From Bradyrhizobium jicamae (lineage in GTDB: Bacteria > Pseudomonadota > Alphaproteobacteria > Rhizobiales > Xanthobacteraceae), in the NCBI RefSeq assembly GCF_018130215.1, contig NZ_JAFCKQ010000004.1:124001-188000 (forward strand): DNA of 64,000 bases, in the 5' to 3' direction. A program made the position numbers and the translations under genes. How positions within the stretch are numbered: the first letter of the stretch is position 1; every line of letters begins with the position of its first letter. Below are positions 1 through 64,000 of the stretch, piece after piece. The notes under the pieces were generated by a model. It saw nothing but the letters and a program-made list of their open reading frames with translations, was not told the origin of the DNA and did not search any database.

Positions 1-561
<561 letters not shown>

Positions 562-565
562 CTAA

Positions 566-1692
<1,127 letters not shown>

Positions 1693-1771
1693 TCAGGCGC
1701 GCAATTGCGCACCATAGTTCCATGTTGCGCATCGCGCCGGAACGACAGGATGGAGGACGCGGGCCCTACAT

Positions 1772-2246
1772 CTGATTTGCCCGACGGCGCAAGCCCTCGC
1801 TGCAGAAATATTTCGGTTTATCGTAATGGCAAATCAGTGTATGGATTCACCCGTCTCACCCGATCGAGGGGCGAGCGCACGTCACGAACGCGCGGTGGGA
1901 TGCGGTGGACGTTGCGTGCGTGACTGACGAGAGCGCATGCAGCGGACGGCGAAATCGTGCAGGCCTGACGCCCTGGTGGCAGGTGTCTCATCAGCGAGGG
2001 CAATCTCTCTCGCTGGCGACGGTGACAAGCAAGCCCAGTCTCGCCGGGGAGAGCACGTATAAGCCGTAACCCATCGCGCAGGGAAAGCCGGTTGTTTCCG
2101 GTTACACCTGTGGTCCTACCCCGGTGCTTTTTTGTTGCACCGGGCCCATGGGTGCGATCGGCACCCGGCTTTCCCTGCGCCCTCCGACCAAGGAGAGGGC
2201 GGAAGTTTCGGAAAACCTCGGGCGCATCGCGCCGCGAGAATGCGGA
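1772..2246 (+). repeat. 475-bp structured dispersed repeat, copy A
   Basis: This stretch is a diverged copy of 57804-58277, in the same orientation and of nearly the same length. It has no convincing gene. It holds nested inverted repeats: a 16-bp perfect stem (2076-2091 with 2165-2180, GCGCAGGGAAAGCCGG), an inner hairpin CCCGGTGC/GCACCGGG (2120-2127, 2137-2144), an upstream hairpin CAGCGAG/CTCGCTG (1992-1998, 2009-2015) and a last hairpin CGCCCTC/GAGGGCG near 2179-2203. The inner and upstream stems differ in sequence from copy B yet stay paired. I recall similar elements from Bradyrhizobium genomes. Direction and transcription are not known; strand is given by convention. Confidence 0.85.
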
Positions 2247-2268
2247 TGTATGACTCACAACGTTCAGT

Positions 2269-2294
2269 GTCGTCCCGGCCTTCGCCGGGACGAC
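2269..2294. repeat. Short palindromic repeat (GTCGTCCCGG / CCGGGACGAC)
   Basis: Perfect 10-bp arms at 2269-2278 and 2285-2294 around a 6-base loop. A close relative sits at 58312-58337, also just after the other copy of the large repeat, and a degenerate one near 37757-37783. This is a REP-like family of the genome; here it lies 16 bp past the end of the convergent GNAT gene and may act as a terminator for it. Confidence 0.7.
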
Positions 2295-2310
2295 ATGAGG
2301 AGAGAGAGCC

Positions 2311-2760
2311 TCACGGCCGCCACGCCATCTTCAGCACCGGGCGTCCCGAGGTCGGGTTGACGTCCTCGCCGGCATGCGTAAAGCCGCTGCGTTCATAGAA
2401 GCGGATCGCGCGCGCGTTGTCCTTGTTGACGAGCAGCGTGACGCCGCCGGGCGCAAGGTGCTTGGCTTCATCGACCAGTGCGCCCGCCAGCGGCGAGCCC
2501 CAATGCGCGGGATCGACCACGAGCTGGTCGAGATAGCCGGTGCCGTCGATGGTCACGAAGCCGGTCAGTACGCCATCCTGCTCGGCGACGATGATCGCAG
2601 CATTCGGCACCAGCTCGCTCCGCCAGCGCTCGCGCCACCAGGCGACGCGCGCGGTGAAGTCGATCGACGGATAAGCCTGCTGCCAGGTCTGCCGCCACAG
2701 CTCGATCGCCGCGTCCTCGTCGGCCGCGCGGTAGGGGCGGAGCTCGAAGGCATTCGCCAC
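2311..2760 (-). CDS. GNAT-family N-acetyltransferase
   Basis: A 149-residue protein with the GCN5-related acetyltransferase fold, which moves an acetyl group from acetyl-CoA to an amine. Visible features are the N-terminal LRPYRAADEDAAIELW strand-helix, the central strand YLDQLVVDPAHWGSPLAGAL (a diverged acetyl-CoA loop) and the C-terminal NDNARAIRFYERSGF-like motif (KDNARAIRFYERSGFTHAGE). The start codon is GTG at 2760-2758, directly abutting the TAG of the OmpA-like gene, so it is last in that operon and probably translationally coupled. Substrate unknown. Confidence 0.9.
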   Translation of the reverse strand: MANAFELRPYRAADEDAAIELWRQTWQQAYPSIDFTARVAWWRERWRSELVPNAAIIVAEQDGVLTGFVTIDGTGYLDQLVVDPAHWGSPLAGALVDEAKHLAPGGVTLLVNKDNARAIRFYERSGFTHAGEDVNPTSGRPVLKMAWRP

Positions 2761-3789
2761 CTACTTCTCCGTCAGCTTCAGCTCGATGCGGCGGTTGCGC
2801 TTGTAGGCGTCTTCGTTCTGCCCGGTGTCGAGCGGCTGGAATTCGGCGAAGCCGGCGGCGACCAGGCGCTGCGGCGGCACGCCGAGCGAGACCAGATACT
2901 GCACCACCGAGATCGCGCGGGCCGCCGACAGCTCCCAGTTCGACTTGAACACCGGGCTGTTGATCGGCCGCACGTCGGTGTGGCCGTCGACCCGCAGCAC
3001 CCAGGCGATCTCGCTCGGGATCTGCTTGTCCAGATCGATGAGTGCGGTCGCCACCGTCTCGAGCTCGGTCTTGCCCTCGGGCAGCAGCGTCGCCTGGCCG
3101 GTGTCGAAGAATACTTCGGACTGGAACACGAAGCGGTCGCCGACGATGCGGATATCCGGGCGGTTGCCGAGGATGGCGCGCAGCCGGCCGAAGAATTCGG
3201 AGCGGTACTTCGACAATTCCTGTACCCGCTGCGCCAGCGCGACGTTGAGGCGCTGGCCGAGATCGGCGATCCGACTCTGCGAGTCCTTGTCGCGCTTCTC
3301 GGAGGCGTCGAGCGCCTCCTCGAGCGCGGCGAGCTGGCGGCGCAGCGCGCTGATCTGCTGGTTCAGCACCTCGATCTGCGCCAGTGCGCGCGACGAGACC
3401 GCCTTCTCGGAATCCAGCGCCTTGTTGAGCTCGTTGGCGCGGCCCTGCGCGTCGTTGCCGGAATTCGCCAGCCCTTCATAGAGCCCCTTCATGCGGTCGC
3501 GTTCGCCCTCGGCGGAGGCGAGGCCGGCCTTGAGCTGCGCCACCTGGTCGTCGAGGCTCAGCTTGCCGAGCTTTTCCAGCGACAGCAGCTCGTTGAGCTG
3601 CGCGATCCTGGCGTTGAGCTGCTCCAGTGCCTTGTCCTTGCCGGTGACCTCCTGCGACAGGAAGAACTGCACCACCAGGAACACCGAGAGCAGGAACACG
3701 ATCGACAGCACCAGTGTCGACAGCGCATCGACGAATCCGGGCCAGTAGTTGAACGCGGATTCGCTGCGGCGGGAGCGGGCGAGGGCCAT
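2761..3789 (-). CDS. OmpA/MotB-like membrane-anchored peptidoglycan-binding protein
   Basis: A 342-residue inner-membrane protein. One transmembrane helix lies at about residues 22-44; Asp21 in FVDALSTLV just before it sits where MotB carries its proton-binding Asp. A long coiled coil follows (about 50-185). The C-terminal OmpA-like domain (about 230-342) contains VDGHTDVRP and the NRRIELKL end that binds peptidoglycan. With the ExbB/MotA-like protein encoded at 4189-5205 it should form a proton-driven complex that spans the periplasm. It is not an obvious flagellar stator, since no flagellar genes are nearby; envelope maintenance is another possibility. Confidence 0.85.
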   Translation of the reverse strand: MALARSRRSESAFNYWPGFVDALSTLVLSIVFLLSVFLVVQFFLSQEVTGKDKALEQLNARIAQLNELLSLEKLGKLSLDDQVAQLKAGLASAEGERDRMKGLYEGLANSGNDAQGRANELNKALDSEKAVSSRALAQIEVLNQQISALRRQLAALEEALDASEKRDKDSQSRIADLGQRLNVALAQRVQELSKYRSEFFGRLRAILGNRPDIRIVGDRFVFQSEVFFDTGQATLLPEGKTELETVATALIDLDKQIPSEIAWVLRVDGHTDVRPINSPVFKSNWELSAARAISVVQYLVSLGVPPQRLVAAGFAEFQPLDTGQNEDAYKRNRRIELKLTEK

Positions 3790-4173
3790 TCAGAGTCCCT
3801 TCGGGCCTTGCGGCGCGTGGCAGACGGCCTCGATATTGTGGCCGTCGGGATCGAGGACGAAAGCGCCGTAGTAATTGGCATGATAGTGCGGCCGAATTCC
3901 GGGCGGCCCGTTGTCGCGGCCGCCGGCCCTGACAGCGTCGTCGTAGAAGCGGTCGACGGTGGCGCGATCGGCGGCGGTGAAGGCAATATGGGCGCCGGTC
4001 TGCGTGATGGCGCGCCGGCCGATCCAGAAGAACGCCTTGGGGCGGATACCGTAGCCTGCGAAATCGGCGCCCTCGGCATAGAGGCGGCTGATGCCGAGCG
4101 CGCGCAGCGCCTCGTCATAGAACGCCTTCGATCGTTCGACATCGCGGACGCCGATGGTGACGTGGTCCAGCAA
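3790..4173 (-). CDS. VOC-family (glyoxalase/dioxygenase-fold) protein
   Basis: A 127-residue protein with two beta-alpha-beta-beta-beta modules typical of the vicinal oxygen chelate superfamily: MLDHVTIGVRDVERSKAFY at the start, HIAFTAADRATVDRFY in the middle and AFVLDPDGHNIEAVCH at the end. Likely metal ligands are His4, the His of HIAF and the Glu of NIEAV. The start is TTG at 4173 with a strong GGAGG six bases upstream. It lies between the channel gene and the OmpA-like gene, ending one base before the latter, an odd place for a small enzyme. Substrate unknown. Confidence 0.85.
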   Translation of the reverse strand: MLDHVTIGVRDVERSKAFYDEALRALGISRLYAEGADFAGYGIRPKAFFWIGRRAITQTGAHIAFTAADRATVDRFYDDAVRAGGRDNGPPGIRPHYHANYYGAFVLDPDGHNIEAVCHAPQGPKGL

Positions 4174-4188
4174 ACCGACCTCCGTAGC

Positions 4189-5205
4189 TCAACTCTTCTC
4201 CGGCTGGCGGGCAAGGCGCTCCAGCAGTCGCTTGATCTCGCGGTTCTGCTCGCCCTGGCCGTCGGCCCATTCGCGGATCATCTGCTGCTCGGTGCGCATA
4301 TGCGCGACCAGCCCCTGGATCGCCTCGGCGAGGTTGGCCATCGCCGCCGTGGTGCTGCGGTTGCTGCCGCCTTCCTCGACCGCGGTGCGCAGCCGCTCGA
4401 TCGCGCCCTGCAACTCGCCTCCGCCGGCAGCGTCCTCGCCGGAAATGCCGCGCACAGTGGTGGCGAGCCAGTCCTCGAGGTCGGTGTAGAAGCGATTCTG
4501 GGCCTGGCTCGATTGCAAATCGAGGAAACCGAGGATCAGCGAGCCGGCAAGGCCGAACAGCGAGGACGAGAACGAGATGCCCATGCCGCCGAGCGGGGCG
4601 GCGAGGCCCTCCTTCAGCGTCTCGAACAGCGCGCCGGCGTCGCCGCCGACCTTGAGCCCATCGATCACCTTGCCGACCGAGCCGACCGTCTCGATCAAAC
4701 CCCAGAAGGTGCCGAGCAGGCCGAGGAAGACCAGAAGACCGGTCATGTAGCGCGAGATGTCGCGGGCTTCATCGAGGCGGGTCGCGATCGAATCGAGCAG
4801 GTGCCGCATCGTCTGTTGCGAGATCGTCATGCGGCCGGTGCGCTCGCCGCCGAGGATCGCGGCCATCGGGGCCAGCAGCGTCGGGCGGCGCTCGATCGCA
4901 AGGCCGGGGTCGGCGATGCGGAAATTGTTGACCCAGGCGACCTCGGGATAGAGCCGGATCACCTGACGGAAGGCCAGTATGACGCCGATCAGGAGGACCA
5001 GGCCGATCAGGGCGTTCAGCCCGGGATTGGCGAAGAAGGCCGTGACGATCTGCTTGTAAAGCACGAAGCCGATCAGGCCGCACAGCACCAGGAACACCAG
5101 CATCCGCACCAGGAAGATCCGGGGCGAGGACAGCTTGCTCAGTTCGATCTCCATGTCGGAGCGGGAAGGGGGCATTGCCGGGTCATCCGTTCGCGAAGGC
5201 CGCAT
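4189..5205 (-). CDS. ExbB/TolQ/MotA-like proton channel protein
   Basis: A 338-residue inner-membrane protein with four predicted transmembrane segments, at about residues 31-52, 63-80, 152-175 and 205-235. The last two (MTGLLVFLGLLGTFWGLIETV and PLGGMGISFSSSLFGLAGSL) match the MotA/TolQ/ExbB core, which forms an ion channel and pairs with a MotB/TolR/ExbD or OmpA-type partner. That partner is the protein encoded at 2761-3789. The C terminus is a charged helix. The gene opens a four-gene minus-strand operon. The start could also be the second Met (residue 11) or the third (residue 18). Confidence 0.82.
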   Translation of the reverse strand: MRPSRTDDPAMPPSRSDMEIELSKLSSPRIFLVRMLVFLVLCGLIGFVLYKQIVTAFFANPGLNALIGLVLLIGVILAFRQVIRLYPEVAWVNNFRIADPGLAIERRPTLLAPMAAILGGERTGRMTISQQTMRHLLDSIATRLDEARDISRYMTGLLVFLGLLGTFWGLIETVGSVGKVIDGLKVGGDAGALFETLKEGLAAPLGGMGISFSSSLFGLAGSLILGFLDLQSSQAQNRFYTDLEDWLATTVRGISGEDAAGGGELQGAIERLRTAVEEGGSNRSTTAAMANLAEAIQGLVAHMRTEQQMIREWADGQGEQNREIKRLLERLARQPEKS

Positions 5206-5669
5206 CAGTCAGCAATATGGCACAGCGGCGGGGGGAGGAAAGTCAGGAAAGCCGAATCCGGCACCCCAAAGCGGCGCATCGCGTTGAAAACCGCCCCGTC
5301 GGCATCCGCGCCTTCAGCCGTCGTGCAGGTTGCGGCCCGCTCGAGGAATCGCGCAAGCGAGCGTCGTCGGGCGACGGCAACGGCACGGCCGGCGATTCGT
5401 GTCGGGGCGTTACAAAGTTACAGTCCGCGGCGTTTTCGCACGGGCAAATGCCGCGTTCCGCCCATACGGCTTGCAATGGAACCTGCTCACAATCCGGTGA
5501 GTCGGCGAAAGGGTCCGCGAAATCAGCGCGATAGGGTTGTGTGACAATGAGCCGCCCGCGAAACGCATTGCGTCGCAGCAAGCAGATTTTATTTTCACGT
5601 GGACGCGAGCGGTGTCGAGACGATGCCGCTGTTTGTTTGTTCACACTCTTTCAAGGGGCGACCTTTCCG
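5206..5669. other. Divergent intergenic region between the channel operon and the RND pump
   Basis: These 464 bases separate the ExbB-like gene (minus) from the RND adaptor gene (plus) and should hold both promoters. No regulator gene, hairpin or clear operator was recognised. Possible reading frames here have no family features and poor codon character. Confidence 0.5.
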
Positions 5670-6878
5670 ATGTCTGGACTTCGCGCGCAATCGGCATGCA
5701 TTGCTTTGATGCTGGCCGTGACGGCGCCACTGCTTGCCGGCTGCGATGAACCGAACCCCGCGACCGCCGCCACGCAAGCCGCCGAGCCGGACGTCAGCGT
5801 CGTCACCGTGAAGCCGCAGGCGCGCGCGATGGTGCGCGAGCTGCCGGGCCGCATCGCGCCGACCCGCGTCTCCGAGGTGCGCCCGCGCGTCTCCGGCATC
5901 ATCGTCAACCGCATGTTTCACCAGGGCAGCGAGGTGAAGGCCGGCGATCCGCTGTATCAGATCGATCCGCGACCGTTCGAGGTCGAATTGCAGTCGACCG
6001 AGGCGGCGCTGTCGCGCGCCAAGGCCGTGCTCGAGCAGGCCACGCTGCACGCCCGCCGGATCGCGACGCTGACCAGCCAGCGCACGGCGCCGGAGGCCGA
6101 GAACGAAAAGGCGATCGCCGCTCTGAAGCAGGCCGAGGCCGACGTGCAGGGTCGCGAGGCCGACGTCGCACGCGCAAAGCTCAATCTCGATTACGCCACC
6201 ATCCGTGCGCCGATCGACGGCATCATCGGCGCGGCGCTGGTCAGCGAGGGCGCGCTCGTGGTGCAGAACGACGCCAACAGCCTGGCGACGATCCAGCAGC
6301 TCGATCCGATCTATGCCGACTTCCAGCAGTCTGCGACCGAGATGCACCAGCTCCGCCGCGCCTTCGAGAACGGCGATCTCGACCGCATCGCCCAGGACGC
6401 GTTGAAGGTCCGCCTCGTGCTCGACGATGGCTCGGCCTATCCGTTGCAGGGCAAGCTGCTGTTCTCCGACGCCAAGGTCGACGCCTATACCGGCCAGGTG
6501 ACGCTGCGCGGAGAATTTCGCAATCCAAACCGGGTGCTGCTGCCGGGGATGTATGTCCGCGTGCAGATCGAGCAGGGCATCGACTCCGATGCGATCGCGG
6601 TGCCGCAGCAGGCGATCCAGCGCAATGGCGGCGGCGGCAGCGAGGTGTTCGTCGTCAAGGGCGACAACCTCGTCGCGGTGCAGCCGGTGCGTACCGGCTC
6701 GCTGCAGGGCGGCCAATGGTTCGTCACCGATGGCCTGAAGGCCGGCGACAAGGTCGTGGTCGAGGGCTTCCAGAAATTCGCCGCCGGCGACAAGGTGCGC
6801 CCGCATGCCTGGCCGCAGGTCGACGCCGCGGCCGCGGAGACAGGCGATTCCAGGCAAACCGCGCATATCGAGCGGTGA
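5670..6878 (+). CDS. RND efflux periplasmic adaptor (MexA/AcrA type), lipoprotein
   Basis: A 402-residue membrane fusion protein that links an inner-membrane RND transporter to an outer-membrane channel. A signal peptide ends in the lipobox LLAGC with lipidated Cys25. Next come the lipoyl half (ISGIIVNRMFHQGSEVKAGDPLYQIDP), an alpha-helical hairpin, the second lipoyl half (NLDYATIRAPIDGIIG), a beta-barrel and the membrane-proximal domain. I chose the ATG at 5670 because it gives a proper signal peptide; in-frame codons further upstream add 43 unlikely residues. The transporter gene follows after 6 bp. No TetR-type repressor is adjacent, and no outer-membrane factor gene follows. Confidence 0.95.
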   Translation: MSGLRAQSACIALMLAVTAPLLAGCDEPNPATAATQAAEPDVSVVTVKPQARAMVRELPGRIAPTRVSEVRPRVSGIIVNRMFHQGSEVKAGDPLYQIDPRPFEVELQSTEAALSRAKAVLEQATLHARRIATLTSQRTAPEAENEKAIAALKQAEADVQGREADVARAKLNLDYATIRAPIDGIIGAALVSEGALVVQNDANSLATIQQLDPIYADFQQSATEMHQLRRAFENGDLDRIAQDALKVRLVLDDGSAYPLQGKLLFSDAKVDAYTGQVTLRGEFRNPNRVLLPGMYVRVQIEQGIDSDAIAVPQQAIQRNGGGGSEVFVVKGDNLVAVQPVRTGSLQGGQWFVTDGLKAGDKVVVEGFQKFAAGDKVRPHAWPQVDAAAAETGDSRQTAHIER

Positions 6879-6884
6879 TCTGAC

Positions 6885-9800
6885 ATGCCCGCTTTCTTCA
6901 TCGACCGGCCGATCTTCGCCTGGGTCGTCGCGCTGTTCATCTGCCTGGTCGGCGCGATCTCCATTCCGCTGCTCGCGGTCGCGCAATATCCGATCATCGC
7001 GCCGCCCTCGATCTCGATTTCGACCAGCTATCCCGGCGCCTCGCCCGAGAACCTCTACAACAGCGTCACCCGGCTGATCGAGGAGGAGCTGAACGGCGCC
7101 GCCAACATCCTTAACTTCGAATCGACCTCCGACTCGCTCGGCCAGGTCGAGATCATTGCCAACTTCAAGCCGGGCACCGACACCAGCCAGGCCTCGGTCG
7201 AGGTGCAGAACCGCCTCAAGCGCGTCGAGGCGCGGTTGCCGCGCGCCGTGATCCAGCAGGGCATCCTGGTCGAGGAAGCCTCCTCGGCGGTGCTGCAGAT
7301 CATCACGCTGAACTCGACCGACGGCAGCCTCGACGAGGTTGGGCTGGGCGACTTCATGATCCGCAACGTGCTGGGCGAGATCCGCCGCATTCCCGGCGTC
7401 GGTCGCGCCACGCTGTATTCGACCGAGCGTTCATTGCGCATCTGGATCGATCCCGCCAAGCTGGTCGGCTATGGCCTGTCCGCCGACGACGTCAACAAGG
7501 CGATCTCGGCGCAGAACGCCCAGGTCGCCTCCGGCAGCATCGGTGCCGAGCCGAGCACCGACGCGCAGAAGATCTCGGCCCAGGTGCTGGTGAAGGGCCA
7601 GCTCGCCTCGCCCGACGAGTTCGGCGCGATCATCCTGCGCGCCAATGCCGACGGCTCCACGGTCCGCCTGCGCGACGTCGCGCGGATCGAGGTCGGCGGC
7701 CTCTCCTACCAGTTCAACACCCGCCTCAACGGCAAGCCGACGGCCGGCCTCTCGGTGCTGCTGTCGCCGAAGGGCAATGCGCTGGCGACCGCGAGCGCGG
7801 TCGAGGCCAAGATGAAGGAGCTGTCGCGCTTCTTCCCGGCCAATATCGGCTACGACATCCCCTACAACATCACGCCGGTGGTGAAGGCCTCGATCGAGAA
7901 GGTCCTGATGACGCTGGTCGAGGCGGTGGTGCTGGTGTTCATCGTGATGTTCCTGTTCCTGCAGAACATCCGCTACACCATCATTCCGACGATCGTGGTT
8001 CCGGTGGCGCTGCTGGGCGCCTGTGCCACGCTGATGATCGCGGGCTTCTCGATCAACATGCTGACGATGTTCGGCATGGTGCTCGCGGTGGGCATCCTCG
8101 TCGACGACGCCATCGTCGTCGTCGAGAACGTCGAGCGCATCATGGCCGAAGAGGGCCTGCCGCCGAAGCAGGCGACCAAGAAGGCGATGTCGCAGATCAC
8201 CGGCGCCATCATCGGCATCACGCTGGTGCTGATGGCGGTGTTCGTGCCGATGGCGTTCTTCCCGGGCTCGGTCGGCATCATCTACCGCCAGTTCTCGGTC
8301 ACCATGGTGGCGGCGATCGCGTTCTCGGCGCTGCTCGCGCTGTCGCTGACGCCGGCGCTGTGCGCGACGCTGCTCAAGCCGGTGCAGCAGGGCCATGGCC
8401 ACGCGCGCAGGGGCGTGTTCGGCTGGTTCAACCGCGCGCTCGACAGCAGCCGGGCCGGCTATGTCAGGACCGTGCAGGGCGGGCTGAAGCGCACCGGCCG
8501 CCTGATGCTGATCTACGCCGTGCTGTTCGCAGCCGTGGGTTACGGCTTCGTGCGGCTGCCCGGCGGCTTCCTGCCGGTCGATGACCAGGGCTTCATCACC
8601 ACCGACGTGCAGACGCCGTCGGAGTCCTCCTATGCGCGCACCGAGGCCGCGGTCGAGCAGGTCGAGAAATATCTGAAGGACCGTGACGGCATCGAGAACG
8701 TGACGTTCCTCACCGGCTTCAGCTTCCTCGGCCAGGGCATGAACACGGCGCAGGCCTTCATCACGCTGAAGGACTGGTCGGAGCGCGGGCCGAAGGATTC
8801 GGCGGCGGCGATCGTTGCCGACATCAACCGTGACCTGGCGTCGGTTCGTGACGCAAGGATCTCGGCGCTGCAACCGCCGCCGATTGACAACCTCGGCAAC
8901 TCCTCGGGCTTCTCGTTCCGCCTGCAGGACCGCGGCCAGAAGGGCTACGCGGCGCTGATCGCGGCGTCCGACCGCCTGGTCACGGAGGCCAATGCCAGCC
9001 CCGTGCTGCAGAAGGTCTATGTCGAAGGGCTGCCGTCGGCGCCGCAGGTCAATCTGATGATCGACCGCGAGAAGGCGGGCGCGTTCGGCGTCACCTTCGA
9101 GGACATCAACAACACGATCTCGACCAATCTCGGCTCGAACTACATCAACGACTTCCCGAACCGCGGGCGCATGCAGCGCGTCATCGTGCAGGCGGACAAG
9201 ACCAGCCGCATGAACGCGGACGACATCCTCAATTACAATGTGAAGAACAGCCGCGGGCAACTGGTGCCGTTCTCGTCCTTCGCCACCATCGAATGGTCGA
9301 AGGGGCCGACGCAAATCGCGGGCTTCAACTACTATCCGGCAGTGCGCATCTCCGGCGAGGCGCGACCCGGCTTCACCTCGGGTGATGCGATATCGGAGAT
9401 GGAGCGGCTTGCCGACAAGCTGCCGCGTGGCTTCGGCTATGAATGGACCGGTCAGTCGCTGCAGGAGAAGCTGTCGGGCTCGCAGGCGCCATTCCTGCTG
9501 GCGCTGTCGGTGCTGGTGGTGTTCCTGCTGCTCGCGGCGCTGTATGAGAGCTGGACCGTCCCGCTCGCGGTACTGCTCACGATTCCGCTCGGCATTCTCG
9601 GCGCGGTGGTGGCCGCAACGCTGCGCGGCCTGTCCAACGACGTCTATTTCACCGTCGGCCTGATCACCATCATCGGTCTCGCCGCCAAGGACGCGATCCT
9701 GATCATCGAGTTCGCCAGGGATCTGCGCGCGCAGGGCAGGCCGCTGGTGGAGGCCACGGTGGAGGCGTGCAGCCTGCGCTTCCGTCCGATCCTGATGACC

Positions 9801-10040
9801 GGCCTTGCCTTCGTCTGCGGCGTGCTGCCGATGGCGATCGCGACCGGCGCCGGCGGCGCCAGCCAGCAGGCGCTCGGCACGTCCGTGATGGGCGGCATGA
9901 TCGCGGTGGTTATCCTGGCGCTGCTATTGGTCCCGGTGTTCTTCGTCAGCGTGCAGCGTGTGCTGGCGGGCGACCGCGAGAAGGCGGCGGAAAGGGGTGA
10001 AGTGCATGGGCCGCCGGCACCGGCCAGGATCGGTCACTGA
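6885..10040 (+). CDS. RND multidrug efflux transporter (MexB/AcrB, HAE1 type)
   Basis: A 1051-residue inner-membrane proton/drug antiporter of the usual AcrB length. It starts with the canonical MPAFFIDRPIFAWVVALFI. Twelve membrane helices and two large periplasmic loops are apparent. The paired Asp residues of helix 4 needed for proton relay are present in AVGILVDDAIVVVENVERIM, and the second-half counterpart is VGLITIIGLAAKDAILIIEFA. It would export hydrophobic compounds together with the adaptor encoded just upstream. Specific substrates cannot be told from sequence. Confidence 0.97.
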   Translation: MPAFFIDRPIFAWVVALFICLVGAISIPLLAVAQYPIIAPPSISISTSYPGASPENLYNSVTRLIEEELNGAANILNFESTSDSLGQVEIIANFKPGTDTSQASVEVQNRLKRVEARLPRAVIQQGILVEEASSAVLQIITLNSTDGSLDEVGLGDFMIRNVLGEIRRIPGVGRATLYSTERSLRIWIDPAKLVGYGLSADDVNKAISAQNAQVASGSIGAEPSTDAQKISAQVLVKGQLASPDEFGAIILRANADGSTVRLRDVARIEVGGLSYQFNTRLNGKPTAGLSVLLSPKGNALATASAVEAKMKELSRFFPANIGYDIPYNITPVVKASIEKVLMTLVEAVVLVFIVMFLFLQNIRYTIIPTIVVPVALLGACATLMIAGFSINMLTMFGMVLAVGILVDDAIVVVENVERIMAEEGLPPKQATKKAMSQITGAIIGITLVLMAVFVPMAFFPGSVGIIYRQFSVTMVAAIAFSALLALSLTPALCATLLKPVQQGHGHARRGVFGWFNRALDSSRAGYVRTVQGGLKRTGRLMLIYAVLFAAVGYGFVRLPGGFLPVDDQGFITTDVQTPSESSYARTEAAVEQVEKYLKDRDGIENVTFLTGFSFLGQGMNTAQAFITLKDWSERGPKDSAAAIVADINRDLASVRDARISALQPPPIDNLGNSSGFSFRLQDRGQKGYAALIAASDRLVTEANASPVLQKVYVEGLPSAPQVNLMIDREKAGAFGVTFEDINNTISTNLGSNYINDFPNRGRMQRVIVQADKTSRMNADDILNYNVKNSRGQLVPFSSFATIEWSKGPTQIAGFNYYPAVRISGEARPGFTSGDAISEMERLADKLPRGFGYEWTGQSLQEKLSGSQAPFLLALSVLVVFLLLAALYESWTVPLAVLLTIPLGILGAVVAATLRGLSNDVYFTVGLITIIGLAAKDAILIIEFARDLRAQGRPLVEATVEACSLRFRPILMTGLAFVCGVLPMAIATGAGGASQQALGTSVMGGMIAVVILALLLVPVFFVSVQRVLAGDREKAAERGEVHGPPAPARIGH

Positions 10041-10162
10041 TGTCCGAGATCACGTCAGGGCGCGGCGCCGTCCGCGGCTTGCTTTTGCAAGCCGGTCAAT
10101 CCAGATTGCATCTCTGGATTGAGCCGGAAGCGCGCAGGCAACCCGGGGATTGAGGGCATGGA

Positions 10163-11299
10163 ATGCGTCCGACCGACATTGCGATCGCGAACTATCGCTC
10201 CATTCGGCGGCTCTTCATGCCCATCCAACCGCTGTCCGTATTCGTCGGCGAGAATGGCGTCGGCAAGTCCAATCTCTACAAGTCCCTGTCGCTGTTGCGC
10301 GATGCGGCGACGGGCCGTATCACCCGCACGATCGCCGACGAAGGCGGATTGAACTCCGTCTGCTGGTCCGGGATCCGCAAGCGCGGCGAGGATGGACGGC
10401 TGCGGCTCGCAGCCAGATTCGACAACATCAGATACGCCATCGAGCTCGGGTTTCCCAGCCCGGTCGAAGCCGCATTCTCCGGCGAGCCGATGATCAAGTC
10501 CGAATGCATCGAGGCGACCCACGGCAAGCAAAAAGTCCGCATGATGGCGCGGAAGAACTCGCTCGTCAGCATCCGCGGAGAGAGCGGCGCCTGGAGCGAC
10601 CACAGGGATGCGGTGCTGCCGTCGGAAACGGCGCTCGCCGGTTTCCTCGACGCCAAGGCGTGTCCCGAGATCGACATGATCAGAGGCGCGATGCTGGGCT
10701 GGCGTTTCTATCACGATTTTCGCACCGATCCGGCGTCGCCGATCCGAAAGCCATGTCTCGCAATCACGACGCCGTCGCTGAGCGCCGATGGCAGCGATCT
10801 GGCTGCCACCCTGGCGACGCTCTGCGTCATCAGGCGAGATGCGTCCGACCTGCAGGATGCGATCGAGGATGCGTTCCCGGGCGCCGAGCTGCGGGCATGG
10901 GAAGAAAATGGGCGGTGCGAGTTTGATCTGCAGCTCGCGGACATGCCGCGTCCGTTCAAGGCGCACGAACTATCCGACGGGACGCTGAAATATATCTGCC
11001 TGCTCGCCGTGTTCATGGGCTATCGGCTGCCGCCATTCATCGCGCTCAACGAGCCGGAGGCCAGCCTGCATCCATCGCTGCTGGCGCCGTTGGCCAGGCT
11101 GATCGCCAGGGCGTCCCGCCGCGCCGACATCTGGATCGTCACCCACTCGGAACATCTGATGGCGGCGTTGCAGGGCGAGAGCTCGGTCCCGCTTCGCCGG
11201 GTGATCAAGGCGAAGGGCGCCACGACCATCGAGGGCCTGACCGCAGCCGGCGAGTTTCGCGACGAGGAAGACGACGTTGATGACGATGACGACGATTAG
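10163..11299 (+). CDS. AAA-family ATPase (RecF/SMC-like, solitary)
   Basis: A 378-residue ATPase of the ABC/SMC-related AAA_21 type. The Walker A motif GENGVGKS lies at residues 29-36, a signature-like segment reads HELSDGTLKYICLLAVF, and Walker B with the D-loop and H-loop reads FIALNEPEASLHPSLLAPLA then IWIVTHSEHLMAAL. The middle region is unlike a DNA-repair RecF arm. The C terminus is a run of acidic residues (DEEDDVDDDDDD). No nuclease, TOPRIM domain, methylase or toxin gene accompanies it, so neither an OLD nuclease nor a defence operon is supported. Cellular role unknown. Confidence 0.88.
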   Translation: MRPTDIAIANYRSIRRLFMPIQPLSVFVGENGVGKSNLYKSLSLLRDAATGRITRTIADEGGLNSVCWSGIRKRGEDGRLRLAARFDNIRYAIELGFPSPVEAAFSGEPMIKSECIEATHGKQKVRMMARKNSLVSIRGESGAWSDHRDAVLPSETALAGFLDAKACPEIDMIRGAMLGWRFYHDFRTDPASPIRKPCLAITTPSLSADGSDLAATLATLCVIRRDASDLQDAIEDAFPGAELRAWEENGRCEFDLQLADMPRPFKAHELSDGTLKYICLLAVFMGYRLPPFIALNEPEASLHPSLLAPLARLIARASRRADIWIVTHSEHLMAALQGESSVPLRRVIKAKGATTIEGLTAAGEFRDEEDDVDDDDDD

Positions 11300-11313
11300 A
11301 TCGAGCCGCCGCT

Positions 11314-12108
11314 TTATTGCCCGAGCGGCTTCAGGATCTTGATCAGCTCGCCGTGCACGAACTCGTTGCCGCAGACGACATGGCCGGTTTGCAGCGGGTC
11401 GTCATTGCCCTGGATGCCGGAGACGGTGCCGCCGGCTTCCCGGACCATGATCTGGCCGGCCGCGATGTCCCAGGAATTGAGGTTGCGCTCCCAGTAGCCG
11501 TCGAGCCGGCCGGCGGCGACGAAGGCGAGGTCGAGCGAGGCAGCGCCGAAGCGGCGGAAGCCCGCAACCCTGGTCTGCAGCGCGGCCATCTCCTGCTGCG
11601 CCAGCTGGTGATTGCCGCGGCCGATATGGGGCAGGCCGCAGGCGATCACGCATTCATCCAGCTTGCGGCGGCCGGCGACGCGCAGCCGCTGGTCGTTGAG
11701 GAAGGCGCCCTTGCCGCGCTCGGCGATGTAGAGCTCGTCATTGGCGGGGTTGTAGATCACGCCCGCGATCACCGTGCCCTCGCGCGCCAGCGCGATCGAG
11801 ATCGCGAATTGCGGGATGCCGTGCAGGAAGTTGGTGGTGCCGTCGAGCGGATCGACGATCCAGGTATGGCTCTTGTCAGAGCCTTCGCGCTGGCCGCCTT
11901 CCTCACCGAGGAAGCCGTAGCCGGGCCGCGCCTTCTCGAGGTCGGTGTAGAGCATCTCCTCGGCGCGCTTGTCGGCGAGCGAGACAAAATTCGCCGGCCC
12001 CTTCAGCGACACCTGGAGATGTTCGATCTCGCCGAGGTCGCGCTTGAGGCTGCGGCCGGCGCGGCGCGCGGCCTTGACCATGACGTTGATGAGAGCGGAA
12101 TAGAGCAT
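11314..12108 (-). CDS. suhB: Inositol monophosphatase family protein (SuhB-like)
   Basis: A 264-residue Mg-dependent, Li-sensitive type phosphatase that hydrolyses inositol-1-phosphate and similar substrates. Metal ligands are visible: Glu69/Glu70 in FLGEEGG, Asp86 and Asp89 in WIVDPLDGTTNFLHG, and a C-terminal Asp in NSWDIAAGQIMVREAGG. Full length for the family. It is the last gene of the minus-strand block that begins with transketolase, 89 bp after the Sel1 gene, and converges on the ATPase gene with a 14-bp gap. In E. coli, SuhB also acts in rRNA transcription antitermination; that role here is only a possibility. Confidence 0.95.
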   Translation of the reverse strand: MLYSALINVMVKAARRAGRSLKRDLGEIEHLQVSLKGPANFVSLADKRAEEMLYTDLEKARPGYGFLGEEGGQREGSDKSHTWIVDPLDGTTNFLHGIPQFAISIALAREGTVIAGVIYNPANDELYIAERGKGAFLNDQRLRVAGRRKLDECVIACGLPHIGRGNHQLAQQEMAALQTRVAGFRRFGAASLDLAFVAAGRLDGYWERNLNSWDIAAGQIMVREAGGTVSGIQGNDDPLQTGHVVCGNEFVHGELIKILKPLGQ

Positions 12109-12197
12109 GATGAAGGGCTTGCGGGGTCAGAGGAGCGGCAGGCAGCGCCAGAGGCTTTTCGGACTGGGTGCCCTCTGGACGAGGCGCCGTCAAGGCG

Positions 12198-13286
12198 TCA
12201 TTTGACGTTGTTTCCGATCCATTTCCGGGCGGCTGCCTCGCCCTTGGCGCGGTCTTCCGGGGACATGTCCTCGAGCATTTCGTCGATGGCGGGGTCGCCC
12301 TTGCCGGCGGTCTTGGCCACCGTATGCCATTTCAGCGCCTCGACCTTGTCCATCGGCGCGCCCTGGCCCGTCGCCAGCACGAAAGCGAGACGGTTCTGCG
12401 CGATCGGGCTGTTCTGCCGCGCCGCCTTGCGCAGCAGCGCCACCGCCGCCGGCAGGTTCCGCGGTGTGCCGGTGCCGTTGAACAACGCGATAGCGTATTC
12501 GACCTCGGCATCGACATTGTCGGCGAGCGAGGCGGCCTGCAGCAGCCGCACCGACTTCTCGAGGTCCTTCGGCACGCCGGTGCCTTCCTTGTAGAAGGTG
12601 GCGAGCGCATATTGCGCTTCCGGATTGCCGGCGTCGGCGGCCATGCGGAGCAGTTCGGCGGAGCGCTTGACGTCCTGCGGCAGGGTCTGGCCGTCGAGAT
12701 AAAGCAGCGCGAGATTATAGGCCGCCTTCGGCTCGCCGAGCTTGGTCGACGAGGCCAACAGCTTGACCGCTCCTTCCTTGTCCACCGCGCCGCCGCGGCC
12801 GGCAATCTTCATCATGGCGAGCGCGAACATCGCCTCGCGGTCGCCGGCGTCACTGGCCTTCTGATACCACTCGTCGGCCTTGGCGTAGTTGCGTTTGACG
12901 CCGAGCCCGTTGGCATAGAGCTCGCCCAGCATCGTCATCGACTTCGGGTCGTTGTTGTATTCGACGTGCGCGGTCGCGAGGTCGAACGCGGTCTTGTAGA
13001 GGCCGCGCTGATAGGCGCCGTAGACGAGATCGACGTTGGGATCGTCGAAGGCCTGCTTCAGCGAGGGCAAAGGTGCCTGCGCCGGCGTTGGTGTGGGCGT
13101 CGGCGTGGCCGCGGGCTTCGGCGGCCCCTTCTTGGCAACCGGCGAGGAGACCTTCGGCTTCTCCTTCGGAGCTTCCTTCTTCGCCGCCGGAGCCTGTGCC
13201 GGCGGCGTGATCGAAAGCTGGGCCGTCGCGCCGCCTGCCAGCATCGTGCAGCCGAGCAGAACAGCTATCGGACGCAGGCACTTCAT
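12198..13286 (-). CDS. Exported Sel1-repeat (TPR-like) protein
   Basis: A 362-residue protein with a signal peptide (MKCLRPIAVLLGCTMLAGGATAQ), then a Pro/Ala/Lys-rich linker (about 25-75) and a solenoid of Sel1-like repeats. Recognisable units are AMFALAMMKIAGRG, AAYNLALLYLDGQ, AQYALATFYKEGTG, VEYAIALFNGTG and AQNRLAFVLATGQG. Such solenoids scaffold protein interactions in the periplasm. The ATG at 13286 is preferred over an in-frame ATG at 13337 because it begins the signal peptide; the earlier one would overlap the upstream gene. The gene follows the ThiE-like gene by 7 bp and is probably co-transcribed. Confidence 0.88.
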   Translation of the reverse strand: MKCLRPIAVLLGCTMLAGGATAQLSITPPAQAPAAKKEAPKEKPKVSSPVAKKGPPKPAATPTPTPTPAQAPLPSLKQAFDDPNVDLVYGAYQRGLYKTAFDLATAHVEYNNDPKSMTMLGELYANGLGVKRNYAKADEWYQKASDAGDREAMFALAMMKIAGRGGAVDKEGAVKLLASSTKLGEPKAAYNLALLYLDGQTLPQDVKRSAELLRMAADAGNPEAQYALATFYKEGTGVPKDLEKSVRLLQAASLADNVDAEVEYAIALFNGTGTPRNLPAAVALLRKAARQNSPIAQNRLAFVLATGQGAPMDKVEALKWHTVAKTAGKGDPAIDEMLEDMSPEDRAKGEAAARKWIGNNVK

Positions 13287-13293
13287 TCCGGCG

Positions 13294-13971
13294 TCATCCC
13301 TCGGCCCCGGCCTTTCCGAGCGCCCTAGCATGCGCATGCGTGATCGCCTCGCCGATTGCGATCAGCGCCGCCCTGGCGCCGCGCGAATCGGCCCAGACGG
13401 CGTCGCCGACCAGGATGAAGTCCGCACCCGCGGCCGCGAATTCCTCTGCCTCCCCGCAGCTGGCGGCGAAGCCGACACAGGGCGGCTCGAACAACTCGTC
13501 CCACCATTGCAGCCGCTCGGCGATCGCCTCGATCGACGGCCGCTGTCCGTTGGCGTCGGGTTCGCCGAACAGCACGTAGTCGGCGCCGGCTTCGCCCGCA
13601 GCCATGGAATCGTGGCGGGTCGCGAGACCACCGACGCCGACGATGCGGTCGGGCTTCAGCGCGGGCGTGGCGTCTTCCATTGCCGCGATGCCGGTCAGGT
13701 GCGCGCCGTCGGCGCCGGCGCGGGCCACGAGCTCGGGATGGCCGTCGATCAGCAGTGCCGCACCCGCGTTCTGGATGACGGGCGCCAGCGCCTTGACGCG
13801 CGAGGTCATGCTGCGGGGATCGGTCTCGCGCAGCCGTACCAGCACGGCGGCGACGTCGGCCGCGGCCAGCAGTTCGGCAAGATCAGCCGCGAGCTGCGTG
13901 GGGTCGTCGACCTCGGGCGTCGCAAGGTAGAGGCGCGGGACGGGGCGCGGTGGAACGGGCTTGGTGGGCAA
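13294..13971 (-). CDS. ThiE-like thiamine-phosphate synthase family protein
   Basis: A 225-residue TIM-barrel protein resembling thiamine-phosphate synthase. Support comes from LLIDGHPELVARAGADGAHLTG, matching the ThiE pyrimidine/phosphate-binding strand region, and from GVGGLATRHDSMAAGEAGADYVLFGEP, matching the GVSTHxxxEAxxADYxxxGP region. The canonical HLGQ-D-L and PTxTK motifs are not clear, so activity is uncertain. The start is a TTG at 13971-13969 right after the TAG of the class I aldolase gene, and the next in-frame ATG would remove 53 residues. It sits in a glycolytic operon away from other thiamine genes; transketolase, a thiamine-diphosphate enzyme, is encoded in the same block. 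Confidence 0.75.
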   Translation of the reverse strand: MPTKPVPPRPVPRLYLATPEVDDPTQLAADLAELLAAADVAAVLVRLRETDPRSMTSRVKALAPVIQNAGAALLIDGHPELVARAGADGAHLTGIAAMEDATPALKPDRIVGVGGLATRHDSMAAGEAGADYVLFGEPDANGQRPSIEAIAERLQWWDELFEPPCVGFAASCGEAEEFAAAGADFILVGDAVWADSRGARAALIAIGEAITHAHARALGKAGAEG

Positions 13972-15030
13972 CTACGCCGCCCGCTTTTCGAGGCCGGCAT
14001 CCCACGTGCCGGTGCTGGCGAGGCCGTTCATCCTGGCGCGATGCGAGAAGGCGCGCTGGCCGGCGGCGACGTTGTCGGCCTTGCCCGACCACGCCTTCTG
14101 CGGCGCAGCCTGCAATGCGCGGCCATAGGAGAAGGTCAGCCGCCACGGCAGAGGGCCGATCTTGTTCATGGCGTCGAGATGCGCGGTCGCCTCCTCGTCG
14201 CTCTGTCCGCCGGACAGGAACGCGATGCCGGGCACGGCGGCCGGCACGCAGCTCTTGAGCAGGCGGACGGTCTTCTCGGCGACTTCCTGGACGGAGGCCT
14301 GCTTCGGGCACTTCTTGCCCGAGATCGCCATGTTGGGCTTCAGGATCATGCCTTCCAGCGCGACGCGCTGCACCCGCAATTCCTGGAAGGTGCGGTTCAG
14401 CACCCGCTGCGTCACGTCGTAGCATCGGTCGATGTCGTGATCGCCATCCATCAGCACCTCGGGCTCGACGATCGGCACGATCTGCGCGGCCTGGCACAGC
14501 GCGGCGTAGCGCGCCAGCGCGTGCGCGTTGACCCGGATCGCAGTCATGGTCGGGATGCTCGGGCCGCCAGTGCCCCGGCCGCCAGTGCCGCCGCCGCCGA
14601 TATCGATCACTGCGCGCCATTTCGCGAAGCGCGCGCCGCGCTCGTAATATTTCGCCAGCCGCTCGGCGAGCCTGTCGAGGCCGACGGTGACGAGCTCGCC
14701 GGGGCAGGCCGGCAGGGCCTGCGTGCCCTCATCGACCTTGATGCCGGGGATCGCACCCGCCTGCTCGATCAGTTTGACCAGCGGCGTGCCGTCCTTCGCG
14801 TTCTGCCAGATCGTCTCGTCGTACAGGATGACGCCGGAGATGTACTTGCTCATCGCTTCCTGCGAGCGGAACAGCATCTCGCGATAGTCGCGGCGATTGT
14901 CCTCGGTCGACTCGACCTTGATGGCGTCGAACCGCTTCTTGATCGTGCCGGAGGATTCGTCGGCGGCGAGAATGCCCTTGCCGGGGGTGACCATGGCAAG
15001 CGCAACTTTGTTGAGGTCAGCGAGATTCAT
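13972..15030 (-). CDS. Fructose-bisphosphate aldolase class I
   Basis: A 352-residue Schiff-base aldolase that splits fructose 1,6-bisphosphate into dihydroxyacetone phosphate and glyceraldehyde 3-phosphate. The family start ALAMVTPGKGILAADESSGT is clear. The Schiff-base Lys lies in EGMILKPNMAISGKK, and FLSGGQSDEEATAHLDAMN and LTFSYGRALQ follow as in eukaryotic-type class I enzymes. It lies 169 bp downstream of a class II aldolase gene in the same direction, so the cell carries both types side by side. Confidence 0.96.
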   Translation of the reverse strand: MNLADLNKVALAMVTPGKGILAADESSGTIKKRFDAIKVESTEDNRRDYREMLFRSQEAMSKYISGVILYDETIWQNAKDGTPLVKLIEQAGAIPGIKVDEGTQALPACPGELVTVGLDRLAERLAKYYERGARFAKWRAVIDIGGGGTGGRGTGGPSIPTMTAIRVNAHALARYAALCQAAQIVPIVEPEVLMDGDHDIDRCYDVTQRVLNRTFQELRVQRVALEGMILKPNMAISGKKCPKQASVQEVAEKTVRLLKSCVPAAVPGIAFLSGGQSDEEATAHLDAMNKIGPLPWRLTFSYGRALQAAPQKAWSGKADNVAAGQRAFSHRARMNGLASTGTWDAGLEKRAA

Positions 15031-15199
15031 CGAGGCGTCCTCCGGAGCGAATTGCCTTTGCGAGCCAAAATAGGCGGTTCTCGGGCAATTGCCTAGAAAA
15101 CGTTCGTCGCGGCGGCGGTCGCAGGGACCGCGGGCCGGAACACCGCGTCCGACTGCGTCAGAAGCGGTGTCCCGTCGTTAATGTTATCAGGCGATCTGA

Positions 15200-16267
15200 T
15201 CAGGCGATCTTGGGGTCGAGTTCGCCCTTGGCGTAGCGTTTGGCCATTTCGGCTGTGGTGAGCACCTTCTTGATCTTGCTGGCCTGGCCTGCGGTGTTGA
15301 ACTCCTGCAGGCGCTGCTTGCACAATCTGGTCATCGCCTCCATCGCCGGCTTCAGGTACTTGCGCGGATCGAACTCTTCCGGATTGTCGTTCAGGACTTT
15401 CCGGATCTGGCCGGTCATCGCCATGCGGTTGTCGGTATCGATGTTGATCTTGCGCACGCCGTTCTTGATGCCGCGCTGGATCTCGGCGACCGGCACGCCC
15501 CAGGTCGGCTTCATCCTGCCGCCATTGGCGTTGATGATGTCCTGCAAATCCTGCGGCACCGACGAGGAGCCGTGCATGACCAGATGCATGTTCGGCAGCT
15601 TGCGATGGATTTCCTCGATCACGTTCATGGCGAGGATGTCGCCATCGGGCTTGCGGGTGAACTTGTAGGCGCCGTGCGAGGTTCCCATTGCGATCGCGAG
15701 CGCGTCGACCTTGGTCTCCTGGACGAACTTCACGGCTTCATCCGGGTTGGTGAGCAGCTGGTCATGCGACAGCTTGCCTTCGGCGCCGTGGCCGTCTTCC
15801 TTGTCGCCCATGCCGGTCTCGAGCGAGCCGAGCACGCCGAGCTCGCCTTCCACCGAAATGCCGCCGAGATGGGCCATGCCGGTCACCGTCCGGGTGACGC
15901 CGACATTGTAGTCCCAGTCGCCGGGGGTCTTGCCGTCGGCCTTGAGCGAGCCATCCATCATGACAGAGGTGAAGCCGGCCTGGATCGCGGTCATGCAGGT
16001 CGCCGGCTCGTTGCCGTGGTCGAGATGCACGCAGACCGGGATCTGCGGGTAGATCTCGGTGACGGCATCCATCATGTGCTTGAGCATGACGTCATTGGCG
16101 TAGGAGCGCGCACCGCGCGAGGCCTGGATGATGACGGGGGCGTCGACCTCGGAGGCGGCGGCCATGATCGACAGCGCCTGCTCCATGTTGTTGATGTTGA
16201 AGGCAGGTACGCCGTAATCGTGCTCGGCCGCGTGGTCGAGCAGTTGCCGCAACGTGATGCGAGCCAT
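15200..16267 (-). CDS. fba: Fructose-bisphosphate aldolase class II (Calvin-cycle type)
   Basis: A 355-residue zinc-dependent aldolase. The zinc and substrate motifs are visible: [22 protein letters not shown] and [18 protein letters not shown]. The N terminus [30 protein letters not shown]-type sequence matches the CbbA/Fba subtype, which can also make sedoheptulose 1,7-bisphosphate. It follows pgk by 48 bp, so tkt-gap-pgk-fba would supply glycolysis, gluconeogenesis and Calvin-cycle regeneration. A 13-bp tandem duplication spans its stop codon. Confidence 0.96.
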
Positions 16268-16315
16268 TCGAATTCTCCCTGTATTTGCAGCGCGTTCGCG
16301 CGTGACGCCCGTGAA

Positions 16316-17512
16316 TCAGGCCTTCTTCAGAACTTCGACGCCGGGCAGCGGCTTGCCTTCCATCCATTCAAGAAACGCGCCGCCCGCGGTCGAGACGTAG
16401 GAAAAGTCACCGGCGACGCCGGCTTGATTGAGGGCTGCGACGGTGTCGCCGCCGCCGGCGACCGAGATCAGCTTCTTCGCCCGTGTGCGTTCGGCGGCGT
16501 GCTTGGCCGAGACCACGGTGCCGCGGTCGAACGGCGTCAGTTCGAAGGCGCCGAGCGGCCCGTTCCAGACCAGGGTGGCGGCATCGTCGATCGCGGCATG
16601 GATGCGTGCGATCGATTGCGGGCCGACGTCGAGGATCATGCCGTCGGCCGGGATCGCATCGAGACCGTAGGCATGCGACGGCGCATTGGCCGCGAACTGG
16701 TTGGCGACGACGGCATCCACGGGGAGGATGATCGCGCAGTTCGCCGCGTTGGCCTTCTCCATGATCCGCAGCGCGGTCGGAGCGAGATCCTTCTCGGCAA
16801 GCGACTTGCCGACGGCAACACCCTGCGCGTGCAGGAAGGTGTTGGCCATGCCGCCGCCGATCACGAGCGCATCGACCTTGGTCACGAGGTTCTCGAGCAG
16901 GTCGATCTTGGTCGACACCTTGGCGCCGCCGATGATCGCGATGACCGGTTTGGTCGGCGCTTCCAGCGCCTTGCCGAGCGCGTCGAGCTCGGCCTGCATG
17001 GTGCGGCCGGCATAGGCCGGCAGCTTGTGGCCGAGGCCTTCGGTCGAAGCGTGCGCGCGATGCGCGGCGGAGAAGGCGTCGTTGACCCAGATGTCGCCGA
17101 GCTTCGCCAGCTCCGCGACGAAGCCGGCGTCGTTCTTTTCCTCTTCCTTGTGGAAACGCGTGTTCTCCAGGCAGAGGATGTCGCCGTCCTTCAAGGCAGC
17201 AACCGCCTTGGCCGCGACCTCGCCGATGCAGTCGTCGGCGAATGCGACGGGGCGCTTGATCACCTTAGACAAGGCTTCAGCGACCGGTTTGAGCGACTCC
17301 TTGGGATCGCGCCCCTTGGGCCGGCCGAAATGGGCGAGCAGGATCACCTTGCCGCCCTTGCCGGAGATTTCGGTGATGGTGGGAGCGACGCGCTCCAGCC
17401 GCGTGGCGTCGGTGACGCGGCCGTTTTCCATGGGAACGTTGAGGTCGACGCGCAGCAGCACGCGCTTGCCCTTCACATCGACGTCGTCGAGGGTACGGAA
17501 TGTTTTTGTCAT
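16316..17512 (-). CDS. pgk: Phosphoglycerate kinase
   Basis: A 398-residue cytoplasmic enzyme that interconverts 1,3-bisphosphoglycerate plus ADP and 3-phosphoglycerate plus ATP. Hallmarks are [20 protein letters not shown], the substrate-binding HFGRPKG, the hinge region and the C-terminal nucleotide loop [14 protein letters not shown]. Full family length. It lies 110 bp downstream of gap, with two hairpins in between. Confidence 0.98.
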
Positions 17513-17527
17513 GGGGCGTTTCCTGCG

Positions 17528-17610
17528 TCATGGCCGCACTCGTCGCGGCCATCCACGTCTCGCATGCGAGGGTCAAAGACGAGAATGCCCGGCACTGGGC
17601 CGGGCATCAT
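17528..17610. repeat. Double-hairpin repeat between gap and pgk
   Basis: Two hairpins lie in the 110-bp gap-pgk spacer: ATGGCCGC/GCGGCCAT-type arms at about 17531-17553, and ATGCCCGG/CCGGGCAT at 17585-17592 and 17600-17607. Their position just after the gap stop codon suggests partial termination or mRNA 3'-end protection between gap and pgk. The form resembles paired palindromic repeats I recall from Bradyrhizobium spacers. Confidence 0.6.
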
Positions 17611-17622
17611 GGATCGTCGGTC

Positions 17623-18630
17623 TTACACCAGCTTGCCGATCGCGACCGCGGTGTCGGCCATGCGGTTGGAGAAGCCCCACTCGTTGTCGTACCACGACAT
17701 CACGCGCACCAGCGTGCCGTTCTGCACCTTGGTCTGGTCCTCGTGGAAGGTCGAGGAGTGCGGATCGTGGTTGAAGTCGATCGATACGTTCGGCGCGGTG
17801 GTGTAGCCGAGGATGCCCTTGAGCTGCTGCTCGGAGGCACGCTTCATCGCCGCGTTGATCTCCTTGGCGTCGGTGGCGCGCTTGGCGACGATCTTGAGGT
17901 CGACAACCGAGACGTTCGGGGTCGGCACGCGGATCGCGACGCCGTCGAGCTTGCCCTTCAGCTCGGGCAGCACGAGGCCGATCGCCTTCGCCGCGCCGGT
18001 CGAGGTCGGGATCATCGACATCGCCGCCGCGCGGCCGCGATAGAGGTCCTTGTGCAGGGTATCCAGCGTCGGCTGATCGCCGGTATAGGCGTGGATCGTG
18101 GTCATGAAGCCGGTCTCGATGCCGACCGTGTCGTTCAGGACCTTGGCGACCGGCGCCAGGCAGTTGGTGGTGCAGGAACCGTTCGAGATGACCAGGTGAT
18201 CCTTGGTCAGCGTCTCGTGGTTGACGCCGTAGACGATGGTGGCGTCCGCGCCATCAGCGGGAGCGGAGATCAGCACGCGCCTGGCGCCGGCGGCGAGGTG
18301 CGCGGAGGCCTTGTCCTTCGAGGTGAAGATGCCGGTGCATTCCAGCGCGACGTCGACGCCGAGGTCCTTCCAGGGCAGCTTGGAGGGATCGCGCTCGGCC
18401 GAGACCTTGATCTTGCCGTTGCCGAGGCTGATCGAGTCGCCGTCGACCGTCACGGTGCCGGGGAAGCGACCGTGCACGGAGTCGAAGCGCAGCAGATGCG
18501 CATTGGTCTCCACCGGACCGAGGTCGTTGATGCCGACCACCTCGATGTCCTTGCGGCCGGACTCGGCGATGGCGCGCAGCACATTGCGGCCGATGCGGCC
18601 AAACCCGTTGATCGCGACGCGGATTGCCAT
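17623..18630 (-). CDS. gap: Glyceraldehyde-3-phosphate dehydrogenase, type I
   Basis: A 335-residue NAD(P)-dependent dehydrogenase of glycolysis and gluconeogenesis. The Rossmann start [18 protein letters not shown], the active-site Cys in [19 protein letters not shown], and the C-terminal [13 protein letters not shown] are all present. It follows tkt by 165 bp; that spacer contains GC-rich hairpins (GTGGGA/TCCCAC near 18666-18685 and CCCGG/CCGGG near 18698-18717) that may sit in the gap leader. Confidence 0.98.
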
Positions 18631-18795
18631 GCTCGTCTCTCCTCTAAAAGCTGATGCCCGCCCCGTGGGAAGGCTCCCACGAGGGTTTTGCGGCGGAACG
18701 CCCGGTTCGGCCGGGCGCGAGCGGAAAAGATGGAGCCTTGGTAATCCTTTTTCGCGCCAAGCTCAACCGTCAGCGGGCACCTTTGAAGGCCGGCG

Positions 18796-20778
18796 TCAGA
18801 CGCGCTTCAGGGCAGTATTAACGACGGCCTCGGCGGTAATGCCGAAGTGCTTGAAAAGGTCCTTCGCCGGGCCACTGGCACCGAAACCATGCATGCCCAC
18901 GAATTCACCATCGCGGCCGATCACGGCATCCCAGCCCCACCGCACGGCGGCCTCGATCGCGATCTTGACCGGGGCGCTGCCGATAATGGCGTTTTGCCGC
19001 TCGGCGGGCTGCGCCAGCAGCAATTCCAGCGACGGCACCGAGACCACCCGCGTCGCGATGCCGCGCTCGGCGAGCTGCTTCTGCGCGGCAACGGCGATCT
19101 CGACCTCGGAACCGGAAGCGAACAATGACACTTTTGCGTCACCTTGCGCTGCGACCAGTTCATAGCCGCCGTGACTGCACGGGTTGTCGTTCGGCGCCGT
19201 GGTGCGGAGCTGCGGCAGGTTCTGGCGGGTCAGCGCCAGCACCGTCGGTCCGTCGATACGGTTGAGCGCGAGTTCCCAGCACTCCGCGGTCTCGATCGCG
19301 TCGCAGGGGCGGAACACGCGCATGTTGGGCATCGCGCGCAGCGCCGAAAGATGCTCGACCGGCTGGTGGGTCGGGCCGTCTTCGCCGAGACCGATCGAGT
19401 CGTGCGTCATGACATAGACGACGCCGGTGCCCATCAGCGCCGACAGCCGCATCGCGCCGCGCGCGTAGTCGGTGAACACCAGGAAGGTCGCACCGTTCGG
19501 GGCGAAGCCGCCGTGCAGGAAGATGCCGTTCAGGCACGCTGCCATGCCGTGCTCGCGGATGCCGTAATGGATGAAGCGGCCCTTCGGCGTCTTGGCGGCG
19601 AAGGCAATGGCCGACTTCGCCTTGTTGTTGTTGGAGCCGGTGAGGTCGGCGGAGCCGGCGACGAACTCCATCGGCATCGCAGCCGCGATCACCTCGATCG
19701 CGGCTTCCGACGATTTGCGGGTCGCGACGTTGAGCGGATTTTCCAGCAGCGCCTTCTTGTGAGCGCGCAGCGCCTTGGCCAACGCCTGCGGACGCTCGTG
19801 GCGTATGCGGCGTTCGAACTCGGCGCGCTTGCGGCTGCCGAGCTGGGCGAACTGCTCATCCCACGCTGTGTGCGCGGCCGCACCGCGGGCGCCCGCTTCG
19901 CGCCAGGCCTTCAGCACGTCGTCAGGCACCGAGAACGGCTCGAGCGAGATGCCGAGATTTTCCTTGGCTGCCTTCAACTCGTCGGCGCCGAGCGCCTCGC
20001 CATGCGCCTTGGCGGTGCCGGCCTTGTGCGGCGCGCCGTAGCCGATCGTGGTCTTGCAGGCGATCAGCGACGGCTTGCTCGACTTCTGCGCGCGCGTGAT
20101 CGCCGCCGCGATCGCCGCCTGATCCTGACCGTCGATCAATTCGGCGGCCCAGCCGGCGGACTTGAAGCGCTTCACCTGGTCGACGGAGTCGGAGATCGAA
20201 GTCGGGCCGTCGATCGAGATGCCGTTGTCGTCGTAGAGCACGATCATCTTGTTCAGCCGCCAGTGGCCGGCCAGCGCAATCGCTTCCTGCGAGATGCCTT
20301 CCATCAGGTCGCCGTCGGAGGCGATCACATAGGTGTGGTGGTTGACGATCTTCTTGCCGAACTCGGCGGCGAGCATCTTCTCGGCCAGCGCCATGCCGAC
20401 CGCCGTGGCGATGCCCTGGCCGAGCGGACCGGTGGTGGTCTCGATGCCCTTGGTGTGGAAATTCTCGGGATGTCCCGGCGTCAGCGAGCCGAGCTGGCGG
20501 AAATGCTTGATCTGGTCGAGCGTCATCTCCTTGTTGCCGGTGAGGTACAGCAACGCGTAGAGCAGCATCGAGCCGTGGCCGGCCGACAGCACGAAGCGAT
20601 CGCGATCCGGCCAGGCCGGATCGGCCGCATCGAATTTCAGGAACTGGGTGAACAGCACCGTGGCGATGTCGGCGGCGCCCATCGGCAGACCTGGATGGCC
20701 CGATTTCGCCTTCTCGACGGCGTCCATGGCAAGGCCACGGATCGCATTGGCCATACGGGTATGATCGACCTGCGTCAT
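18796..20778 (-). CDS. tkt: Transketolase
   Basis: A 660-residue thiamine-diphosphate enzyme of the pentose phosphate and Calvin cycles that moves two-carbon ketol units between sugar phosphates. It has the His-containing [17 protein letters not shown] start, the ThDP-binding [17 protein letters not shown], the pyrimidine domain ([19 protein letters not shown]) and a C-terminal transketolase domain ending [17 protein letters not shown]. It is the first gene of the minus-strand central-carbon block and probably carries the main promoter. Confidence 0.98.
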
Positions 20779-21116
20779 GATGAGGTTCCGCCTGAAATGA
20801 GGAGCTTGTTGCGGTACGCATCGGGGCGGGCAGCCGCGACGCGTGCGTGGATGGCCTTACGGGGTTGCGGGCTGGATTAGCACCTCAATTCCCCAACTCC
20901 AAGGCGATCAAACGCCCCGGAACGGGGAAAAGTTGCTCGGAATCGGCCGATTCGATTGATCGGTGCATAGTTCGGCGCCGGCGTTGCGCTTCGCTCGCTT
21001 GCCACGTAAATTTCGTGCCGTAAACGCTTGCCGAAACGCCGGTTTTGCCGTGCGGCAGGCTGCTTCAGGCAGGCTTAATTCCAAGCAGGCCTAACCGAGG
21101 GTTCTCGCCGCGTCTC
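20779..21116. other. Divergent intergenic region tkt / DUF4164
   Basis: These 338 bases should contain the promoter of the tkt-gap-pgk-fba block on the minus strand and of the DUF4164-zapA pair on the plus strand. I see no gene, strong hairpin or recognisable operator. The short inverted pair CGGCCGATTCG/CGATTGATCGG near 20945-20962 is imperfect. Confidence 0.45.
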
Positions 21117-21437
21117 ATGAGTGATCGTCCCGCCAACGGGTCTGGTAGCACCGAGGCACCGCTTGCCGACATCGATGCCGCGACCAAGCGGCTGATGGCG
21201 GCGCTTGATGCACTGGAGAGCTCGGTGGAGCGGCGCAGGGAGGCTGACCGCGACGAGAACGAGCTGGCGAGCCGGATCCAGGCGCTCGGCGCCGACCGCT
21301 CGCGGCTCGCCGACGAGCTCGACGGCTCGCTGGTGAAGACGCGCAAGCTCGAGCGCACCAATCGCGAGATCTCGGAGAAACTCGACGCGGCGATCGGCAG
21401 CATCCGTGCCGTGCTCGACGGCGGAGAGGGCAGATGA
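21117..21437 (+). CDS. DUF4164 coiled-coil protein
   Basis: A 106-residue cytoplasmic protein that is nearly all coiled coil, with DIDAATKRLMAALDALESSV followed by charged heptads up to ISEKLDAAIGSIRAVL. It matches the alphaproteobacterial DUF4164 family, whose gene typically precedes zapA. The ATG at 21117 is preferred to an upstream in-frame codon because it begins the conserved part. Its last four bases (ATGA) overlap zapA, so translation is coupled and a role alongside ZapA in division is likely by context. Confidence 0.88.
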   Translation: MSDRPANGSGSTEAPLADIDAATKRLMAALDALESSVERRREADRDENELASRIQALGADRSRLADELDGSLVKTRKLERTNREISEKLDAAIGSIRAVLDGGEGR

Positions 21438-21817
21438 GCCACATCAATGTCACCATCAACGGCCGGCAGTACCGGATGGCCTGCGAGGAAGGCCAGGAGG
21501 TGCGGCTGCTCAAGCTCGCGGAGAACCTGGAATCCCGCGTGGAATCGCTGCGCGGCAAGTTCGGTGAGATCGGCGACGCCAGGCTGACCGTGATGGCCGC
21601 GCTCACCGCCTGTGACGAATTGCTCGATGCCGGCGCGCGCATCCGCAGCCTCGAGGAAGAGGTCGAGCAGCTCCGCAGCGCGCGTGCCACCGCCGCCGAA
21701 CGCGCCCGCGCGACACAGGTCGCCGTCTCCAACGCGCTCAACGCCGCCGCTGAACGGATCGAGCGCACCACGCAGGTGCTCAACCGCACCATCGGCGGCG
21801 GCATCGCGATCGGGTGA
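21434..21817 (+). CDS. zapA: Cell division protein ZapA
   Basis: A 127-residue FtsZ-ring-associated protein. The N-terminal head HINVTINGRQYRMACEEGQE is the ZapA signature; a long coiled coil from about residue 70 mediates dimer and tetramer formation. It starts inside the stop of the DUF4164 gene. Downstream lie 6S RNA and the folate gene fau, an arrangement conserved across proteobacteria. Confidence 0.94.
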   Translation: MSHINVTINGRQYRMACEEGQEVRLLKLAENLESRVESLRGKFGEIGDARLTVMAALTACDELLDAGARIRSLEEEVEQLRSARATAAERARATQVAVSNALNAAAERIERTTQVLNRTIGGGIAIG

Positions 21818-21945
21818 TCCTCGTCCTCCCATGGAGGGCAGGGGCACGGGGATAGCTCCGGCGGCGTCTTCCTTAGCGCTGGCGGATTGCGGCAACGATC
21901 GCTACATTAGCTGCCAGCGAAGCTGCGTCGTGCGTCAGGAGCCAT

Positions 21946-22094
21946 AATATCCCCGGGGCCTTATCGATCCTTTAGGGAACTGTCCCTGGCCGGGTCCGTG
22001 GACCCGGACATATGGTGCCCACCTACTTTCGTAGGGAACTCCGGGATCGAGCGCTCCAACGGCCTCTGTGGCTTCGCACTCTAATTTTCTTGTC
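21946..22094 (+). ncRNA. ssrS: 6S RNA (ends approximate)
   Basis: A 6S RNA gene is expected exactly here, between zapA and fau. The sequence folds as one: the closing stem pairs GGGGCC (about 21955) with GGCCTC (about 22060); TCGATCC (21964-21970) pairs with GGATCGA (about 22044-22050); an open central region follows; a terminal hairpin pairs CCGGGTCC with GGACCCGG (about 21990-22007), and a small hairpin CCTAC-TTTC-GTAGG lies at about 22022-22035, a form I recall from alphaproteobacterial 6S RNAs. A T-rich stretch near 22084-22091 may mark the 3' end. 6S RNA binds sigma-70 RNA polymerase and dampens transcription in stationary phase. No clear promoter was found. Confidence 0.85.
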
Positions 22095-22233
22095 GTCGCG
22101 CTGCGGCGGTTTGATCGAGTAGCAGCGTCCCCGCATCTGCGGGGTGTCAAGTAACGCCGCGGTCTGTCTGCGAAGAATGCACGCGTCTCTGGATCCTCAC
22201 ATTGTCCGCCGCCGCGGATGATGACAGCGGAAG

Positions 22234-22818
22234 ATGGTCATGCACGCATCTCCATCAAAGGCCGAGCTTCGGGCCCTGGCGCTGGCCAAGCGCGATGCGC
22301 TGAGCGACGAGCAACGCAGCGCCGCCGCCGAGGCGCTTGCCAAGCGCGGCGCCCCGTTCGAGATCGCGCCGGGCATGATCGTGTCGGGCTACGCGCCAAT
22401 CCGCAGCGAGATCGACCCGACGCCGCTGATGCTCAAGCTCGCAGGCAAGGGCGCGCGCCTCGCGCTGCCCTGCATCAACTTGCGCGGCCAGTCGCTCACC
22501 TTCCGCGCCTGGTCGCCGCATGACCGGTTGATGCTCGGGCCGCTCGGCATCCCCGAACCGTCGCCTGCCGCCGCCGAGGTGCATCCGGACGTGATGCTGG
22601 TGCCGCTCGCCGCGTTCGACAAGCTCGGCCACCGCATCGGCTACGGCGCCGGCTATTACGACTATACCTTCGCCCATCTGCGCAAGACCAAGCACGTGAT
22701 CGGCGCGGGCCTTGCTTTCGCCGCGCAGGAAACCAAGGTGATTCCGGCGTTGTCGCACGACGTCCCGCTGGATTATGTGCTAACGGAGCGCAAGACGTTC
22801 GATTTCCGGAGTCCCTAA
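22234..22818 (+). CDS. fau: 5-formyltetrahydrofolate cyclo-ligase
   Basis: A 194-residue enzyme that converts 5-formyl-THF to 5,10-methenyl-THF using ATP. The N-terminal KAELRALALAKRDAL, the central HPDVMLVPLAAFDKLGHRIG and the nucleotide loop GYGAGYYDYT are family hallmarks. It follows 6S RNA as in many proteobacteria. A second ATG six bases later is an alternative start. The next gene begins 2 bp after its stop. Confidence 0.95.
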   Translation: MVMHASPSKAELRALALAKRDALSDEQRSAAAEALAKRGAPFEIAPGMIVSGYAPIRSEIDPTPLMLKLAGKGARLALPCINLRGQSLTFRAWSPHDRLMLGPLGIPEPSPAAAEVHPDVMLVPLAAFDKLGHRIGYGAGYYDYTFAHLRKTKHVIGAGLAFAAQETKVIPALSHDVPLDYVLTERKTFDFRSP

Positions 22819-22820
22819 AA

Positions 22821-23648
22821 TTGCGTATTCTCTTCGTTGGTGACGTCGTCGGCAGGACCGGCCGCACCGCCATATCAGACCACCTCCCCGGCATGATCAA
22901 GGACTGGTCGCTCGATCTCGTCATCGTCAATGGCGAGAACTCCGCCGGCGGCTTCGGCATCACCGAGGCGATCTACCAGGAGCTGCTCGACGCCGGCGCC
23001 GACGCGATCACGCTCGGCAACCACGCCTGGAATCAGAAGGAAGCGCTGGTGTTCATTGAGCGCGCGCCGCGCCTGATCCGTCCCTTGAACTTTCCGCGCC
23101 ATTCGCCCGGCCGCGGCTCGGCGCTGATCGACACCAAGAACGGCAAGCGCGCGCTGGTGATGAACGCGATCGGCCGCGTCTTCATGGAGCCGTCCTCCAA
23201 CGATCCCTTCGCCGCGATCGAGCGCGAGCTCGAGGCCTGTCCGTTGCGCGAGGGCGCCGACGCCATCGTGCTCGACTTCCACGCCGAGGCCACCAGCGAG
23301 AAGCAGGGCATCGGCTTCTTCTGCGACGGCCGCGTCAGCCTCGTCGTCGGCACCCACACCCATGTCCCGACGGCCGACCACCAGGTGCTGCCCGCGGGTA
23401 CCGCCTATATGAGCGACGCCGGCATGACCGGCGATTATGATTCGGTGATCGGCATGCAGAAAGAGGAGCCGCTGCAGCGCTTCCTCACCGGCATCCCGTC
23501 GAGCCGTTTCGAGCCGGCCGCCGGTGTGGCGACACTGAGCGGCGTTGCGATCGAGACCGACGACACGACCGGGCTTGCCGTGAAGATCGCACCGGTGCGC
23601 GCCGGCGGACGGCTGTCGCCCGCGGTCCCGGAGTTCTGGATCTCGTGA
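22821..23648 (+). CDS. ymdB: YmdB-family metallophosphoesterase
   Basis: A 275-residue member of the YmdB/TIGR00282 family of calcineurin-like phosphoesterases. Metal ligands appear in GDVVGRTGR, VNGENSAGGFG, LGNHAWNQKE and THTHVPTADHQVLP. In Bacillus subtilis, YmdB is a cyclic-nucleotide phosphodiesterase that affects biofilm and motility choice; the substrate here is not known. The start is a TTG at 22821, since the conserved LRILFVGD begins there and no other start fits. Its tight spacing to fau indicates one operon. Confidence 0.93.
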   Translation: MRILFVGDVVGRTGRTAISDHLPGMIKDWSLDLVIVNGENSAGGFGITEAIYQELLDAGADAITLGNHAWNQKEALVFIERAPRLIRPLNFPRHSPGRGSALIDTKNGKRALVMNAIGRVFMEPSSNDPFAAIERELEACPLREGADAIVLDFHAEATSEKQGIGFFCDGRVSLVVGTHTHVPTADHQVLPAGTAYMSDAGMTGDYDSVIGMQKEEPLQRFLTGIPSSRFEPAAGVATLSGVAIETDDTTGLAVKIAPVRAGGRLSPAVPEFWIS

Positions 23649-23943
23649 GCAGATGCCGGTGCTGAATTGTCTTCGTCAGCCGATGCGCGCATGCAACGAC
23701 ATCGGCAAGATCTGCAGCGCCGGCAAGAGTTGCCGATCGCAAGCACGCTGATCATTCGAGACGTCCGGGGAATCGCAGGTCGTTGAGGCCGCGACCTTCG
23801 AGATGCTCGTACGAATTTCTTGTTTCGAGATTGCTCGACGCGCCTCCCGAAATACTTCGAAACTGCAAACGACGCCGCAACAGGAGAAAATTAAACACGA
23901 TTGCTCATGGTTCGCCGGGGCTTTAACTTCTTGGGCAAACGAC

Positions 23944-24564
23944 ATGACAATCACATCAGCAACGAGCGTGAGCAGTTACAGCTCTCCCCTGCAAAGGTTA
24001 CAGACTGAACTTCAGTCCGAAGTAGCGTCCGGCACCATCAGCTCTGCCGATGAAAGCGCGCTCTCGACGGCACTGACCAGCATCGACACCTCGCTCAACG
24101 CGGACCGGCAAGCGGCGGCAGGCACATCGTCGAGCTCGACGCCAACCGACATGCAGACGACGATCGACAATTTGATCCAGGCACAGGTCTCGAATGGCAA
24201 CCTGACCAGCTCGCAGGCGACCGAACTGCAGAACCTCTTTTCCAATACGTTCGGCAATTCGGGCAGCGGCACGAATGGTGGACTCAACGGCGCCGGTGGT
24301 CCGCCGCCGGGGCCGCCTCCGGGGCCACCGCCATCGGACACTTCCTCCGGTACGAGTTCTTCGACGAGCGCCGGCTCATCGTCATCGAGCACCGACGCGT
24401 CGAGCGACAGCTCGTCGACGAGCGGCAGCAGCGAAACGCAGGTCCTGCAAGACTTCATCAAGCTGCTGCAGGACCTGCAATCAGGGAGCTCGGGATACGG
24501 CGCAACCGGTTCGAGCACGACGGCTTCGTCGTCAGGCTCCATGCTCCTCAACTATACGGCCTAA
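23944..24564 (+). CDS. Ser/Thr-rich protein with Pro-Gly linker, function unknown
   Basis: A 206-residue protein I cannot assign to a family. It contains two related helical units, at about 17-50 (EVASGTISSADESALSTAL) and 70-104 (QVSNGNLTSSQATELQNLF). A Gly/Pro linker with PPPGPPPGPPP follows at about 120-130, then a Ser/Thr-rich stretch, and a last helix VLQDFIKLLQDLQSG. There is no classical signal peptide and no Cys. The composition suggests a secreted or surface protein. I chose the ATG at 23944 because the conserved-looking sequence begins there; an in-frame extension upstream has unrelated composition. It is isolated, 295 bp after ymdB. Confidence 0.7.
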   Translation: MTITSATSVSSYSSPLQRLQTELQSEVASGTISSADESALSTALTSIDTSLNADRQAAAGTSSSSTPTDMQTTIDNLIQAQVSNGNLTSSQATELQNLFSNTFGNSGSGTNGGLNGAGGPPPGPPPGPPPSDTSSGTSSSTSAGSSSSSTDASSDSSSTSGSSETQVLQDFIKLLQDLQSGSSGYGATGSSTTASSSGSMLLNYTA

Positions 24565-24758
24565 ATGTAAGGGGTTGAGCAGATACTGGCTCCGGCGCTT
24601 CCCGGCGCTGGGGCCACTTGTTTTGGTCGTCCGCCATTGACGTTTGTGCCGGCTGGCGCCCTTGGATGGGTGAGCTGCCGGATCGGCTGGCCTTTCCGGG
24701 AGGGAGGTGCTCTATTCGACGCGAGGGGAGGGCACCCGAGAGCGGCGACAGGCAACGC

Positions 24759-25145
24759 ATGACGAGAACCGACCTGGCCGAGATCTACCGCGGCTACATT
24801 GCCTGCCTGAACAGACAGGATTGGGCCAATCTGGCGGCATTCGTGCACGAGGATGCGCATTACAACGGCAAGCGGGTCGGGCTGTCGGGCTATCGCGAGA
24901 TGCTCGAAGGCGACTTTCGCGCCATTCCCGATCTCCATTTCGACATCGACTTGCTGGTCTCGGATCCGCCGCGCATCGCGAGCCGCTTGCACTTCGACTG
25001 CACGCCGACGGGCGTGCTGTTCGGCCTGCCGGTCAATGGTCGGCGCGTCCAGTTCAGCGAGAACGTGTTCTACGAGTTCCGCGACGGGCGGATCGAAAAT
25101 GTCTGGTCGGTCATCGACAAGGCCGCGATCGAAGCGCAGCTGTAG
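24759..25145 (+). CDS. SnoaL/NTF2-like protein (ester cyclase type)
   Basis: A 128-residue protein with the cone-shaped NTF2-like fold. It starts LAEIYRGYIACLNRQDWANL and continues with FVHEDAHYNGKRVGLSGYREML and the typical C-terminal FYEFRDGRIENVWSVIDKAAI of SnoaL-like polyketide cyclases. Such proteins have varied small-molecule roles, so the substrate is open. It converges on the chemoreceptor gene with a 4-bp gap. Confidence 0.87.
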   Translation: MTRTDLAEIYRGYIACLNRQDWANLAAFVHEDAHYNGKRVGLSGYREMLEGDFRAIPDLHFDIDLLVSDPPRIASRLHFDCTPTGVLFGLPVNGRRVQFSENVFYEFRDGRIENVWSVIDKAAIEAQL

Positions 25146-25149
25146 CGAG

Positions 25150-26574
25150 CTAGCCCTGCCTGAATCCCATCCGGAACGCGCCCCAATGCCGGCCGCCGAC
25201 GAAGATCGGCGATGACACGTCCTTCATCAGGACGAACTTGCCGCCGCCCATGTCGCGACGATAGGTCTGCAGCAGGAACGGCTTGGTGTTGGCCGCGACC
25301 TTCTTCACCGCGCGATCGCTGAACAGGCGGCGGTTGCGGCAATTGGCGTTGTTCCAGACCGGATCGGGCCCCTGCGGCAGCCGGTAGTTCGGATTGTGGG
25401 TCGGCAGGTAGCCGCCCTTGGCCCAGGCGACGCAGAACACGATGCGCGGGTCGCTCTTCTGGATCGGATCCTGGATCGCGGGCAGCACGCGGTCGGTGAA
25501 GGCGACGTAGTCGGTGAGATACTGCTTCGGATCGGTGCCTGATATCTCGCGATACTTCTCGTCCATCAATTGCGCGAGCGTGATCTCGCCGCGCGCGATG
25601 GCGTTCTCGAACACCTCGGAGATCTGCCTTGCGGTATCGGTCACGACGCGGATCAGCGGCGCATCCGAGGTCTCGACGCCGCTGTCGGCGATCAGCGCGA
25701 TCAGGCCTTCGGAGGTTTCCAGCAGCTTCGCCACCCGCTCGTCGGCGTGCTTGAGGTCGCGCGAGGAGAGATCGACGCCCTTGGCGAGCTCGTTCAGCTC
25801 GGCGATCACGGTGTCGCAATGACCGAGATTGGAGGTCGCGGCGCGCGCGACGCTGCCGATCTCGGCGCCGACCGACGAAAAGCCCTCCTGCACGCGCATG
25901 ATGATGCCGGAGATCTGCTGGGCGCCTTCGCCGGCGCTCTTTGCGCGCAGCGCCGCGTCGCTGCTTTCGCCGATCAGGCTGCCGATCTGGCCGTCGAGGT
26001 CGCGTACGGTGTCGGAGATCTGATGCGTCGCCTGGCGGGTCGCCTCCGCGAGGCTCTTCACCTCGCTGGCGACGACGGCAAAGCCGCGGCCGGCGGTGCC
26101 GGCCCGCGCGGCCTCGATGGTGGCGTTGAGCGCCAGCAGGTTGGTCTGCTTGGCGATCGCCTCGATCGAGCCGGAGACCTTGGCGACCTGGCTCAGCGCG
26201 GAGCCGACTGCGGCGAGCCGCGCCTCGATCCGGCCGACCGCGGCGACCAGCTCCGAGATGTGGTTGACGGCCGTCTCGACCACGCTGCGCGACTCCGCGA
26301 TCTGGCCGACCGCAGCGGATGCGGTCGATTGCACCGCCTGCGAGGCATTGGCGATGTCGTGATTGGCCGACACCATGGTCTCTGCCGTGTTCTGCAAATG
26401 GTGGAACCGCTCCGACTGGTTGGTGACGCGGTTTGCCACCTCCTGGACGTTGCCGGCGATGTCGGCGAGTTCCACCCCTAGACCGCCGATCCGGTCGGCG
26501 AGCTGGTCGACCAGCCGCTCGGCCAACGCCCGGCTGGATGACGTGTCCAGGACTGCAAGCTGCACGACCGACAT
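25150..26574 (-). CDS. Soluble methyl-accepting chemotaxis protein with C-terminal sensory domain
   Basis: A 474-residue cytoplasmic chemoreceptor with no membrane segment. The signalling hairpin is clear ([20 protein letters not shown], then [20 protein letters not shown]). After it comes a C-terminal domain with [42 protein letters not shown] and a final [11 protein letters not shown], shared with the protein encoded at 26769-28529. The reading frame stays open far upstream, but the ATG at 26574 gives a compact protein of normal composition. It would signal to CheA; the ligand is unknown. Confidence 0.9.
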
Positions 26575-26676
26575 CTTCGAGCTTCCTCCCGTCAAAGCGG
26601 TCCGTCGACCTGCCGCGACAATTTCCAACCTAGAGCCTGATTCGCGGCTTCGGTCTTGCCTGAGCGCGAACTGCGT

Positions 26677-26758
26677 AGCCCGGATGCAGCGCAGCGAAAT
26701 CCGGGATTCTTGACCTTGGAAACACTGGTCCCGGATTGCGCTTCGCTGCATCCGGGCT
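26677..26758. repeat. Paired palindromic repeat between the two chemoreceptor genes
   Basis: AGCCCGGATGCAGCGCAGCG begins at 26677, and its near-complement ends at 26758 (right arm from 26729, TCCCGGATTGCGCTTCGCTG onward). The two 30-base arms pair almost perfectly across a 22-base loop. It is of a type I recall as a widespread REP-like element in Bradyrhizobium. Confidence 0.75.
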
Positions 26759-26768
26759 CCTGATCCCA

Positions 26769-28529
26769 TCAGAGCCTGTACGCCGTGCGGAATCCGCCCC
26801 AGTGCCGGCCGCGCACGCGGATCGGCACGTCGATCTCGCGCATCATCACGGTGTTGCCGTTGCCCATGTCGCGCGCGTAGCTCTGGATCAGATAGGCGCG
26901 CTGGTTGCGGGCCGCGGCAAGGCCCGCGGCATCGTTGAAGATGCGGCGGTTGCGGCTGTTGGCGGTATTCCAGGCGACATCGCCCGGTCGCTGCGGCTGC
27001 GAGTAGATCCTGTTGTGAACCGGCAGATAGCCGTTCTGGTCGACGGTGGCGCAAAATGCCAGCCGCTTGTCCTTGGCGAGGAACGCTTCCAGGAATGCAG
27101 GCAAGGTGCGATCGGCCCAATCGAGCATCCTGGTGCGGTATTGCACCGGATTGGTGCCGGGGATTTCGACATAATTGGTGTCGAACATGTCGTCGATCGT
27201 GATGGCGCCGCTCGCCAGCCCGCTCTCGAAGGTCCTGGTCAGCGCGTTGCCTGCTTCCATCGCACGGGTGACGAGCTCGGCATTCTCCTCGTGGATCGCC
27301 CACATCCGGTCTTCGATCTTCCCGCGCAGCTCGGCGGTCGCAGCCTCGAAGCGAGCCTGCGCACCGGCCTTGGAGCGCTCGCCGATCCTGATCCGGCAGG
27401 CGCCGATATCGGCAAGCGTTGCGCTCAGGCTTTCATTGGCGGGCAGCCTGTCGGCATCCGGCCCGCTGATCAGGATGCCATCCATCGCGATCTCGTAGAC
27501 CGGCGCGGTGATGAAGCCGCGCGCGGTCTTGATCTCGATCTGCAGGTTGCAGGGCAGCCGCTCGTTCTCGCGGGGATCGCCGCGTTCGTTCTGGCGCAGC
27601 AGCACCGCGCAGCGCGCCTTCAGCTTCTGGGCGAAGGCGGTCACCGCCTTGCCGGCCCGGGCGACATCGTCGCCATGATCAGCCGCCTCGCGCGTCGCGC
27701 TGTCGATCTCGCCGGCGCTGGTGCCGACCGAGACGATGAAGCGGGAAGCGGAGGCCGCATTCTGGCCCATCTCGCCGGTGATCTCGTTCTGCTCGGCGAC
27801 CGCGCCGTTGACGTTCTCGAACACCGGGCGGATCGCTTCGATCGCCTGGGAGATCCGGTGTACGGCATCCGCCGAGCCGGTGGCGTCCTTCTGCAACGCC
27901 TCGATCTTCCTGGTGATCTCCTCAGTCGCGCTCTGGGTCTGCACCGCCAGCGCCTTGACCTCGGTTGCGACCACGGCAAAACCCTTGCCCGCGGCGCCGG
28001 CGCGCGCGGCCTCGATGGTCGAGTTGAGCGCCAGCAGCGTGGTCTGGCGCGCGATCTGCGCGATCAGGTTGACGACGTTGCCGATCGCAGCGGACGATTC
28101 GCGCAGGCGATCGACATTGGCGGTGGCCTCGCGGGCCGCCGCGGCGGCGTCATCCGCGAGCCGGCTTGCGCTGCGCACCTGCTGGCCGATGCCTTCAGCG
28201 GAGTGGGTGAAGCGGTCGGCGGCTTCCGAGAACGTGGTTGCAGTGCTCTGCGCGTCGTTGCTGCGCCCGGTCAGGGCGTCGGTGCGGGCGCGGATGGTTG
28301 CGAGCGTCGCTGCGGTTGCCTCGGCACCGTCGGCCACGGAGCCTGCGGCACGCTCGAGCTGGCGGATCATGGCGCCGAGTTCGAGTTCCAACAGCTCCAG
28401 GATCGCCTTGGCCGAATCGGCCTCAGCGGAAGGTGCTTCGGGGGCAGCCGCTGCCGCCGCTGGAACCTTTGGATCAACGGCAGGCGCAACCGGCTCCGGC
28501 CCTTGCCTTCGAAACAATCCGAACGCCAT
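26769..28529 (-). CDS. Soluble chemoreceptor with PilZ-like insert and C-terminal sensory domain
   Basis: A 586-residue cytoplasmic receptor. An Ala/Pro-rich N terminus ([10 protein letters not shown] onward) precedes a methyl-accepting signalling region ([38 protein letters not shown]). At about 320-385 lies a PilZ-like segment: RENERLPCN carries the RxxxR motif of c-di-GMP binders, but the second motif is degenerate (EIAMDG for [DN]xSxxG). The C-terminal domain matches that of the receptor encoded at 25150-26574 ([24 protein letters not shown]). The ATG at 28529 is favoured over one at 28625, whose extension is unlike protein. c-di-GMP input is an inference. Confidence 0.88.
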
Positions 28530-28747
28530 GGGGGACTCTTGAAAAGTTGGACTCTGGAAAATTGAGGTGGGACGCGAGCGAATCCTCTCATCCGGTCGTG
28601 AAGTCAGGGTTAACAAGTGCCTCATATTCCGGCTTGCGGTAGTATTTGGCGGTTGAGTGCCCTGCCGATCTTTGATTTTGGCCGGTCACAGGCCTATAAG
28701 GCCGCCTTTCCAACCCGTTCAGACCTGAAGCTTCCAAGAGACGTCGC

Positions 28748-29494
28748 ATGGCCGGCCATTCCCAATTCAAGAACATCATGCACCGCAAGGGCCGGCAGGA
28801 CGCCCAGAAGTCGAAGCTTTTCGGCAAGCTGGCCCGCGAAATCACCGTGGCGGCCAAGCTCGGCACCCCCGATCCGGCGATGAACCCGCGCCTGCGCGCT
28901 GCGGTGGTCGCGGCCCGGGCCGAGAACATGCCCAAGGACAATATCGAGCGCGCCATCAAGAAGGCCGCCGGCAGCGACGGCGAGAATTATGACGAGATCC
29001 GCTACGAAGGTTATGGCCCGGGCGGCGTCGCCGTGATCGTCGAGGCGCTGACCGACAACCGTAACCGCGCCGCCTCCGACATCCGCTCCTTCTTCACCAA
29101 GTCCGGCGGCAATCTCGGTGAAAGCGGCTCGGTCGCCTTCATGTTCGACCGCACCGGCATCATCGAATACGACGCCAGCGTCGCCTCCGATGACGCGATG
29201 CTGGATGCCGCGATCGAGGCCGGAGCCGACGACGTGATCTCGAGCGAAGCCGGTCATGAGGTCTACGCCTCGCAGGAGACGTTCCGTGAGGTGGCCAAGG
29301 CGCTGGAAGCCAAGTTCGGCGAGCCGCGCAAGGCGGCGCTGACCTGGAAGCCGCAGAACACGGTGGCGGTCGACGACGAGACCGGCGAAAAGCTGCTGAA
29401 GCTGATGGACCTGCTCAACGAGCACGACGACGTGCAGAACGTGTTCGCGAATTTCGAAGTGTCCGACGCGCTGATCGCGAAGATGGGCGGCTGA
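28748..29494 (+). CDS. yebC: YebC/PmpR-family protein
   Basis: A 248-residue protein of the YebC/PmpR/TACO1 family. The hallmark start [20 protein letters not shown], the [21 protein letters not shown] helix and the acidic middle domain ([20 protein letters not shown]) are present. Members act as transcription regulators or as translation factors that ease ribosome stalling at polyproline. It lies just before ruvCAB, a common neighbourhood. Confidence 0.96.
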
Positions 29495-29528
29495 CGCTGC
29501 CTGCGGATGCCGCGACGGCCGATGACAA

Positions 29529-29547
29529 GGCCGCCCCGGAGGCGGCC
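29529..29547. terminator. Hairpin between convergent yebC and a small membrane-protein gene
   Basis: GGCCGCC at 29529-29535 pairs with GGCGGCC at 29541-29547 around CCGGA. It lies 35 bp after yebC and ends right at the stop of the convergent gene. The following CTATTTGG is only weakly T-rich, so terminator function is plausible but not certain. Confidence 0.55.
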
Positions 29548-29733
29548 CTATTTGGTCGGCAGCAGCGTCAGGATCACCCACGGAAGGGGAAAGAGCGGAA
29601 ACAGCAACGCGCCCCAGGCGAACCAGGCGCGGCTCGATCGTCCCTTTTCGATGGCGCGCATGGCCGTGAAATGCCCCGACAACCACGCGATCGCCAGGAC
29701 GGCAATCGTCAAAAAAACGACAAGGCAGGACAT
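29548..29733 (-). CDS. Small two-helix membrane protein
   Basis: A 61-residue protein with two hydrophobic segments, at about 3-18 (CLVVFLTIAVLAIAWL) and 40-58 (WGALLFPLFPLPWVILTLL), joined by a basic loop. The ATG at 29733 has AGGAG seven bases upstream; in-frame codons further upstream lack a ribosome site. No family recognised. It converges on yebC and is divergent from ruvC. Confidence 0.7.
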   Translation of the reverse strand: MSCLVVFLTIAVLAIAWLSGHFTAMRAIEKGRSSRAWFAWGALLFPLFPLPWVILTLLPTK

Positions 29734-29852
29734 GGCGGCTCCTGTCGATGCGCCCATCAGCAGCATATGGGATCGGGACGCGGGCATGACAGAGGCGGGG
29801 ATGACGCTCTGTTTGTGTTTCGTTCTCCGGACGCAGGCGGTATCACTACCGC

Positions 29853-30380
29853 ATGGCATCGTCTCCGATTCGCTCTCCCGTCCGCATCATCGGTATTGAT
29901 CCGGGTCTCCGCCGCACCGGCTGGGGCGTGATCGAGACCGAGGGCAATCGTCTGGTCTATGTCGGCTGCGGGTCGGTCGAACCGCCGGACAATCTGCCGC
30001 TGGCGAGCCGGCTGCTGGCGATCCATGAGGGGCTGGCCGCCGTGCTCGGCGATTTCAGGCCGGCGGAGGCGGCGGTGGAGCAGACCTTCGTCAACAAGGA
30101 CGGCGTCGCTACGTTGAAGCTCGGCCAGGCGCGCGGCGTTGCCATGCTGGCGCCTGCGATGTTCGGCATCTCGGTTGCCGAATACGCGCCGAACCAGGTC
30201 AAGAAGACCGTGGTCGGCGCGGGCCACGCCGAGAAGAACCAGATCCAGGTGATGCTGAAGATCCTGCTGCCGAAAGCCGAGCCGCCCTCCGCCGACGCGG
30301 CCGATGCGCTCGCGATCGCAATCACCCACGCCCATCACCGCCAGAGCGCCGCGCTGCGGCTGAAGGTGGCGAGCCTATGA
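29853..30380 (+). CDS. ruvC: Holliday junction resolvase RuvC
   Basis: A 175-residue endonuclease that cuts four-way junctions during recombination. Catalytic acidic residues are visible in [25 protein letters not shown] and [16 protein letters not shown]. It overlaps ruvA by the sequence ATGA, so the two are translationally coupled. First gene of ruvC-ruvA-ruvB. Confidence 0.97.
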
Positions 30381-30994
30381 TCGGCAAGCTCAAGGGTCTG
30401 ATCGATTCCTACGGCGAGGATTACGTGATCCTCGACGTCGGCGGCGTCGGCTATCAGGTGCATTGCGCCGGCCGCACCTTGCAGGCGCTGCCGTCGCCGG
30501 GCGAGGCCGCGGTGCTCTCGATCGAGACCTATGTCCGCGAGGACCAGATCAAGCTGTTCGGCTTCCGCAGTGATCACGAGCGCGAATGGTTTCGCCTGCT
30601 GCAGACCGTGCAGGGCGTCGGCGCCAAGGTCGCGCTTGCGGTGCTCGGGACGCTGCCGCCGACCGATCTCGCGAATGCGATCGCATTGCGTGACAAGGCG
30701 GCGGTCGCGCGCACGCCGGGCGTCGGGCCGAAGGTCGCCGAGCGCATCGTCAGCGAGTTGAAGGACAAGGCGCCGGGCTACGCCAATGTCGATCCGGCAG
30801 TGGTGCAACTGTCAGGCGCCATCGACAACAACCGCGCCCCGCGCCCGGTGACGGATGCGATCTCCGCGCTGGTCAATCTCGGCTACGGTCAGCCGCAGGC
30901 GGCGGCCGCCATCGCCGCCGCCTCGCGCAGCGCGGGCGAAAATGCCGAGACCGCGCAGCTGATCCGGCTGGGACTGAAGGAATTGTCGAAGTGA
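30377..30994 (+). CDS. ruvA: Holliday junction branch migration protein RuvA
   Basis: A 205-residue junction-binding protein. The N-terminal OB domain starts [20 protein letters not shown], two helix-hairpin-helix motifs follow ([20 protein letters not shown] and [19 protein letters not shown]), and the C-terminal domain that touches RuvB ends the protein. It sits on the junction as tetramers and loads the RuvB motor. Confidence 0.97.
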
Positions 30995-31024
30995 GCTGTA
31001 GACTTCCGCGAGAGCTGTGCTTCA

Positions 31025-31080
31025 CCTCGCCCCGCTTGCGGGGAGAAACCCGACCCTCTCCCCGCAAGAGCGGGGCGAGG
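31025..31080. repeat. Palindromic repeat in the ruvA-ruvB spacer
   Basis: Arms 31025-31046 (CCTCGCCCCGCTTGCGGGGA onward) and 31057-31080 pair closely to make a long hairpin. Relatives occur at 34395-34460 and 41089-41132, so this is a dispersed REP-like element. It separates ruvB from ruvCA by 118 bp and could attenuate transcription. Confidence 0.7.
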
Positions 31081-31112
31081 GGGAATTGCCAGCCTCGTGA
31101 TATTGTCTACGC

Positions 31113-32162
31113 ATGAACACGCCCTCCCGCATCGTCACCCCCGAACGCCGCACCGATGACGTCGGCGACACCGCGATGCGCCCGCAATCGCTGACGGAGT
31201 TCGTCGGCCAGGCGCAGGCGCGCAAGAACCTCTCGATCTTCATCGAGGCCGCGAAGAAGCGCGGCGAGGCGCTGGATCACGTGCTGTTCGTCGGCCCCCC
31301 CGGCCTCGGCAAGACCACGCTGGCGCAGATCGTGGCGCGCGAGCTCGGCGTCGGCTTTCGTGCCACCTCGGGCCCCGTGATCGCCAAGGCCGGCGATCTC
31401 GCAGCGCTGCTCACCAATCTCGAAGAGCGCGACGTGTTGTTCATCGACGAGATCCATCGCCTCAGCCCGGCGGTCGAGGAGGTGCTCTATCCGGCGATGG
31501 AGGACTTTCAGCTCGATCTCATCATCGGCGAAGGCCCCGCGGCGCGCTCGGTGAAGATCGAGCTGGCCAAGTTCACCCTGGTCGGCGCGACGACGCGCGC
31601 AGGGCTGCTCACCAATCCGCTGCGCGACCGCTTCGGCATCCCGATCCGGCTGAACTTCTACACCGAGCAGGAACTGGAGAAGATCGTGACGCGGGGCGCC
31701 CGCGTGCTCAACATCGGCATGACGTCCGACGGCGCCAACGAGATCGCGCGCCGTGCCCGTGGCACCCCGCGCATTGCCGGCCGCCTGCTGCGCCGCGTGC
31801 GCGATTTCGCCTCCGCAGCCGATGCCGATTCCGTCGACCGGGAGATCGCTGATCGCGCGCTCTCCGCGCTCGAAGTGGACAGTGCGGGCCTCGATGCGAT
31901 GGACCGCCGCTACCTCACCACGATCGCGATGAACTACGGCGGCGGCCCGGTCGGCGTCGAGACCATGGCAGCGGCTCTGTCGGAGCCGCGCGATGCGATC
32001 GAGGACATCATCGAGCCCTATCTGATCCAGTGCGGCTATCTGCAGCGCACCCCGCGCGGTCGCCTGCTCACCTCGCATGCCTTCCGCCATCTCGGCCTCG
32101 CCGAGCCGAACCGCGATCCGGCGCAGTTCGGCCTGTTCGGCGGCGATGGCGACGACGAGTGA
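31113..32162 (+). CDS. ruvB: Holliday junction helicase RuvB
   Basis: A 349-residue AAA+ motor that drives branch migration. Walker A is [10 protein letters not shown], Walker B is [10 protein letters not shown], the sensor region reads [20 protein letters not shown] and a winged-helix domain ends the protein ([19 protein letters not shown]). Third gene of the ruv set, separated from ruvA by a palindromic repeat. Confidence 0.97.
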
Positions 32163-32312
32163 TCTTGATCCCGAAGACGTGAAGGGACGTGTTGGTGCAA
32201 TGCAGCGCGCAAGCCGGTAATGATGGCGGCATGTCTGCAGCCGTTCTGCACAAATGCGGCCCAATTCCGCTCTAATCAACGGGCCTATGATCGATCAGGC
32301 ATCACCGATCAC

Positions 32313-33236
32313 ATGTCCATGATTTCGCGTCGCCAGTTTCTTTATTCCGCCGGCGGATTGACCGCCACCAGTGCCTCGACCGCGGCCTACGGCGTCAGCG
32401 AGCCGGTGGTCCGGCTGGCGCTGACGCGCTACGACCTGTCGCCGCGGCGGTGGCCGGCGGATTTTCCTCTGAAGATCGCCGTAATCGCCGACATCCACGC
32501 CTGCGATCCCTGGATGTCGCTCGATCGCATTTCGGAGATCGTCGATCGCACCAATGCGCTGAATGCCGACATCATCGTGATGCTCGGCGACTATGTCGCG
32601 GGGCTGCGGCACGTCACCCGGTTCATTCCGGCATCCGAGTGGGCGGCGGTGCTCGCAGGCCTGAAGGCGCCGCTCGGCGTGCACGCCATCCTCGGCAATC
32701 ACGATTACTGGGAAGACAAGGCGTTGCAGCGCCGGGGAGAGGGCACGCCGCCGGCGCGCCGCGCGCTGGAGCACGTCGGCATTCCCGTCTACGAGAACGA
32801 TGCGGTGCGGCTCGTCAAGGACGGCCGCCCGTTCTGGCTCGCCGGGCTGGGCGATCAGCTCGCCTACATGCCGGCGCGCCGCTTCCGTCACGTCGCGCAA
32901 GTCGGCGTCGACGATCTCGGCGCGACGCTGGCCCAGGTCACCGACGACGCGCCGGTGATCCTGCTCGCGCATGAGCCCGACATCGCGGTCCGCGTGCCCT
33001 CGCGCGTCGCGCTGCAACTGTCCGGCCACACCCATGGCGGCCAGGTGCGCCTGCTCGGCTGGTCACCCGCAGTACCGGTGAAGCACGGCATGCGGCTCGC
33101 CTATGGCCATCTCAAGCTGAAGACCGACGTCATCGTCTCCGGCGGCCTCGGCTGCAGCATCATGCCGTTCCGCCTCGGCGTGCCGCCCGAGATCGTGCAG
33201 GTTACGCTCGGCGCCAGGGGGCCTGCGATGTCCTGA
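32313..33236 (+). CDS. Tat-exported calcineurin-like metallophosphoesterase
   Basis: A 307-residue phosphoesterase. The N terminus ISRRQFLYSAGG is a twin-arginine signal, so export to the periplasm is likely. Metal motifs are in order: VIADIHACDP, MLGDYVAG, LGNHDYWED, LLAHEPD and SGHTHGGQ, as in the YkuE/YaeI group, whose known members act on lipid-linked substrates. The start may be the ATG at 32313 or at 32319; an in-frame ATG at 32220 would bury the twin-arginine motif. Substrate unknown. Confidence 0.9.
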   Translation: MSMISRRQFLYSAGGLTATSASTAAYGVSEPVVRLALTRYDLSPRRWPADFPLKIAVIADIHACDPWMSLDRISEIVDRTNALNADIIVMLGDYVAGLRHVTRFIPASEWAAVLAGLKAPLGVHAILGNHDYWEDKALQRRGEGTPPARRALEHVGIPVYENDAVRLVKDGRPFWLAGLGDQLAYMPARRFRHVAQVGVDDLGATLAQVTDDAPVILLAHEPDIAVRVPSRVALQLSGHTHGGQVRLLGWSPAVPVKHGMRLAYGHLKLKTDVIVSGGLGCSIMPFRLGVPPEIVQVTLGARGPAMS

Positions 33237-33281
33237 CCGCGCTTGCGCGGCCGGGCGGTTTCGCGCGATACCGGCGCTGGA

Positions 33282-33326
33282 GCATGATCCGGGAAAGTGT
33301 AAGGCGGTTTTCCGGAAGGATCATGC
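33282..33326. repeat. Palindromic repeat (GCATGATCC / GGATCATGC)
   Basis: Arms 33282-33290 and 33318-33326 are exact complements around GGGAAAGTGTAAGGCGGTTT and flanking bases. The motif of GCATGATCC plus AAAGTG and GCGGTTTTCC is one I recall as abundant in Rhizobiales spacers. It lies just upstream of ybgC. Confidence 0.75.
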
Positions 33327-33353
33327 GAGCTTCAGCGCAAATCGAGGCCGCAA

Positions 33354-33803
33354 TTGACCCTCCCCCACATCGACGGCGAGATCCGCGACGGCCGCCACCA
33401 CATGCAGGTCCGCGTCTATTACGAGGATACGGACTTTTCCGGCATCGTCTATCACGCCAATTATCTGCGCTTCATGGAGCGTGGGCGAACCAATCATCTG
33501 CGCCTGATGGGCGCCGAGCAGAACGCGCTGTTCGAGGAGACCGAGGTGGAGGGCGGCGGCTTCGCTTTCGTCGTGCGCTCGATGACGCTCGACTTCCTGA
33601 AACCCGCGCGGATGGACGACATCCTCGACGTCGTGACCTGGCCGGTCGCGGTCAAGGGCGCCTCGATCATGCTGGCGCAGGAGGTCAAGCGCGGCCATGA
33701 TGTTTTGGTGAAGGCGCAGGTCCGCGTCGCCTTCATCAGCGGCGGCCGCGCACAGCCGATCCCGAAGGGCATTCGCGCGCTGATGAAGGCCGATATGGAG
33801 TAG
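33354..33803 (+). CDS. ybgC: YbgC-family acyl-CoA thioesterase
   Basis: A hot-dog-fold thioesterase of 149 residues. The family motif [20 protein letters not shown] holds the catalytic Asp. YbgC usually heads the tol-pal genes, which in many alphaproteobacteria lie close to ruvCAB; here no tolQ follows, as DUF1348 comes next. The start given is a TTG at 33354; an ATG at 33402 just before the conserved QVRVYYED is an alternative. Confidence 0.9.
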
Positions 33804-33885
33804 CTATCGGCCGATAGCAAACGCCCCATCGACTCTTCCGGCCGCGGCACTAAGTTTGCGCTTCAACAACAGCAAGGGGTTGCCG

Positions 33886-34353
33886 ATGTCACGCCCGCCG
33901 CTTCCGCCGTTCACCCACGAGACCGCAGCCCAGAAGGCGCGCATGGCCGAGGATGCCTGGAATTCGCGCGATCCCGCGCGCGTCGCGCTCGCCTATACCG
34001 AGGACAGCCGGTGGCGCAACCGCTCCGAGGTGTTCGAGGGACGCGAGGCGATCGTGGCCTTTCTCACCCGCAAATGGGAGAAGGAGCGCGACTACCGCCT
34101 GATCAAGGATCTCTGGGCGTTCGACGGCAACCGCATCGCGGTGCGCTTCCAGTACGAATGGCATGATGCCGACGGCAACTGGTTTCGCTCCTACGGCAAC
34201 GAGCAGTGGGAGTTCGACGAGCACGGCCTGATGCGCCGCCGCGAGGCCTCCATCAACGACATCGCGATTGCAGAGAAGGATCGCCGTTTCCACTGGCCGG
34301 CACCCGGCCCGCGGCCGGCGGATGTGCCGGGGCTGGGCGAGCGCCCGTTCTGA
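33886..34353 (+). CDS. DUF1348 NTF2-like protein
   Basis: A 155-residue member of the DUF1348 family, with the NTF2-like fold. Typical segments are [40 protein letters not shown], the W-rich [19 protein letters not shown] and the end [20 protein letters not shown]. The start at 33886 follows CAAGGGG. Function of the family is not established. Confidence 0.93.
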
Positions 34354-34394
34354 TTGGTGTTGTAGCCCGGGTCGCTCGCTGCTCGCGGAGGCAG

Positions 34395-34460
34395 CCCCTC
34401 ACCCCAACCCTCTAAGAGCGAGCTTCGCTCGTCTCGACCCCGCAACAGCGGGGCGAGGGA
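34395..34460. repeat. REP-like hairpin element downstream of DUF1348
   Basis: A mosaic of palindromes including GAGCGA/TCGCTC (34416-34421, 34425-34430) and a CCCCGC/GCGGGG pair near 34438-34452. It resembles the elements at 31025 and 41089 and lies between the convergent DUF1348 and GST genes, where it may terminate transcription. Confidence 0.6.
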
Positions 34461-34472
34461 GCGCAGTTTGCC

Positions 34473-35117
34473 TTACGCCGCGGCCTTGTCTCTCGCCTTC
34501 TCGGCCTTGTAGAGCTCGAACTCCTCGGCGATCGCCTTTGCAAACGACGGCCGGGTGCGCAGACGCTCGTAATAGGCCTTCAGCGCCGGCCATTTTGCCA
34601 GCTCGATCGGCGGCGTTGCCATGGTCCAGTTGATGACCGTGACGAGATAGGCGTCGGCGACGCTGAAATGGTCGAGCAGGAACTCGCGGCCCTTCAGATG
34701 GTTCTCGAGATAGTCGAGCCGGGAGACGTATTTCTCCAGCGCGTAGTTCTTGGCTTCCGGCGGCGCCTTCTTGTCGAGCAAGGGCAGGAACAGGCCCTTG
34801 TGCAGTTCGGTGCCGATGAAGCAGAGCCATTGATGCAGCTTTGAGCGTTCGGCATTCGACGTGGTGCCGATGCCGGATTGCGGGAACTGGTCGGCGACAT
34901 ATTGCAGGATCGCGGCGTTCTCGGTCAGCACGATGCCGTCGTCGGTGCGCAAGGTCGGCACCAGCCCGATCGGGTTGATCGTGCTGAAGTCGGAGCCGTC
35001 GTTCCGCACCTGCTTGGTCCTGGGATCGACCTCGAGATAATTGGCCGCCTGGCCCGCTTCATACAGCGCGACACGGGTCGCCATCGAGCAGGCGAGCGGC
35101 GAGAAATACAGATCCAT
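34473..35117 (-). CDS. Glutathione S-transferase
   Basis: A 214-residue beta-class-like transferase. The thioredoxin-fold N-domain MDLYFSPLACSMATRVALYE ends with the glutathione-binding LTENAAILQYVADQFP, and the helical C-domain contains FSVADAYLVTVINW. The Ser/Cys pair near residues 10-11 would be the activating residue. It is divergent from a TetR regulator gene whose start lies 98 bp away, and is the probable target of that regulator. Confidence 0.94.
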   Translation of the reverse strand: MDLYFSPLACSMATRVALYEAGQAANYLEVDPRTKQVRNDGSDFSTINPIGLVPTLRTDDGIVLTENAAILQYVADQFPQSGIGTTSNAERSKLHQWLCFIGTELHKGLFLPLLDKKAPPEAKNYALEKYVSRLDYLENHLKGREFLLDHFSVADAYLVTVINWTMATPPIELAKWPALKAYYERLRTRPSFAKAIAEEFELYKAEKARDKAAA

Positions 35118-35163
35118 GGGTGCCTCCTTCGGAGTTCGGCGCGGGCATCCCGGCCGATATTGA

Positions 35164-35226
35164 TTTTTGTACTGTCTTGGATAATATTTGCTTCGTCAAG
35201 GAATTTAATGCGAAATGGTACAAAAA
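35164..35226. promoter_or_regulatory. Candidate operator region between GST and TetR genes
   Basis: TTTTTGTAC at 35164-35172 and its exact complement GTACAAAAA at 35218-35226 flank an AT-rich segment (containing GATAATATTTG), unusual in this GC-rich DNA. The second arm overlaps the first codons of the TetR gene. Two half-sites 54 bp apart could bind the TetR protein by looping or mark its promoter; this is inference. Confidence 0.45.
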
Positions 35227-35871
35227 AATAACAAGCCGCCAGCTGCTGCCAAAATCGCAGCGCCCGCTGCGCCGAAGCGCCGTGGACGGCCGCGCGCCTA
35301 CGAGCCGGAGGTCGCGCTCGCCAAGGCGCTCGATCTGTTCCGGCGCGACGGCTTTGCGGCGACCTCGCTCGATGATCTCTCTGCCGCCACCGGCATGAAC
35401 CGGCCGAGCCTCTATGGCGCCTTCGGCGACAAGCGCGAGCTCTATATCAAGAGCTACCAGCGCTACCGCGACGACGCGCGCGCCGCGATGGCCGACATCT
35501 TCCGCAGCGACGCGCCGCTTCGGGAGCGGCTGAAGCGCATCTACGCGATCGCGCTCGACATCTACACCGGGGGGGAATCGCCGCGCGGCTGCTTCACGGT
35601 GATGACGGCGGCCTCCGAGGCGGTGTCGGATCCCGCGATCCGGGCCATGGTGCTGGAAGGCTTTGTCGAGCTCGACAAGGCCTTTGCGATCTGCTTCCGC
35701 CTCGCGAAAGAGCGTGGCGAATTGCCCGGCAGTGCCGATCCGACCGTACTCGCGCATCTCGCATCCGCGACCATCCACACCATTGCGATCCGCGCCCGCG
35801 CCCGCGTCCCCCGCAAGGAGCTGGAAGCGATCGTGCAGGGCGCCATCGACGTCATGTGCGGGGCGAAATAG
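35215..35871 (+). CDS. TetR/AcrR-family transcriptional regulator
   Basis: A 218-residue repressor-type regulator. After a basic, Pro/Ala-rich N terminus comes the TetR helix-turn-helix at about residues 30-75 (AKALDLFRRDGFAATSLDDL, then MNRPSLYGAFGDKRELY). The C-terminal ligand domain includes SPRGCFTVMTAASEAV, seen in the TetR subgroup with a C-terminal DUF-type domain. Divergent from the GST gene; it probably controls that gene and itself. Confidence 0.93.
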   Translation: MVQKNNKPPAAAKIAAPAAPKRRGRPRAYEPEVALAKALDLFRRDGFAATSLDDLSAATGMNRPSLYGAFGDKRELYIKSYQRYRDDARAAMADIFRSDAPLRERLKRIYAIALDIYTGGESPRGCFTVMTAASEAVSDPAIRAMVLEGFVELDKAFAICFRLAKERGELPGSADPTVLAHLASATIHTIAIRARARVPRKELEAIVQGAIDVMCGAK

Positions 35872-35958
35872 CCGCGAGATTTCTTCCGCGTCGAATGTCG
35901 GCTCCCGGTCACCCCCGCCGTCTTCCATGCGACGCGTCAGTCATGGAAGTGAGACATC

Positions 35959-36612
35959 ATGGGAAAAGTCAGGACTTCAGTCTTCACGGTATCGATCGAC
36001 GGCTTTGGCGCAGCGCCCCGCCAGAGCCTCGAGCATCCTTTCGGCGAGGGCGGTCTCGCGCTGCCAGCCAGCTGGTTCTTCGAGACGCGCACGTTTCGCG
36101 AGATGACCGGCCAGGAGGGCGGCAGCACAGGGCTCGATGACGAGATCGCGCGGAAGTCGATGGAGAATATCGGCGCCTGGATCCTCGGACGGAACATGTT
36201 CGGGCCGGTCCGCGGGCCATGGCCCGATGAGTCCTGGAAAGGCTGGTGGGGCGATAATCCGCCGTATCACACGCCGGTGTTCGTGTTGACCCATCACGCG
36301 CGGCCGGATCTTCCGATGGAGGGCGGCACGACCTTTCACTTCGTGACGGATGGCATCGTTGCGGCACTGGAGCGGGCGCGCGCCGCAGCCCAGGGCAGGG
36401 ACATCAGGGTCGGCGGCGGCGTCGCGGTGGTGCGGCAATTCCTTGCGGCGCGTCTGCTGGACGAACTGCACCTGGTGCTGCCGCCGGTCGTGCTGGGTGA
36501 GGGCGAGAGCCTGTTTGCGGGGCTCGACCTGCCGCGGCTCGGCTATGCGGTCGCAGATCGCGTCGTGAGCCCGAACGCAACGCACGTCACCCTGGCGCGC
36601 AAGTCTTCCTAG
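35959..36612 (+). CDS. RibD C-terminal / dihydrofolate reductase-fold protein
   Basis: A 217-residue protein with the dihydrofolate reductase-like fold (RibD_C). Matching parts are VFTVSIDGFGA at the start, IGAWILGRNMFGPVRGPW, PVFVLTHHARPDLPMEGGTT, and the glycine-rich VGGGVAVVRQFLAARLLDEL, followed by LVLPPVVLGEGESLF. Such proteins bind NADPH and reduce pyrimidine- or pterin-like compounds. No riboflavin genes are nearby; it stands between the TetR gene and the ArsR gene. Confidence 0.9.
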   Translation: MGKVRTSVFTVSIDGFGAAPRQSLEHPFGEGGLALPASWFFETRTFREMTGQEGGSTGLDDEIARKSMENIGAWILGRNMFGPVRGPWPDESWKGWWGDNPPYHTPVFVLTHHARPDLPMEGGTTFHFVTDGIVAALERARAAAQGRDIRVGGGVAVVRQFLAARLLDELHLVLPPVVLGEGESLFAGLDLPRLGYAVADRVVSPNATHVTLARKSS

Positions 36613-36682
36613 ACCTGGACCTGGCACGAGCCGCGTCGAGCGCGCGACAAAATCGGCGCTTGACGTACGCCTCGTCAGGCCG

Positions 36683-36730
36683 TATTTAACCTCAAGGTTA
36701 TTTAACCTAGGGGCTAAATAAGAGGCTAAA
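36683..36730. promoter_or_regulatory. AT-rich palindromic operator candidate before the ArsR gene
   Basis: Just upstream of the ArsR gene lie AACCTCAAGGTT (a palindrome at about 36688-36699) and the imperfect palindrome ATTTAACC-TAG-GGGCTAAAT (about 36700-36719), then a further GGCTAAA. Repeated AACC/GGCTAAA half-sites so close to the start codon suggest an autoregulatory ArsR operator. Confidence 0.55.
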
Positions 36731-36735
36731 CAAGA

Positions 36736-37152
36736 ATGCCGCTCGACCCCCTCAGCTCGACTTTCGCGGCGCTGGCCGATCCGACCCGGCGCGCGATCCT
36801 GGCGCGGCTCGCGCTCGGCGAGACCTCGGTGATGGAACTGGCCGAGCCGTTTGACATGAGCCTGCCGGCGATCTCCAAGCACCTCAAGGTGCTGGAGCAT
36901 GCCGGGCTGATCTCGCGCGGCCGCGAGGCGCAGTGGCGGCCATGCCGCATCGCGCCTGCCTCGTTCAGGCAGGTCGACTTCTGGCTCGGGAATTTTCGCC
37001 GCTTCTGGGACGAGAGCTTCAACCGCCTCGACGGCCTGCTCGAGGAGATGAAGGCGGAGGAGGTCGCCAAGGTGACCGCAAAGGCCTCGCCGCGGACCAA
37101 ACGTAAAACCAGCGTAGACAAGGAGAAGCAACGTGGACGCACGCGTGGATAA
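36736..37152 (+). CDS. ArsR-family transcriptional regulator
   Basis: A 138-residue winged-helix regulator. The core LADPTRRAILARLALGETSV, then MSLPAISKHLKVLEHAGLIS is typical. It lacks the CxC metal motif of metal-sensing ArsR proteins, and its C terminus is basic. It belongs to the subgroup encoded beside SRPBCC (AHSA1-like) proteins; the next gene overlaps it by 20 bp. Likely represses this pair from the palindromes upstream. Confidence 0.94.
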   Translation: MPLDPLSSTFAALADPTRRAILARLALGETSVMELAEPFDMSLPAISKHLKVLEHAGLISRGREAQWRPCRIAPASFRQVDFWLGNFRRFWDESFNRLDGLLEEMKAEEVAKVTAKASPRTKRKTSVDKEKQRGRTRG

Positions 37153-37624
37153 GAAGCTGAAGATCACGACCCCATCGGATCTCGAATTCGCGATGACGCG
37201 CCAGTTCGACGCGCCGCGGCGCCTGGTGTTCGATGCCATGACGAAGGCGGAATATGTCGTCCGCTGGCTCGGCTGCGCCGAGCTTGCGATGCCGGTCTGC
37301 GAGATCGACCTGCGCGTCGGCGGCGCGTACCGTTTCGTGTTCCGCTCGACCGACGGCATCGAGCACGTGCTGAGCGGGACCTACCGCGAGGTGGTGCGCC
37401 CCGAGCGCGTCGTGTTCGGCGAGGTCTTCGCGATGCCCGGCTTCACCAGCGACGAATATCTGGTGACGTCGGTCTTCGTCGAGGCCGACGGCAAGACCAC
37501 GCTGACCACCACCATCAGGCATCCGACCCGGGAAGCCCGCGACGGCCATCTCAATTCCGGTGTCGACAAGGGCGTCGAGCCCGCCTACGACCGGCTCGCC
37601 GAAGTGGTGGCCACGATGGGCTGA
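37133..37624 (+). CDS. SRPBCC-family (AHSA1-like) protein
   Basis: A 163-residue START/Bet v1-like protein with a hydrophobic ligand pocket. Typical features are MTRQFDAPRRLVFDAMTKAE, WLGCAELAMPVCEIDLRVGG, and a C-terminal helix GVDKGVEPAYDRLAEVVATM. The start is GTG at 37133, with AAGGAG nine bases upstream, inside the end of the ArsR gene, so the two are translated together. Confidence 0.93.
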   Translation: MDARVDKKLKITTPSDLEFAMTRQFDAPRRLVFDAMTKAEYVVRWLGCAELAMPVCEIDLRVGGAYRFVFRSTDGIEHVLSGTYREVVRPERVVFGEVFAMPGFTSDEYLVTSVFVEADGKTTLTTTIRHPTREARDGHLNSGVDKGVEPAYDRLAEVVATMG

Positions 37625-37634
37625 GGTCTCTCCG

Positions 37635-37747
37635 CCGTCATTGCAAGCGAAGCAATCCATGTCTCCCAATATGCGGACGACGGATTGCTTCGTCGCTTCA
37701 TCGCAAGATTGCTTTGCAATCTTGTCGCGAGCTCCTCGCAATGACGG
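37635..37747. repeat. 113-bp inverted-repeat element (MITE/REP-like)
   Basis: The ends CCGTCATTGC (37635-37644) and GCAATGACGG (37738-37747) are exact complements. Inside are further pairs such as AAGCAATCC/GGATTGCTT and AAGATTGC/GCAATCTT. No gene fits. I recall this GTCATTGCGAGC...GCAATGAC form as common between Bradyrhizobium genes. A shorter CCGCCTTCGCCGGG palindrome follows near 37760. Confidence 0.8.
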
Positions 37748-37781
37748 TCGAATGTCGGGCCCGCCTTCGCCGGGACGGCGG

Positions 37782-38747
37782 TCAATACCCCCGCTTGCGA
37801 TCCACCACGTTCTCCAGCACACCACCCGCCTCAAATCGCAGGATCTGGCGCGCGACGTATTTCGAGATCTCGTCGGCATCGGTATCGGCCGCATTGTGCG
37901 GCGTCAGCACCACCCTGGGATGGCTCCAGAACGGGCTGTCCTCCGGCAGTGGCTCGGCCTCGTAGACGTCGAGCGAGGCGGCGCCGAGTGTGCCGTCGTC
38001 GAGCGCGCGCAGGATATCGGCCTCGTTCTGCAGGCCGCCACGCCCGGCATTGATGATCACGGGCGCGCCGAGCGGGCTGTCGCGATTGAGCTTGGCAAAG
38101 ACGCCGCGGTTGAGGACATGCCGCGTATCAGGCGTCAGCGGCAGCAGGCAGACCAGGATGTTGGTCTGGCGCAGGAAGCCATCGAAGCCCTCGGCGCCGT
38201 GGAAGCATGCGATGCCGTCGATCTGCTTCTCGCTGCGGCTCCAGCCCACCACATGGAAGCCCAGCGCCCTGAGCGCGCGCGCCGACGCCGCGCCGAGCGT
38301 GCCGAGCCCCATGATGCCGACGGTCAGCGCGCCCGCCACCCACTGATATTTCGGCGCCCAGCGCCTCGCGCGCTGCGACTCCCGCAAATAGAGCTCCTGG
38401 CGATGATGCATCAGCACATGCAGCACGACATATTCGGTCATGCGGTCGGTCAGGTCGTCGACCGCGACCCGCACCAGCGGCACGTCGGGCAGCGAGCGGT
38501 CGGCCATCAGCGCGTCGACGCCGGCGCCCAGATTGAAGATGACACGCAGATTCCGGAACGCGGCGAGTTCGCCGGGCTTCGGCTTCCAGACCGCGGCGTA
38601 ATGCACGTCGGCCGGATCGAGCGCCGGTTCGGGCAACAACACCACGCGCCGGTCGGCGCAAACCGTGTCGAACCGCGCCTTCCAGCGTGCCGGCGACCAG
38701 TTCTCGGTGCCGCCGTGCACCAGCAAGGCGAGTGCGCCGTTACTCAT
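37782..38747 (-). CDS. ghrA: D-2-hydroxyacid dehydrogenase (glyoxylate/hydroxypyruvate reductase A type)
   Basis: A 321-residue NAD(P)H-dependent reductase of glyoxylate or hydroxypyruvate. The nucleotide-binding loop is VGIMGLGTLGAASARAL; the catalytic Arg lies in IINAGRGGLQNEA, Glu in LDVYEAEPLPED and His in RVVLTPHNAAD. The GhrA-type N-terminal half (RVIFNLGAGVDALMADRSLP) supports the subgroup. The ATG at 38747 was chosen; upstream in-frame sequence is unlike protein. Confidence 0.92.
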   Translation of the reverse strand: MSNGALALLVHGGTENWSPARWKARFDTVCADRRVVLLPEPALDPADVHYAAVWKPKPGELAAFRNLRVIFNLGAGVDALMADRSLPDVPLVRVAVDDLTDRMTEYVVLHVLMHHRQELYLRESQRARRWAPKYQWVAGALTVGIMGLGTLGAASARALRALGFHVVGWSRSEKQIDGIACFHGAEGFDGFLRQTNILVCLLPLTPDTRHVLNRGVFAKLNRDSPLGAPVIINAGRGGLQNEADILRALDDGTLGAASLDVYEAEPLPEDSPFWSHPRVVLTPHNAADTDADEISKYVARQILRFEAGGVLENVVDRKRGY

Positions 38748-38836
38748 CCGGATACCTCCAAGACTAGTGTGATCTAGATCACGGAATGGCCAGAACCACC
38801 CGTTTAGTGTCCTGCCATCAACAGGGGAGAACTTCC

Positions 38837-39178
38837 ATGCGCAAACTGTTCCTGATTTCCGCTTTCGTCCTCGCCTCCGCCGCCGCCCAGGCCGGCCAGA
38901 GCCGCGGCCTCGTGCTGGCCGCCAACGACACGCCCGCCCCCGCACAGGCGGCCGAGACCACCAAGCCGGCTGATCCCGCGCCGGCATCCGAAGCCCAGAC
39001 CACGCAGGGTCAGGTGCAAGGCGACGTGCAAGCCTTGCCGGCTCAGCCGCAGGCCGCGCCGGCCGAGACGCCGAAGCGGTACACGGCGAAGCCGGTGAAG
39101 AAGGCGCGTGCCCGTTATTACGAGAGCGACGAGGCCAAGGCCCGCCGCATCGCCGCCCGCTACGGCATCTACTGGTAA
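38837..39178 (+). CDS. Small exported Ala/Pro/Gln-rich protein
   Basis: A 113-residue protein with a clear signal peptide (MRKLFLISAFVLASAAAQA), then a low-complexity Ala/Pro/Gln/Thr middle and a basic tail ending in ARRIAARYGIYW. GGGGAGA precedes the ATG. It resembles small secreted proteins of unknown role in Bradyrhizobium; the tail with RYGIYW is probably the functional, conserved part. It is periplasmic if cleaved after AQA. Confidence 0.8.
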   Translation: MRKLFLISAFVLASAAAQAGQSRGLVLAANDTPAPAQAAETTKPADPAPASEAQTTQGQVQGDVQALPAQPQAAPAETPKRYTAKPVKKARARYYESDEAKARRIAARYGIYW

Positions 39179-39236
39179 TCGTCGCGTCGCGTCAGTCGCG
39201 GTGACGGTCTGACGGTCCATCGCCGCGACCTCTGGC

Positions 39237-39333
39237 GCGTTTCCGTTCCGATGGAATCGGAGCGGAGCTCCAGATTGTTGTTTTGACGTTCTCTTCGCGC
39301 GAACCGGTATCCACTTCGCTCGAAAACGCTCTA
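39237..39333. repeat. Rhizobial spacer repeat
   Basis: The sequence starts GTTTCCGTTCCGATGGAATC and ends with CACTTCGCTCGAAAACGCTC. It has internal palindromes (TTCCGTTCCGATGGAATCGGAGCG). The combination with GCGAACCGGTATCCACTTCG is one I recall as a dispersed Rhizobiales repeat. No gene is seen in the 39179-39425 spacer. Confidence 0.65.
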
Positions 39334-39425
39334 GCATTCGGAACCGGCTGGTAAAATTTCTTTCGTTCCGATGTCGGCAGCGGGCATAATCGTTCGTTCC
39401 TGGAATGAACGGAGATGCCCTGTCC

Positions 39426-39794
39426 ATGCTTTACGCCATCCTTTGCTATCATGACGAAGACTTCGTCGGGTCCTGGAGCAAGGAACACGACGCCGACGTC
39501 ATGCAAAAACTGTCCGTCGTGCAGGAGCAACTCGCCAAACAGGGCCGGCTCGGCCCGGTCGCGCGACTGCTGCCGACCACGGCCGCAACCACGCTGCGCA
39601 AGGACGATCCGCCGCTGGTGCTGGACGGCCCTTTCGCCGAGACCAAGGAGCAGCTGCTCGGCTTCTACATCGTCGACTGCAAGAACCTCGACGAGGTGCT
39701 GGATGTCGCGCGTGATCTCGGCAAGGCCAATCCCGGCGGCACCTACGAGATCCGCCCGGTCGGGGTGTTCCATCCCGGAGGTGCCAAGCCGTGA
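39426..39794 (+). CDS. YciI/DGPF-domain protein (partner of ECF sigma factor)
   Basis: A 122-residue protein of the YCII-related family carrying the DGPF motif (LVLDGPFAETKEQLLGFYIVD). Such DGPF proteins are encoded beside ECF42-group sigma factors. The gene ends in the GTGA overlap with the sigma factor gene. The ATG at 39426 follows a GGAG; an ATG at 39405 is an alternative. A small-molecule role is suspected for the family but unproven. Confidence 0.9.
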   Translation: MLYAILCYHDEDFVGSWSKEHDADVMQKLSVVQEQLAKQGRLGPVARLLPTTAATTLRKDDPPLVLDGPFAETKEQLLGFYIVDCKNLDEVLDVARDLGKANPGGTYEIRPVGVFHPGGAKP

Positions 39795-41062
39795 CCGATA
39801 CAGCCTGGATCGATGCCGCGCTGACCTCGGCGCGTCCCCAGGCCGTCGGCGCGCTGCTGCGCTATTTCCGCAACCTTGATACCGCCGAGGAGGCATTCCA
39901 GAACGCCTGCCTGCGCGCGCTGAAGAGCTGGCCCCAGAACGGCCCGCCGCGCGATCCGGCGGCGTGGCTGATCATGGTCGGCCGCAACGTTGCAATCGAC
40001 GAGGTCCGGCGCAACAGGAAGCAGCAGCCGCTTCCCGAGGACGATCAGGCGATCTCCGATCTCGACGATGCCGAGGACGAGATCGCCGAACGGCTCGACG
40101 GCTCGCACTACCGCGACGACATCCTGCGGCTGCTGTTCATCTGCTGTCACAAGGACCTGCCGGCGACGCAGCAGATCGCGCTGGCGCTGCGCATCGTCTC
40201 CGGCCTCACGGTGAAGCAGATCGCGCGCGCCTTCCTGGTGTCGGAAGCGGCAATGGAGCAGCGCATCACGCGGGCGAAGGCGCGCGTTGCCGACGCCAAG
40301 GTGCCGTTCGAGACCCCGGGCGCGATCGAGCGCAGCGAGCGGCTCGCCTCGGTCGCAGCGATGATCTATTTGATCTTCAACGAGGGCTATTCGGCGAGCG
40401 GTGACACCGCGGAGATCCGCTCGCCACTCTGCGAGGAGGCGATCCGCCTCGCCCGGCTGCTGCTCCGCCTGTTCCAGAGCGAGCCGGAGATCATGGGGCT
40501 GACCGCGCTGCTGTTGCTGCAGCATGCCCGTGCCGCCGCTCGCTTCGATGCGGGAGGCCAGGTGATTCTGCTCGACGACCAGGACCGCAGCCTGTGGAAT
40601 CAGGCGCTGATCGCCGAGGGACTGGCGCTGATCGACAAGGCGATGCGCCACCGCAACAGCGGACCCTATCAGGTGCAGGCCGCGATCGCGGCCCTGCACG
40701 CCCGTGCCGAGACACCCGAGGATACCGACTGGACGCAGATCGACCTGCTCTACGGCGCGCTCGAGCTCATGCAGCCGTCGCCGGTGGTGACGCTGAACCG
40801 TGCGGTTGCGGTCTCCAAGGTGAGGGGGCCCGGGGCTGCACTGGAGATGATCGAGCCGCTGGCGCCGCGGCTCTCCAACTATTTCCACTATTTCGGCGTG
40901 CGCGGCGCTTTCCTGATGCAGCTCGGCCGCAACGACGAGGCCCGCGTCGCCTTCGACCGCGCGATTGCGCTCGCCAACACCACCGCCGAAGCGGCCCACA
41001 TCCGCATGCACATCGACCGCCTGATGCGCGACAGCCAGCCGCGCGATGTGAAGGCGAAGTAG
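39791..41062 (+). CDS. ECF42-type RNA polymerase sigma factor with C-terminal TPR-like extension
   Basis: A 423-residue ECF sigma factor. Region 2 (LLRYFRNLDTAEEAFQNACL) and region 4 (LTVKQIARAFLVSEAAMEQR) occupy the first half. The second half, absent from ordinary ECF factors, is helical and TPR-like (ALELMQPSPVVTLNRAVAVS, RIHMHIDRL-type end), as described for group ECF42. No anti-sigma gene is adjacent. GTG start at 39791 overlaps the DGPF gene by 4 bp. It probably directs transcription of its own operon and perhaps of the DoxX/SRPBCC/VOC genes downstream. Confidence 0.92.
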   Translation: MTDTAWIDAALTSARPQAVGALLRYFRNLDTAEEAFQNACLRALKSWPQNGPPRDPAAWLIMVGRNVAIDEVRRNRKQQPLPEDDQAISDLDDAEDEIAERLDGSHYRDDILRLLFICCHKDLPATQQIALALRIVSGLTVKQIARAFLVSEAAMEQRITRAKARVADAKVPFETPGAIERSERLASVAAMIYLIFNEGYSASGDTAEIRSPLCEEAIRLARLLLRLFQSEPEIMGLTALLLLQHARAAARFDAGGQVILLDDQDRSLWNQALIAEGLALIDKAMRHRNSGPYQVQAAIAALHARAETPEDTDWTQIDLLYGALELMQPSPVVTLNRAVAVSKVRGPGAALEMIEPLAPRLSNYFHYFGVRGAFLMQLGRNDEARVAFDRAIALANTTAEAAHIRMHIDRLMRDSQPRDVKAK

Positions 41063-41088
41063 TCGTCGCAAGGTGAGCACGCTGGTTG

Positions 41089-41132
41089 GGCTCCCTCCCC
41101 CCCTTGCGGGGAGGGTGGGGAGAGGGGTGAGG
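41089..41132. repeat. REP-like GC-rich palindrome
   Basis: CTCCCTCCCCCCCTTGCGGG is followed by GGAGGGTGGGGAGAGGGG, which pairs back on it. It resembles the elements at 31025-31080 and 34395-34460. It lies just after the sigma factor gene and may terminate its transcript. Confidence 0.6.
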
Positions 41133-41252
41133 CGCGGACGAGATGATCGACGTGTGCGTCACTCCTTCAAAAAATCCTCGTACACATTGTCGGCCTCCCG
41201 CCCCTCCGCTCGTCATAGAGGCAGAGCATCACCACACCTTGGGGACCAAGCC

Positions 41253-41663
41253 ATGCCGACGATCGCCGAGACCGGCGTCTCAAAGCCTGCACGCATCACC
41301 GGCCGCGTCCTGAGCGGCCTCGTCATCGTCTTCCTGCTGTTCGACGGCGCCATCAAGCTGGTGCCGTGGCCGGTGGTGACGGAGACGATGGACAGGATGG
41401 GCTATGGCGCCAGCGATACGCTCGCGCGCAGCCTCGGCATCATCACCATCGTCTGCACGCTGCTCTATTCCGTGCCGCCGACCTCGATCCTCGGCGCGAT
41501 CCTGCTCACCGGCTATCTCGGCGGTGCGATCGCTTCTCATGTCCGCGTCGGCAGCCCGCTGTTCACGCACACGCTGTTCGGGCTCTATCTCGGCCTGATG
41601 GTGTGGGGCGGCCTCTATCTGCGCGACGGCAATCTGCGCTCGCTGCTGCCGTTTCGCCGCTGA
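41253..41663 (+). CDS. DoxX-like membrane protein
   Basis: A 136-residue integral membrane protein with four predicted helices (VLSGLVIVFLLFDGAIKLVP, then LGIITIVCTLLYSV, TSILGAILLTGYLGGAIASH and LFGLYLGLMVWGGLYL). This is the DoxX-like_4 pattern. ATG at 41253. The role is unknown; such genes commonly lie in stress-response operons and next to ECF/DGPF genes. Confidence 0.88.
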   Translation: MPTIAETGVSKPARITGRVLSGLVIVFLLFDGAIKLVPWPVVTETMDRMGYGASDTLARSLGIITIVCTLLYSVPPTSILGAILLTGYLGGAIASHVRVGSPLFTHTLFGLYLGLMVWGGLYLRDGNLRSLLPFRR

Positions 41664-41694
41664 TCGATTGCTTCATCATACTCCGGAGACTGCC

Positions 41695-42231
41695 ATGCTC
41701 GAAATCCTTGCCGTCATCGCCACCATCCTGTTGCTTGCAATTGCGATCGTCCTCATCCTGGCAGCGACCAAGCCCGATACGCTGCGGGTCACGCGTGCGA
41801 TCAGCATCAAGGCGCCGGCCGACCGCATCTTTCCGCTGATCAACGACTTCCGCCAATGGGTGGCGTGGTCGCCCTATGAAACCAAGGATCCCGCGATGAA
41901 GCGCAGCTATGATGGGGCCCAGCGCGGCCAGGGTGCGGTCTATGGCTGGGACGGCGACAAGAATGTCGGTTCCGGCCGGATGGAGATCCTCGAAGCGTCG
42001 GTGCCGTCGAAGATCGTCATCAAGCTCGATTTCTTCAAGCCGTTCGAGGGCCACAACACCGCCGAGTTCACAATGCTGCCGCAGGGCGATGCCACCAACG
42101 TCACATGGTCCATGTACGGTCCCGCCGTCTTCATGTCGAGGGTGATGCAGGTGTTCATCAACCTGGATCTGATGATCGGCAAGGACTTCGAAGTCGGTCT
42201 CGCCAACATGAAGAAGCTGACCGAAAAATAG
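41695..42231 (+). CDS. SRPBCC-family protein with N-terminal membrane anchor
   Basis: A 178-residue protein. Residues 1-25 form one hydrophobic helix (MLEILAVIATILLLAIAIVL); the rest is a polyketide cyclase/dehydrase-like ligand-binding domain (AISIKAPADRIFPLINDFRQ, WSPYETKDPAMKRSYDG, ending GLANMKKLTEK). CCGGAG precedes the ATG at 41695. The gene follows the DoxX gene by 31 bp and is probably co-transcribed. Confidence 0.9.
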   Translation: MLEILAVIATILLLAIAIVLILAATKPDTLRVTRAISIKAPADRIFPLINDFRQWVAWSPYETKDPAMKRSYDGAQRGQGAVYGWDGDKNVGSGRMEILEASVPSKIVIKLDFFKPFEGHNTAEFTMLPQGDATNVTWSMYGPAVFMSRVMQVFINLDLMIGKDFEVGLANMKKLTEK

Positions 42232-42249
42232 CTAGCCAAGGAGCACGCG

Positions 42250-42660
42250 ATGCAGGTCAATCCCTATCTCTCCTTCAACGGCAATTGCGGTGCTGCGCTG
42301 AAGCACTATGAGAAGGTGCTGGGCGCGCGGATCGAGGAATCCTTCCCCTACGGCGAGGGCAATGCGGAGATGCAGACGCCGCCCGGCTGGAAGGACAAGA
42401 TCATGCACGCCCGCGTCTCGATCGACGGCGAGGTCATCATGGCGTCCGACGCGCCTCCCGGGCATTTCCAGCAGCCGCAGGGCTTTCACGTCGCGCTGCA
42501 GGTCCAGGATCCGGCCGAGGCCGAGCAGCGGTTCAAGGCGCTCGCCGAAGGCGGTACCGTCACCATGCCGTTCGGCAAGACCTTCTTCTCCAACGGCTTT
42601 GGCATGTGCGTCGACCAGTTCGGCATCCCCTGGATGGTGAACTGCCCGGCGCAGATGTAG
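42250..42660 (+). CDS. VOC-family protein (PhnB-like)
   Basis: A 136-residue PhnB-like member of the glyoxalase superfamily. Characteristic parts are MQVNPYLSFNGNCGAALKHY, MHARVSIDGEVIMASDAPPG and the ending FGMCVDQFGIPWMVNC. The usual metal-binding His/Glu set of glyoxalases is incomplete, as is normal for PhnB-like proteins. It follows the SRPBCC gene by 18 bp. Confidence 0.93.
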   Translation: MQVNPYLSFNGNCGAALKHYEKVLGARIEESFPYGEGNAEMQTPPGWKDKIMHARVSIDGEVIMASDAPPGHFQQPQGFHVALQVQDPAEAEQRFKALAEGGTVTMPFGKTFFSNGFGMCVDQFGIPWMVNCPAQM

Positions 42661-42774
42661 GTGGGATCAGACCGGGCGCGTCCAAGCTCATTCCAGGAGG
42701 CGGAGGATCGCCCCGGTTCCGTCGTCGCGAGGAGCGATAGCGACGAAGCAACAGGTATGGTCAAACAGGTATGG

Positions 42775-43212
42775 TCACCTGCACCGCGGGTAGATCGCCG
42801 CAAGCTCGCGGCCGCGCAGCAGGAGCAGCCGCGAGGTCAGTCCGCCGCGTCTGATGATCCAGCCCCGCACGGGGGGTGGATAGGCCTCCAGCACTGCCTC
42901 CGAAGCTTCGGGCTCGGCATACAACCGTCCGCGCCGGTCGATCGAGCGCGCGGCATGGAAGCCGAGCACCGCGCGCCGCGTCACGCAGATGCGGTCGTTC
43001 GGCACCATCGAGAGCACCAGCGTGCAGGCCGACAGGCAGGGGCCGTCGATCACCACGCGCTCGCCTGACGCGCGCACCTTGTCGAACAGTTCGATGAACG
43101 GGCCGACCTCTCCGCCGGGGCTGGCGAGGATGCGCACCTCGGCATGCAGGAGGGACACGCTGGCGCAGAGCGCGGCCACCACGAGGATCGTCCTGATCGC
43201 CAGCATGTGCAT
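42775..43212 (-). CDS. Exported ClpP/crotonase-fold-like protein
   Basis: A 145-residue protein with a signal peptide (MLAIRTILVVAALCASVSLL...HA). The mature part reads like a small ClpP-fold protein: ILASPGGEVGPFIELFDKVR, then VVIDGPCLSACTLVLSMV with Ser61 where ClpP has its nucleophile, and AVLGFHAARS with His86 where the catalytic His lies. The Asp is not evident. It resembles periplasmic proteins of the COG3904 kind. Start may be at the first or third codon. It could be a protease or a dead relative. Confidence 0.78.
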   Translation of the reverse strand: MHMLAIRTILVVAALCASVSLLHAEVRILASPGGEVGPFIELFDKVRASGERVVIDGPCLSACTLVLSMVPNDRICVTRRAVLGFHAARSIDRRGRLYAEPEASEAVLEAYPPPVRGWIIRRGGLTSRLLLLRGRELAAIYPRCR

Positions 43213-43274
43213 CGGCGGCTCCTTCGATCGACGCTTTCCAATCCAGTAACGCTAGTTCATGCGGCAAGAGTTTG

Positions 43275-44288
43275 TCATCCGGCGCCGGAGACGCCGGCCT
43301 CGGCGAAGGTCGCCATGCCGTTGTGGCAGGCAAGCGCGGCGCGGAGCAGCAGGATCGCAACGCCGGCGCCGGAGGCTTCGCCGAGCCGCATGCCGAGATC
43401 GAGCAGGGGGGCGAGGTCGAGCTCGCGCAGCAATTCGCGGTGGCCGAGCTCCGCCGACACATGTCCGGCCCGGCAATGATCGAGGATCGCGGGCGCGAGC
43501 CGCGCCAGCGGCAGCACCGCCGCGGTCGCCACGAAGCCGTCGAGCAGCACCGGGATGCGTCTGGCGCGCGCCGCCAGCACGGCGCCCGAGATCGCCGCGA
43601 GCTCGCGTCCGCCGAGTGCCGCCGCCACCGCAAGCGGATCGTCCATGAGGTCGCGATGGAATTTCAGCGCAGCATCGATCGTTGAGCGCTTGCGCAAGAG
43701 GCCCGCATCGTCGACGCCGGTGCCGCGGCCGGCCCAGCGGGCGCCGCGCCCGCCCATCAGCGCCGCGCACAGCGTCGCAGCGACCGTGGTGTTGGCGATC
43801 CCCATCTCGCCGACCACCAGCAGGTCGGTTTGCTCGGGCACCGTGCGCCAGCCGGTGTCGAGCGCGACCAGGAAATCGGCGCTGTCCATCGCGGGAGCGA
43901 CGGTGAAATCGCGTGTCGGCCGCGCCAGCTCGATCGGCTCGACCCGCAGCTCGGCGCCGGCGAATTTTGCGATCTGGTTGATCGCAGCACCCCCCGCGGC
44001 GAAATTCGCCACCATCTGGGCGGTGACCTCGGGCGGATAGGCGGAGACGCCGCGTTCGGCGATGCCGTGATTGCCCGCGAACACGGCAATGGTGACGTGG
44101 TCGAGCCGGGGCAACTCGCGCCGCTGCCAGCGCGAAAGCCAGATCGCCAGCTCCTCCAGGCGCCCGAGGCTGCCCGGCGGCTTGGTCAGGTTCTGCTGCC
44201 GCAGCGCCGCGGCCTCCGCGGCGGCCTCATCGCCCCCGGGCAGCTCGCGACAGAAGCCCCGGATGTCGTCTAGAGTGTTGAAGTGCAT
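43275..44288 (-). CDS. cobT: Nicotinate-nucleotide-dimethylbenzimidazole phosphoribosyltransferase
   Basis: A 337-residue enzyme (CobT of the Salmonella naming, CobU of Pseudomonas) that makes alpha-ribazole phosphate, the lower ligand of cobalamin. Matching parts are LTKPPGSLGRLEELAIWLSR, IAVFAGNHGIAERGVSAYPP, VVGEMGIANTTVAATLCAAL, GRGTGVDD and the end NGMATFAEAGVSGAG. The frame stays open far upstream, but the ATG at 44288 gives the family length. Divergent from cobS by 54 bp. Confidence 0.96.
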   Translation of the reverse strand: MHFNTLDDIRGFCRELPGGDEAAAEAAALRQQNLTKPPGSLGRLEELAIWLSRWQRRELPRLDHVTIAVFAGNHGIAERGVSAYPPEVTAQMVANFAAGGAAINQIAKFAGAELRVEPIELARPTRDFTVAPAMDSADFLVALDTGWRTVPEQTDLLVVGEMGIANTTVAATLCAALMGGRGARWAGRGTGVDDAGLLRKRSTIDAALKFHRDLMDDPLAVAAALGGRELAAISGAVLAARARRIPVLLDGFVATAAVLPLARLAPAILDHCRAGHVSAELGHRELLRELDLAPLLDLGMRLGEASGAGVAILLLRAALACHNGMATFAEAGVSGAG

Positions 44289-44342
44289 GCGATTCCCTCG
44301 TCGAGCGGGGCCGCAAAATAGTTCAATTTTCAGGCCTTCACC

Positions 44343-45095
44343 ATGAATCAATGGCTCGACGATCTCAGGACCGCGACCGCCTTCCTGACCCGGCTGCCGA
44401 TCGCGCATTCTGGCGGGGCGCGGCCGGAGAATTTTGCGCGGGCGCAGCGGGTGTTTCCTGTTGTCGGCGCCTGCGTCGGGGCTGCGGTCGGGCTGTTCTG
44501 CCTGTTCCTGCGGGTGACCGGCGTGCCGGATCTGGCCGCCGCGGCGCTCGCGCTCGGCGCTGGTGCGCTGCTCACCGGCGCGCTGCATGAGGATGGCCTT
44601 GCCGATGTCGCCGACGGCTTTGGCGGCGGCCGCGATGTCGCGGCCAAGCTCGAGATCATGCGCGACAGCCGGCTCGGCAGTTACGGCGCGCTGGCGATGC
44701 TGGTGAGCTTCGTTGCCAGGCTTTCGGCTGTTGCGGCGATCCCCGATGGTTTCATGGTGCAGGGTCTGATCGCGGCCCATGCACTCGGCCGTGGCGTGCT
44801 GCCGTGGATGTCGATCAGCCTGCCTTATGCGCGCAGGGATGGCCTGGCCGCCAATGCCGGCCAGGTCGACGGCGGGATCGCAACGATCTCGGCGGGAATC
44901 GCGTTGGTGATCGCGCTCGCGGCGCTGCCGTTCGGCTGCGCATTGCTGGCGGCGATCGCGGCCGGCGCCAGTGCCTTCGTCATGGGACTGCTGGCGCAGC
45001 GGCAGATCGGCGGCCAGACCGGCGACGTGCTCGGCGCGGCCGAGCAGGTCGCGGAGACCGCGATCCTGGTGCTGATCGCGGCGCGGCTCGGGTGA
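44343..45095 (+). CDS. cobS: Adenosylcobinamide-GDP ribazoletransferase
   Basis: A 250-residue inner-membrane enzyme that joins adenosylcobinamide-GDP and alpha-ribazole to complete cobalamin. The Mg-binding signature HEDGLADVADGFGGG and several hydrophobic helices are visible, as is the family start of LRTATAFLTRLPI. It runs with cobC, 6 bp downstream. Confidence 0.96.
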   Translation: MNQWLDDLRTATAFLTRLPIAHSGGARPENFARAQRVFPVVGACVGAAVGLFCLFLRVTGVPDLAAAALALGAGALLTGALHEDGLADVADGFGGGRDVAAKLEIMRDSRLGSYGALAMLVSFVARLSAVAAIPDGFMVQGLIAAHALGRGVLPWMSISLPYARRDGLAANAGQVDGGIATISAGIALVIALAALPFGCALLAAIAAGASAFVMGLLAQRQIGGQTGDVLGAAEQVAETAILVLIAARLG

Positions 45096-45101
45096 GCGGT
45101 G

Positions 45102-45668
45102 ATGGACGGCGAAACCCATCTCTGGCTGATCCGCCACGCACCGGTCGATGGGCCGCGCGGGATCATTCATGCTGCCGATGCACCGGCCGATGTCCGTGAT
45201 GACGCAGCGTTTGCCGCGCTGAGAGCGCTGCTGCCGACCGGGGCGTTCGCCGTGTGCAGCCCGGCGCGGCGCACGCGCGAGACCGCGGCAAGGCTCGATC
45301 TCGATGCGGCCGCGGACGATGCCTTCGGCGAGCAGGATTTCGGCGACTGGACCGGGCGGCGGCACGGCGAGCTCGAAGCCGAACTCGGCGGCGCCTACCA
45401 CGACTTCTGGCGATCGCCGGCAAGCAACCGGCCGCCCGGCGGCGAGAGCTTTGCCGATCAGATCGCGCGGGCACGGGCGGGGTTGGCGCGGCTGCCGGCC
45501 GGAGAGGTGGTGCTGGTCGTGCATTCCGGCACCATCCGCGCGGTGCTTGCGATCGCGCTCGGGCTCGAACCCGAGACCGCGCTGCGCTTCGTCATCGATC
45601 CGTTGTCGCTGACACGGATTGACCGGCTGCGAGATTCCTGGCGTGTCGTTGCGGTGAACCAGCGCTAG
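45102..45668 (+). CDS. cobC: Histidine phosphatase, probable alpha-ribazole phosphatase
   Basis: A 188-residue phosphohistidine-type phosphatase. The catalytic motif is LIRHAPVDGPRG (Arg-His with Ala in place of the common Gly); the second part EQDFGDWTGRRHGELEAELG and the late His in VVLVVHSGTIRAVL complete the active site. The position after cobS supports dephosphorylation of alpha-ribazole phosphate. A GTG three bases earlier is a possible start. The stop overlaps the convergent SDR gene by 4 bp. Confidence 0.88.
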   Translation: MDGETHLWLIRHAPVDGPRGIIHAADAPADVRDDAAFAALRALLPTGAFAVCSPARRTRETAARLDLDAAADDAFGEQDFGDWTGRRHGELEAELGGAYHDFWRSPASNRPPGGESFADQIARARAGLARLPAGEVVLVVHSGTIRAVLAIALGLEPETALRFVIDPLSLTRIDRLRDSWRVVAVNQR

Positions 45669-46453
45669 CCGTTGCGCCGCTGGCCGCGCAGGGTCGGCAG
45701 GCCGATGCCGGCCGCATCGAAGCCGCCGTCGACGGCGAGGATCTGCCCGGTGATGTAGCTCGAACGCTCCGAGCAGAGGAAGAAGATCGCATCCGCCAGC
45801 TCGTCCTCGAGCCCATAGCGGTTGAGCGGGATCGCATCGTGATAATCTGCGCGGATTTCCGCGGTGTGGACCGCCTTGGCCATCGCGGTCTCCACCGGGC
45901 CGGGCGCGACGGCGTTGACGCGGATGCCGAGCGAGGCGAGCTCGACCGCGAGCTGCTTGGTGAGATGCGCAAGCGCCGCCTTGCTGGTGCCGTAGGCCGA
46001 GCGCAGCGTCGAGGCGCGCACCGCCGAGATCGAGGTGATGTTGACGATCGCGCCGCCGCCATGCTCGCGCATGACAGGCGCGGCCGCCTTGGTGCACAGG
46101 AACGGGCCGGTGAGGTTGACCGCCATGATCCGGCTCCAGTCCGCATCCGAGGTTTCGAGCACCGGCGCGAACACGGCGACGCCGGCGTTGTTGACGAGGG
46201 CGTCCAGCCGGCCGAAGCGGTGGCCAAGCGCCGCGATCGCCGCCGCGACGCCGTCGGCATCGGAGACGTCGCAGGTCAGCGCCAGCGTGTTGTCGGGATC
46301 GTCGAGCGACGCCACCGCGCGATCGAGCAACTCGCCCTCGATGTCGAGCAGCGCAACGCGCCAGCCCTCGGCCAGGAAGCGCCTGGCGGTCGCAAGCCCA
46401 ATGCCGCGCGCGGCGCCGGTGACGAGTGCGGCTTTTTGCTGAGTGGGATTCAT
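45665..46453 (-). CDS. SDR-family oxidoreductase
   Basis: A 262-residue short-chain dehydrogenase/reductase. The cofactor loop is VTGAARGIGLA, then LVNNAGVAVF, the catalytic Ser in NITSISAVRA, and the YxxxK in AYGTSKAAL; VAPGPVETAM and the C-terminal LAVDGGFDAAG complete the classical type. An Asp at the end of strand 2 (LLDIEGE) suggests NAD preference. The ATG at 46453 was chosen. Substrate unknown. Confidence 0.95.
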   Translation of the reverse strand: MNPTQQKAALVTGAARGIGLATARRFLAEGWRVALLDIEGELLDRAVASLDDPDNTLALTCDVSDADGVAAAIAALGHRFGRLDALVNNAGVAVFAPVLETSDADWSRIMAVNLTGPFLCTKAAAPVMREHGGGAIVNITSISAVRASTLRSAYGTSKAALAHLTKQLAVELASLGIRVNAVAPGPVETAMAKAVHTAEIRADYHDAIPLNRYGLEDELADAIFFLCSERSSYITGQILAVDGGFDAAGIGLPTLRGQRRNG

Positions 46454-46606
46454 CTGACGGTCCAGGTTCAGGCTGACAGGCCCGACCGTCTGCGACCTTT
46501 GGTCGGGCGTGTCAACCCGACCGACACTGCCGACAGGCAATGCGGCTCTCGAAGGGTACGCAGCCCGCATCCTCGGCTGCGCATCCTTCGGGCATTGTGC
46601 CGTGTC

Positions 46607-48277
46607 CTACGCCGCGAGCTCGGCGGAGGCGCGTTGCATGTTGGTGGACATGTCCTGCGTCACGATGCTCTGCTCCTCGACCGCGGCGGCGGTGGAGGTG
46701 ATGTATTCGTTGACGCCGGCGATCGCGGCCTTGATCTCCGTGAGCGAACCCACCACCTCGGCGGCGATGCTGTTGAGCGCATCGATCTCCGAGGAGATCG
46801 TGTCGGTCGCCTGCTTGGCCTGGTTGGCGAGGCTCTTCACCTCCGAGGCCACCACGGCGAAGCCGCGGCCGGCTTCGCCCGCGCGCGCCGATTCGATCGT
46901 AGCGTTGAGCGCAAGCAGGTTGATCTGCCCGGTGATGCTCGAGATCATCTCGACGATGCCGCTCATCGCCTGGGCCGCCGCATTGAGCTTCTGCGCCTGG
47001 CCGTCCGCAGCCTCGACACGGCCGGTGGCGACCGCGGCGTTCTGCTTCGACTTGGTCATGGTCTCGGAGATCTCGCGGATCGAGGCACTCATCTCCTCGC
47101 TGCCGGCGGCGACCGCCTCGATCAGGCCGCGCGCGCTCTCGGCCTTCTTGCGTCCGATCGCCTGCGCGGTGATGTCGGTGGCGTATTTCACCACCTTGTA
47201 GGGCTTGCCGTTGAGATCGAGGATCGGGTTGTAGGAAGCCTGGATCCAGATTTCGCGGCCGCCCTTGGCGATGCGCCGGTACTCGGCGGCCTGGAACTGG
47301 CCGCGGTTGAGCGCGGCCCAGAACTCGCGATAGCCGGCGGAGCTTGCTTCGACAGGCTCGACGAACATGCTGTGGTGCCGGCCCTGGATCTCGGCGAGCG
47401 AGTAGCCCATCGCGGCGAGGAAGTTGGTGTTCGCGTCGCGGATGGTGCCGTCCATGTTGAACTCGATCACCGCCTGCGACTTGCCGATCGCGTCGATCTG
47501 GCCGTCATTGTCGGCGGCCTTGAGCTTCTGTTGCGTCACGTCGGTCGCGAACTTGACGACCTTGAACGGCTTGCCGCTCTCGTCGAGGATCGGATTGTAG
47601 CTCGCCAGGATCCAGATTTCCCTGGCTCCCTTGCCGAGCCGCTTGAACTCACCGGCCTCGAACTCGCCGCGGTTCAGCCGTGCCCAGAAGTCGCGATAGG
47701 CCGCGCTGTCGCGGTCGGGCGGCACCACGAACATGCTGTGGTGCTTGCCCTGGATCTCGGCCAGCGAATAGCCCATCGCGTCGAGGAAGTTCTCGTTGGC
47801 GGTGACGATGGTGCCGTCCATGTTGAACTCGATCACCGCCTGCGCCCGGCCGATCGCGGCGATCTTGCCGGCATCTTCCATGCTGTGGATCTTCTGCCGG
47901 GTAATGTCGGTGGCGAACTTGATCACGCCGACCGTCTTGCCGCTCGAGTCCGTTATCGGGTTGTAGGATGCCTGGATCCAGATCTCGCGGCCGCCCTTGG
48001 CGATGCGCTTGTACTGCGCGGCCTGGAACTCGCCGCGGTTCAGGCTGGCCCAGAACTCGCGATAGTCGCGGCTGTCGCGAAAGGCGGGCTCGACGAACAT
48101 GCTGTGATGCCGGCCCCTGATCTCGTCGAGCGAGTAGCCCATCGCCTTGAGGAAGTTCTCGTTCGCCGTGACGATAGTACCGTCGAGCTTGAACTCGATC
48201 ACGGCCTGCGACTTGCTGATCGCGTCTGCCTGCGCAAGCGCATTTTGGGTCTTGGCCTTGCTCTGAAAATTGAACAC
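46607..48277 (-). CDS. Chemoreceptor with three tandem PAS domains
   Basis: A 556-residue soluble methyl-accepting chemotaxis protein. Three PAS/PAC units follow one another (about 15-135, 137-257, 259-379), each with an AVIEF-x-DGTI start, FL-AMGYSL-EI-G-HHSMFV, EFW-LNRGEF and REIW-YNPI-D--GK. Their near identity points to recent duplication. A short signalling region ends the protein ([39 protein letters not shown]). The GTG at 48277 has GGAG nine bases upstream; an ATG at 48340 is in frame but less likely. Probably senses redox, oxygen or a small ligand in the cytoplasm. Confidence 0.92.
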
Positions 48278-48678
48278 GGGGGGCTCCGTCGAAGTTTTTG
48301 CAGTGTCGGGGGAGACAGGGGGAGGTCTGAAAGTCATCAATGCAATTTGCGTAAAGGTTGCACGAGGGAGTTCATGCTCGGTAAATCATGAGTTCCACGC
48401 GACTTATCGCGTCATAAGAAGCGCTGATGTCGACAGCGATCGCAACGCTCGCGCCGCGGCTATGCCTCTCGAATCTCCAAACAATTTCTTCGTGTGCACG
48501 CTAATGTGCGCACACGCGCGCGCGTATGCTCCCGTATTCATACGGGCGAGAATTGTTGAGCGGCAGCCGACGTCAATCCGACCGCCTTTCGCTTTGCTGT
48601 TGAATTATTTCGTATCGAGATGTCGGTTCGAACCAGCTGCGTTCGTTCTCGGGCTGTAGACGATTCGAAGGAGGTTCG
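48278..48678. other. Divergent spacer with alternating purine-pyrimidine tract and hairpin
   Basis: Between the chemoreceptor and GST genes lie 401 bp without a gene. They hold a 26-base strictly alternating purine-pyrimidine tract at 48504-48529 (rich in CA and CG steps) and, two bases later, the palindrome CCCGTAT-TC-ATACGGG at 48531-48546. The latter could be an operator or a hairpin. Promoters for both genes should lie here. Confidence 0.6.
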
Positions 48679-49332
48679 ATGTCGCTTGTACTGCATTACC
48701 ATCCGCTGTCCTCGTTCTGCTGGAAGGGGCTCACCGCGCTCTACGAGAACGGCACGCCGTTCACGCCAAACCTCGTCAATCTCGGCGATCCCGAGCAACG
48801 CGCGGCGCTGCTCGAGTTGTGGCCGATCGGCCGCTTTCCGGTGCTGCGCGACGAGGCGCGGGGAGCGACGGTGCCGGAATCCAGCATCATCATCGAATAT
48901 CTCGACCGCCATTATCCGGGCACCACCAGGTTCATACCGGAGGATCCCGATGAGGCGCTGCAGACGCGGCTGCGCGACCGCTTCCTCGATCTTTACGTCC
49001 ATCTGCCGATGCAGCGTGTCGTCGGCGACCGGTTGCGGCCCGTCGACGCCAAGGACCCGCGCGGCGTCACCGATGCGCGCGCGCAGCTTCGCGCCTCCTA
49101 TGCAATCCTCGACCGCCAACTGGCGCATGGCGGCTGGATGATGGGTGATCACTTCAGCCTCGCCGATTGCGCGGCCGCGCCGTCGCTGTTCTACGGCAAC
49201 AAGGTCGAGCCGTTCGGCGACGACCTCAGGCATCTCGCCGCTTATCTCGCGCGGCTGACGGTGCGGCCGTCCTTCGCGCGCGTTCTTCGGGAGGCCGAGC
49301 CCTATTTCGGACTGTTCCCGAAGGACGGCTGA
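48679..49332 (+). CDS. Glutathione S-transferase-family protein
   Basis: A 217-residue transferase-fold protein: thioredoxin-like N-domain (LVLHYHPLSSFCWKGLTALY), glutathione-binding VPESSIIIEYLDRHYPG, and helical C-domain with FSLADCAAAPSLFYGNKVEP. Cys13 may be the active residue. GAAGGAGG sits nine bases before the ATG, a strong ribosome site. Confidence 0.94.
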   Translation: MSLVLHYHPLSSFCWKGLTALYENGTPFTPNLVNLGDPEQRAALLELWPIGRFPVLRDEARGATVPESSIIIEYLDRHYPGTTRFIPEDPDEALQTRLRDRFLDLYVHLPMQRVVGDRLRPVDAKDPRGVTDARAQLRASYAILDRQLAHGGWMMGDHFSLADCAAAPSLFYGNKVEPFGDDLRHLAAYLARLTVRPSFARVLREAEPYFGLFPKDG

Positions 49333-49465
49333 GGCCGTCACCTTCAAAATAATTCCGTGACGGCTGTCTTTTCCGGGCCGTTCCGTTCGTCTTTCAGTCG
49401 AGGCCGGCGATCCCCGAGGAATGTTCCCTTCGGGAGCGCGCCGGCCCACGCATGTGGAGACGACA

Positions 49466-49837
49466 TTGGCTGCAGCTGGCAACAAGGCGGAGATCATCCG
49501 CGCGCTCTTCGCCGCCTATCTCGCCAACGATCGCGAGGCCGCCGCGCAGGCGTTCGCGGAGAACTTCCGCTTCAACACGCCCTATGGCGAGGGCATCGAC
49601 AAGGCGACCTATTTCGCCGAGTGCTGGCGCGACAGCGACTGGATCGGCCGCCACGAGATCGAGCGGATCATGGTCGACGGCGATGAAGCCTTCGTCACCT
49701 ATCACTGCACGGCCAGGGACGGCAGGAGCTTCCGCAACAGCGAGTTCTTCGTGTTCGAGGGCGACAAGGTTACGCGCGTCGACGTCTTCTTCGGACCGTC
49801 CTACGAGGACGGCGTGCTGGTGCGGCAGGAGCGCTGA
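49466..49837 (+). CDS. SnoaL/NTF2-like protein
   Basis: A protein of about 123 residues with the NTF2-like pattern: KAEIIRALFAAYLANDREAA, then FAENFRFNTPYGEGIDKATY, and the C-terminal EFFVFEGDKVTRVDVFFGPS. The start is uncertain; TTG at 49466 has GGAG seven bases upstream, while GTG at 49454 or ATG at 49421 are in frame. It precedes the YciI/DGPF genes by 125 bp and may share their regulation. Confidence 0.85.
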   Translation: MAAAGNKAEIIRALFAAYLANDREAAAQAFAENFRFNTPYGEGIDKATYFAECWRDSDWIGRHEIERIMVDGDEAFVTYHCTARDGRSFRNSEFFVFEGDKVTRVDVFFGPSYEDGVLVRQER

Positions 49838-49962
49838 GAGCAATGCCGATCATGCCGACCGCGTCAATGACGTCCAGAATAATTTCCGGCCGCATGTCGA
49901 TCGTGCGAAAGCTCCGTCGTCTTGCAACCGAGCGTTATCGAACAGACAAGGAAATCTGACCA

Positions 49963-50379
49963 ATGCGTTTCATGATGCTGATGATCCCGCGCGGCTACGA
50001 GAACGTGACCGAGCTCGACCTCGACCCCGAACGCGTCGCCGCGATGATGAAGTACAATCAGGCGCTGAAGGACGCCGGCGTGCTGATCACGCTGGAAGGC
50101 CTGCATCCGCCGGCAAAGGCGGTGCGCGTCTCGTTCGCGACCGGAAAGCCCGTGGTCACCGACGGCCCCTTCACCGAATCCAAGGAGGTGCTCGGCGGCT
50201 TCTGGATGATCGATGTCGCCTCACGCGCGGAGGCGATCGAATGGGCCAAGAGGTGCCCGGGAAGCGCGAACGAGATCATCGAGATCCGTCAGGTCCAGGA
50301 GATGTCCGACTTTTCGGACGAGGTACGCGAAGCCGCAGCCGGCTTCGACGTGCTGCAGGGCCGGCCGGGTGCCGTCTAG
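49963..50379 (+). CDS. YciI/DGPF-domain protein
   Basis: A 138-residue YCII-related protein that starts MRFMMLMIPRGYENV and carries the DGPF motif (VVTDGPFTESKEVLGGFWMI), as in the ECF42 partner encoded at 39426-39794. No sigma factor gene is adjacent here, so it is an orphan DGPF gene that might belong to the same regulon. Followed after 34 bp by another YciI-like gene. Confidence 0.92.
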   Translation: MRFMMLMIPRGYENVTELDLDPERVAAMMKYNQALKDAGVLITLEGLHPPAKAVRVSFATGKPVVTDGPFTESKEVLGGFWMIDVASRAEAIEWAKRCPGSANEIIEIRQVQEMSDFSDEVREAAAGFDVLQGRPGAV

Positions 50380-50413
50380 CTCTTCAATCCCTCAACCGCA
50401 ACGGAGAAGCACT

Positions 50414-50776
50414 ATGAGCACCAACACGTTCCTCGCCGTCTATCTCGGCAGCAAGGATGGCTCGCGCATGGCCGCCTGGAACAAGCTGCCGGAGGCCGAG
50501 CGCAAGGCCAAAGAGCAGCAGGGCATGGCCGCCTGGGGCGCCTGGGTCCAGAAGCATCAGGACGTCATCGTCGAGATGGGCGGCCCGCTCGGCAAGACCA
50601 AGAAGGTCGATGCCGGCGGAATCACCGACATCAGCAACGTGATGACCGGCTTCACCTTGGTGCGGGCGCCCTCGCAGGAGGCGGCGGCAAAGCTGTTCGA
50701 GAACCACCCGCATTTTGCGATCTTCCCGGGCGAGGCCGTCGAGATCATGCCGGTGCTGCCGATCCCGGGAAGGTAG
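50414..50776 (+). CDS. YciI-like protein
   Basis: A 120-residue protein of the YCII-related superfamily without a DGPF motif: MSTNTFLAVYLGSKDGSRMA, IVEMGGPLGKTKKVDAGGIT, then TGFTLVRAPSQEAAAKLFEN and the end AVEIMPVLPIPGR. CGGAGAAG precedes the ATG. Probably co-transcribed with the DGPF gene upstream. Confidence 0.9.
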   Translation: MSTNTFLAVYLGSKDGSRMAAWNKLPEAERKAKEQQGMAAWGAWVQKHQDVIVEMGGPLGKTKKVDAGGITDISNVMTGFTLVRAPSQEAAAKLFENHPHFAIFPGEAVEIMPVLPIPGR

Positions 50777-50845
50777 GGCGCGACAGCGGTCTGTTAATGG
50801 TGATCAGGGCCGCGCCGCTGATCTAGTGACCTTTGCCGCCGGCTC

Positions 50846-50864
50846 ATGTAAAGATCGTTTACAT
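50846..50864. promoter_or_regulatory. TetR operator 1: ATGTAAA-N5-TTTACAT
   Basis: A perfect palindrome with 7-bp arms (50846-50852, 50858-50864) and a 5-base spacer, overlapping the start codon of the TetR gene. The identical arms and spacing recur at 51642-51660 before the DUF2852 gene. This is a strong candidate for autoregulation. Confidence 0.82.
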
Positions 50865-51564
50865 GAGCTGGCGCAAGGACAAAGACAAGGACGACGGCCG
50901 CGCCGAGCGCGGCTATCACCACGGCAATCTCAAGGAGGCGCTGCTGCAGGCAGCCCTCGACCTGATCTCGAAGAAGGGGCCGGCCGGCTTCACCTTTGCC
51001 GACGCCGCGCGCATGGCCGGCGTCAGCCCTGCGGCACCCTACCGGCATTTCCGCGACCGCGACGAACTGATCGCGAGCATCGCGCAGCGCGGCTTCGAGC
51101 AGTTCGAATCCGTGCTGACGCAGGCCTGGGACGACGGCCGTCCCGACACGGTCACGGCGTTCGAGCGCGTCGGCAAGGCCTATCTGGCGTTCGCCCGCGA
51201 GGAGCCGGCGTTCTATTCCGCGATGTTCGAATCCGGCTTGCCGCCGGATGCCAATCCGACGCTGATGGCCGCAAGCGAGCGCGCCTTTGCGATCATCCGC
51301 GCCGCCGCCGAACGGCTCGCGGCGTTGGCACCGCCAGGCCAGCCGCGCCCGCCGGCGATGATGATGGCGCTGCACATTTGGGCGATGTCGCACGGCATCG
51401 CCTCGCTGTTCGGCCGCGGCGATGCGGCGCGGCGCAAGCTGCCGATGTCGCCGGAGGAACTGCTCGAGGCAGAGGTGCTGATCTATCTGCGCGGCCTCGG
51501 CTTCCCGACCGACCGCCAGGCGGAGGCCGCTGCGCCGGCCGGCCCGTGGGGCAAGCCGCGATAA
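50863..51564 (+). CDS. TetR/AcrR-family regulator with WHG-type C domain
   Basis: A 233-residue regulator. The N-terminal GYHHGNLKEALLQAALDLIS helix leads to the helix-turn-helix (FTFADAARMAGVSPAAPYRH), and the C-domain with the WHG-like HIWAMSHGIASLFGRGDAAR places it in the TetR_C_13/WHG group. The ATG at 50863 lies inside the operator; an in-frame start at 50833 is possible. It very likely binds the two ATGTAAA-N5-TTTACAT sites and so controls itself and the DUF2852 gene. Confidence 0.94.
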   Translation: MSWRKDKDKDDGRAERGYHHGNLKEALLQAALDLISKKGPAGFTFADAARMAGVSPAAPYRHFRDRDELIASIAQRGFEQFESVLTQAWDDGRPDTVTAFERVGKAYLAFAREEPAFYSAMFESGLPPDANPTLMAASERAFAIIRAAAERLAALAPPGQPRPPAMMMALHIWAMSHGIASLFGRGDAARRKLPMSPEELLEAEVLIYLRGLGFPTDRQAEAAAPAGPWGKPR

Positions 51565-51641
51565 GGTTCAAAACAGGCGCAAAAATAATCCCAGGGGTGC
51601 GTCATCCGCTCCGCTTGACTTTCCCTAGGGATGGGCTACCT

Positions 51642-51660
51642 ATGTAAATGTTATTTACAT
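51642..51660. promoter_or_regulatory. TetR operator 2: ATGTAAA-N5-TTTACAT
   Basis: The same 7-5-7 palindrome as at 50846-50864, with only the spacer differing (TGTTA versus GATCG). It lies 33 bp before the DUF2852 start codon, where bound repressor would block the promoter or early transcription. Confidence 0.82.
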
Positions 51661-51693
51661 TCACAACGGCGTGATGCCGTCATGGAGAGGCAA

Positions 51694-52185
51694 ATGGCCT
51701 ACACCGCAGACGTCAATCGCTGGCGCGGTCCTGTCGAAGAACCGTACCGCCCGCACATGATGCACAGTGGGTGGCACCCCGGCTGGATCGCTGTGACTAT
51801 CCTCGGCTTCATCATCTGGTGGCCGATCGGTCTCGCCCTTCTCTTTTTCACACTCGGGAGCAGAAAAATGGGTTGCTGGAGTCACTACGACCAGGATCGC
51901 TGGGCCAACAAGATGGAGCGGATGCAGTACAAGATGGAGCGGATGAAGAACCGCATGGAGCGTCGCGGCTTCCCGTTCGGCGGCTTCGGCACCCCCTCCA
52001 GCGGCAACCGCGCCTTCGACGAGTACCGCATGGAGACGCTGCGCCGGCTCGAGGAAGAGCAGGTCGAGTTCAAGAACTTCCTCGATCGCCTGCGTCACGC
52101 CAAGGACAAGGAAGAGTTCGACGCCTTCATGGCGCAGCACAAGACCCGTCCGACCCCGCCGAACGACCAGCCCCCGCAGGGCTGA
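51694..52185 (+). CDS. DUF2852 membrane protein
   Basis: A 163-residue protein of family DUF2852. A single membrane helix lies at about 31-53 (WIAVTILGFIIWWPIGLALL); after KMGCW comes a charged helical region with repeated MERM-QYKMERMKNRMERR, then EEEQVEFKNFLDRLRHAKDKEEF, a conserved segment also seen in short heavy-metal-stress proteins. GGAGAGG precedes the ATG at 51694. The gene is under the shared TetR operator and ends at a good terminator. Role unknown; an envelope-stress function is inferred. Confidence 0.92.
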   Translation: MAYTADVNRWRGPVEEPYRPHMMHSGWHPGWIAVTILGFIIWWPIGLALLFFTLGSRKMGCWSHYDQDRWANKMERMQYKMERMKNRMERRGFPFGGFGTPSSGNRAFDEYRMETLRRLEEEQVEFKNFLDRLRHAKDKEEFDAFMAQHKTRPTPPNDQPPQG

Positions 52186-52248
52186 TGCCACCGCGGACCA
52201 CCTAAGCCTTCAGGCGATGTGCCCCCATAGCACCTGAACGGCCACGAG

Positions 52249-52286
52249 CCGCCCGCTTGCGACGAGCAAGCGGGCGGTTTGCGTTT
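52249..52286 (+). terminator. Rho-independent terminator after DUF2852
   Basis: CCGCCCGCTTGC (52249-52260) and GCAAGCGGGCGG (52266-52277) form a perfect 12-bp stem with loop GACGA, followed by TTTGCGTTTT. This is the clearest terminator of the window. Confidence 0.88.
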
Positions 52287-52326
52287 TGGCATCCGCATGT
52301 CCACTTGTTCGCGAGCTGGACCCATG

Positions 52327-52368
52327 CAGGTGAACTCATACAGGTGAACTCATACAGGTGTGCTCATG
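52327..52368 (+). repeat. Three 14-bp tandem repeats across the cysE start
   Basis: CAGGTGAACTCATA occurs at 52327-52340 and 52341-52354 and, changed to CAGGTGTGCTCATG, at 52355-52368. Each carries an AGGTG that could serve as ribosome-binding site, and the last supplies the ATG of the serine acetyltransferase gene. Confidence 0.85.
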
Positions 52369-53124
52369 GCGGCAGGCGCGATCGCATCCATCAATCAGCT
52401 CTGGCAATCGATCCGGCGTGAAGCCGAGGTTGCGATAGAATGCGATCCCGTCCTCGGCCGATCGGCCGCCATCGTGCTCGATCATCCGGACTTTGCCAGC
52501 GCGGTCGCGTTCCTGGTCGGGCAGCGCATCGGCGCGTCGGAGCCCGATCGCAGCCGCTTCACACGCGCCGCCACCGAGGCCCATGGCGCCGAGCGCGCGC
52601 TGGTCGATGCCGCAGCCTGCGATCTGCAGGCGATCATTCGCCGCGATCCCGCGATCACGGGCTTCCTGCCGCCGCTCCTGAACTTCAAGGGCTATGTCGC
52701 GCTGCAGGCCTGGCGCGTCTCGAACTGGCTGTGGCGGCAGGGCCGCGTCGACCTCGCGCTGATGATGCAGAGCGCATCGGCGGATCAGCTGCAGATCAGC
52801 ATCCATCCGTCGGCGGCGATTGGAACCTCGGTGTTCCTCGATCACGGCACCGGCATCATCATCGGCGCGCTGGTTGCGATCGGCGACGAGGTCACCGTGC
52901 TGCAGAACGTCACGGTCACGCGGCACCGGGACGATCCGCGGCGCGCGCCGAGGATCGGCCGCGGCGTCTACCTGAGCGCCGGCGCGATGATCGTCGGCGA
53001 CATCAGCGTCGGTGATTTCGCCAAGATCGGCGCCGGCGCCGTGGTGACGTCAGACGTGCCGTCCGGCTGCACCGCCGTCGGCACGCCCGCGCGGCTGGTG
53101 AATTGCGCCGAAGCCGCGATGTGA
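52366..53124 (+). CDS. cysE: Serine O-acetyltransferase
   Basis: A 252-residue enzyme that makes O-acetylserine for cysteine synthesis. After an N-terminal helical part (IASINQLWQSIRREAEVAIE) come LNFKGYVALQAWRVSNWLW and the left-handed beta helix of hexapeptide repeats with IHPSAAIGTSVFLDHGTGII, the catalytic His in DHGTG, and ITVTRHR-like VTVTRHRDDP. The C terminus ends in a valine/alanine tail (RLVNCAEAAM) without the usual final Ile that docks in CysK. ATG at 52366; a GTG at 52360 is also possible. Confidence 0.94.
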   Translation: MAAGAIASINQLWQSIRREAEVAIECDPVLGRSAAIVLDHPDFASAVAFLVGQRIGASEPDRSRFTRAATEAHGAERALVDAAACDLQAIIRRDPAITGFLPPLLNFKGYVALQAWRVSNWLWRQGRVDLALMMQSASADQLQISIHPSAAIGTSVFLDHGTGIIIGALVAIGDEVTVLQNVTVTRHRDDPRRAPRIGRGVYLSAGAMIVGDISVGDFAKIGAGAVVTSDVPSGCTAVGTPARLVNCAEAAM

Positions 53125-53151
53125 GGGCGTGCTCGCCTTACCGCATGCACC

Positions 53152-53785
<634 letters not shown>

Positions 53786-53804
53786 AGGTTGTTGTGGTCT
53801 CGTT

Positions 53805-53880
53805 GGTGGGTCGGCCGAAGGCGCAACCCGCCATCATCTTCGCACACGAATCGGCGGGTTACGCTTCGCCAATCCGCTCC
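53805..53880. repeat. Paired REP-like hairpins
   Basis: Two related GC-rich palindromes face each other: 53805-53832 (GGTGGGT...ACCCGCC) and 53853-53880 (GGCGGGTTACGCTTCGCC and on). They fill the spacer between the LysR fragment and the convergent SnoaL-like gene. Confidence 0.65.
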
Positions 53881-53886
53881 ACGATG

Positions 53887-54342
53887 CTACGGGACAGCCA
53901 CGTTTGTTGTCTCTTCGAAGATCTTCACCCGATCGCCCTCGCGTACCAGCAGTGCTGAGTAATAGCCGTGATACTGTCTGCCATCACCGAGTTTGGCCTG
54001 CCATTCCCCGGCGTTGAAGACCATATTGCCTTCCAGACGCGAGACAGTTCGTTTGACGCTGTAGTCGTGGAGACCCAAGTCAACCGACACTCTTTGCAAT
54101 TCCCTGCCAATCGCCTCTCTTCCGCGGAAAATGCCGGCAGGCGTTATGCGCACAGCGTTCTCGCTAAAGAATGCAGCCATGGCAGGAACGTCCTTGCGAT
54201 TATAGGCGTCAGCAAACTCGGACTGCATTCTTTCAAAGAGCTCGCCACCGGCGCTTGGTTCGATCTGTTGCGGGGATGCCGGCGTTGCAGCGAGAAGCAA
54301 GACAATAGGCATTGTACGGATCGCTATCGTGAATGACCTCAT
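53887..54342 (-). CDS. Exported SnoaL/DUF4440-like protein
   Basis: A 151-residue protein with a signal peptide (MRSFTIAIRTMPIVLLLAAT...) and an NTF2-like domain: FADAYNRKDVPAMAAFFSEN, AVRITPAGIFRGREAIGREL, then the end ALLVREGDRVKIFEETTNVA. GGGAGAAGG precedes the ATG at 54342. Periplasmic; ligand unknown. Base composition is a little more AT-rich than the core genes, as in the next few kilobases. Confidence 0.85.
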   Translation of the reverse strand: MRSFTIAIRTMPIVLLLAATPASPQQIEPSAGGELFERMQSEFADAYNRKDVPAMAAFFSENAVRITPAGIFRGREAIGRELQRVSVDLGLHDYSVKRTVSRLEGNMVFNAGEWQAKLGDGRQYHGYYSALLVREGDRVKIFEETTNVAVP

Positions 54343-54637
54343 CGACCTTCTCCCATCACTTGCATGTCTCTCACGGAGAAACGGCATGGTTCAAGCTGAG
54401 GTCCCGCTGACGCACGATAGCCGTCACCGGCCAAAGCATCGTTTGGTTGCGTGGCAAGACGGTTCTGGAATGCCGCCATAAACCGACAACGCGCCGCCAT
54501 CTCCGTACAGTCAGGGCACTCCGGCCACGGCCTTCTCGCGCTGCAACCAACATCAGGAATCCTGGGAAATCTGGACCCCGTCGCCACATTTCCCTATTCT
54601 GCCCTTTTCAGGTTACGCGTCTTATTGAGCAAACCGA

Positions 54638-55957
54638 ATGACGATTTTGGGATTGAGCCGCCGGACCTTGCTGGTGGGATTGGTCGCCAGCCTATGTGCC
54701 GTCAGTGTTGTTTCGGTCGTTCTGAGTTATCTGATACCCACGCCGCCCTCGAAAGTGACGATCGGCACTGCGTTCAAAGGCGCCAGCTTCGACTGGTTCG
54801 GACAACGTTACCGTGAGCATTTCGCCAACGCCAACGTGACACTTGAACTGCGGGCGACTGAGGGGGCGCTGGAAAATCTGACACTTCTGCAAAATCCCGA
54901 TTCCGGGGTTCAGATTGGCTTTGTCACGGGCGGAGTGTCGAACGCGGCCCTTTCCCCCGGTCTTCTGTCCCTCGGCGCCATCGATTATCTCCCGATCTGG
55001 ATTTTTTATGCATCGAACGAGCCGATCGACCGTCTCATTCAGCTCAGAGGCAAGCGCATCGCGGTTGGGCCGGTCGGAAGTGGTACGCGCCACACCGCTG
55101 AAGAAATCCTCGTCAAGGGTGGCGTTTCATCCGAAACGGCAACCCTGGAGCCAGTGGCCGGAAACGAGGCGGCTCAAGCATTGTTTGAAGGCAAGGTCGA
55201 TGCCGTGTTCATCCTTGGCGCGCCCGATTCTTCAGCCGTCCAGTCGTTGCTGCGGGCGCCCAAGGTCCGGCTGATGAATTTTCCGACCGCCGAAGCATTC
55301 ACGCGCATTTTCCCAAATCTGGTTCGGTTGGTATTGCCGCAGGGCGTGGTGGATCTGGAGGCGAATATTCCGCCGAACGATGTTTCTCTCATCGCTACGA
55401 CAAGCAGTGTTCTTGTTCGCAGCGATCTTCATCCCACGATTGTCAGCCTGCTCCTGAAGACAATGGTGGAAGTTCATGGCAGACCGGGAATATTTCAACG
55501 CGCTGGAGAATTTCCTCAGCCAACCGACCCGGACTATCCCGTCGCCGCAGCCGCCATCGACTTCTACAAGAACGGTCCTTCGTATCTACAGAGATATCTG
55601 CCGTTATGGATGACCGTCCATGCACAACGGGCGATCGCCCTGCTCGTGACAGCTATTGCGATCGGTCTTCCGGCATTTCACTATCTGCCGCTGCTGTATC
55701 GATGGATTATGCGTCGGCGACTGCTTTATTGGTACGGCGAGCTCAAATCGCTCGAAATCTCGATCGACTCGAGTGGGGACGGCGGCGACCTGAATCGGCA
55801 TCAAGCCGAGCTCGATCGTATAGAGAACGCCGTGAGTCACGTTCGCTTTCCGCTGGCGTTTGCCGATCAGCTCTACGACCTGCGCGGCCACATTCACATC
55901 GTTCGTCGTCGGCTTGAACCGAAGACGAATGCGGCGGAACGAGCAATGGCAAACTAG
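54638..55957 (+). CDS. TAXI-family solute-binding protein with C-terminal membrane helix
   Basis: A 439-residue protein. An N-terminal hydrophobic anchor (LLVGLVASLCAVSVVSVVLS) is followed by a TAXI/NMT1-type periplasmic binding domain (VTIGTAFKGASFDWFGQRYR, LRGKRIAVGPVGSGTRHTAE, EGKVDAVFILGAPDS). Unlike ordinary TRAP binding proteins it continues into a second membrane helix (about 333-355, AIALLVTAIAIGLPAFHYLP) and a cytoplasmic coiled coil of about 80 residues. No TRAP permease gene is adjacent, so it may sense a ligand rather than import it. Confidence 0.85.
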   Translation: MTILGLSRRTLLVGLVASLCAVSVVSVVLSYLIPTPPSKVTIGTAFKGASFDWFGQRYREHFANANVTLELRATEGALENLTLLQNPDSGVQIGFVTGGVSNAALSPGLLSLGAIDYLPIWIFYASNEPIDRLIQLRGKRIAVGPVGSGTRHTAEEILVKGGVSSETATLEPVAGNEAAQALFEGKVDAVFILGAPDSSAVQSLLRAPKVRLMNFPTAEAFTRIFPNLVRLVLPQGVVDLEANIPPNDVSLIATTSSVLVRSDLHPTIVSLLLKTMVEVHGRPGIFQRAGEFPQPTDPDYPVAAAAIDFYKNGPSYLQRYLPLWMTVHAQRAIALLVTAIAIGLPAFHYLPLLYRWIMRRRLLYWYGELKSLEISIDSSGDGGDLNRHQAELDRIENAVSHVRFPLAFADQLYDLRGHIHIVRRRLEPKTNAAERAMAN

Positions 55958-56063
55958 ACGACGCCTGGCCTCAGGCGTGATAACCAGGAAAAGCGACCCT
56001 TGAAAGACGTGTCGAATGTCCGCTCCGGTGATCATCGACGGAGCTGGCGGGCGTCGTCGGCAC

Positions 56064-56351
56064 TCATCTCTTCGGCGCGAGCGGGGGCGGCCGGATCGGA
56101 TCGTAAATGAACGAGCACTCCTTTTGCTTTTGGCGCTCAACGTCCTTCAGATAACAATTCTCAATTTCGATGCCGTCGCTCTCACAGAAGGCGCTCCGTC
56201 TTCCGCATTTGTTTCCGGCCTTGTCCGTGTCTTCGGGGCAAGCGCAGGGGCCTTTCTCTTTATGATATTGCTGGGCAGTCATGGATTGCGCCGCGACACA
56301 TGTCGGAATGACGACAGAGGCTGCGAAGGTGATAAGAGTCAGCGTTCGCAT
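56064..56351 (-). CDS. Small exported cysteine-rich protein
   Basis: A 95-residue protein with a signal peptide (MRTLTLITFAASVVIPTCVA). The mature part has six Cys in a short span (GPCACPEDTDKAGNKCGRRS, AFCESD, IENCYLKD, KECSF), suggesting disulfides, and a Pro-rich end. No family recognised with certainty; similar small Cys-rich exported proteins occur in rhizobia. It stands alone. Confidence 0.72.
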   Translation of the reverse strand: MRTLTLITFAASVVIPTCVAAQSMTAQQYHKEKGPCACPEDTDKAGNKCGRRSAFCESDGIEIENCYLKDVERQKQKECSFIYDPIRPPPLAPKR

Positions 56352-56682
56352 GACCGGCGCTCCCTCCTGGGGCGTTGGCTATCACCACACCATGATCCGC
56401 ATCGCCGCATCGCCGCCCTTCACGCGTCGATCCGCTACTCTAGCGCCTCGGACCTGGTTGTTGGAAGCTGAGACGTCAGATCGCCGCTCTGTTTTTGGCT
56501 GGAGCGAGGTCGCCTTGGGTCACGACATGCAGAGCTAGGCCGGCGTCGTCGGCAGGTCGACGTCCGCTTTGCCCCGCGCCAGGCCGGGAGCGTGATGCGG
56601 AGCACGAACCTGATCGCGGTTTCCAGGCACAAAGACATTGTTCGGGCGTGCGACCCGAGGCCGCCGGACGGATGAGGCCGTC
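56352..56682. other. Intergenic stretch without recognisable gene
   Basis: About 330 bases between the Cys-rich gene and the 58-residue gene. Frames on both strands lack family features and ribosome sites. No long palindrome or repeat was recognised. Confidence 0.4.
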
Positions 56683-56859
56683 ATGGATCTCTGGACCAAA
56701 TCCCTGCTTGGCGCGACCGCCGCCGCCGTCATCGGCTATGTCGCGATCGTCTATGGCGGCTGCGCGCTCGATGCACATTGTCATCTGCGCAAGTGCGCCA
56801 GTGCGCGCAACACCTGCGGCGTGGTCTACGACAACTCAGATGCGACGCCGGCGCGCTGA
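56683..56859 (+). CDS. Small membrane protein with Cys-rich tail (58 residues)
   Basis: One hydrophobic segment (about 8-25, LLGATAAAVIGYVAIVYG) is followed by a tail with four Cys (GCALDAHCHLRKCASARNTC). The open frame and the presence of a degenerate second copy of the tail at 57692-57792 support a real gene. No family recognised. The spacing of Cys and His could bind metal, but this is speculation. Confidence 0.55.
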   Translation: MDLWTKSLLGATAAAVIGYVAIVYGGCALDAHCHLRKCASARNTCGVVYDNSDATPAR

Positions 56860-57170
56860 GGGTGCCCAGCCACTTATCATGACGGCCGATCACGCCGTGA
56901 GGGCTGGCAAGGGTCCGATCTCCGCCGATCCCTTTCCGTAGGTGGCCCTTGGTGCGGAAGCGGCCCAGCCTATTGGTCAGCGACACTACCTCAACTCCTC
57001 GACGAGCCCAGATGACAACCGATCGCCAGCAGTCGTAGTTTTTCTCGGCTTGACGTTGATCGAGCGAAGTCACACTCGTTTTCGGGAGGACTTCAATGAA
57101 CAGCCATTTCGATGCCAAACGGGTCCCGCACCTGATCGAATTTGTTTTGAGCAGGCTCAATGGAAACAGT

Positions 57171-57668
57171 ATGACGAAGCTGGGTGCAACGATCAGAGCA
57201 GTGATTGCCGCACTGTTCCTGTCAGGTCCAACGGGCGTTCTGCACGCTCAGACCAGCGATCCGACTGCTGACAGCAACGCAATCGACAAGCTGATGCACG
57301 ACTACTTCGAGGAGTACAGCCGCGGCGACATGGCCGCGGTGATGAGGTTCATAAACGTTCCCTTCGTGGTGCAGGGGCCAAAAGGCTTCATGGCGTTCAC
57401 CACGGCTGAAGAGGCGCTGGCTTGGTACATCAGGTTTCATGACGCCGCGGTAAAACAGGGCTACGCGAAGACCCAATGGATCGATTTTGGAGTGAGACTT
57501 CTCGGCCAATCTTATGCGATCGCCGGAGGTACCTATGTCAGGTACAAGGCCGATGGGAGCGAGCTAAATCGGTCGGGCGGAACTTACCTGCTGAATAAAG
57601 TGGATGGCGTGTGGAAGATCGGTGCCAACATCGGCTATCCCATAAAGGACGCGTTCAAGCTTGAATGA
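57171..57668 (+). CDS. Exported SnoaL-like protein
   Basis: A 165-residue protein with a signal peptide (MTKLGATIRAVIAALFLSGP...HAQ) and an NTF2-like domain: IDKLMHDYFEEYSRGDMAAV, FINVPFVVQGPKGFMAF, and the end GTYLLNKVDGVWKIGANIGY. I chose the ATG at 57171 because it opens the signal peptide; an in-frame ATG at 57096 is possible. It lies between the 58-residue gene and a degenerate copy of that gene's tail. Confidence 0.85.
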   Translation: MTKLGATIRAVIAALFLSGPTGVLHAQTSDPTADSNAIDKLMHDYFEEYSRGDMAAVMRFINVPFVVQGPKGFMAFTTAEEALAWYIRFHDAAVKQGYAKTQWIDFGVRLLGQSYAIAGGTYVRYKADGSELNRSGGTYLLNKVDGVWKIGANIGYPIKDAFKLE

Positions 57669-57691
57669 AGCGATCAAGCGCGAGTCAGCAA

Positions 57692-57792
57692 GGCCGCGCG
57701 CTCGATGCGCACCGTCATCTGAGCAAGTGTTTGCCTGTCGCAACACCTGCGGCGTGGTCTGCGACAAAGCCGATACGACGCCGGCGCGTTGA
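57692..57792 (+). pseudogene. Degenerate duplicate of the tail of the 58-residue protein gene
   Basis: This stretch matches 56761-56860 base by base over about 100 bp (CGCGCTCGATGC, AACACCTGCGGCGTGGTCT, GACGCCGGCGCG). The frame CALDAHRHLSKC is broken by a one-base loss, after which CRNTCGVVCDKADTTPAR plus stop follow in another frame. It lacks a start and the membrane helix, so it is a remnant. Confidence 0.75.
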
Positions 57793-57803
57793 GCCCCCTG
57801 CCA

Positions 57804-58277
57804 CTGATTTGCCCGACGGCGCAAGGGGCGCGCATAAAAAGATTTCGGTTTATACGAAGTACAGATCAGTGTATGAATCTGCCGTCCCGCCCGATGCGAG
57901 GGGCGAGCGCACGTCACGAACGCGCGGCGGGATGCGGTGGACGCCGAGGTGCATACGACGAACGCACCGAGGCGGACGGCGAAATCGTGCAGGCCTGACG
58001 CCCTAGTGGCAGGTGTCCTGTCAGCAAGAGACCAAGGTCTCTTGCTGACAGCGGTGACAAGAAAGCCCAGTCTCACCGGGGAGAGTACGTATAAGCCGTA
58101 AACCATCGCGCAGGGAAAGCCGGAGTCTCCGGTTACACCTGTGGTCCTACCCCCGAGCTACCTCTGTTGCTCGGGGCCCATGGGTGCGATCGGCACCCGG
58201 CTTTCCCTGCGCCCTCAGCAAGACGAGAGGGCGGAACGAAACGCAAGCCTCGGACAAATCATGTCGCGAGAACGCGG
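57804..58277 (+). repeat. 475-bp structured dispersed repeat, copy B
   Basis: Counterpart of 1772-2246. It has the same 16-bp stem GCGCAGGGAAAGCCGG (58108-58123 with 58197-58212), the inner hairpin CCCCGAGC/GCTCGGGG (58151-58158, 58169-58176), the upstream hairpin GTCAGCAAGAGAC/GTCTCTTGCTGAC (58020-58032, 58037-58049) and the end hairpin CGCCCTC/GAGGGCG. Stem sequences differ from copy A but remain complementary, which points to selection for structure. Strand is by convention. Confidence 0.85.
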
Positions 58278-58311
58278 GTCCATGACCAGCAAGCTGCGGC
58301 ACAAGTTCGGT

Positions 58312-58337
58312 GTCGTCCCGGCCTGCGCCGGGACGGC
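58312..58337. repeat. Short palindromic repeat (GTCCCGG / CCGGGAC)
   Basis: Arms 58315-58321 and 58328-58334. It lies 35 bp after repeat copy B, as the relative at 2269-2294 lies 23 bp after copy A, so the two elements may travel together. Confidence 0.65.
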
Positions 58338-58413
58338 TCTGGGGGAGCCCCTTCGGCACCTCTGGAACCGCAACGCTGACCTCCGTGTTGGGAACCCCGA
58401 TAGACTCGCGTAA

Positions 58414-58428
58414 TGTTATAATATAACA
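58414..58428 (+). promoter_or_regulatory. Zur-box-like operator with embedded -10 (TGTTATAATATAACA)
   Basis: A perfect 15-base palindrome (7-bp arms around one base) in GC-rich DNA, ten bases before the first gene of the zinc operon. The longer GTAATGTTATA half matches what I know of alphaproteobacterial Zur sites. It contains TATAAT (58417-58422), so bound Zur would cover the -10 element and repress the operon when zinc is ample. The transcript leader would be only about ten bases, and no ribosome site is seen before the ATG. Confidence 0.8.
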
Positions 58429-58437
58429 CTCATCGCC

Positions 58438-58629
58438 ATGGCCCATACGCATTCCCACCCGCACCCGCACCCCCACTCCCACGCCCATCCCCATGAGCAC
58501 AGCCACGCGCCCCACCCAGCCCAGATCGCGCCGTGGTCGATCCTGCGGATGCCGGTTACCGCCCGCCTGGCGGCGGCTGCGGCGGTCAGTGCCTGCCTGT
58601 GGGGCGTGGTTTGGCTGGCGATGAGGTAA
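58438..58629 (+). CDS. 63-residue His-rich small membrane protein heading the zinc operon
   Basis: The first 27 residues contain twelve His, mostly in alternating His-Pro and His-Ser pairs (MAHTHSHPHPHPHSHAHPHE). A single membrane helix follows at about 42-62 (ARLAAAAAVSACLWGVVWLA). It is the first frame after the Zur-like box and ends 3 bp before the ABC ATPase gene. A membrane-tethered zinc buffer or delivery site for the importer is the natural reading; it is too short to resemble ZIP or CDF transporters. Confidence 0.8.
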   Translation: MAHTHSHPHPHPHSHAHPHEHSHAPHPAQIAPWSILRMPVTARLAAAAAVSACLWGVVWLAMR

Positions 58630-58632
58630 GAC

Positions 58633-59388
58633 GTGGCTGCGCTCGTCACATTCCGCGATGTCACCCTCGGTTATGACCGCCATCCGGCGGTGCATCACCT
58701 CAATGGCGAGGTCGAAGCGGGCGCGTTGCTGGCCGTGATCGGCCCGAACGGAGCCGGCAAGTCGACGCTGCTCCGCGGCATCGCCGGCGTGCTCAGGCCG
58801 CTGTCGGGTGTCATCGATCTCGACGGGCTCCATCACAGGGATATCGCCTATCTGCCGCAGACATCAGACATCGACCGCAGCTTCCCGATTTCGGTGTTCG
58901 ATTTCGTCGGCACCGGGCTGTGGCGCGCAACCGGTTTCTTCGGCGGCATCGGCCAGGCCGCGCGCAAGCGGATCCTGGCTGCGCTCGCCGCGGTCGGCCT
59001 CAACGGGTTCGAGAACCGCCCGATCGGCACGCTCTCGGGTGGCCAGATGCAGCGCATGCTGTTCGCCCGCGTGCTGTTGCAGGACGCCCGCCTGATCGTG
59101 CTCGACGAGCCGTTCAACGCGATCGACGCCAAGACCACCGCTGACCTGCTGGGGCTGGTGAAGCACTGGAACAGTGAAGGGCGCACGGTGCTGGCGGCGC
59201 TGCACGACCTCGACATGGTCCGCAACAATTTTCCGGAAACGCTGCTGCTGGCGCGCGGCCCGGTGGAATGGGGACCGACCGCGGAGGCGCTGACGCCGGA
59301 AAACCTCACGGTCGCAATGCGGATGTGCGAGGCATTCGACGATACGGCCGCGGCCTGCGCCGCCGATCCGCGCTCGCGGGCTGCCTGA
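58633..59388 (+). CDS. znuC: Zinc/manganese ABC transporter ATP-binding protein
   Basis: A 251-residue ABC ATPase. Walker A is GPNGAGKST, the Q-loop region reads IAYLPQTSDIDRSFPISVFD, the signature is LSGGQMQRMLFARVLL, Walker B is LIVLDEPFNAID and the H-loop AALHDLDMV. The start is GTG at 58633. Together with the permease and binding protein it forms a cluster A-I (ZnuABC/AztABC-like) metal importer. The Zur-like operator and poly-His partners argue for zinc. Confidence 0.9.
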   Translation: MAALVTFRDVTLGYDRHPAVHHLNGEVEAGALLAVIGPNGAGKSTLLRGIAGVLRPLSGVIDLDGLHHRDIAYLPQTSDIDRSFPISVFDFVGTGLWRATGFFGGIGQAARKRILAALAAVGLNGFENRPIGTLSGGQMQRMLFARVLLQDARLIVLDEPFNAIDAKTTADLLGLVKHWNSEGRTVLAALHDLDMVRNNFPETLLLARGPVEWGPTAEALTPENLTVAMRMCEAFDDTAAACAADPRSRAA

Positions 59389-59392
59389 TCCC

Positions 59393-60262
59393 ATGCTGTA
59401 CGATGCGCTGATCGGCCCTTTCACCGAATTCGAGTTCATGCGCCGCGCGCTCGCGGCCGTGATCGCGCTGTCGCTCGGCGGCGCGCCGATCGGCGTATTC
59501 CTGATGCTGCGGCGGATGAGCCTGGTCGGCGACGCCATGGCGCATGCGATCCTGCCGGGAGCGGCAATCGGTTTCCTGCTGTCGGGCCTCAATCTGTTTG
59601 CGATGACGACAGGCGGCCTGATCGCGGGCTTCACGGTCGCGCTGCTTGCGGGCCTGGTGGCGCGCACCACCGAACTGAAGGAGGACGCATCGCTCGCGAC
59701 CTTCTACCTGGTCTCGCTCGCGCTCGGCGTCACCATCGTTTCCATCAAGGGCACCAATATCGACCTGCTTCATGTGCTGTTCGGCAACATCCTCGCGATG
59801 GACGACCAGACCCTGCTGGTGATCGCCTTCAATGCCACCATCACGATGCTGGTGCTTTCGGTGATCTATCGGCCGCTTGTGATCGAATGCGTCGATCCGG
59901 TGTTCCTGCGCACCGTCAGCCGGGCCGGCGCGCCGGCGCATCTGGCGTTCCTCGCGCTGGTCGTGATCAACCTCGTCAACGGCTTCCATGCGCTCGGCAC
60001 GCTGCTCGGCGTCGGTCTGATGATCCTGCCTGCCGGCATCGCGCGGTTCTGGTCGCGCGACATCACCACCATGATCTGCATCGCGGTTGCGAGCGCGATG
60101 CTGTCGGGCTATGCCGGGCTCGTGCTGTCGTACCAGACGCGGATTCCGTCAGGCCCCGCGATCATCCTGGTCGCGGCCGGGCTCTATGTGGTGTCGCTGC
60201 TGTTCGGCAATGTCAGCGGGCTGGTGCGGCAGCTGTTCCCGGGACGGCATCTCGAGGCGTGA
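59393..60262 (+). CDS. znuB: Zinc/manganese ABC transporter permease
   Basis: A 289-residue inner-membrane permease of the ABC-3 family with eight or nine hydrophobic helices. Typical segments are LGGAPIGVFLMLRRMSLVGD, AMAHAILPGAAIGFLLSG, and HALGTLLGVGLMILPAGIAR. It begins 4 bp after the ATPase gene. Confidence 0.92.
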   Translation: MLYDALIGPFTEFEFMRRALAAVIALSLGGAPIGVFLMLRRMSLVGDAMAHAILPGAAIGFLLSGLNLFAMTTGGLIAGFTVALLAGLVARTTELKEDASLATFYLVSLALGVTIVSIKGTNIDLLHVLFGNILAMDDQTLLVIAFNATITMLVLSVIYRPLVIECVDPVFLRTVSRAGAPAHLAFLALVVINLVNGFHALGTLLGVGLMILPAGIARFWSRDITTMICIAVASAMLSGYAGLVLSYQTRIPSGPAIILVAAGLYVVSLLFGNVSGLVRQLFPGRHLEA

Positions 60263-60267
60263 CGGCG

Positions 60268-61140
60268 ATGCGGCGGTTGATCGGGCTGATCTGTCTGGGT
60301 CTGGTGATGGCGAGCGGGGCGGCGCGCGCCAACGGACCGGTCAAGGTCGTGGCGAGCTTCTCGATCCTCGCCGACATGGTGCGCAATGTCGGCGGCAACG
60401 GGGTCGATGTCGTGGCGCTCGTCGGGCCCAACGGCGATGCGCATGTCTATGCGCCGACGCCGGCGGACGCCAAGAAGGTCGCCGACGCGAAGCTGCTCGT
60501 CGTCAACGGTCTCGGCTTCGAGGGCTGGCTGCCGCGGCTGCTCGAGGCCTCCGGGAGCAAGGCCCAGGTCGTGGTGGCGACCAGGGGCATCATGCCGCGG
60601 AAGATGGCCGGTCATGACGATCCGCATGCCTGGCAATCCGTCGCCAATGCCAAGATCTATGTCGTCAATATCCGCGACGGGCTGATCGCCGTGGCCCCCG
60701 ACAAGGCAGGCCTCTTCAAGGCCAATGCCGAGGCCTATCTGGCCAAGCTGGAGGCGCTCGACCTCGACGTGACCCAGGCGATGGCGAAGATACCGCCAGT
60801 GCGGCGCAAGGTGATCTCGACCCATGACGCCTTCGGCTATTTCGCTGATGCCTACGGAATCACGTTCTTCTCGCCGCTCAGCGTCTCCACGGATGCCGAG
60901 CCCAGCGCGCGCGATATCGCCGCGATCATCGCCCAGATCAAGGAAGCGAAAATTCCGGCGGTTTTTCTCGAAAATATCAGCGATCCGCGCCTGGTCCGCC
61001 AGATCGCAGCCGAGACCGGCGCCAAGGTCGGAGGGACCCTCTATTCGGACAGTCTGACCGACGAAAAGGGCGATGCACCCACTTACATTGACATGGTCAG
61101 GCACAATATAAAGGCCCTGACCAGCGCGCTCGCCGGATAG
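60268..61140 (+). CDS. znuA: Zinc-binding periplasmic protein (ZnuA/AztC-like)
   Basis: A 290-residue cluster A-I binding protein with a signal peptide (MRRLIGLICLGLVMASGAAR). Likely metal ligands are the His of GDAHVYAPTPADAKKV, the His of DDPHAWQSV, the His of VISTHDAFGYFAD and an acidic residue near YSDSLTDEKGDAPTYID. The His-rich loop of classical ZnuA is reduced to GHDDPH, so it is closer to AztC. Start ATG at 60268 (or GTG at 60259, overlapping the permease stop). Confidence 0.9.
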   Translation: MRRLIGLICLGLVMASGAARANGPVKVVASFSILADMVRNVGGNGVDVVALVGPNGDAHVYAPTPADAKKVADAKLLVVNGLGFEGWLPRLLEASGSKAQVVVATRGIMPRKMAGHDDPHAWQSVANAKIYVVNIRDGLIAVAPDKAGLFKANAEAYLAKLEALDLDVTQAMAKIPPVRRKVISTHDAFGYFADAYGITFFSPLSVSTDAEPSARDIAAIIAQIKEAKIPAVFLENISDPRLVRQIAAETGAKVGGTLYSDSLTDEKGDAPTYIDMVRHNIKALTSALAG

Positions 61141-61191
61141 GGCAGGGGCCTCCCTGCCGGGTTGAGCGCCTTTCAAGTTCCCGGAGTTGTT

Positions 61192-62238
61192 ATGGTTGAA
61201 GCTTCGCAAAAAATTCCTGTGACCGTGCTGACGGGCTATCTCGGCGCCGGCAAGACCACGCTGCTGAACCGCATCCTGTCGGAAAACCACGGCAAGAAAT
61301 ACGCGGTCATCGTCAACGAATTCGGCGAGATCGGCATCGACAATGATCTGATCATCGGCGCCGACGAAGAAGTGTTCGAGATGAACAATGGCTGCGTCTG
61401 CTGCACGGTGCGCGGCGACCTCGTCCGCATCATGGACGGCTTGATGAAGCGCAAGGGCAAGTTCGACGCCATCATCGTCGAGACCACCGGCCTTGCCGAT
61501 CCGGCGCCGGTCGCGCAAACCTTCTTCGTCGACGAGGACGTGCAGAAGAACGCCCGGCTCGACGCGGTCGTGACCGTCGCCGATGCGAAATGGCTGAGCG
61601 ACCGCCTGAAGGACGCGCCGGAAGCCAAGAACCAGATCGCCTTCGCCGACGTCATCGTGCTGAACAAGACCGATCTCGTCTCCAAGCCGGAGCTGGCCGA
61701 GGTCGAGGCTCGCATCCGCGGCATCAACCCCTATGCCAAGCTGCACCGCACCGAACGCTGTCAGGTGGGGTTATCCGACGTGCTGGAGCGGGGCGCGTTC
61801 GATCTGGACCGCATCCTGGAGATCGAGCCTGAATTCCTCGAGGCCGGCGACGATCATGACCACGATCACGATCACCATCATGACCATGATCACCACCACC
61901 ACCATGATCACGGCCACGGGCTGAAGCATTATCATGACGAGGACATGCAGTCCCTGTCGCTGCGCTCGGAGCAGCCGCTCGACCCGGCCAGGTTCATGCC
62001 CTGGCTGCAGCAGCTCGTCGCCACCGAGGGCCAGAAGATCCTGCGCTCGAAGGGCATCCTTGCCTTCGCCGGCGACGACGACCGCTATGTGTTCCAGGGC
62101 GTCCACATGATGCTCGAGGGCGATCATCAGCGGAAATGGAAGAATGGCGAGAAGCGCGAGAGCCGTGTCGTCTTCATCGGTCGCGATCTGCCGGAACAGG
62201 CGATCCGCGACGGCTTCCAGCAGTGCATCACGACGTGA
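61192..62238 (+). CDS. COG0523 (CobW-like) GTPase with poly-His segment, zinc chaperone type
   Basis: A 348-residue G3E GTPase. The P-loop is VLTGYLGAGKTTLLNR, the metal motif is NGCVCCTVRGDL (CxCC), and NKTD gives base specificity. A segment at about 220-250 is almost only His and Asp (DHDHDHDHHHDHDHHHHHDH). The CobW C-domain follows (GILAFAGDDDRYVFQGVHMM). Members of this family in Zur regulons act in zinc allocation under starvation. ATG at 61192 after CCGGAG. Its stop overlaps the start of the next gene by one base. Confidence 0.93.
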   Translation: MVEASQKIPVTVLTGYLGAGKTTLLNRILSENHGKKYAVIVNEFGEIGIDNDLIIGADEEVFEMNNGCVCCTVRGDLVRIMDGLMKRKGKFDAIIVETTGLADPAPVAQTFFVDEDVQKNARLDAVVTVADAKWLSDRLKDAPEAKNQIAFADVIVLNKTDLVSKPELAEVEARIRGINPYAKLHRTERCQVGLSDVLERGAFDLDRILEIEPEFLEAGDDHDHDHDHHHDHDHHHHHDHGHGLKHYHDEDMQSLSLRSEQPLDPARFMPWLQQLVATEGQKILRSKGILAFAGDDDRYVFQGVHMMLEGDHQRKWKNGEKRESRVVFIGRDLPEQAIRDGFQQCITT

Positions 62239-63254
62239 TGAAAGAGTTCGATCCGGGCGAAGGGCCCTCGATTGTTTCGATCACCGACCGCGTCAAGCTG
62301 CTCCCGCTCGGCGGGGCGGTGGGTTCCGTGCATTTCCTCGGTGACCGCGCCTTCTTCGTCGGCGCCGAGGAAAGCGTTGCCATTGCCGGTATTGACGGTG
62401 AGGTTACGCGGACCGGGACGCATTTCGGCGCCATCCTCTGCGCGGCCTCGGACGGCAAGCGGCTGGTCACCGGCGGCGACGACGGCAAGCTGATTGCGAT
62501 CGACGCCAAGGGCGAGACGACCGTGATTGCGACCGACGCCAAGCGGCGCTGGATCGACAATGTCGCGCTACATGGCGATGGCACGGTGGCGTGGTCCGCC
62601 GGCAAGACCGCCTTGGTCCGCAGCGCCAAGGGCGAGGAGAAAACCTTCGAGGTGCCCTCGACAGTCGGCGGGCTCGCCTTCGCGCCGAAGGGGCTGCGGC
62701 TCGCGATCGCGCATTATAACGGCGTCACCCTGTGGTTTCCCAATATGGCGGCCAATCCGGAATTCCTGGAATGGGCCGGCTCGCATCTCGCCGTCAGCTT
62801 CAGCCCGGACAACAAGTTCCTGGTCACGGCGATGCACGAGCCGGCGATGCATGGCTGGCGGCTCGCCGACAACAGGCACATGCGGATGAGCGGCTATCCG
62901 GGCCGTGTCCGTTCGATGTCATGGAGCGTCGGCGGCAAGGGGCTTGCGACCTCCGGCGCCGACAGCGTGATCGTCTGGCCGTTCGCCAGCAAGGACGGCC
63001 CGATGGGCAAGGAGCCAGCGATGCTGGCGCCGATGCCGGCGCGGGTCTCCGTTGTCGCCTGTCATCCGAAGAACGACATTATGGCGGTCGGCTACAGCGA
63101 CGGCGTGGTGCTGATGGTGCGGCTCGAGGACGGCGCCGAAATCCTGGTGCGGCGGACCGGCGGCGCTCCGGTGTCGGGACTGGCCTGGAATGCCAAGGGT
63201 ACGCTGCTCGCCTTCGGCGCGGAAGATGGTGACGCGGGCATTCTGGAAATGTAA
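62238..63254 (+). CDS. Cytoplasmic WD40-type beta-propeller protein
   Basis: A 338-residue protein built from about seven WD40-like blades, for example ILCAASDGKRLVTGGDDGKL, VSFSPDNKFLVTAMHEPAMH, VRSMSWSVGGKGLATSGADS and VVACHPKNDIMAVGYSDGVV. There is no signal peptide, so unlike AztD (an exported propeller-type zinc chaperone) it should stay in the cytoplasm. It is translationally coupled to the COG0523 GTPase (TGATG), suggesting that the two act as a pair. Confidence 0.9.
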   Translation: MKEFDPGEGPSIVSITDRVKLLPLGGAVGSVHFLGDRAFFVGAEESVAIAGIDGEVTRTGTHFGAILCAASDGKRLVTGGDDGKLIAIDAKGETTVIATDAKRRWIDNVALHGDGTVAWSAGKTALVRSAKGEEKTFEVPSTVGGLAFAPKGLRLAIAHYNGVTLWFPNMAANPEFLEWAGSHLAVSFSPDNKFLVTAMHEPAMHGWRLADNRHMRMSGYPGRVRSMSWSVGGKGLATSGADSVIVWPFASKDGPMGKEPAMLAPMPARVSVVACHPKNDIMAVGYSDGVVLMVRLEDGAEILVRRTGGAPVSGLAWNAKGTLLAFGAEDGDAGILEM

Positions 63255-63284
63255 GAGATCGCGGCATTCAGTCTGTCAGGTGCC

Positions 63285-64000
63285 ATGCGATTTCTTGCAA
63301 CCTTCAACAGCGCCGACTTCCTCGACACGCTGATCAGCCTCGCCTCCGCCTTCGTGCTAGGGACGCTGATCGGGGCGGAGCGGCAATATCGCCAGCGCAC
63401 TGCGGGCCTGCGCACCAACGTGCTGGTCGCGGTCGGAGCGGCCGCCTTCGTCGACCTGGCGATGCATCTCGCCGGCGCCGACGGCGCGGTGCGGGTGATC
63501 GCCTATGTCGTGTCGGGAATCGGCTTCCTCGGCGCCGGCGTCATCATGAAGCAGGGCATGGACGTGCGCGGCCTCAACACCGCGGCGACGCTGTGGTCCT
63601 CGGCCGCCGTCGGCTCCTGCGCCGGCGCGGATCTGGTGGCGCAGGCCGTGGCGCTGACCGCCTTCGTGATCGCCGGCAACACGCTGCTGCGTCCGCTGGT
63701 CAACGCCATCAACCGCATCCCGCTCGACGAGAAGGCCTCGGAGGCGACCTATTACGTCAAGGTCGCGGTGACGCTCGAGGCCCTGCCCGCGATGCGTGAC
63801 CACCTGGTGGAGAAGCTCGAAGCCGCGAAATATCCGGTCGCCGACGTCGCGGTCGCGGAGATCGGCGACGATCTGCTGGAGATCGTCGCGACGCTGGTCT
63901 CGACCGCGGTCGATCCGAGCGAGCTGAATGCCGTCGTCACCAATCTCGAGCGGCAGCCCGGCGTGCGGCACGCGACCTGGGAAAGCAATACCGCGGACTG
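63285..64000 (+). CDS. MgtC/SapB-family membrane protein (3' end at window edge)
   Basis: At least 238 residues. The hydrophobic N-terminal MgtC domain shows FVLGTLIGAERQYRQRTAGL, RTNVLVAVGAAAFVDLAM, SGIGFLGAGVIMKQGMDVRG and LNTAATLWSSAAVGSCAGAD, all family hallmarks. A soluble ACT-like C-domain follows and reaches the last base, where TG may begin the stop codon. MgtC proteins help cells at low magnesium. It lies 30 bp after the propeller gene and may belong to the operon or to its own unit. Confidence 0.93.
   Translation, partial: MRFLATFNSADFLDTLISLASAFVLGTLIGAERQYRQRTAGLRTNVLVAVGAAAFVDLAMHLAGADGAVRVIAYVVSGIGFLGAGVIMKQGMDVRGLNTAATLWSSAAVGSCAGADLVAQAVALTAFVIAGNTLLRPLVNAINRIPLDEKASEATYYVKVAVTLEALPAMRDHLVEKLEAAKYPVADVAVAEIGDDLLEIVATLVSTAVDPSELNAVVTNLERQPGVRHATWESNTAD

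Follow-up and report, generated by a model that had tools for sequence, protein, structure and literature searches.

Two copies of a dispersed repeat lie in the window analyzed here (64,000 nt of the Bradyrhizobium jicamae genome), and the family to which they belong is apparently a large family of structured RNAs, present in dozens of copies and not yet described. Many of its copies occupy positions, with a fixed orientation, that are common to species, and the copies retain a fold on one strand, do not encode protein, exchange sequence as mosaics and have few close neighbors. The best-supported interpretation is a conserved structured RNA, predicted from covariation that goes beyond shuffled and slid controls, and we consider it very probable that the copies are RNA genes, with transcription inferred in the absence of expression data. 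The complete explanation that we favor, a family of structured RNA genes homogenized by gene conversion and perhaps acting locally on the chromosome, is offered tentatively, as we doubt it slightly more than we believe it; its final element, a local action on the chromosome given an RNA gene, concerns an inferred function and falls somewhat short of an even chance. Such a family would be a large RNA family of dozens of copies in a well-studied genus of soil and nodule bacteria that are nitrogen-fixing symbionts.

The window copies and their predicted structure

Copy A (1772–2246) and copy B (57804–58277, 474 bp as given) are both oriented on the + strand and share 82% identity over query positions 1–474 (blastn, E 9e-122). 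The first-pass annotation had described this same-orientation pair; the pair is real, but its count of two was a large undercount, since the same genome (G000; 8.55 Mb, 135 contigs) yielded at least 40 long blastn matches at 80–100% identity among the best 40 of 145 candidates. The predicted RNA of copy B spans 57882–58271 on the + strand (~390–400 nt from stem P1 to the 3' hairpin, resting on the fold z-score and covariation), and that of copy A spans 1852–2239, also on the + strand. Against 100 dinucleotide shuffles, the fold z-scores were −7.6 for copy B and −5.4 for copy A, while the − strand of copy B also folded (z = −5.8), as long inverted repeats are expected to do.

The architecture is built around a 16-bp outer stem, GCGCAGGGAAAGCCGG/CCGGCTTTCCCTGCGC, which is identical in both copies as originally reported. 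Its arms pair 58108–58123 with 58197–58212 in copy B and 2076–2091 with 2165–2180 in copy A, where an inverted-repeat search places them inside a 19-nt pair. The resulting + strand domains (58108–58212, supported by inverted repeats and covariation, and 2076–2180) enclose an inner hairpin that reads CCCGGTGC/GCACCGGG in copy A (2120–2127 with 2137–2144) and CCCCGAGC/GCTCGGGG in copy B (58151–58176), again in agreement with the initial description. The upstream hairpin was correctly given as CAGCGAG/CTCGCTG in copy A, whereas the 13-bp stem assigned to copy B proved to be a perfect 16-bp stem (58018–58033 with 58036–58051); this variable hairpin (58018–58051, + strand) is substituted by other hairpins in other copies. 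Further + strand elements of copy B are the 5' strand of P1 (57883–57891, partner at ~57926–57933), with two-sided pair changes at several positions in 93 aligned copies, the 5' strand of P2 (GCGGTGG, 57934–57940), forming a long-range helix with CCATCGC at 58103–58109, and the 3' hairpin CTCGGACA..TGTCGCGAG (helix Pl, 58249–58270), found both as a consensus helix and in the fold of copy B.

The structure alignment used 107 non-redundant copies, with less than 85% identity to one another across the 3' 330 nt; the anchor was present in 216 of 240 extracted copies. Its consensus energy was −196.8 kcal/mol on the + strand vs −160.9 kcal/mol on the other strand, and its helix cells comprised 7557 Watson-Crick, 1086 G-U, 228 A.C, 627 other and 132 gapped pairs, with at least one two-sided pair change in 11 of the 12 predicted helices. 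The P2 helix (GCGGTGG with CCATCGC or CCATTGC), which bridges ~170 nt, had 539 Watson-Crick, 111 G-U and 1 A.C among 651 cells; P1 had 112 G-U vs 11 A.C; and the variable hairpin showed two-sided changes at all 12 pairs, with 52 A.C and 196 other combinations among 1284 cells. Since an A.C pair is the G-U pair of the opposite strand, the large excess of G-U on the + strand indicates that the conserved molecule is the + strand RNA, although the structure was predicted under + strand rules and the count is somewhat biased in that direction.

Shuffling controls supported the earlier inference of selection on a folded molecule. Across 34 diverse copies, 96.4% of 1053 pair cells were standard (89.7% in shuffles, 41–49% in slid structures), 65 cells had changed on both sides vs 17.9 in shuffles, a number reached by none of 500, and the covariation score was 0.258 vs 0.132 shuffled, with 0/500 as high. 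An alignment of 17 sequences including other families gave 94.4% paired cells and a score of 0.381 vs 0.190 shuffled (0/500), bearing in mind that it includes sequences found by the model and is biased towards the structure. Over both tests, nine of ten measures were matched by 0/500 shuffles and one by 1/500, with slid structures far lower. The 5' part of the copy in G084, another genus of the same family, lies outside the model and shows the same GAGGGGCG..GATGCGGTGGACGC as the Bradyrhizobium copies. In 12 of the 15 loci L075–L089 (not in L080, L081 or L086), the RNA is longer, with an extra ~115-nt domain before the GCGGACGG helix.

Coding potential and known RNA families

The absence of a common protein frame, noted at first pass from the two copies, extends to the family as a whole, as each of the six frames is open throughout in merely 8–13 of 107 copies. 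Gap lengths modulo 3 were distributed as 1936/11942/2980 for 0/1/2 (16858 gaps in 1500 random pairs), without reading frame conservation, and five open reading frames over the window copies had no Pfam or NCBIfam match above cut-off, the best being DUF2332 (E 0.03). A protein-coding repeat was thus ruled out by gap lengths, broken frames and the lack of a Pfam or NCBIfam family.

A known RNA family was likewise dismissed, since the Rfam covariance models match neither the window copies nor the distant relatives. None of the 4227 families of Rfam 15 reached its gathering score in four loci, the best sub-threshold match over copy B was mir-2545 (E 2.9), and the RNA region of the distant relatives had only weak, chance-like matches. 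Glycine and TPP riboswitches were seen near distant relatives (L368:3096–3185 and L369:9003–9120), outside the RNA. A search of the open-licence literature did not find a description of the family, and on these two grounds, the lack of an Rfam match and of a description in that literature, we refer to it as a new structured RNA gene family, one whose arrangement in the genome is unusual.

Copy number and distribution

Allowing one mismatch, the 16-base core GGTTACACCTGTGGTC has 81 sites in G000, of which 75 are exact, against 0 for the backward control; 64 distinct stretches were extracted from its loci. Because many of these core sites are located at contig ends, one broken copy can be counted as two sites. 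The element interior holds many of the draft contig ends of G000, which indicates that the repeat breaks assemblies. A second core pattern, also with at most one mismatch, was found at 57 sites in G345, 44 in G019, 40 in G031, 12 in G004 and 10 in G010; the patterns used for G000 and its relatives are similar but non-identical, and divergent copies may be missed in G004 and G010. All 57 copies of G345 are on its 9.80-Mb contig C2, with none on the other ~0.6 Mb.

When copy B was used as a blastn query with the best 10 candidates scored per genome, 33 of 36 genomes of the genus, its own included, matched at E ≤ 0.001, while G007, G030 and G033 had no match and neither did any of 24 genomes from other families of the order. 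In named genomes, a core pattern was present in at least 117 stretches, and among the 80 listed, 76 were titled Bradyrhizobium, the other 4 being metagenome assemblies under less specific names. A covariance model of the core (R1, built from 34 sequences) matched 14 of 297 genomes of the order, nine of them in the genus itself; the remaining matches were in G084 (same family; 7 matches among 9 scored), G577, G604 and G668 (family f14) and G726 (family f35). G577 and G604 had one match each, and 5 of 8 genomes of family f14 had none with 150 candidates scored per genome. Judged by these model matches, two further families of the order harbor weaker relatives, which are single-copy where closely checked.

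Matches at greater distance call for caution. Judging by its sequence, the G668 match probably stems from contamination. With a second model (R2) run against 385 genomes of the class under strict filters, with 7 candidates scored each, only G000, G021 and G1060 matched, and the G1060 matches, from another order, are probably contamination because their flanks are Bradyrhizobium-like (L380 86%, L383 77%). Plasmid (72,556) and phage (50,697) records gave no matches, and carriage by plasmids or phages was rejected as far as these collections go. A core pattern was found on two viral contigs (L261 and L262); the flanks of L261 resemble Bradyrhizobium chromosome loci, and those of L262 had no match in the same comparison.

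Shared positions and exchange between copies

Both window sites are shared with relatives. At site A, the element adjoins the same right-hand gene in G363, G345 and G441 and also the same left-hand gene in G363 and G345, a 3' remnant is present in G327, and the element is missing in stretches from G317, G003, G389, G324, G316 and G474. Site B carries the element in G317, G327 and G363 and a 3' part of it in G345; the element is missing there in G003, G389, G004 and G264. Genome-wide, 30 of the 57 G345 copies share at least one flank (≥280 nt) with a G000 stretch, none in opposite orientation.

Despite these shared positions, positional counterparts are no more alike than other copies. With six G345 copies of mean identity <0.70 left out, 18 flank-matched pairs had a mean identity of 80.3% vs 80.1% to other copies (0.787 vs 0.793 before outlier removal), while their flanks were 86% identical; none of these pairs ranked first and the mean rank was 0.51. 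Identity was 83% within a genome and 80% between genomes. Pairwise identities correlated weakly between thirds of the element (0.03–0.32) and strongly between odd and even columns (0.76 and 0.82), which marks the copies as mosaics, and in two G000 copies (L006 and L025), the left flank corresponds to that of one G345 copy and the right flank to that of a different one. Concerted evolution by recombination between copies predicts just such equal likeness of counterparts and non-counterparts, mosaics and joined flanks.

The two sides of the element behave differently. Among 197 copies with both flanks available, the 3' flank was conserved in 100 pairs, the 5' flank in 26, both in 17 and reversed flanks in 0, with 105 copies having a 3' flank match and 41 a 5' match. 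Conservation of the 3' neighbor between genomes was thus about four times as frequent as that of the 5' neighbor. Over 10 site pairs, long left synteny resumed 0.4–16 kb away in 5, amounted to only a 196-nt match in 1, and did not resume within 18 kb in 4. The promoter side is where neighbors change, an asymmetry without a good explanation. The copies look like recombination points shaping these genomes, under either a functional or a selfish reading.

Genomic setting and spacing

The copies are mostly intergenic, with 9 of 171 copies with usable flanks overlapping an open reading frame predicted by a codon-usage gene caller. Their orientation is not clearly tied to flanking genes: excluding unknown neighbors, 35 copies run along and 45 against co-directional genes, 45 lie between convergent and 23 between divergent genes. 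No recurring neighbor protein stood out, the biggest cluster comprising 14 of the 892 proteins, from as many of the 267 sites, and a partner gene in cis was dismissed for this lack of recurrence. A runs test of orientation along the chromosome gave nothing, and in G345, 36 of 57 copies point along replication as judged by local GC skew, a weak bias (two-sided binomial 0.06).

Spacing was examined on the complete chromosomes of G345, G019 and G031, where only 5 of 141 gaps were below 40 kb, as compared with 25.3 expected under uniform placement and 21.5 with ±150 kb jitter, and 0 of 5000 simulations was as low under either model. Below 60 kb, 15 gaps were found vs 36.0 (uniform) and 31.6 (jittered) expected, 8 between copies of the same orientation and 7 of opposite orientation. 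The commonest gaps were 80–100 kb in G345 and 100–120 kb in G019; the overall gap spread was not below random in these two genomes (CV 0.96 and 1.0) because of a few very long gaps. Gaps of 0.6–1.0 Mb in G345 may be symbiosis islands. In G000, 34 within-contig gaps had a mean of 76 kb and a CV of 0.54. The deficit of short gaps cannot be created by random missing of copies, though no other repeat served as a control.

Promoter-like sequence and element ends

A promoter-like sequence occupies a fixed place just before stem P1. In copy B it reads TTTATA-17-TATGAA (57849–57877, + strand), a weak form whose position is conserved in the alignment and which has strong forms in relatives; the corresponding window form, TTTATC-17-TATGGA, is also weak, and a promoter scan of copy B found none. 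The scan did find a strong TTGACA-16-TATATT in L370 (0.1 expected), and TTGACG-17-TATACT (L073), TTGACC-17-TATATC (L076) and TTGACT-16-TATGTT (L087) were recognized by eye. The motif GGCAAATCA surrounds the promoter-like sequence and has three sites in the window, all within copies A and B, vs 0.46 expected, with 1 of 100 shuffles reaching three.

As regards MITE- or IS-like features, an imperfect inverted repeat lies near the ends of the window copies, and among the proteins beside copies no transposase or other family recurred. In copy B, the left arm TGATTTGCCCGA (57805–57816) is complementary to the right arm (58250–58261) at 11 of 12 positions, and in copy A the repeat is weaker (1774–1784 with 2218–2228, 9 of 11). 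The right-arm motif was present in 19 of 39 G000 copies, 25 of 48 G345 copies and 14 of 129 copies from other genomes and is not general across genomes. The 5' ends of copies in G000 and G345 fall into two types: 37 copies have CACTGATTTGCCCGACGG, inverted relative to the promoter motif, and 35 have CCGACGGGCAAATCA, in direct orientation. A target-site duplication gave no peak in either group and was dismissed for these 72 copies, although the true element ends are uncertain; the highest 4-mer scores in this search (up to 17/35) fall within the element's own bases. No precise empty site was obtained in relatives, because these are just ~78–89% identical in the matched stretches.

Proposed role and alternative explanations

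Under the favored explanation, each copy would be a gene for a highly structured non-coding RNA of ~390–480 nt, transcribed on the + strand under the control of its own promoter. Other families of the order have a related RNA gene, in single copy where closely checked, and a second genus within the same family has several copies. In Bradyrhizobium, it would have been amplified to ~10–60 intergenic copies per chromosome, and gene conversion between copies would have led to their uniform sequence. That the RNA is made is inferred, and so is its action: most simply, it would stay near its gene and take part in folding or marking chromosome segments, a role proposed for nucleoid-associated RNAs, as the deficit of close neighbors suggests something done locally by each copy. 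The boldest extension, an RNA-based domain system in which the chromosome is marked about every 70–110 kb by RNA genes acting in place and helping to divide or fold it, is a speculation that we ourselves doubt; if the spacing is functional, it would offer a direct handle on how RNA may organize a bacterial chromosome. Against the favored explanation stand the promoter of the window copies, which is weak and was not found by scan, the lack of transcription data, and a spacing analysis without a control repeat in which the overall gap spread is not below random in G345 and G019. The three genomes of the genus without a blastn match and the unexplained asymmetry of the flanks also count against it. 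A copy number ranging from 81 core sites to 10 does not fit a strict requirement for one copy per 100 kb, and the 10–12 sites in G010 and G004 argue against a strict need for even marking.

Three options had been left open at first pass, namely a non-coding RNA family, a protein-binding DNA site and a non-autonomous mobile element; the first is now best supported, the second unlikely, and the third remains a rival for the spread of the copies. The inverted repeat near the ends of copy B, seen also in a subset of the G000 and G345 copies, hints at mobility and moved our assessment slightly towards a mobile element and slightly away from the favored explanation. A selfish, non-autonomous element with a structured RNA, moved in trans by an unidentified enzyme and spaced by target immunity rather than function, is in our view somewhat unlikely. 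Dispersed copies of variable number between related species, incomplete copies at certain sites (3' parts in L267 and L272) and a scarcity of short gaps whatever the relative orientation of the neighbors (below 60 kb, 8 same and 7 opposite), as immunity predicts, would all fit it, as would the imperfect inverted repeat of 12 nt close to the two ends of copy B, with a right arm in 19/39 G000 and 25/48 G345 copies; that arm, however, is found in merely 14/129 copies of other genomes, and duplicated target sites were not seen in the 37 and 35 copies. The non-recurring neighbor proteins and the lack of matches in 72,556 plasmid and 50,697 phage records also speak against such an element, as do old positions common to species with fixed orientation, and the confinement of all 57 G345 copies to one 9.80-Mb contig with none on the remaining ~0.6 Mb. 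Were the repeat selfish after all, it would represent a mobile element carrying a structured RNA of a novel type.

A trans-acting RNA, similar to 6S RNA or rRNA, could instead require many copies for dosage, with gene conversion homogenizing them and recombination purging close copies. We regard this as unlikely, even though it would account for the fold kept across diverse copies (96.4% of cells paired), the concerted evolution and mosaics, the flank combinations of L006 and L025 (as after crossing-over between copies) and the weak bias along replication (36/57 in G345, 0.06). Single matches in two genomes of another family and the 10–12 sites in G010 and G004 indicate that a high dosage is not generally needed, and a purge by deletion removes same-orientation close pairs only, whereas both orientations are equally rare. 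The proposal that the repeat is a DNA-level site, either a cruciform or a protein-binding array with incidental RNA potential, can draw on the long perfect inverted repeats and on the promoter-proximal motif with its three window sites vs 0.46 expected, but we find it hardly credible: a cruciform is blind to the difference between G-U and A.C, yet the counts are 1086 vs 228 overall, 111 vs 1 in P2 and 112 vs 11 in P1, P2 spans ~170 nt, and the promoter-like sequence is fixed in place before P1.

Comparison with known systems

The nearest precedent for the local chromosome action of the favored explanation may be, by analogy, the naRNA of Escherichia coli. There, naRNA4 from REP325 is a nucleoid-associated RNA that provides a precedent for RNA in chromosome condensation, and it resembles the present family in being a non-coding RNA from a repeated palindromic intergenic element (PMC6907758). 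REP325 is a repetitive extragenic palindrome, whereas the present family is a ~400-nt multi-domain RNA with a promoter-like sequence and dozens of dispersed copies. Within Bradyrhizobium, a published account describes Br-REP1 and Br-REP2 as intergenic palindromes of 20 to ~40 nt at ~50–200 sites, forming stem-loops at the RNA level, and mentions an unnamed "larger repetitive element" with data not shown (PMC5082802). The printed Br-REP1 and Br-REP2 strings did not occur in the window, even allowing 3 mismatches, or in any of the 97 G000 and G345 copies compared, and their presence inside the element was dismissed to that extent. REP and BIME sequences, as short palindromes of 20–60 nt or arrays, differ from the 390-nt multi-domain fold of the element.

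Ribosomal RNA operons are multicopy RNA genes that are kept alike by gene conversion and serve as rearrangement points, as is proposed here for the repeat family, which differs in its far higher number of copies, its deficit of close neighbors and its lack of an Rfam match. HEARO and IscB omega-RNAs and group II introns are large structured RNAs in dispersed copies, again like the repeat family; unlike these and retrons, the repeat has no Rfam match and no recurring neighbor protein, with the neighbors not all named. Target immunity of the Tn7 or Mu type would likewise give few close neighbors, and the deficit of close insertions is indeed seen, though other explanations predict the same; in contrast to Tn7 and Mu, the repeat showed no target duplications and no recurring neighbor protein beside its copies.

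Sequences adjoining the window copies

A REP-like palindrome lies just 3' of copy B (58312–58337), with a similar one 3' of copy A (2269–2294), and REP-like palindromes were seen directly 3' of many copies. Excluding contig-end cases, sequence in common with other copies was found in 24 of 37 right flanks and in 0 of 37 left flanks. Further downstream of copy B, between it and a putatively ZnuC-like ABC-type ATPase gene at 58633, the perfect palindrome GTTATAATATAAC (58415–58427; 0 expected by shuffles) resembles a Zur box, and a small His-rich open reading frame begins near 58440.
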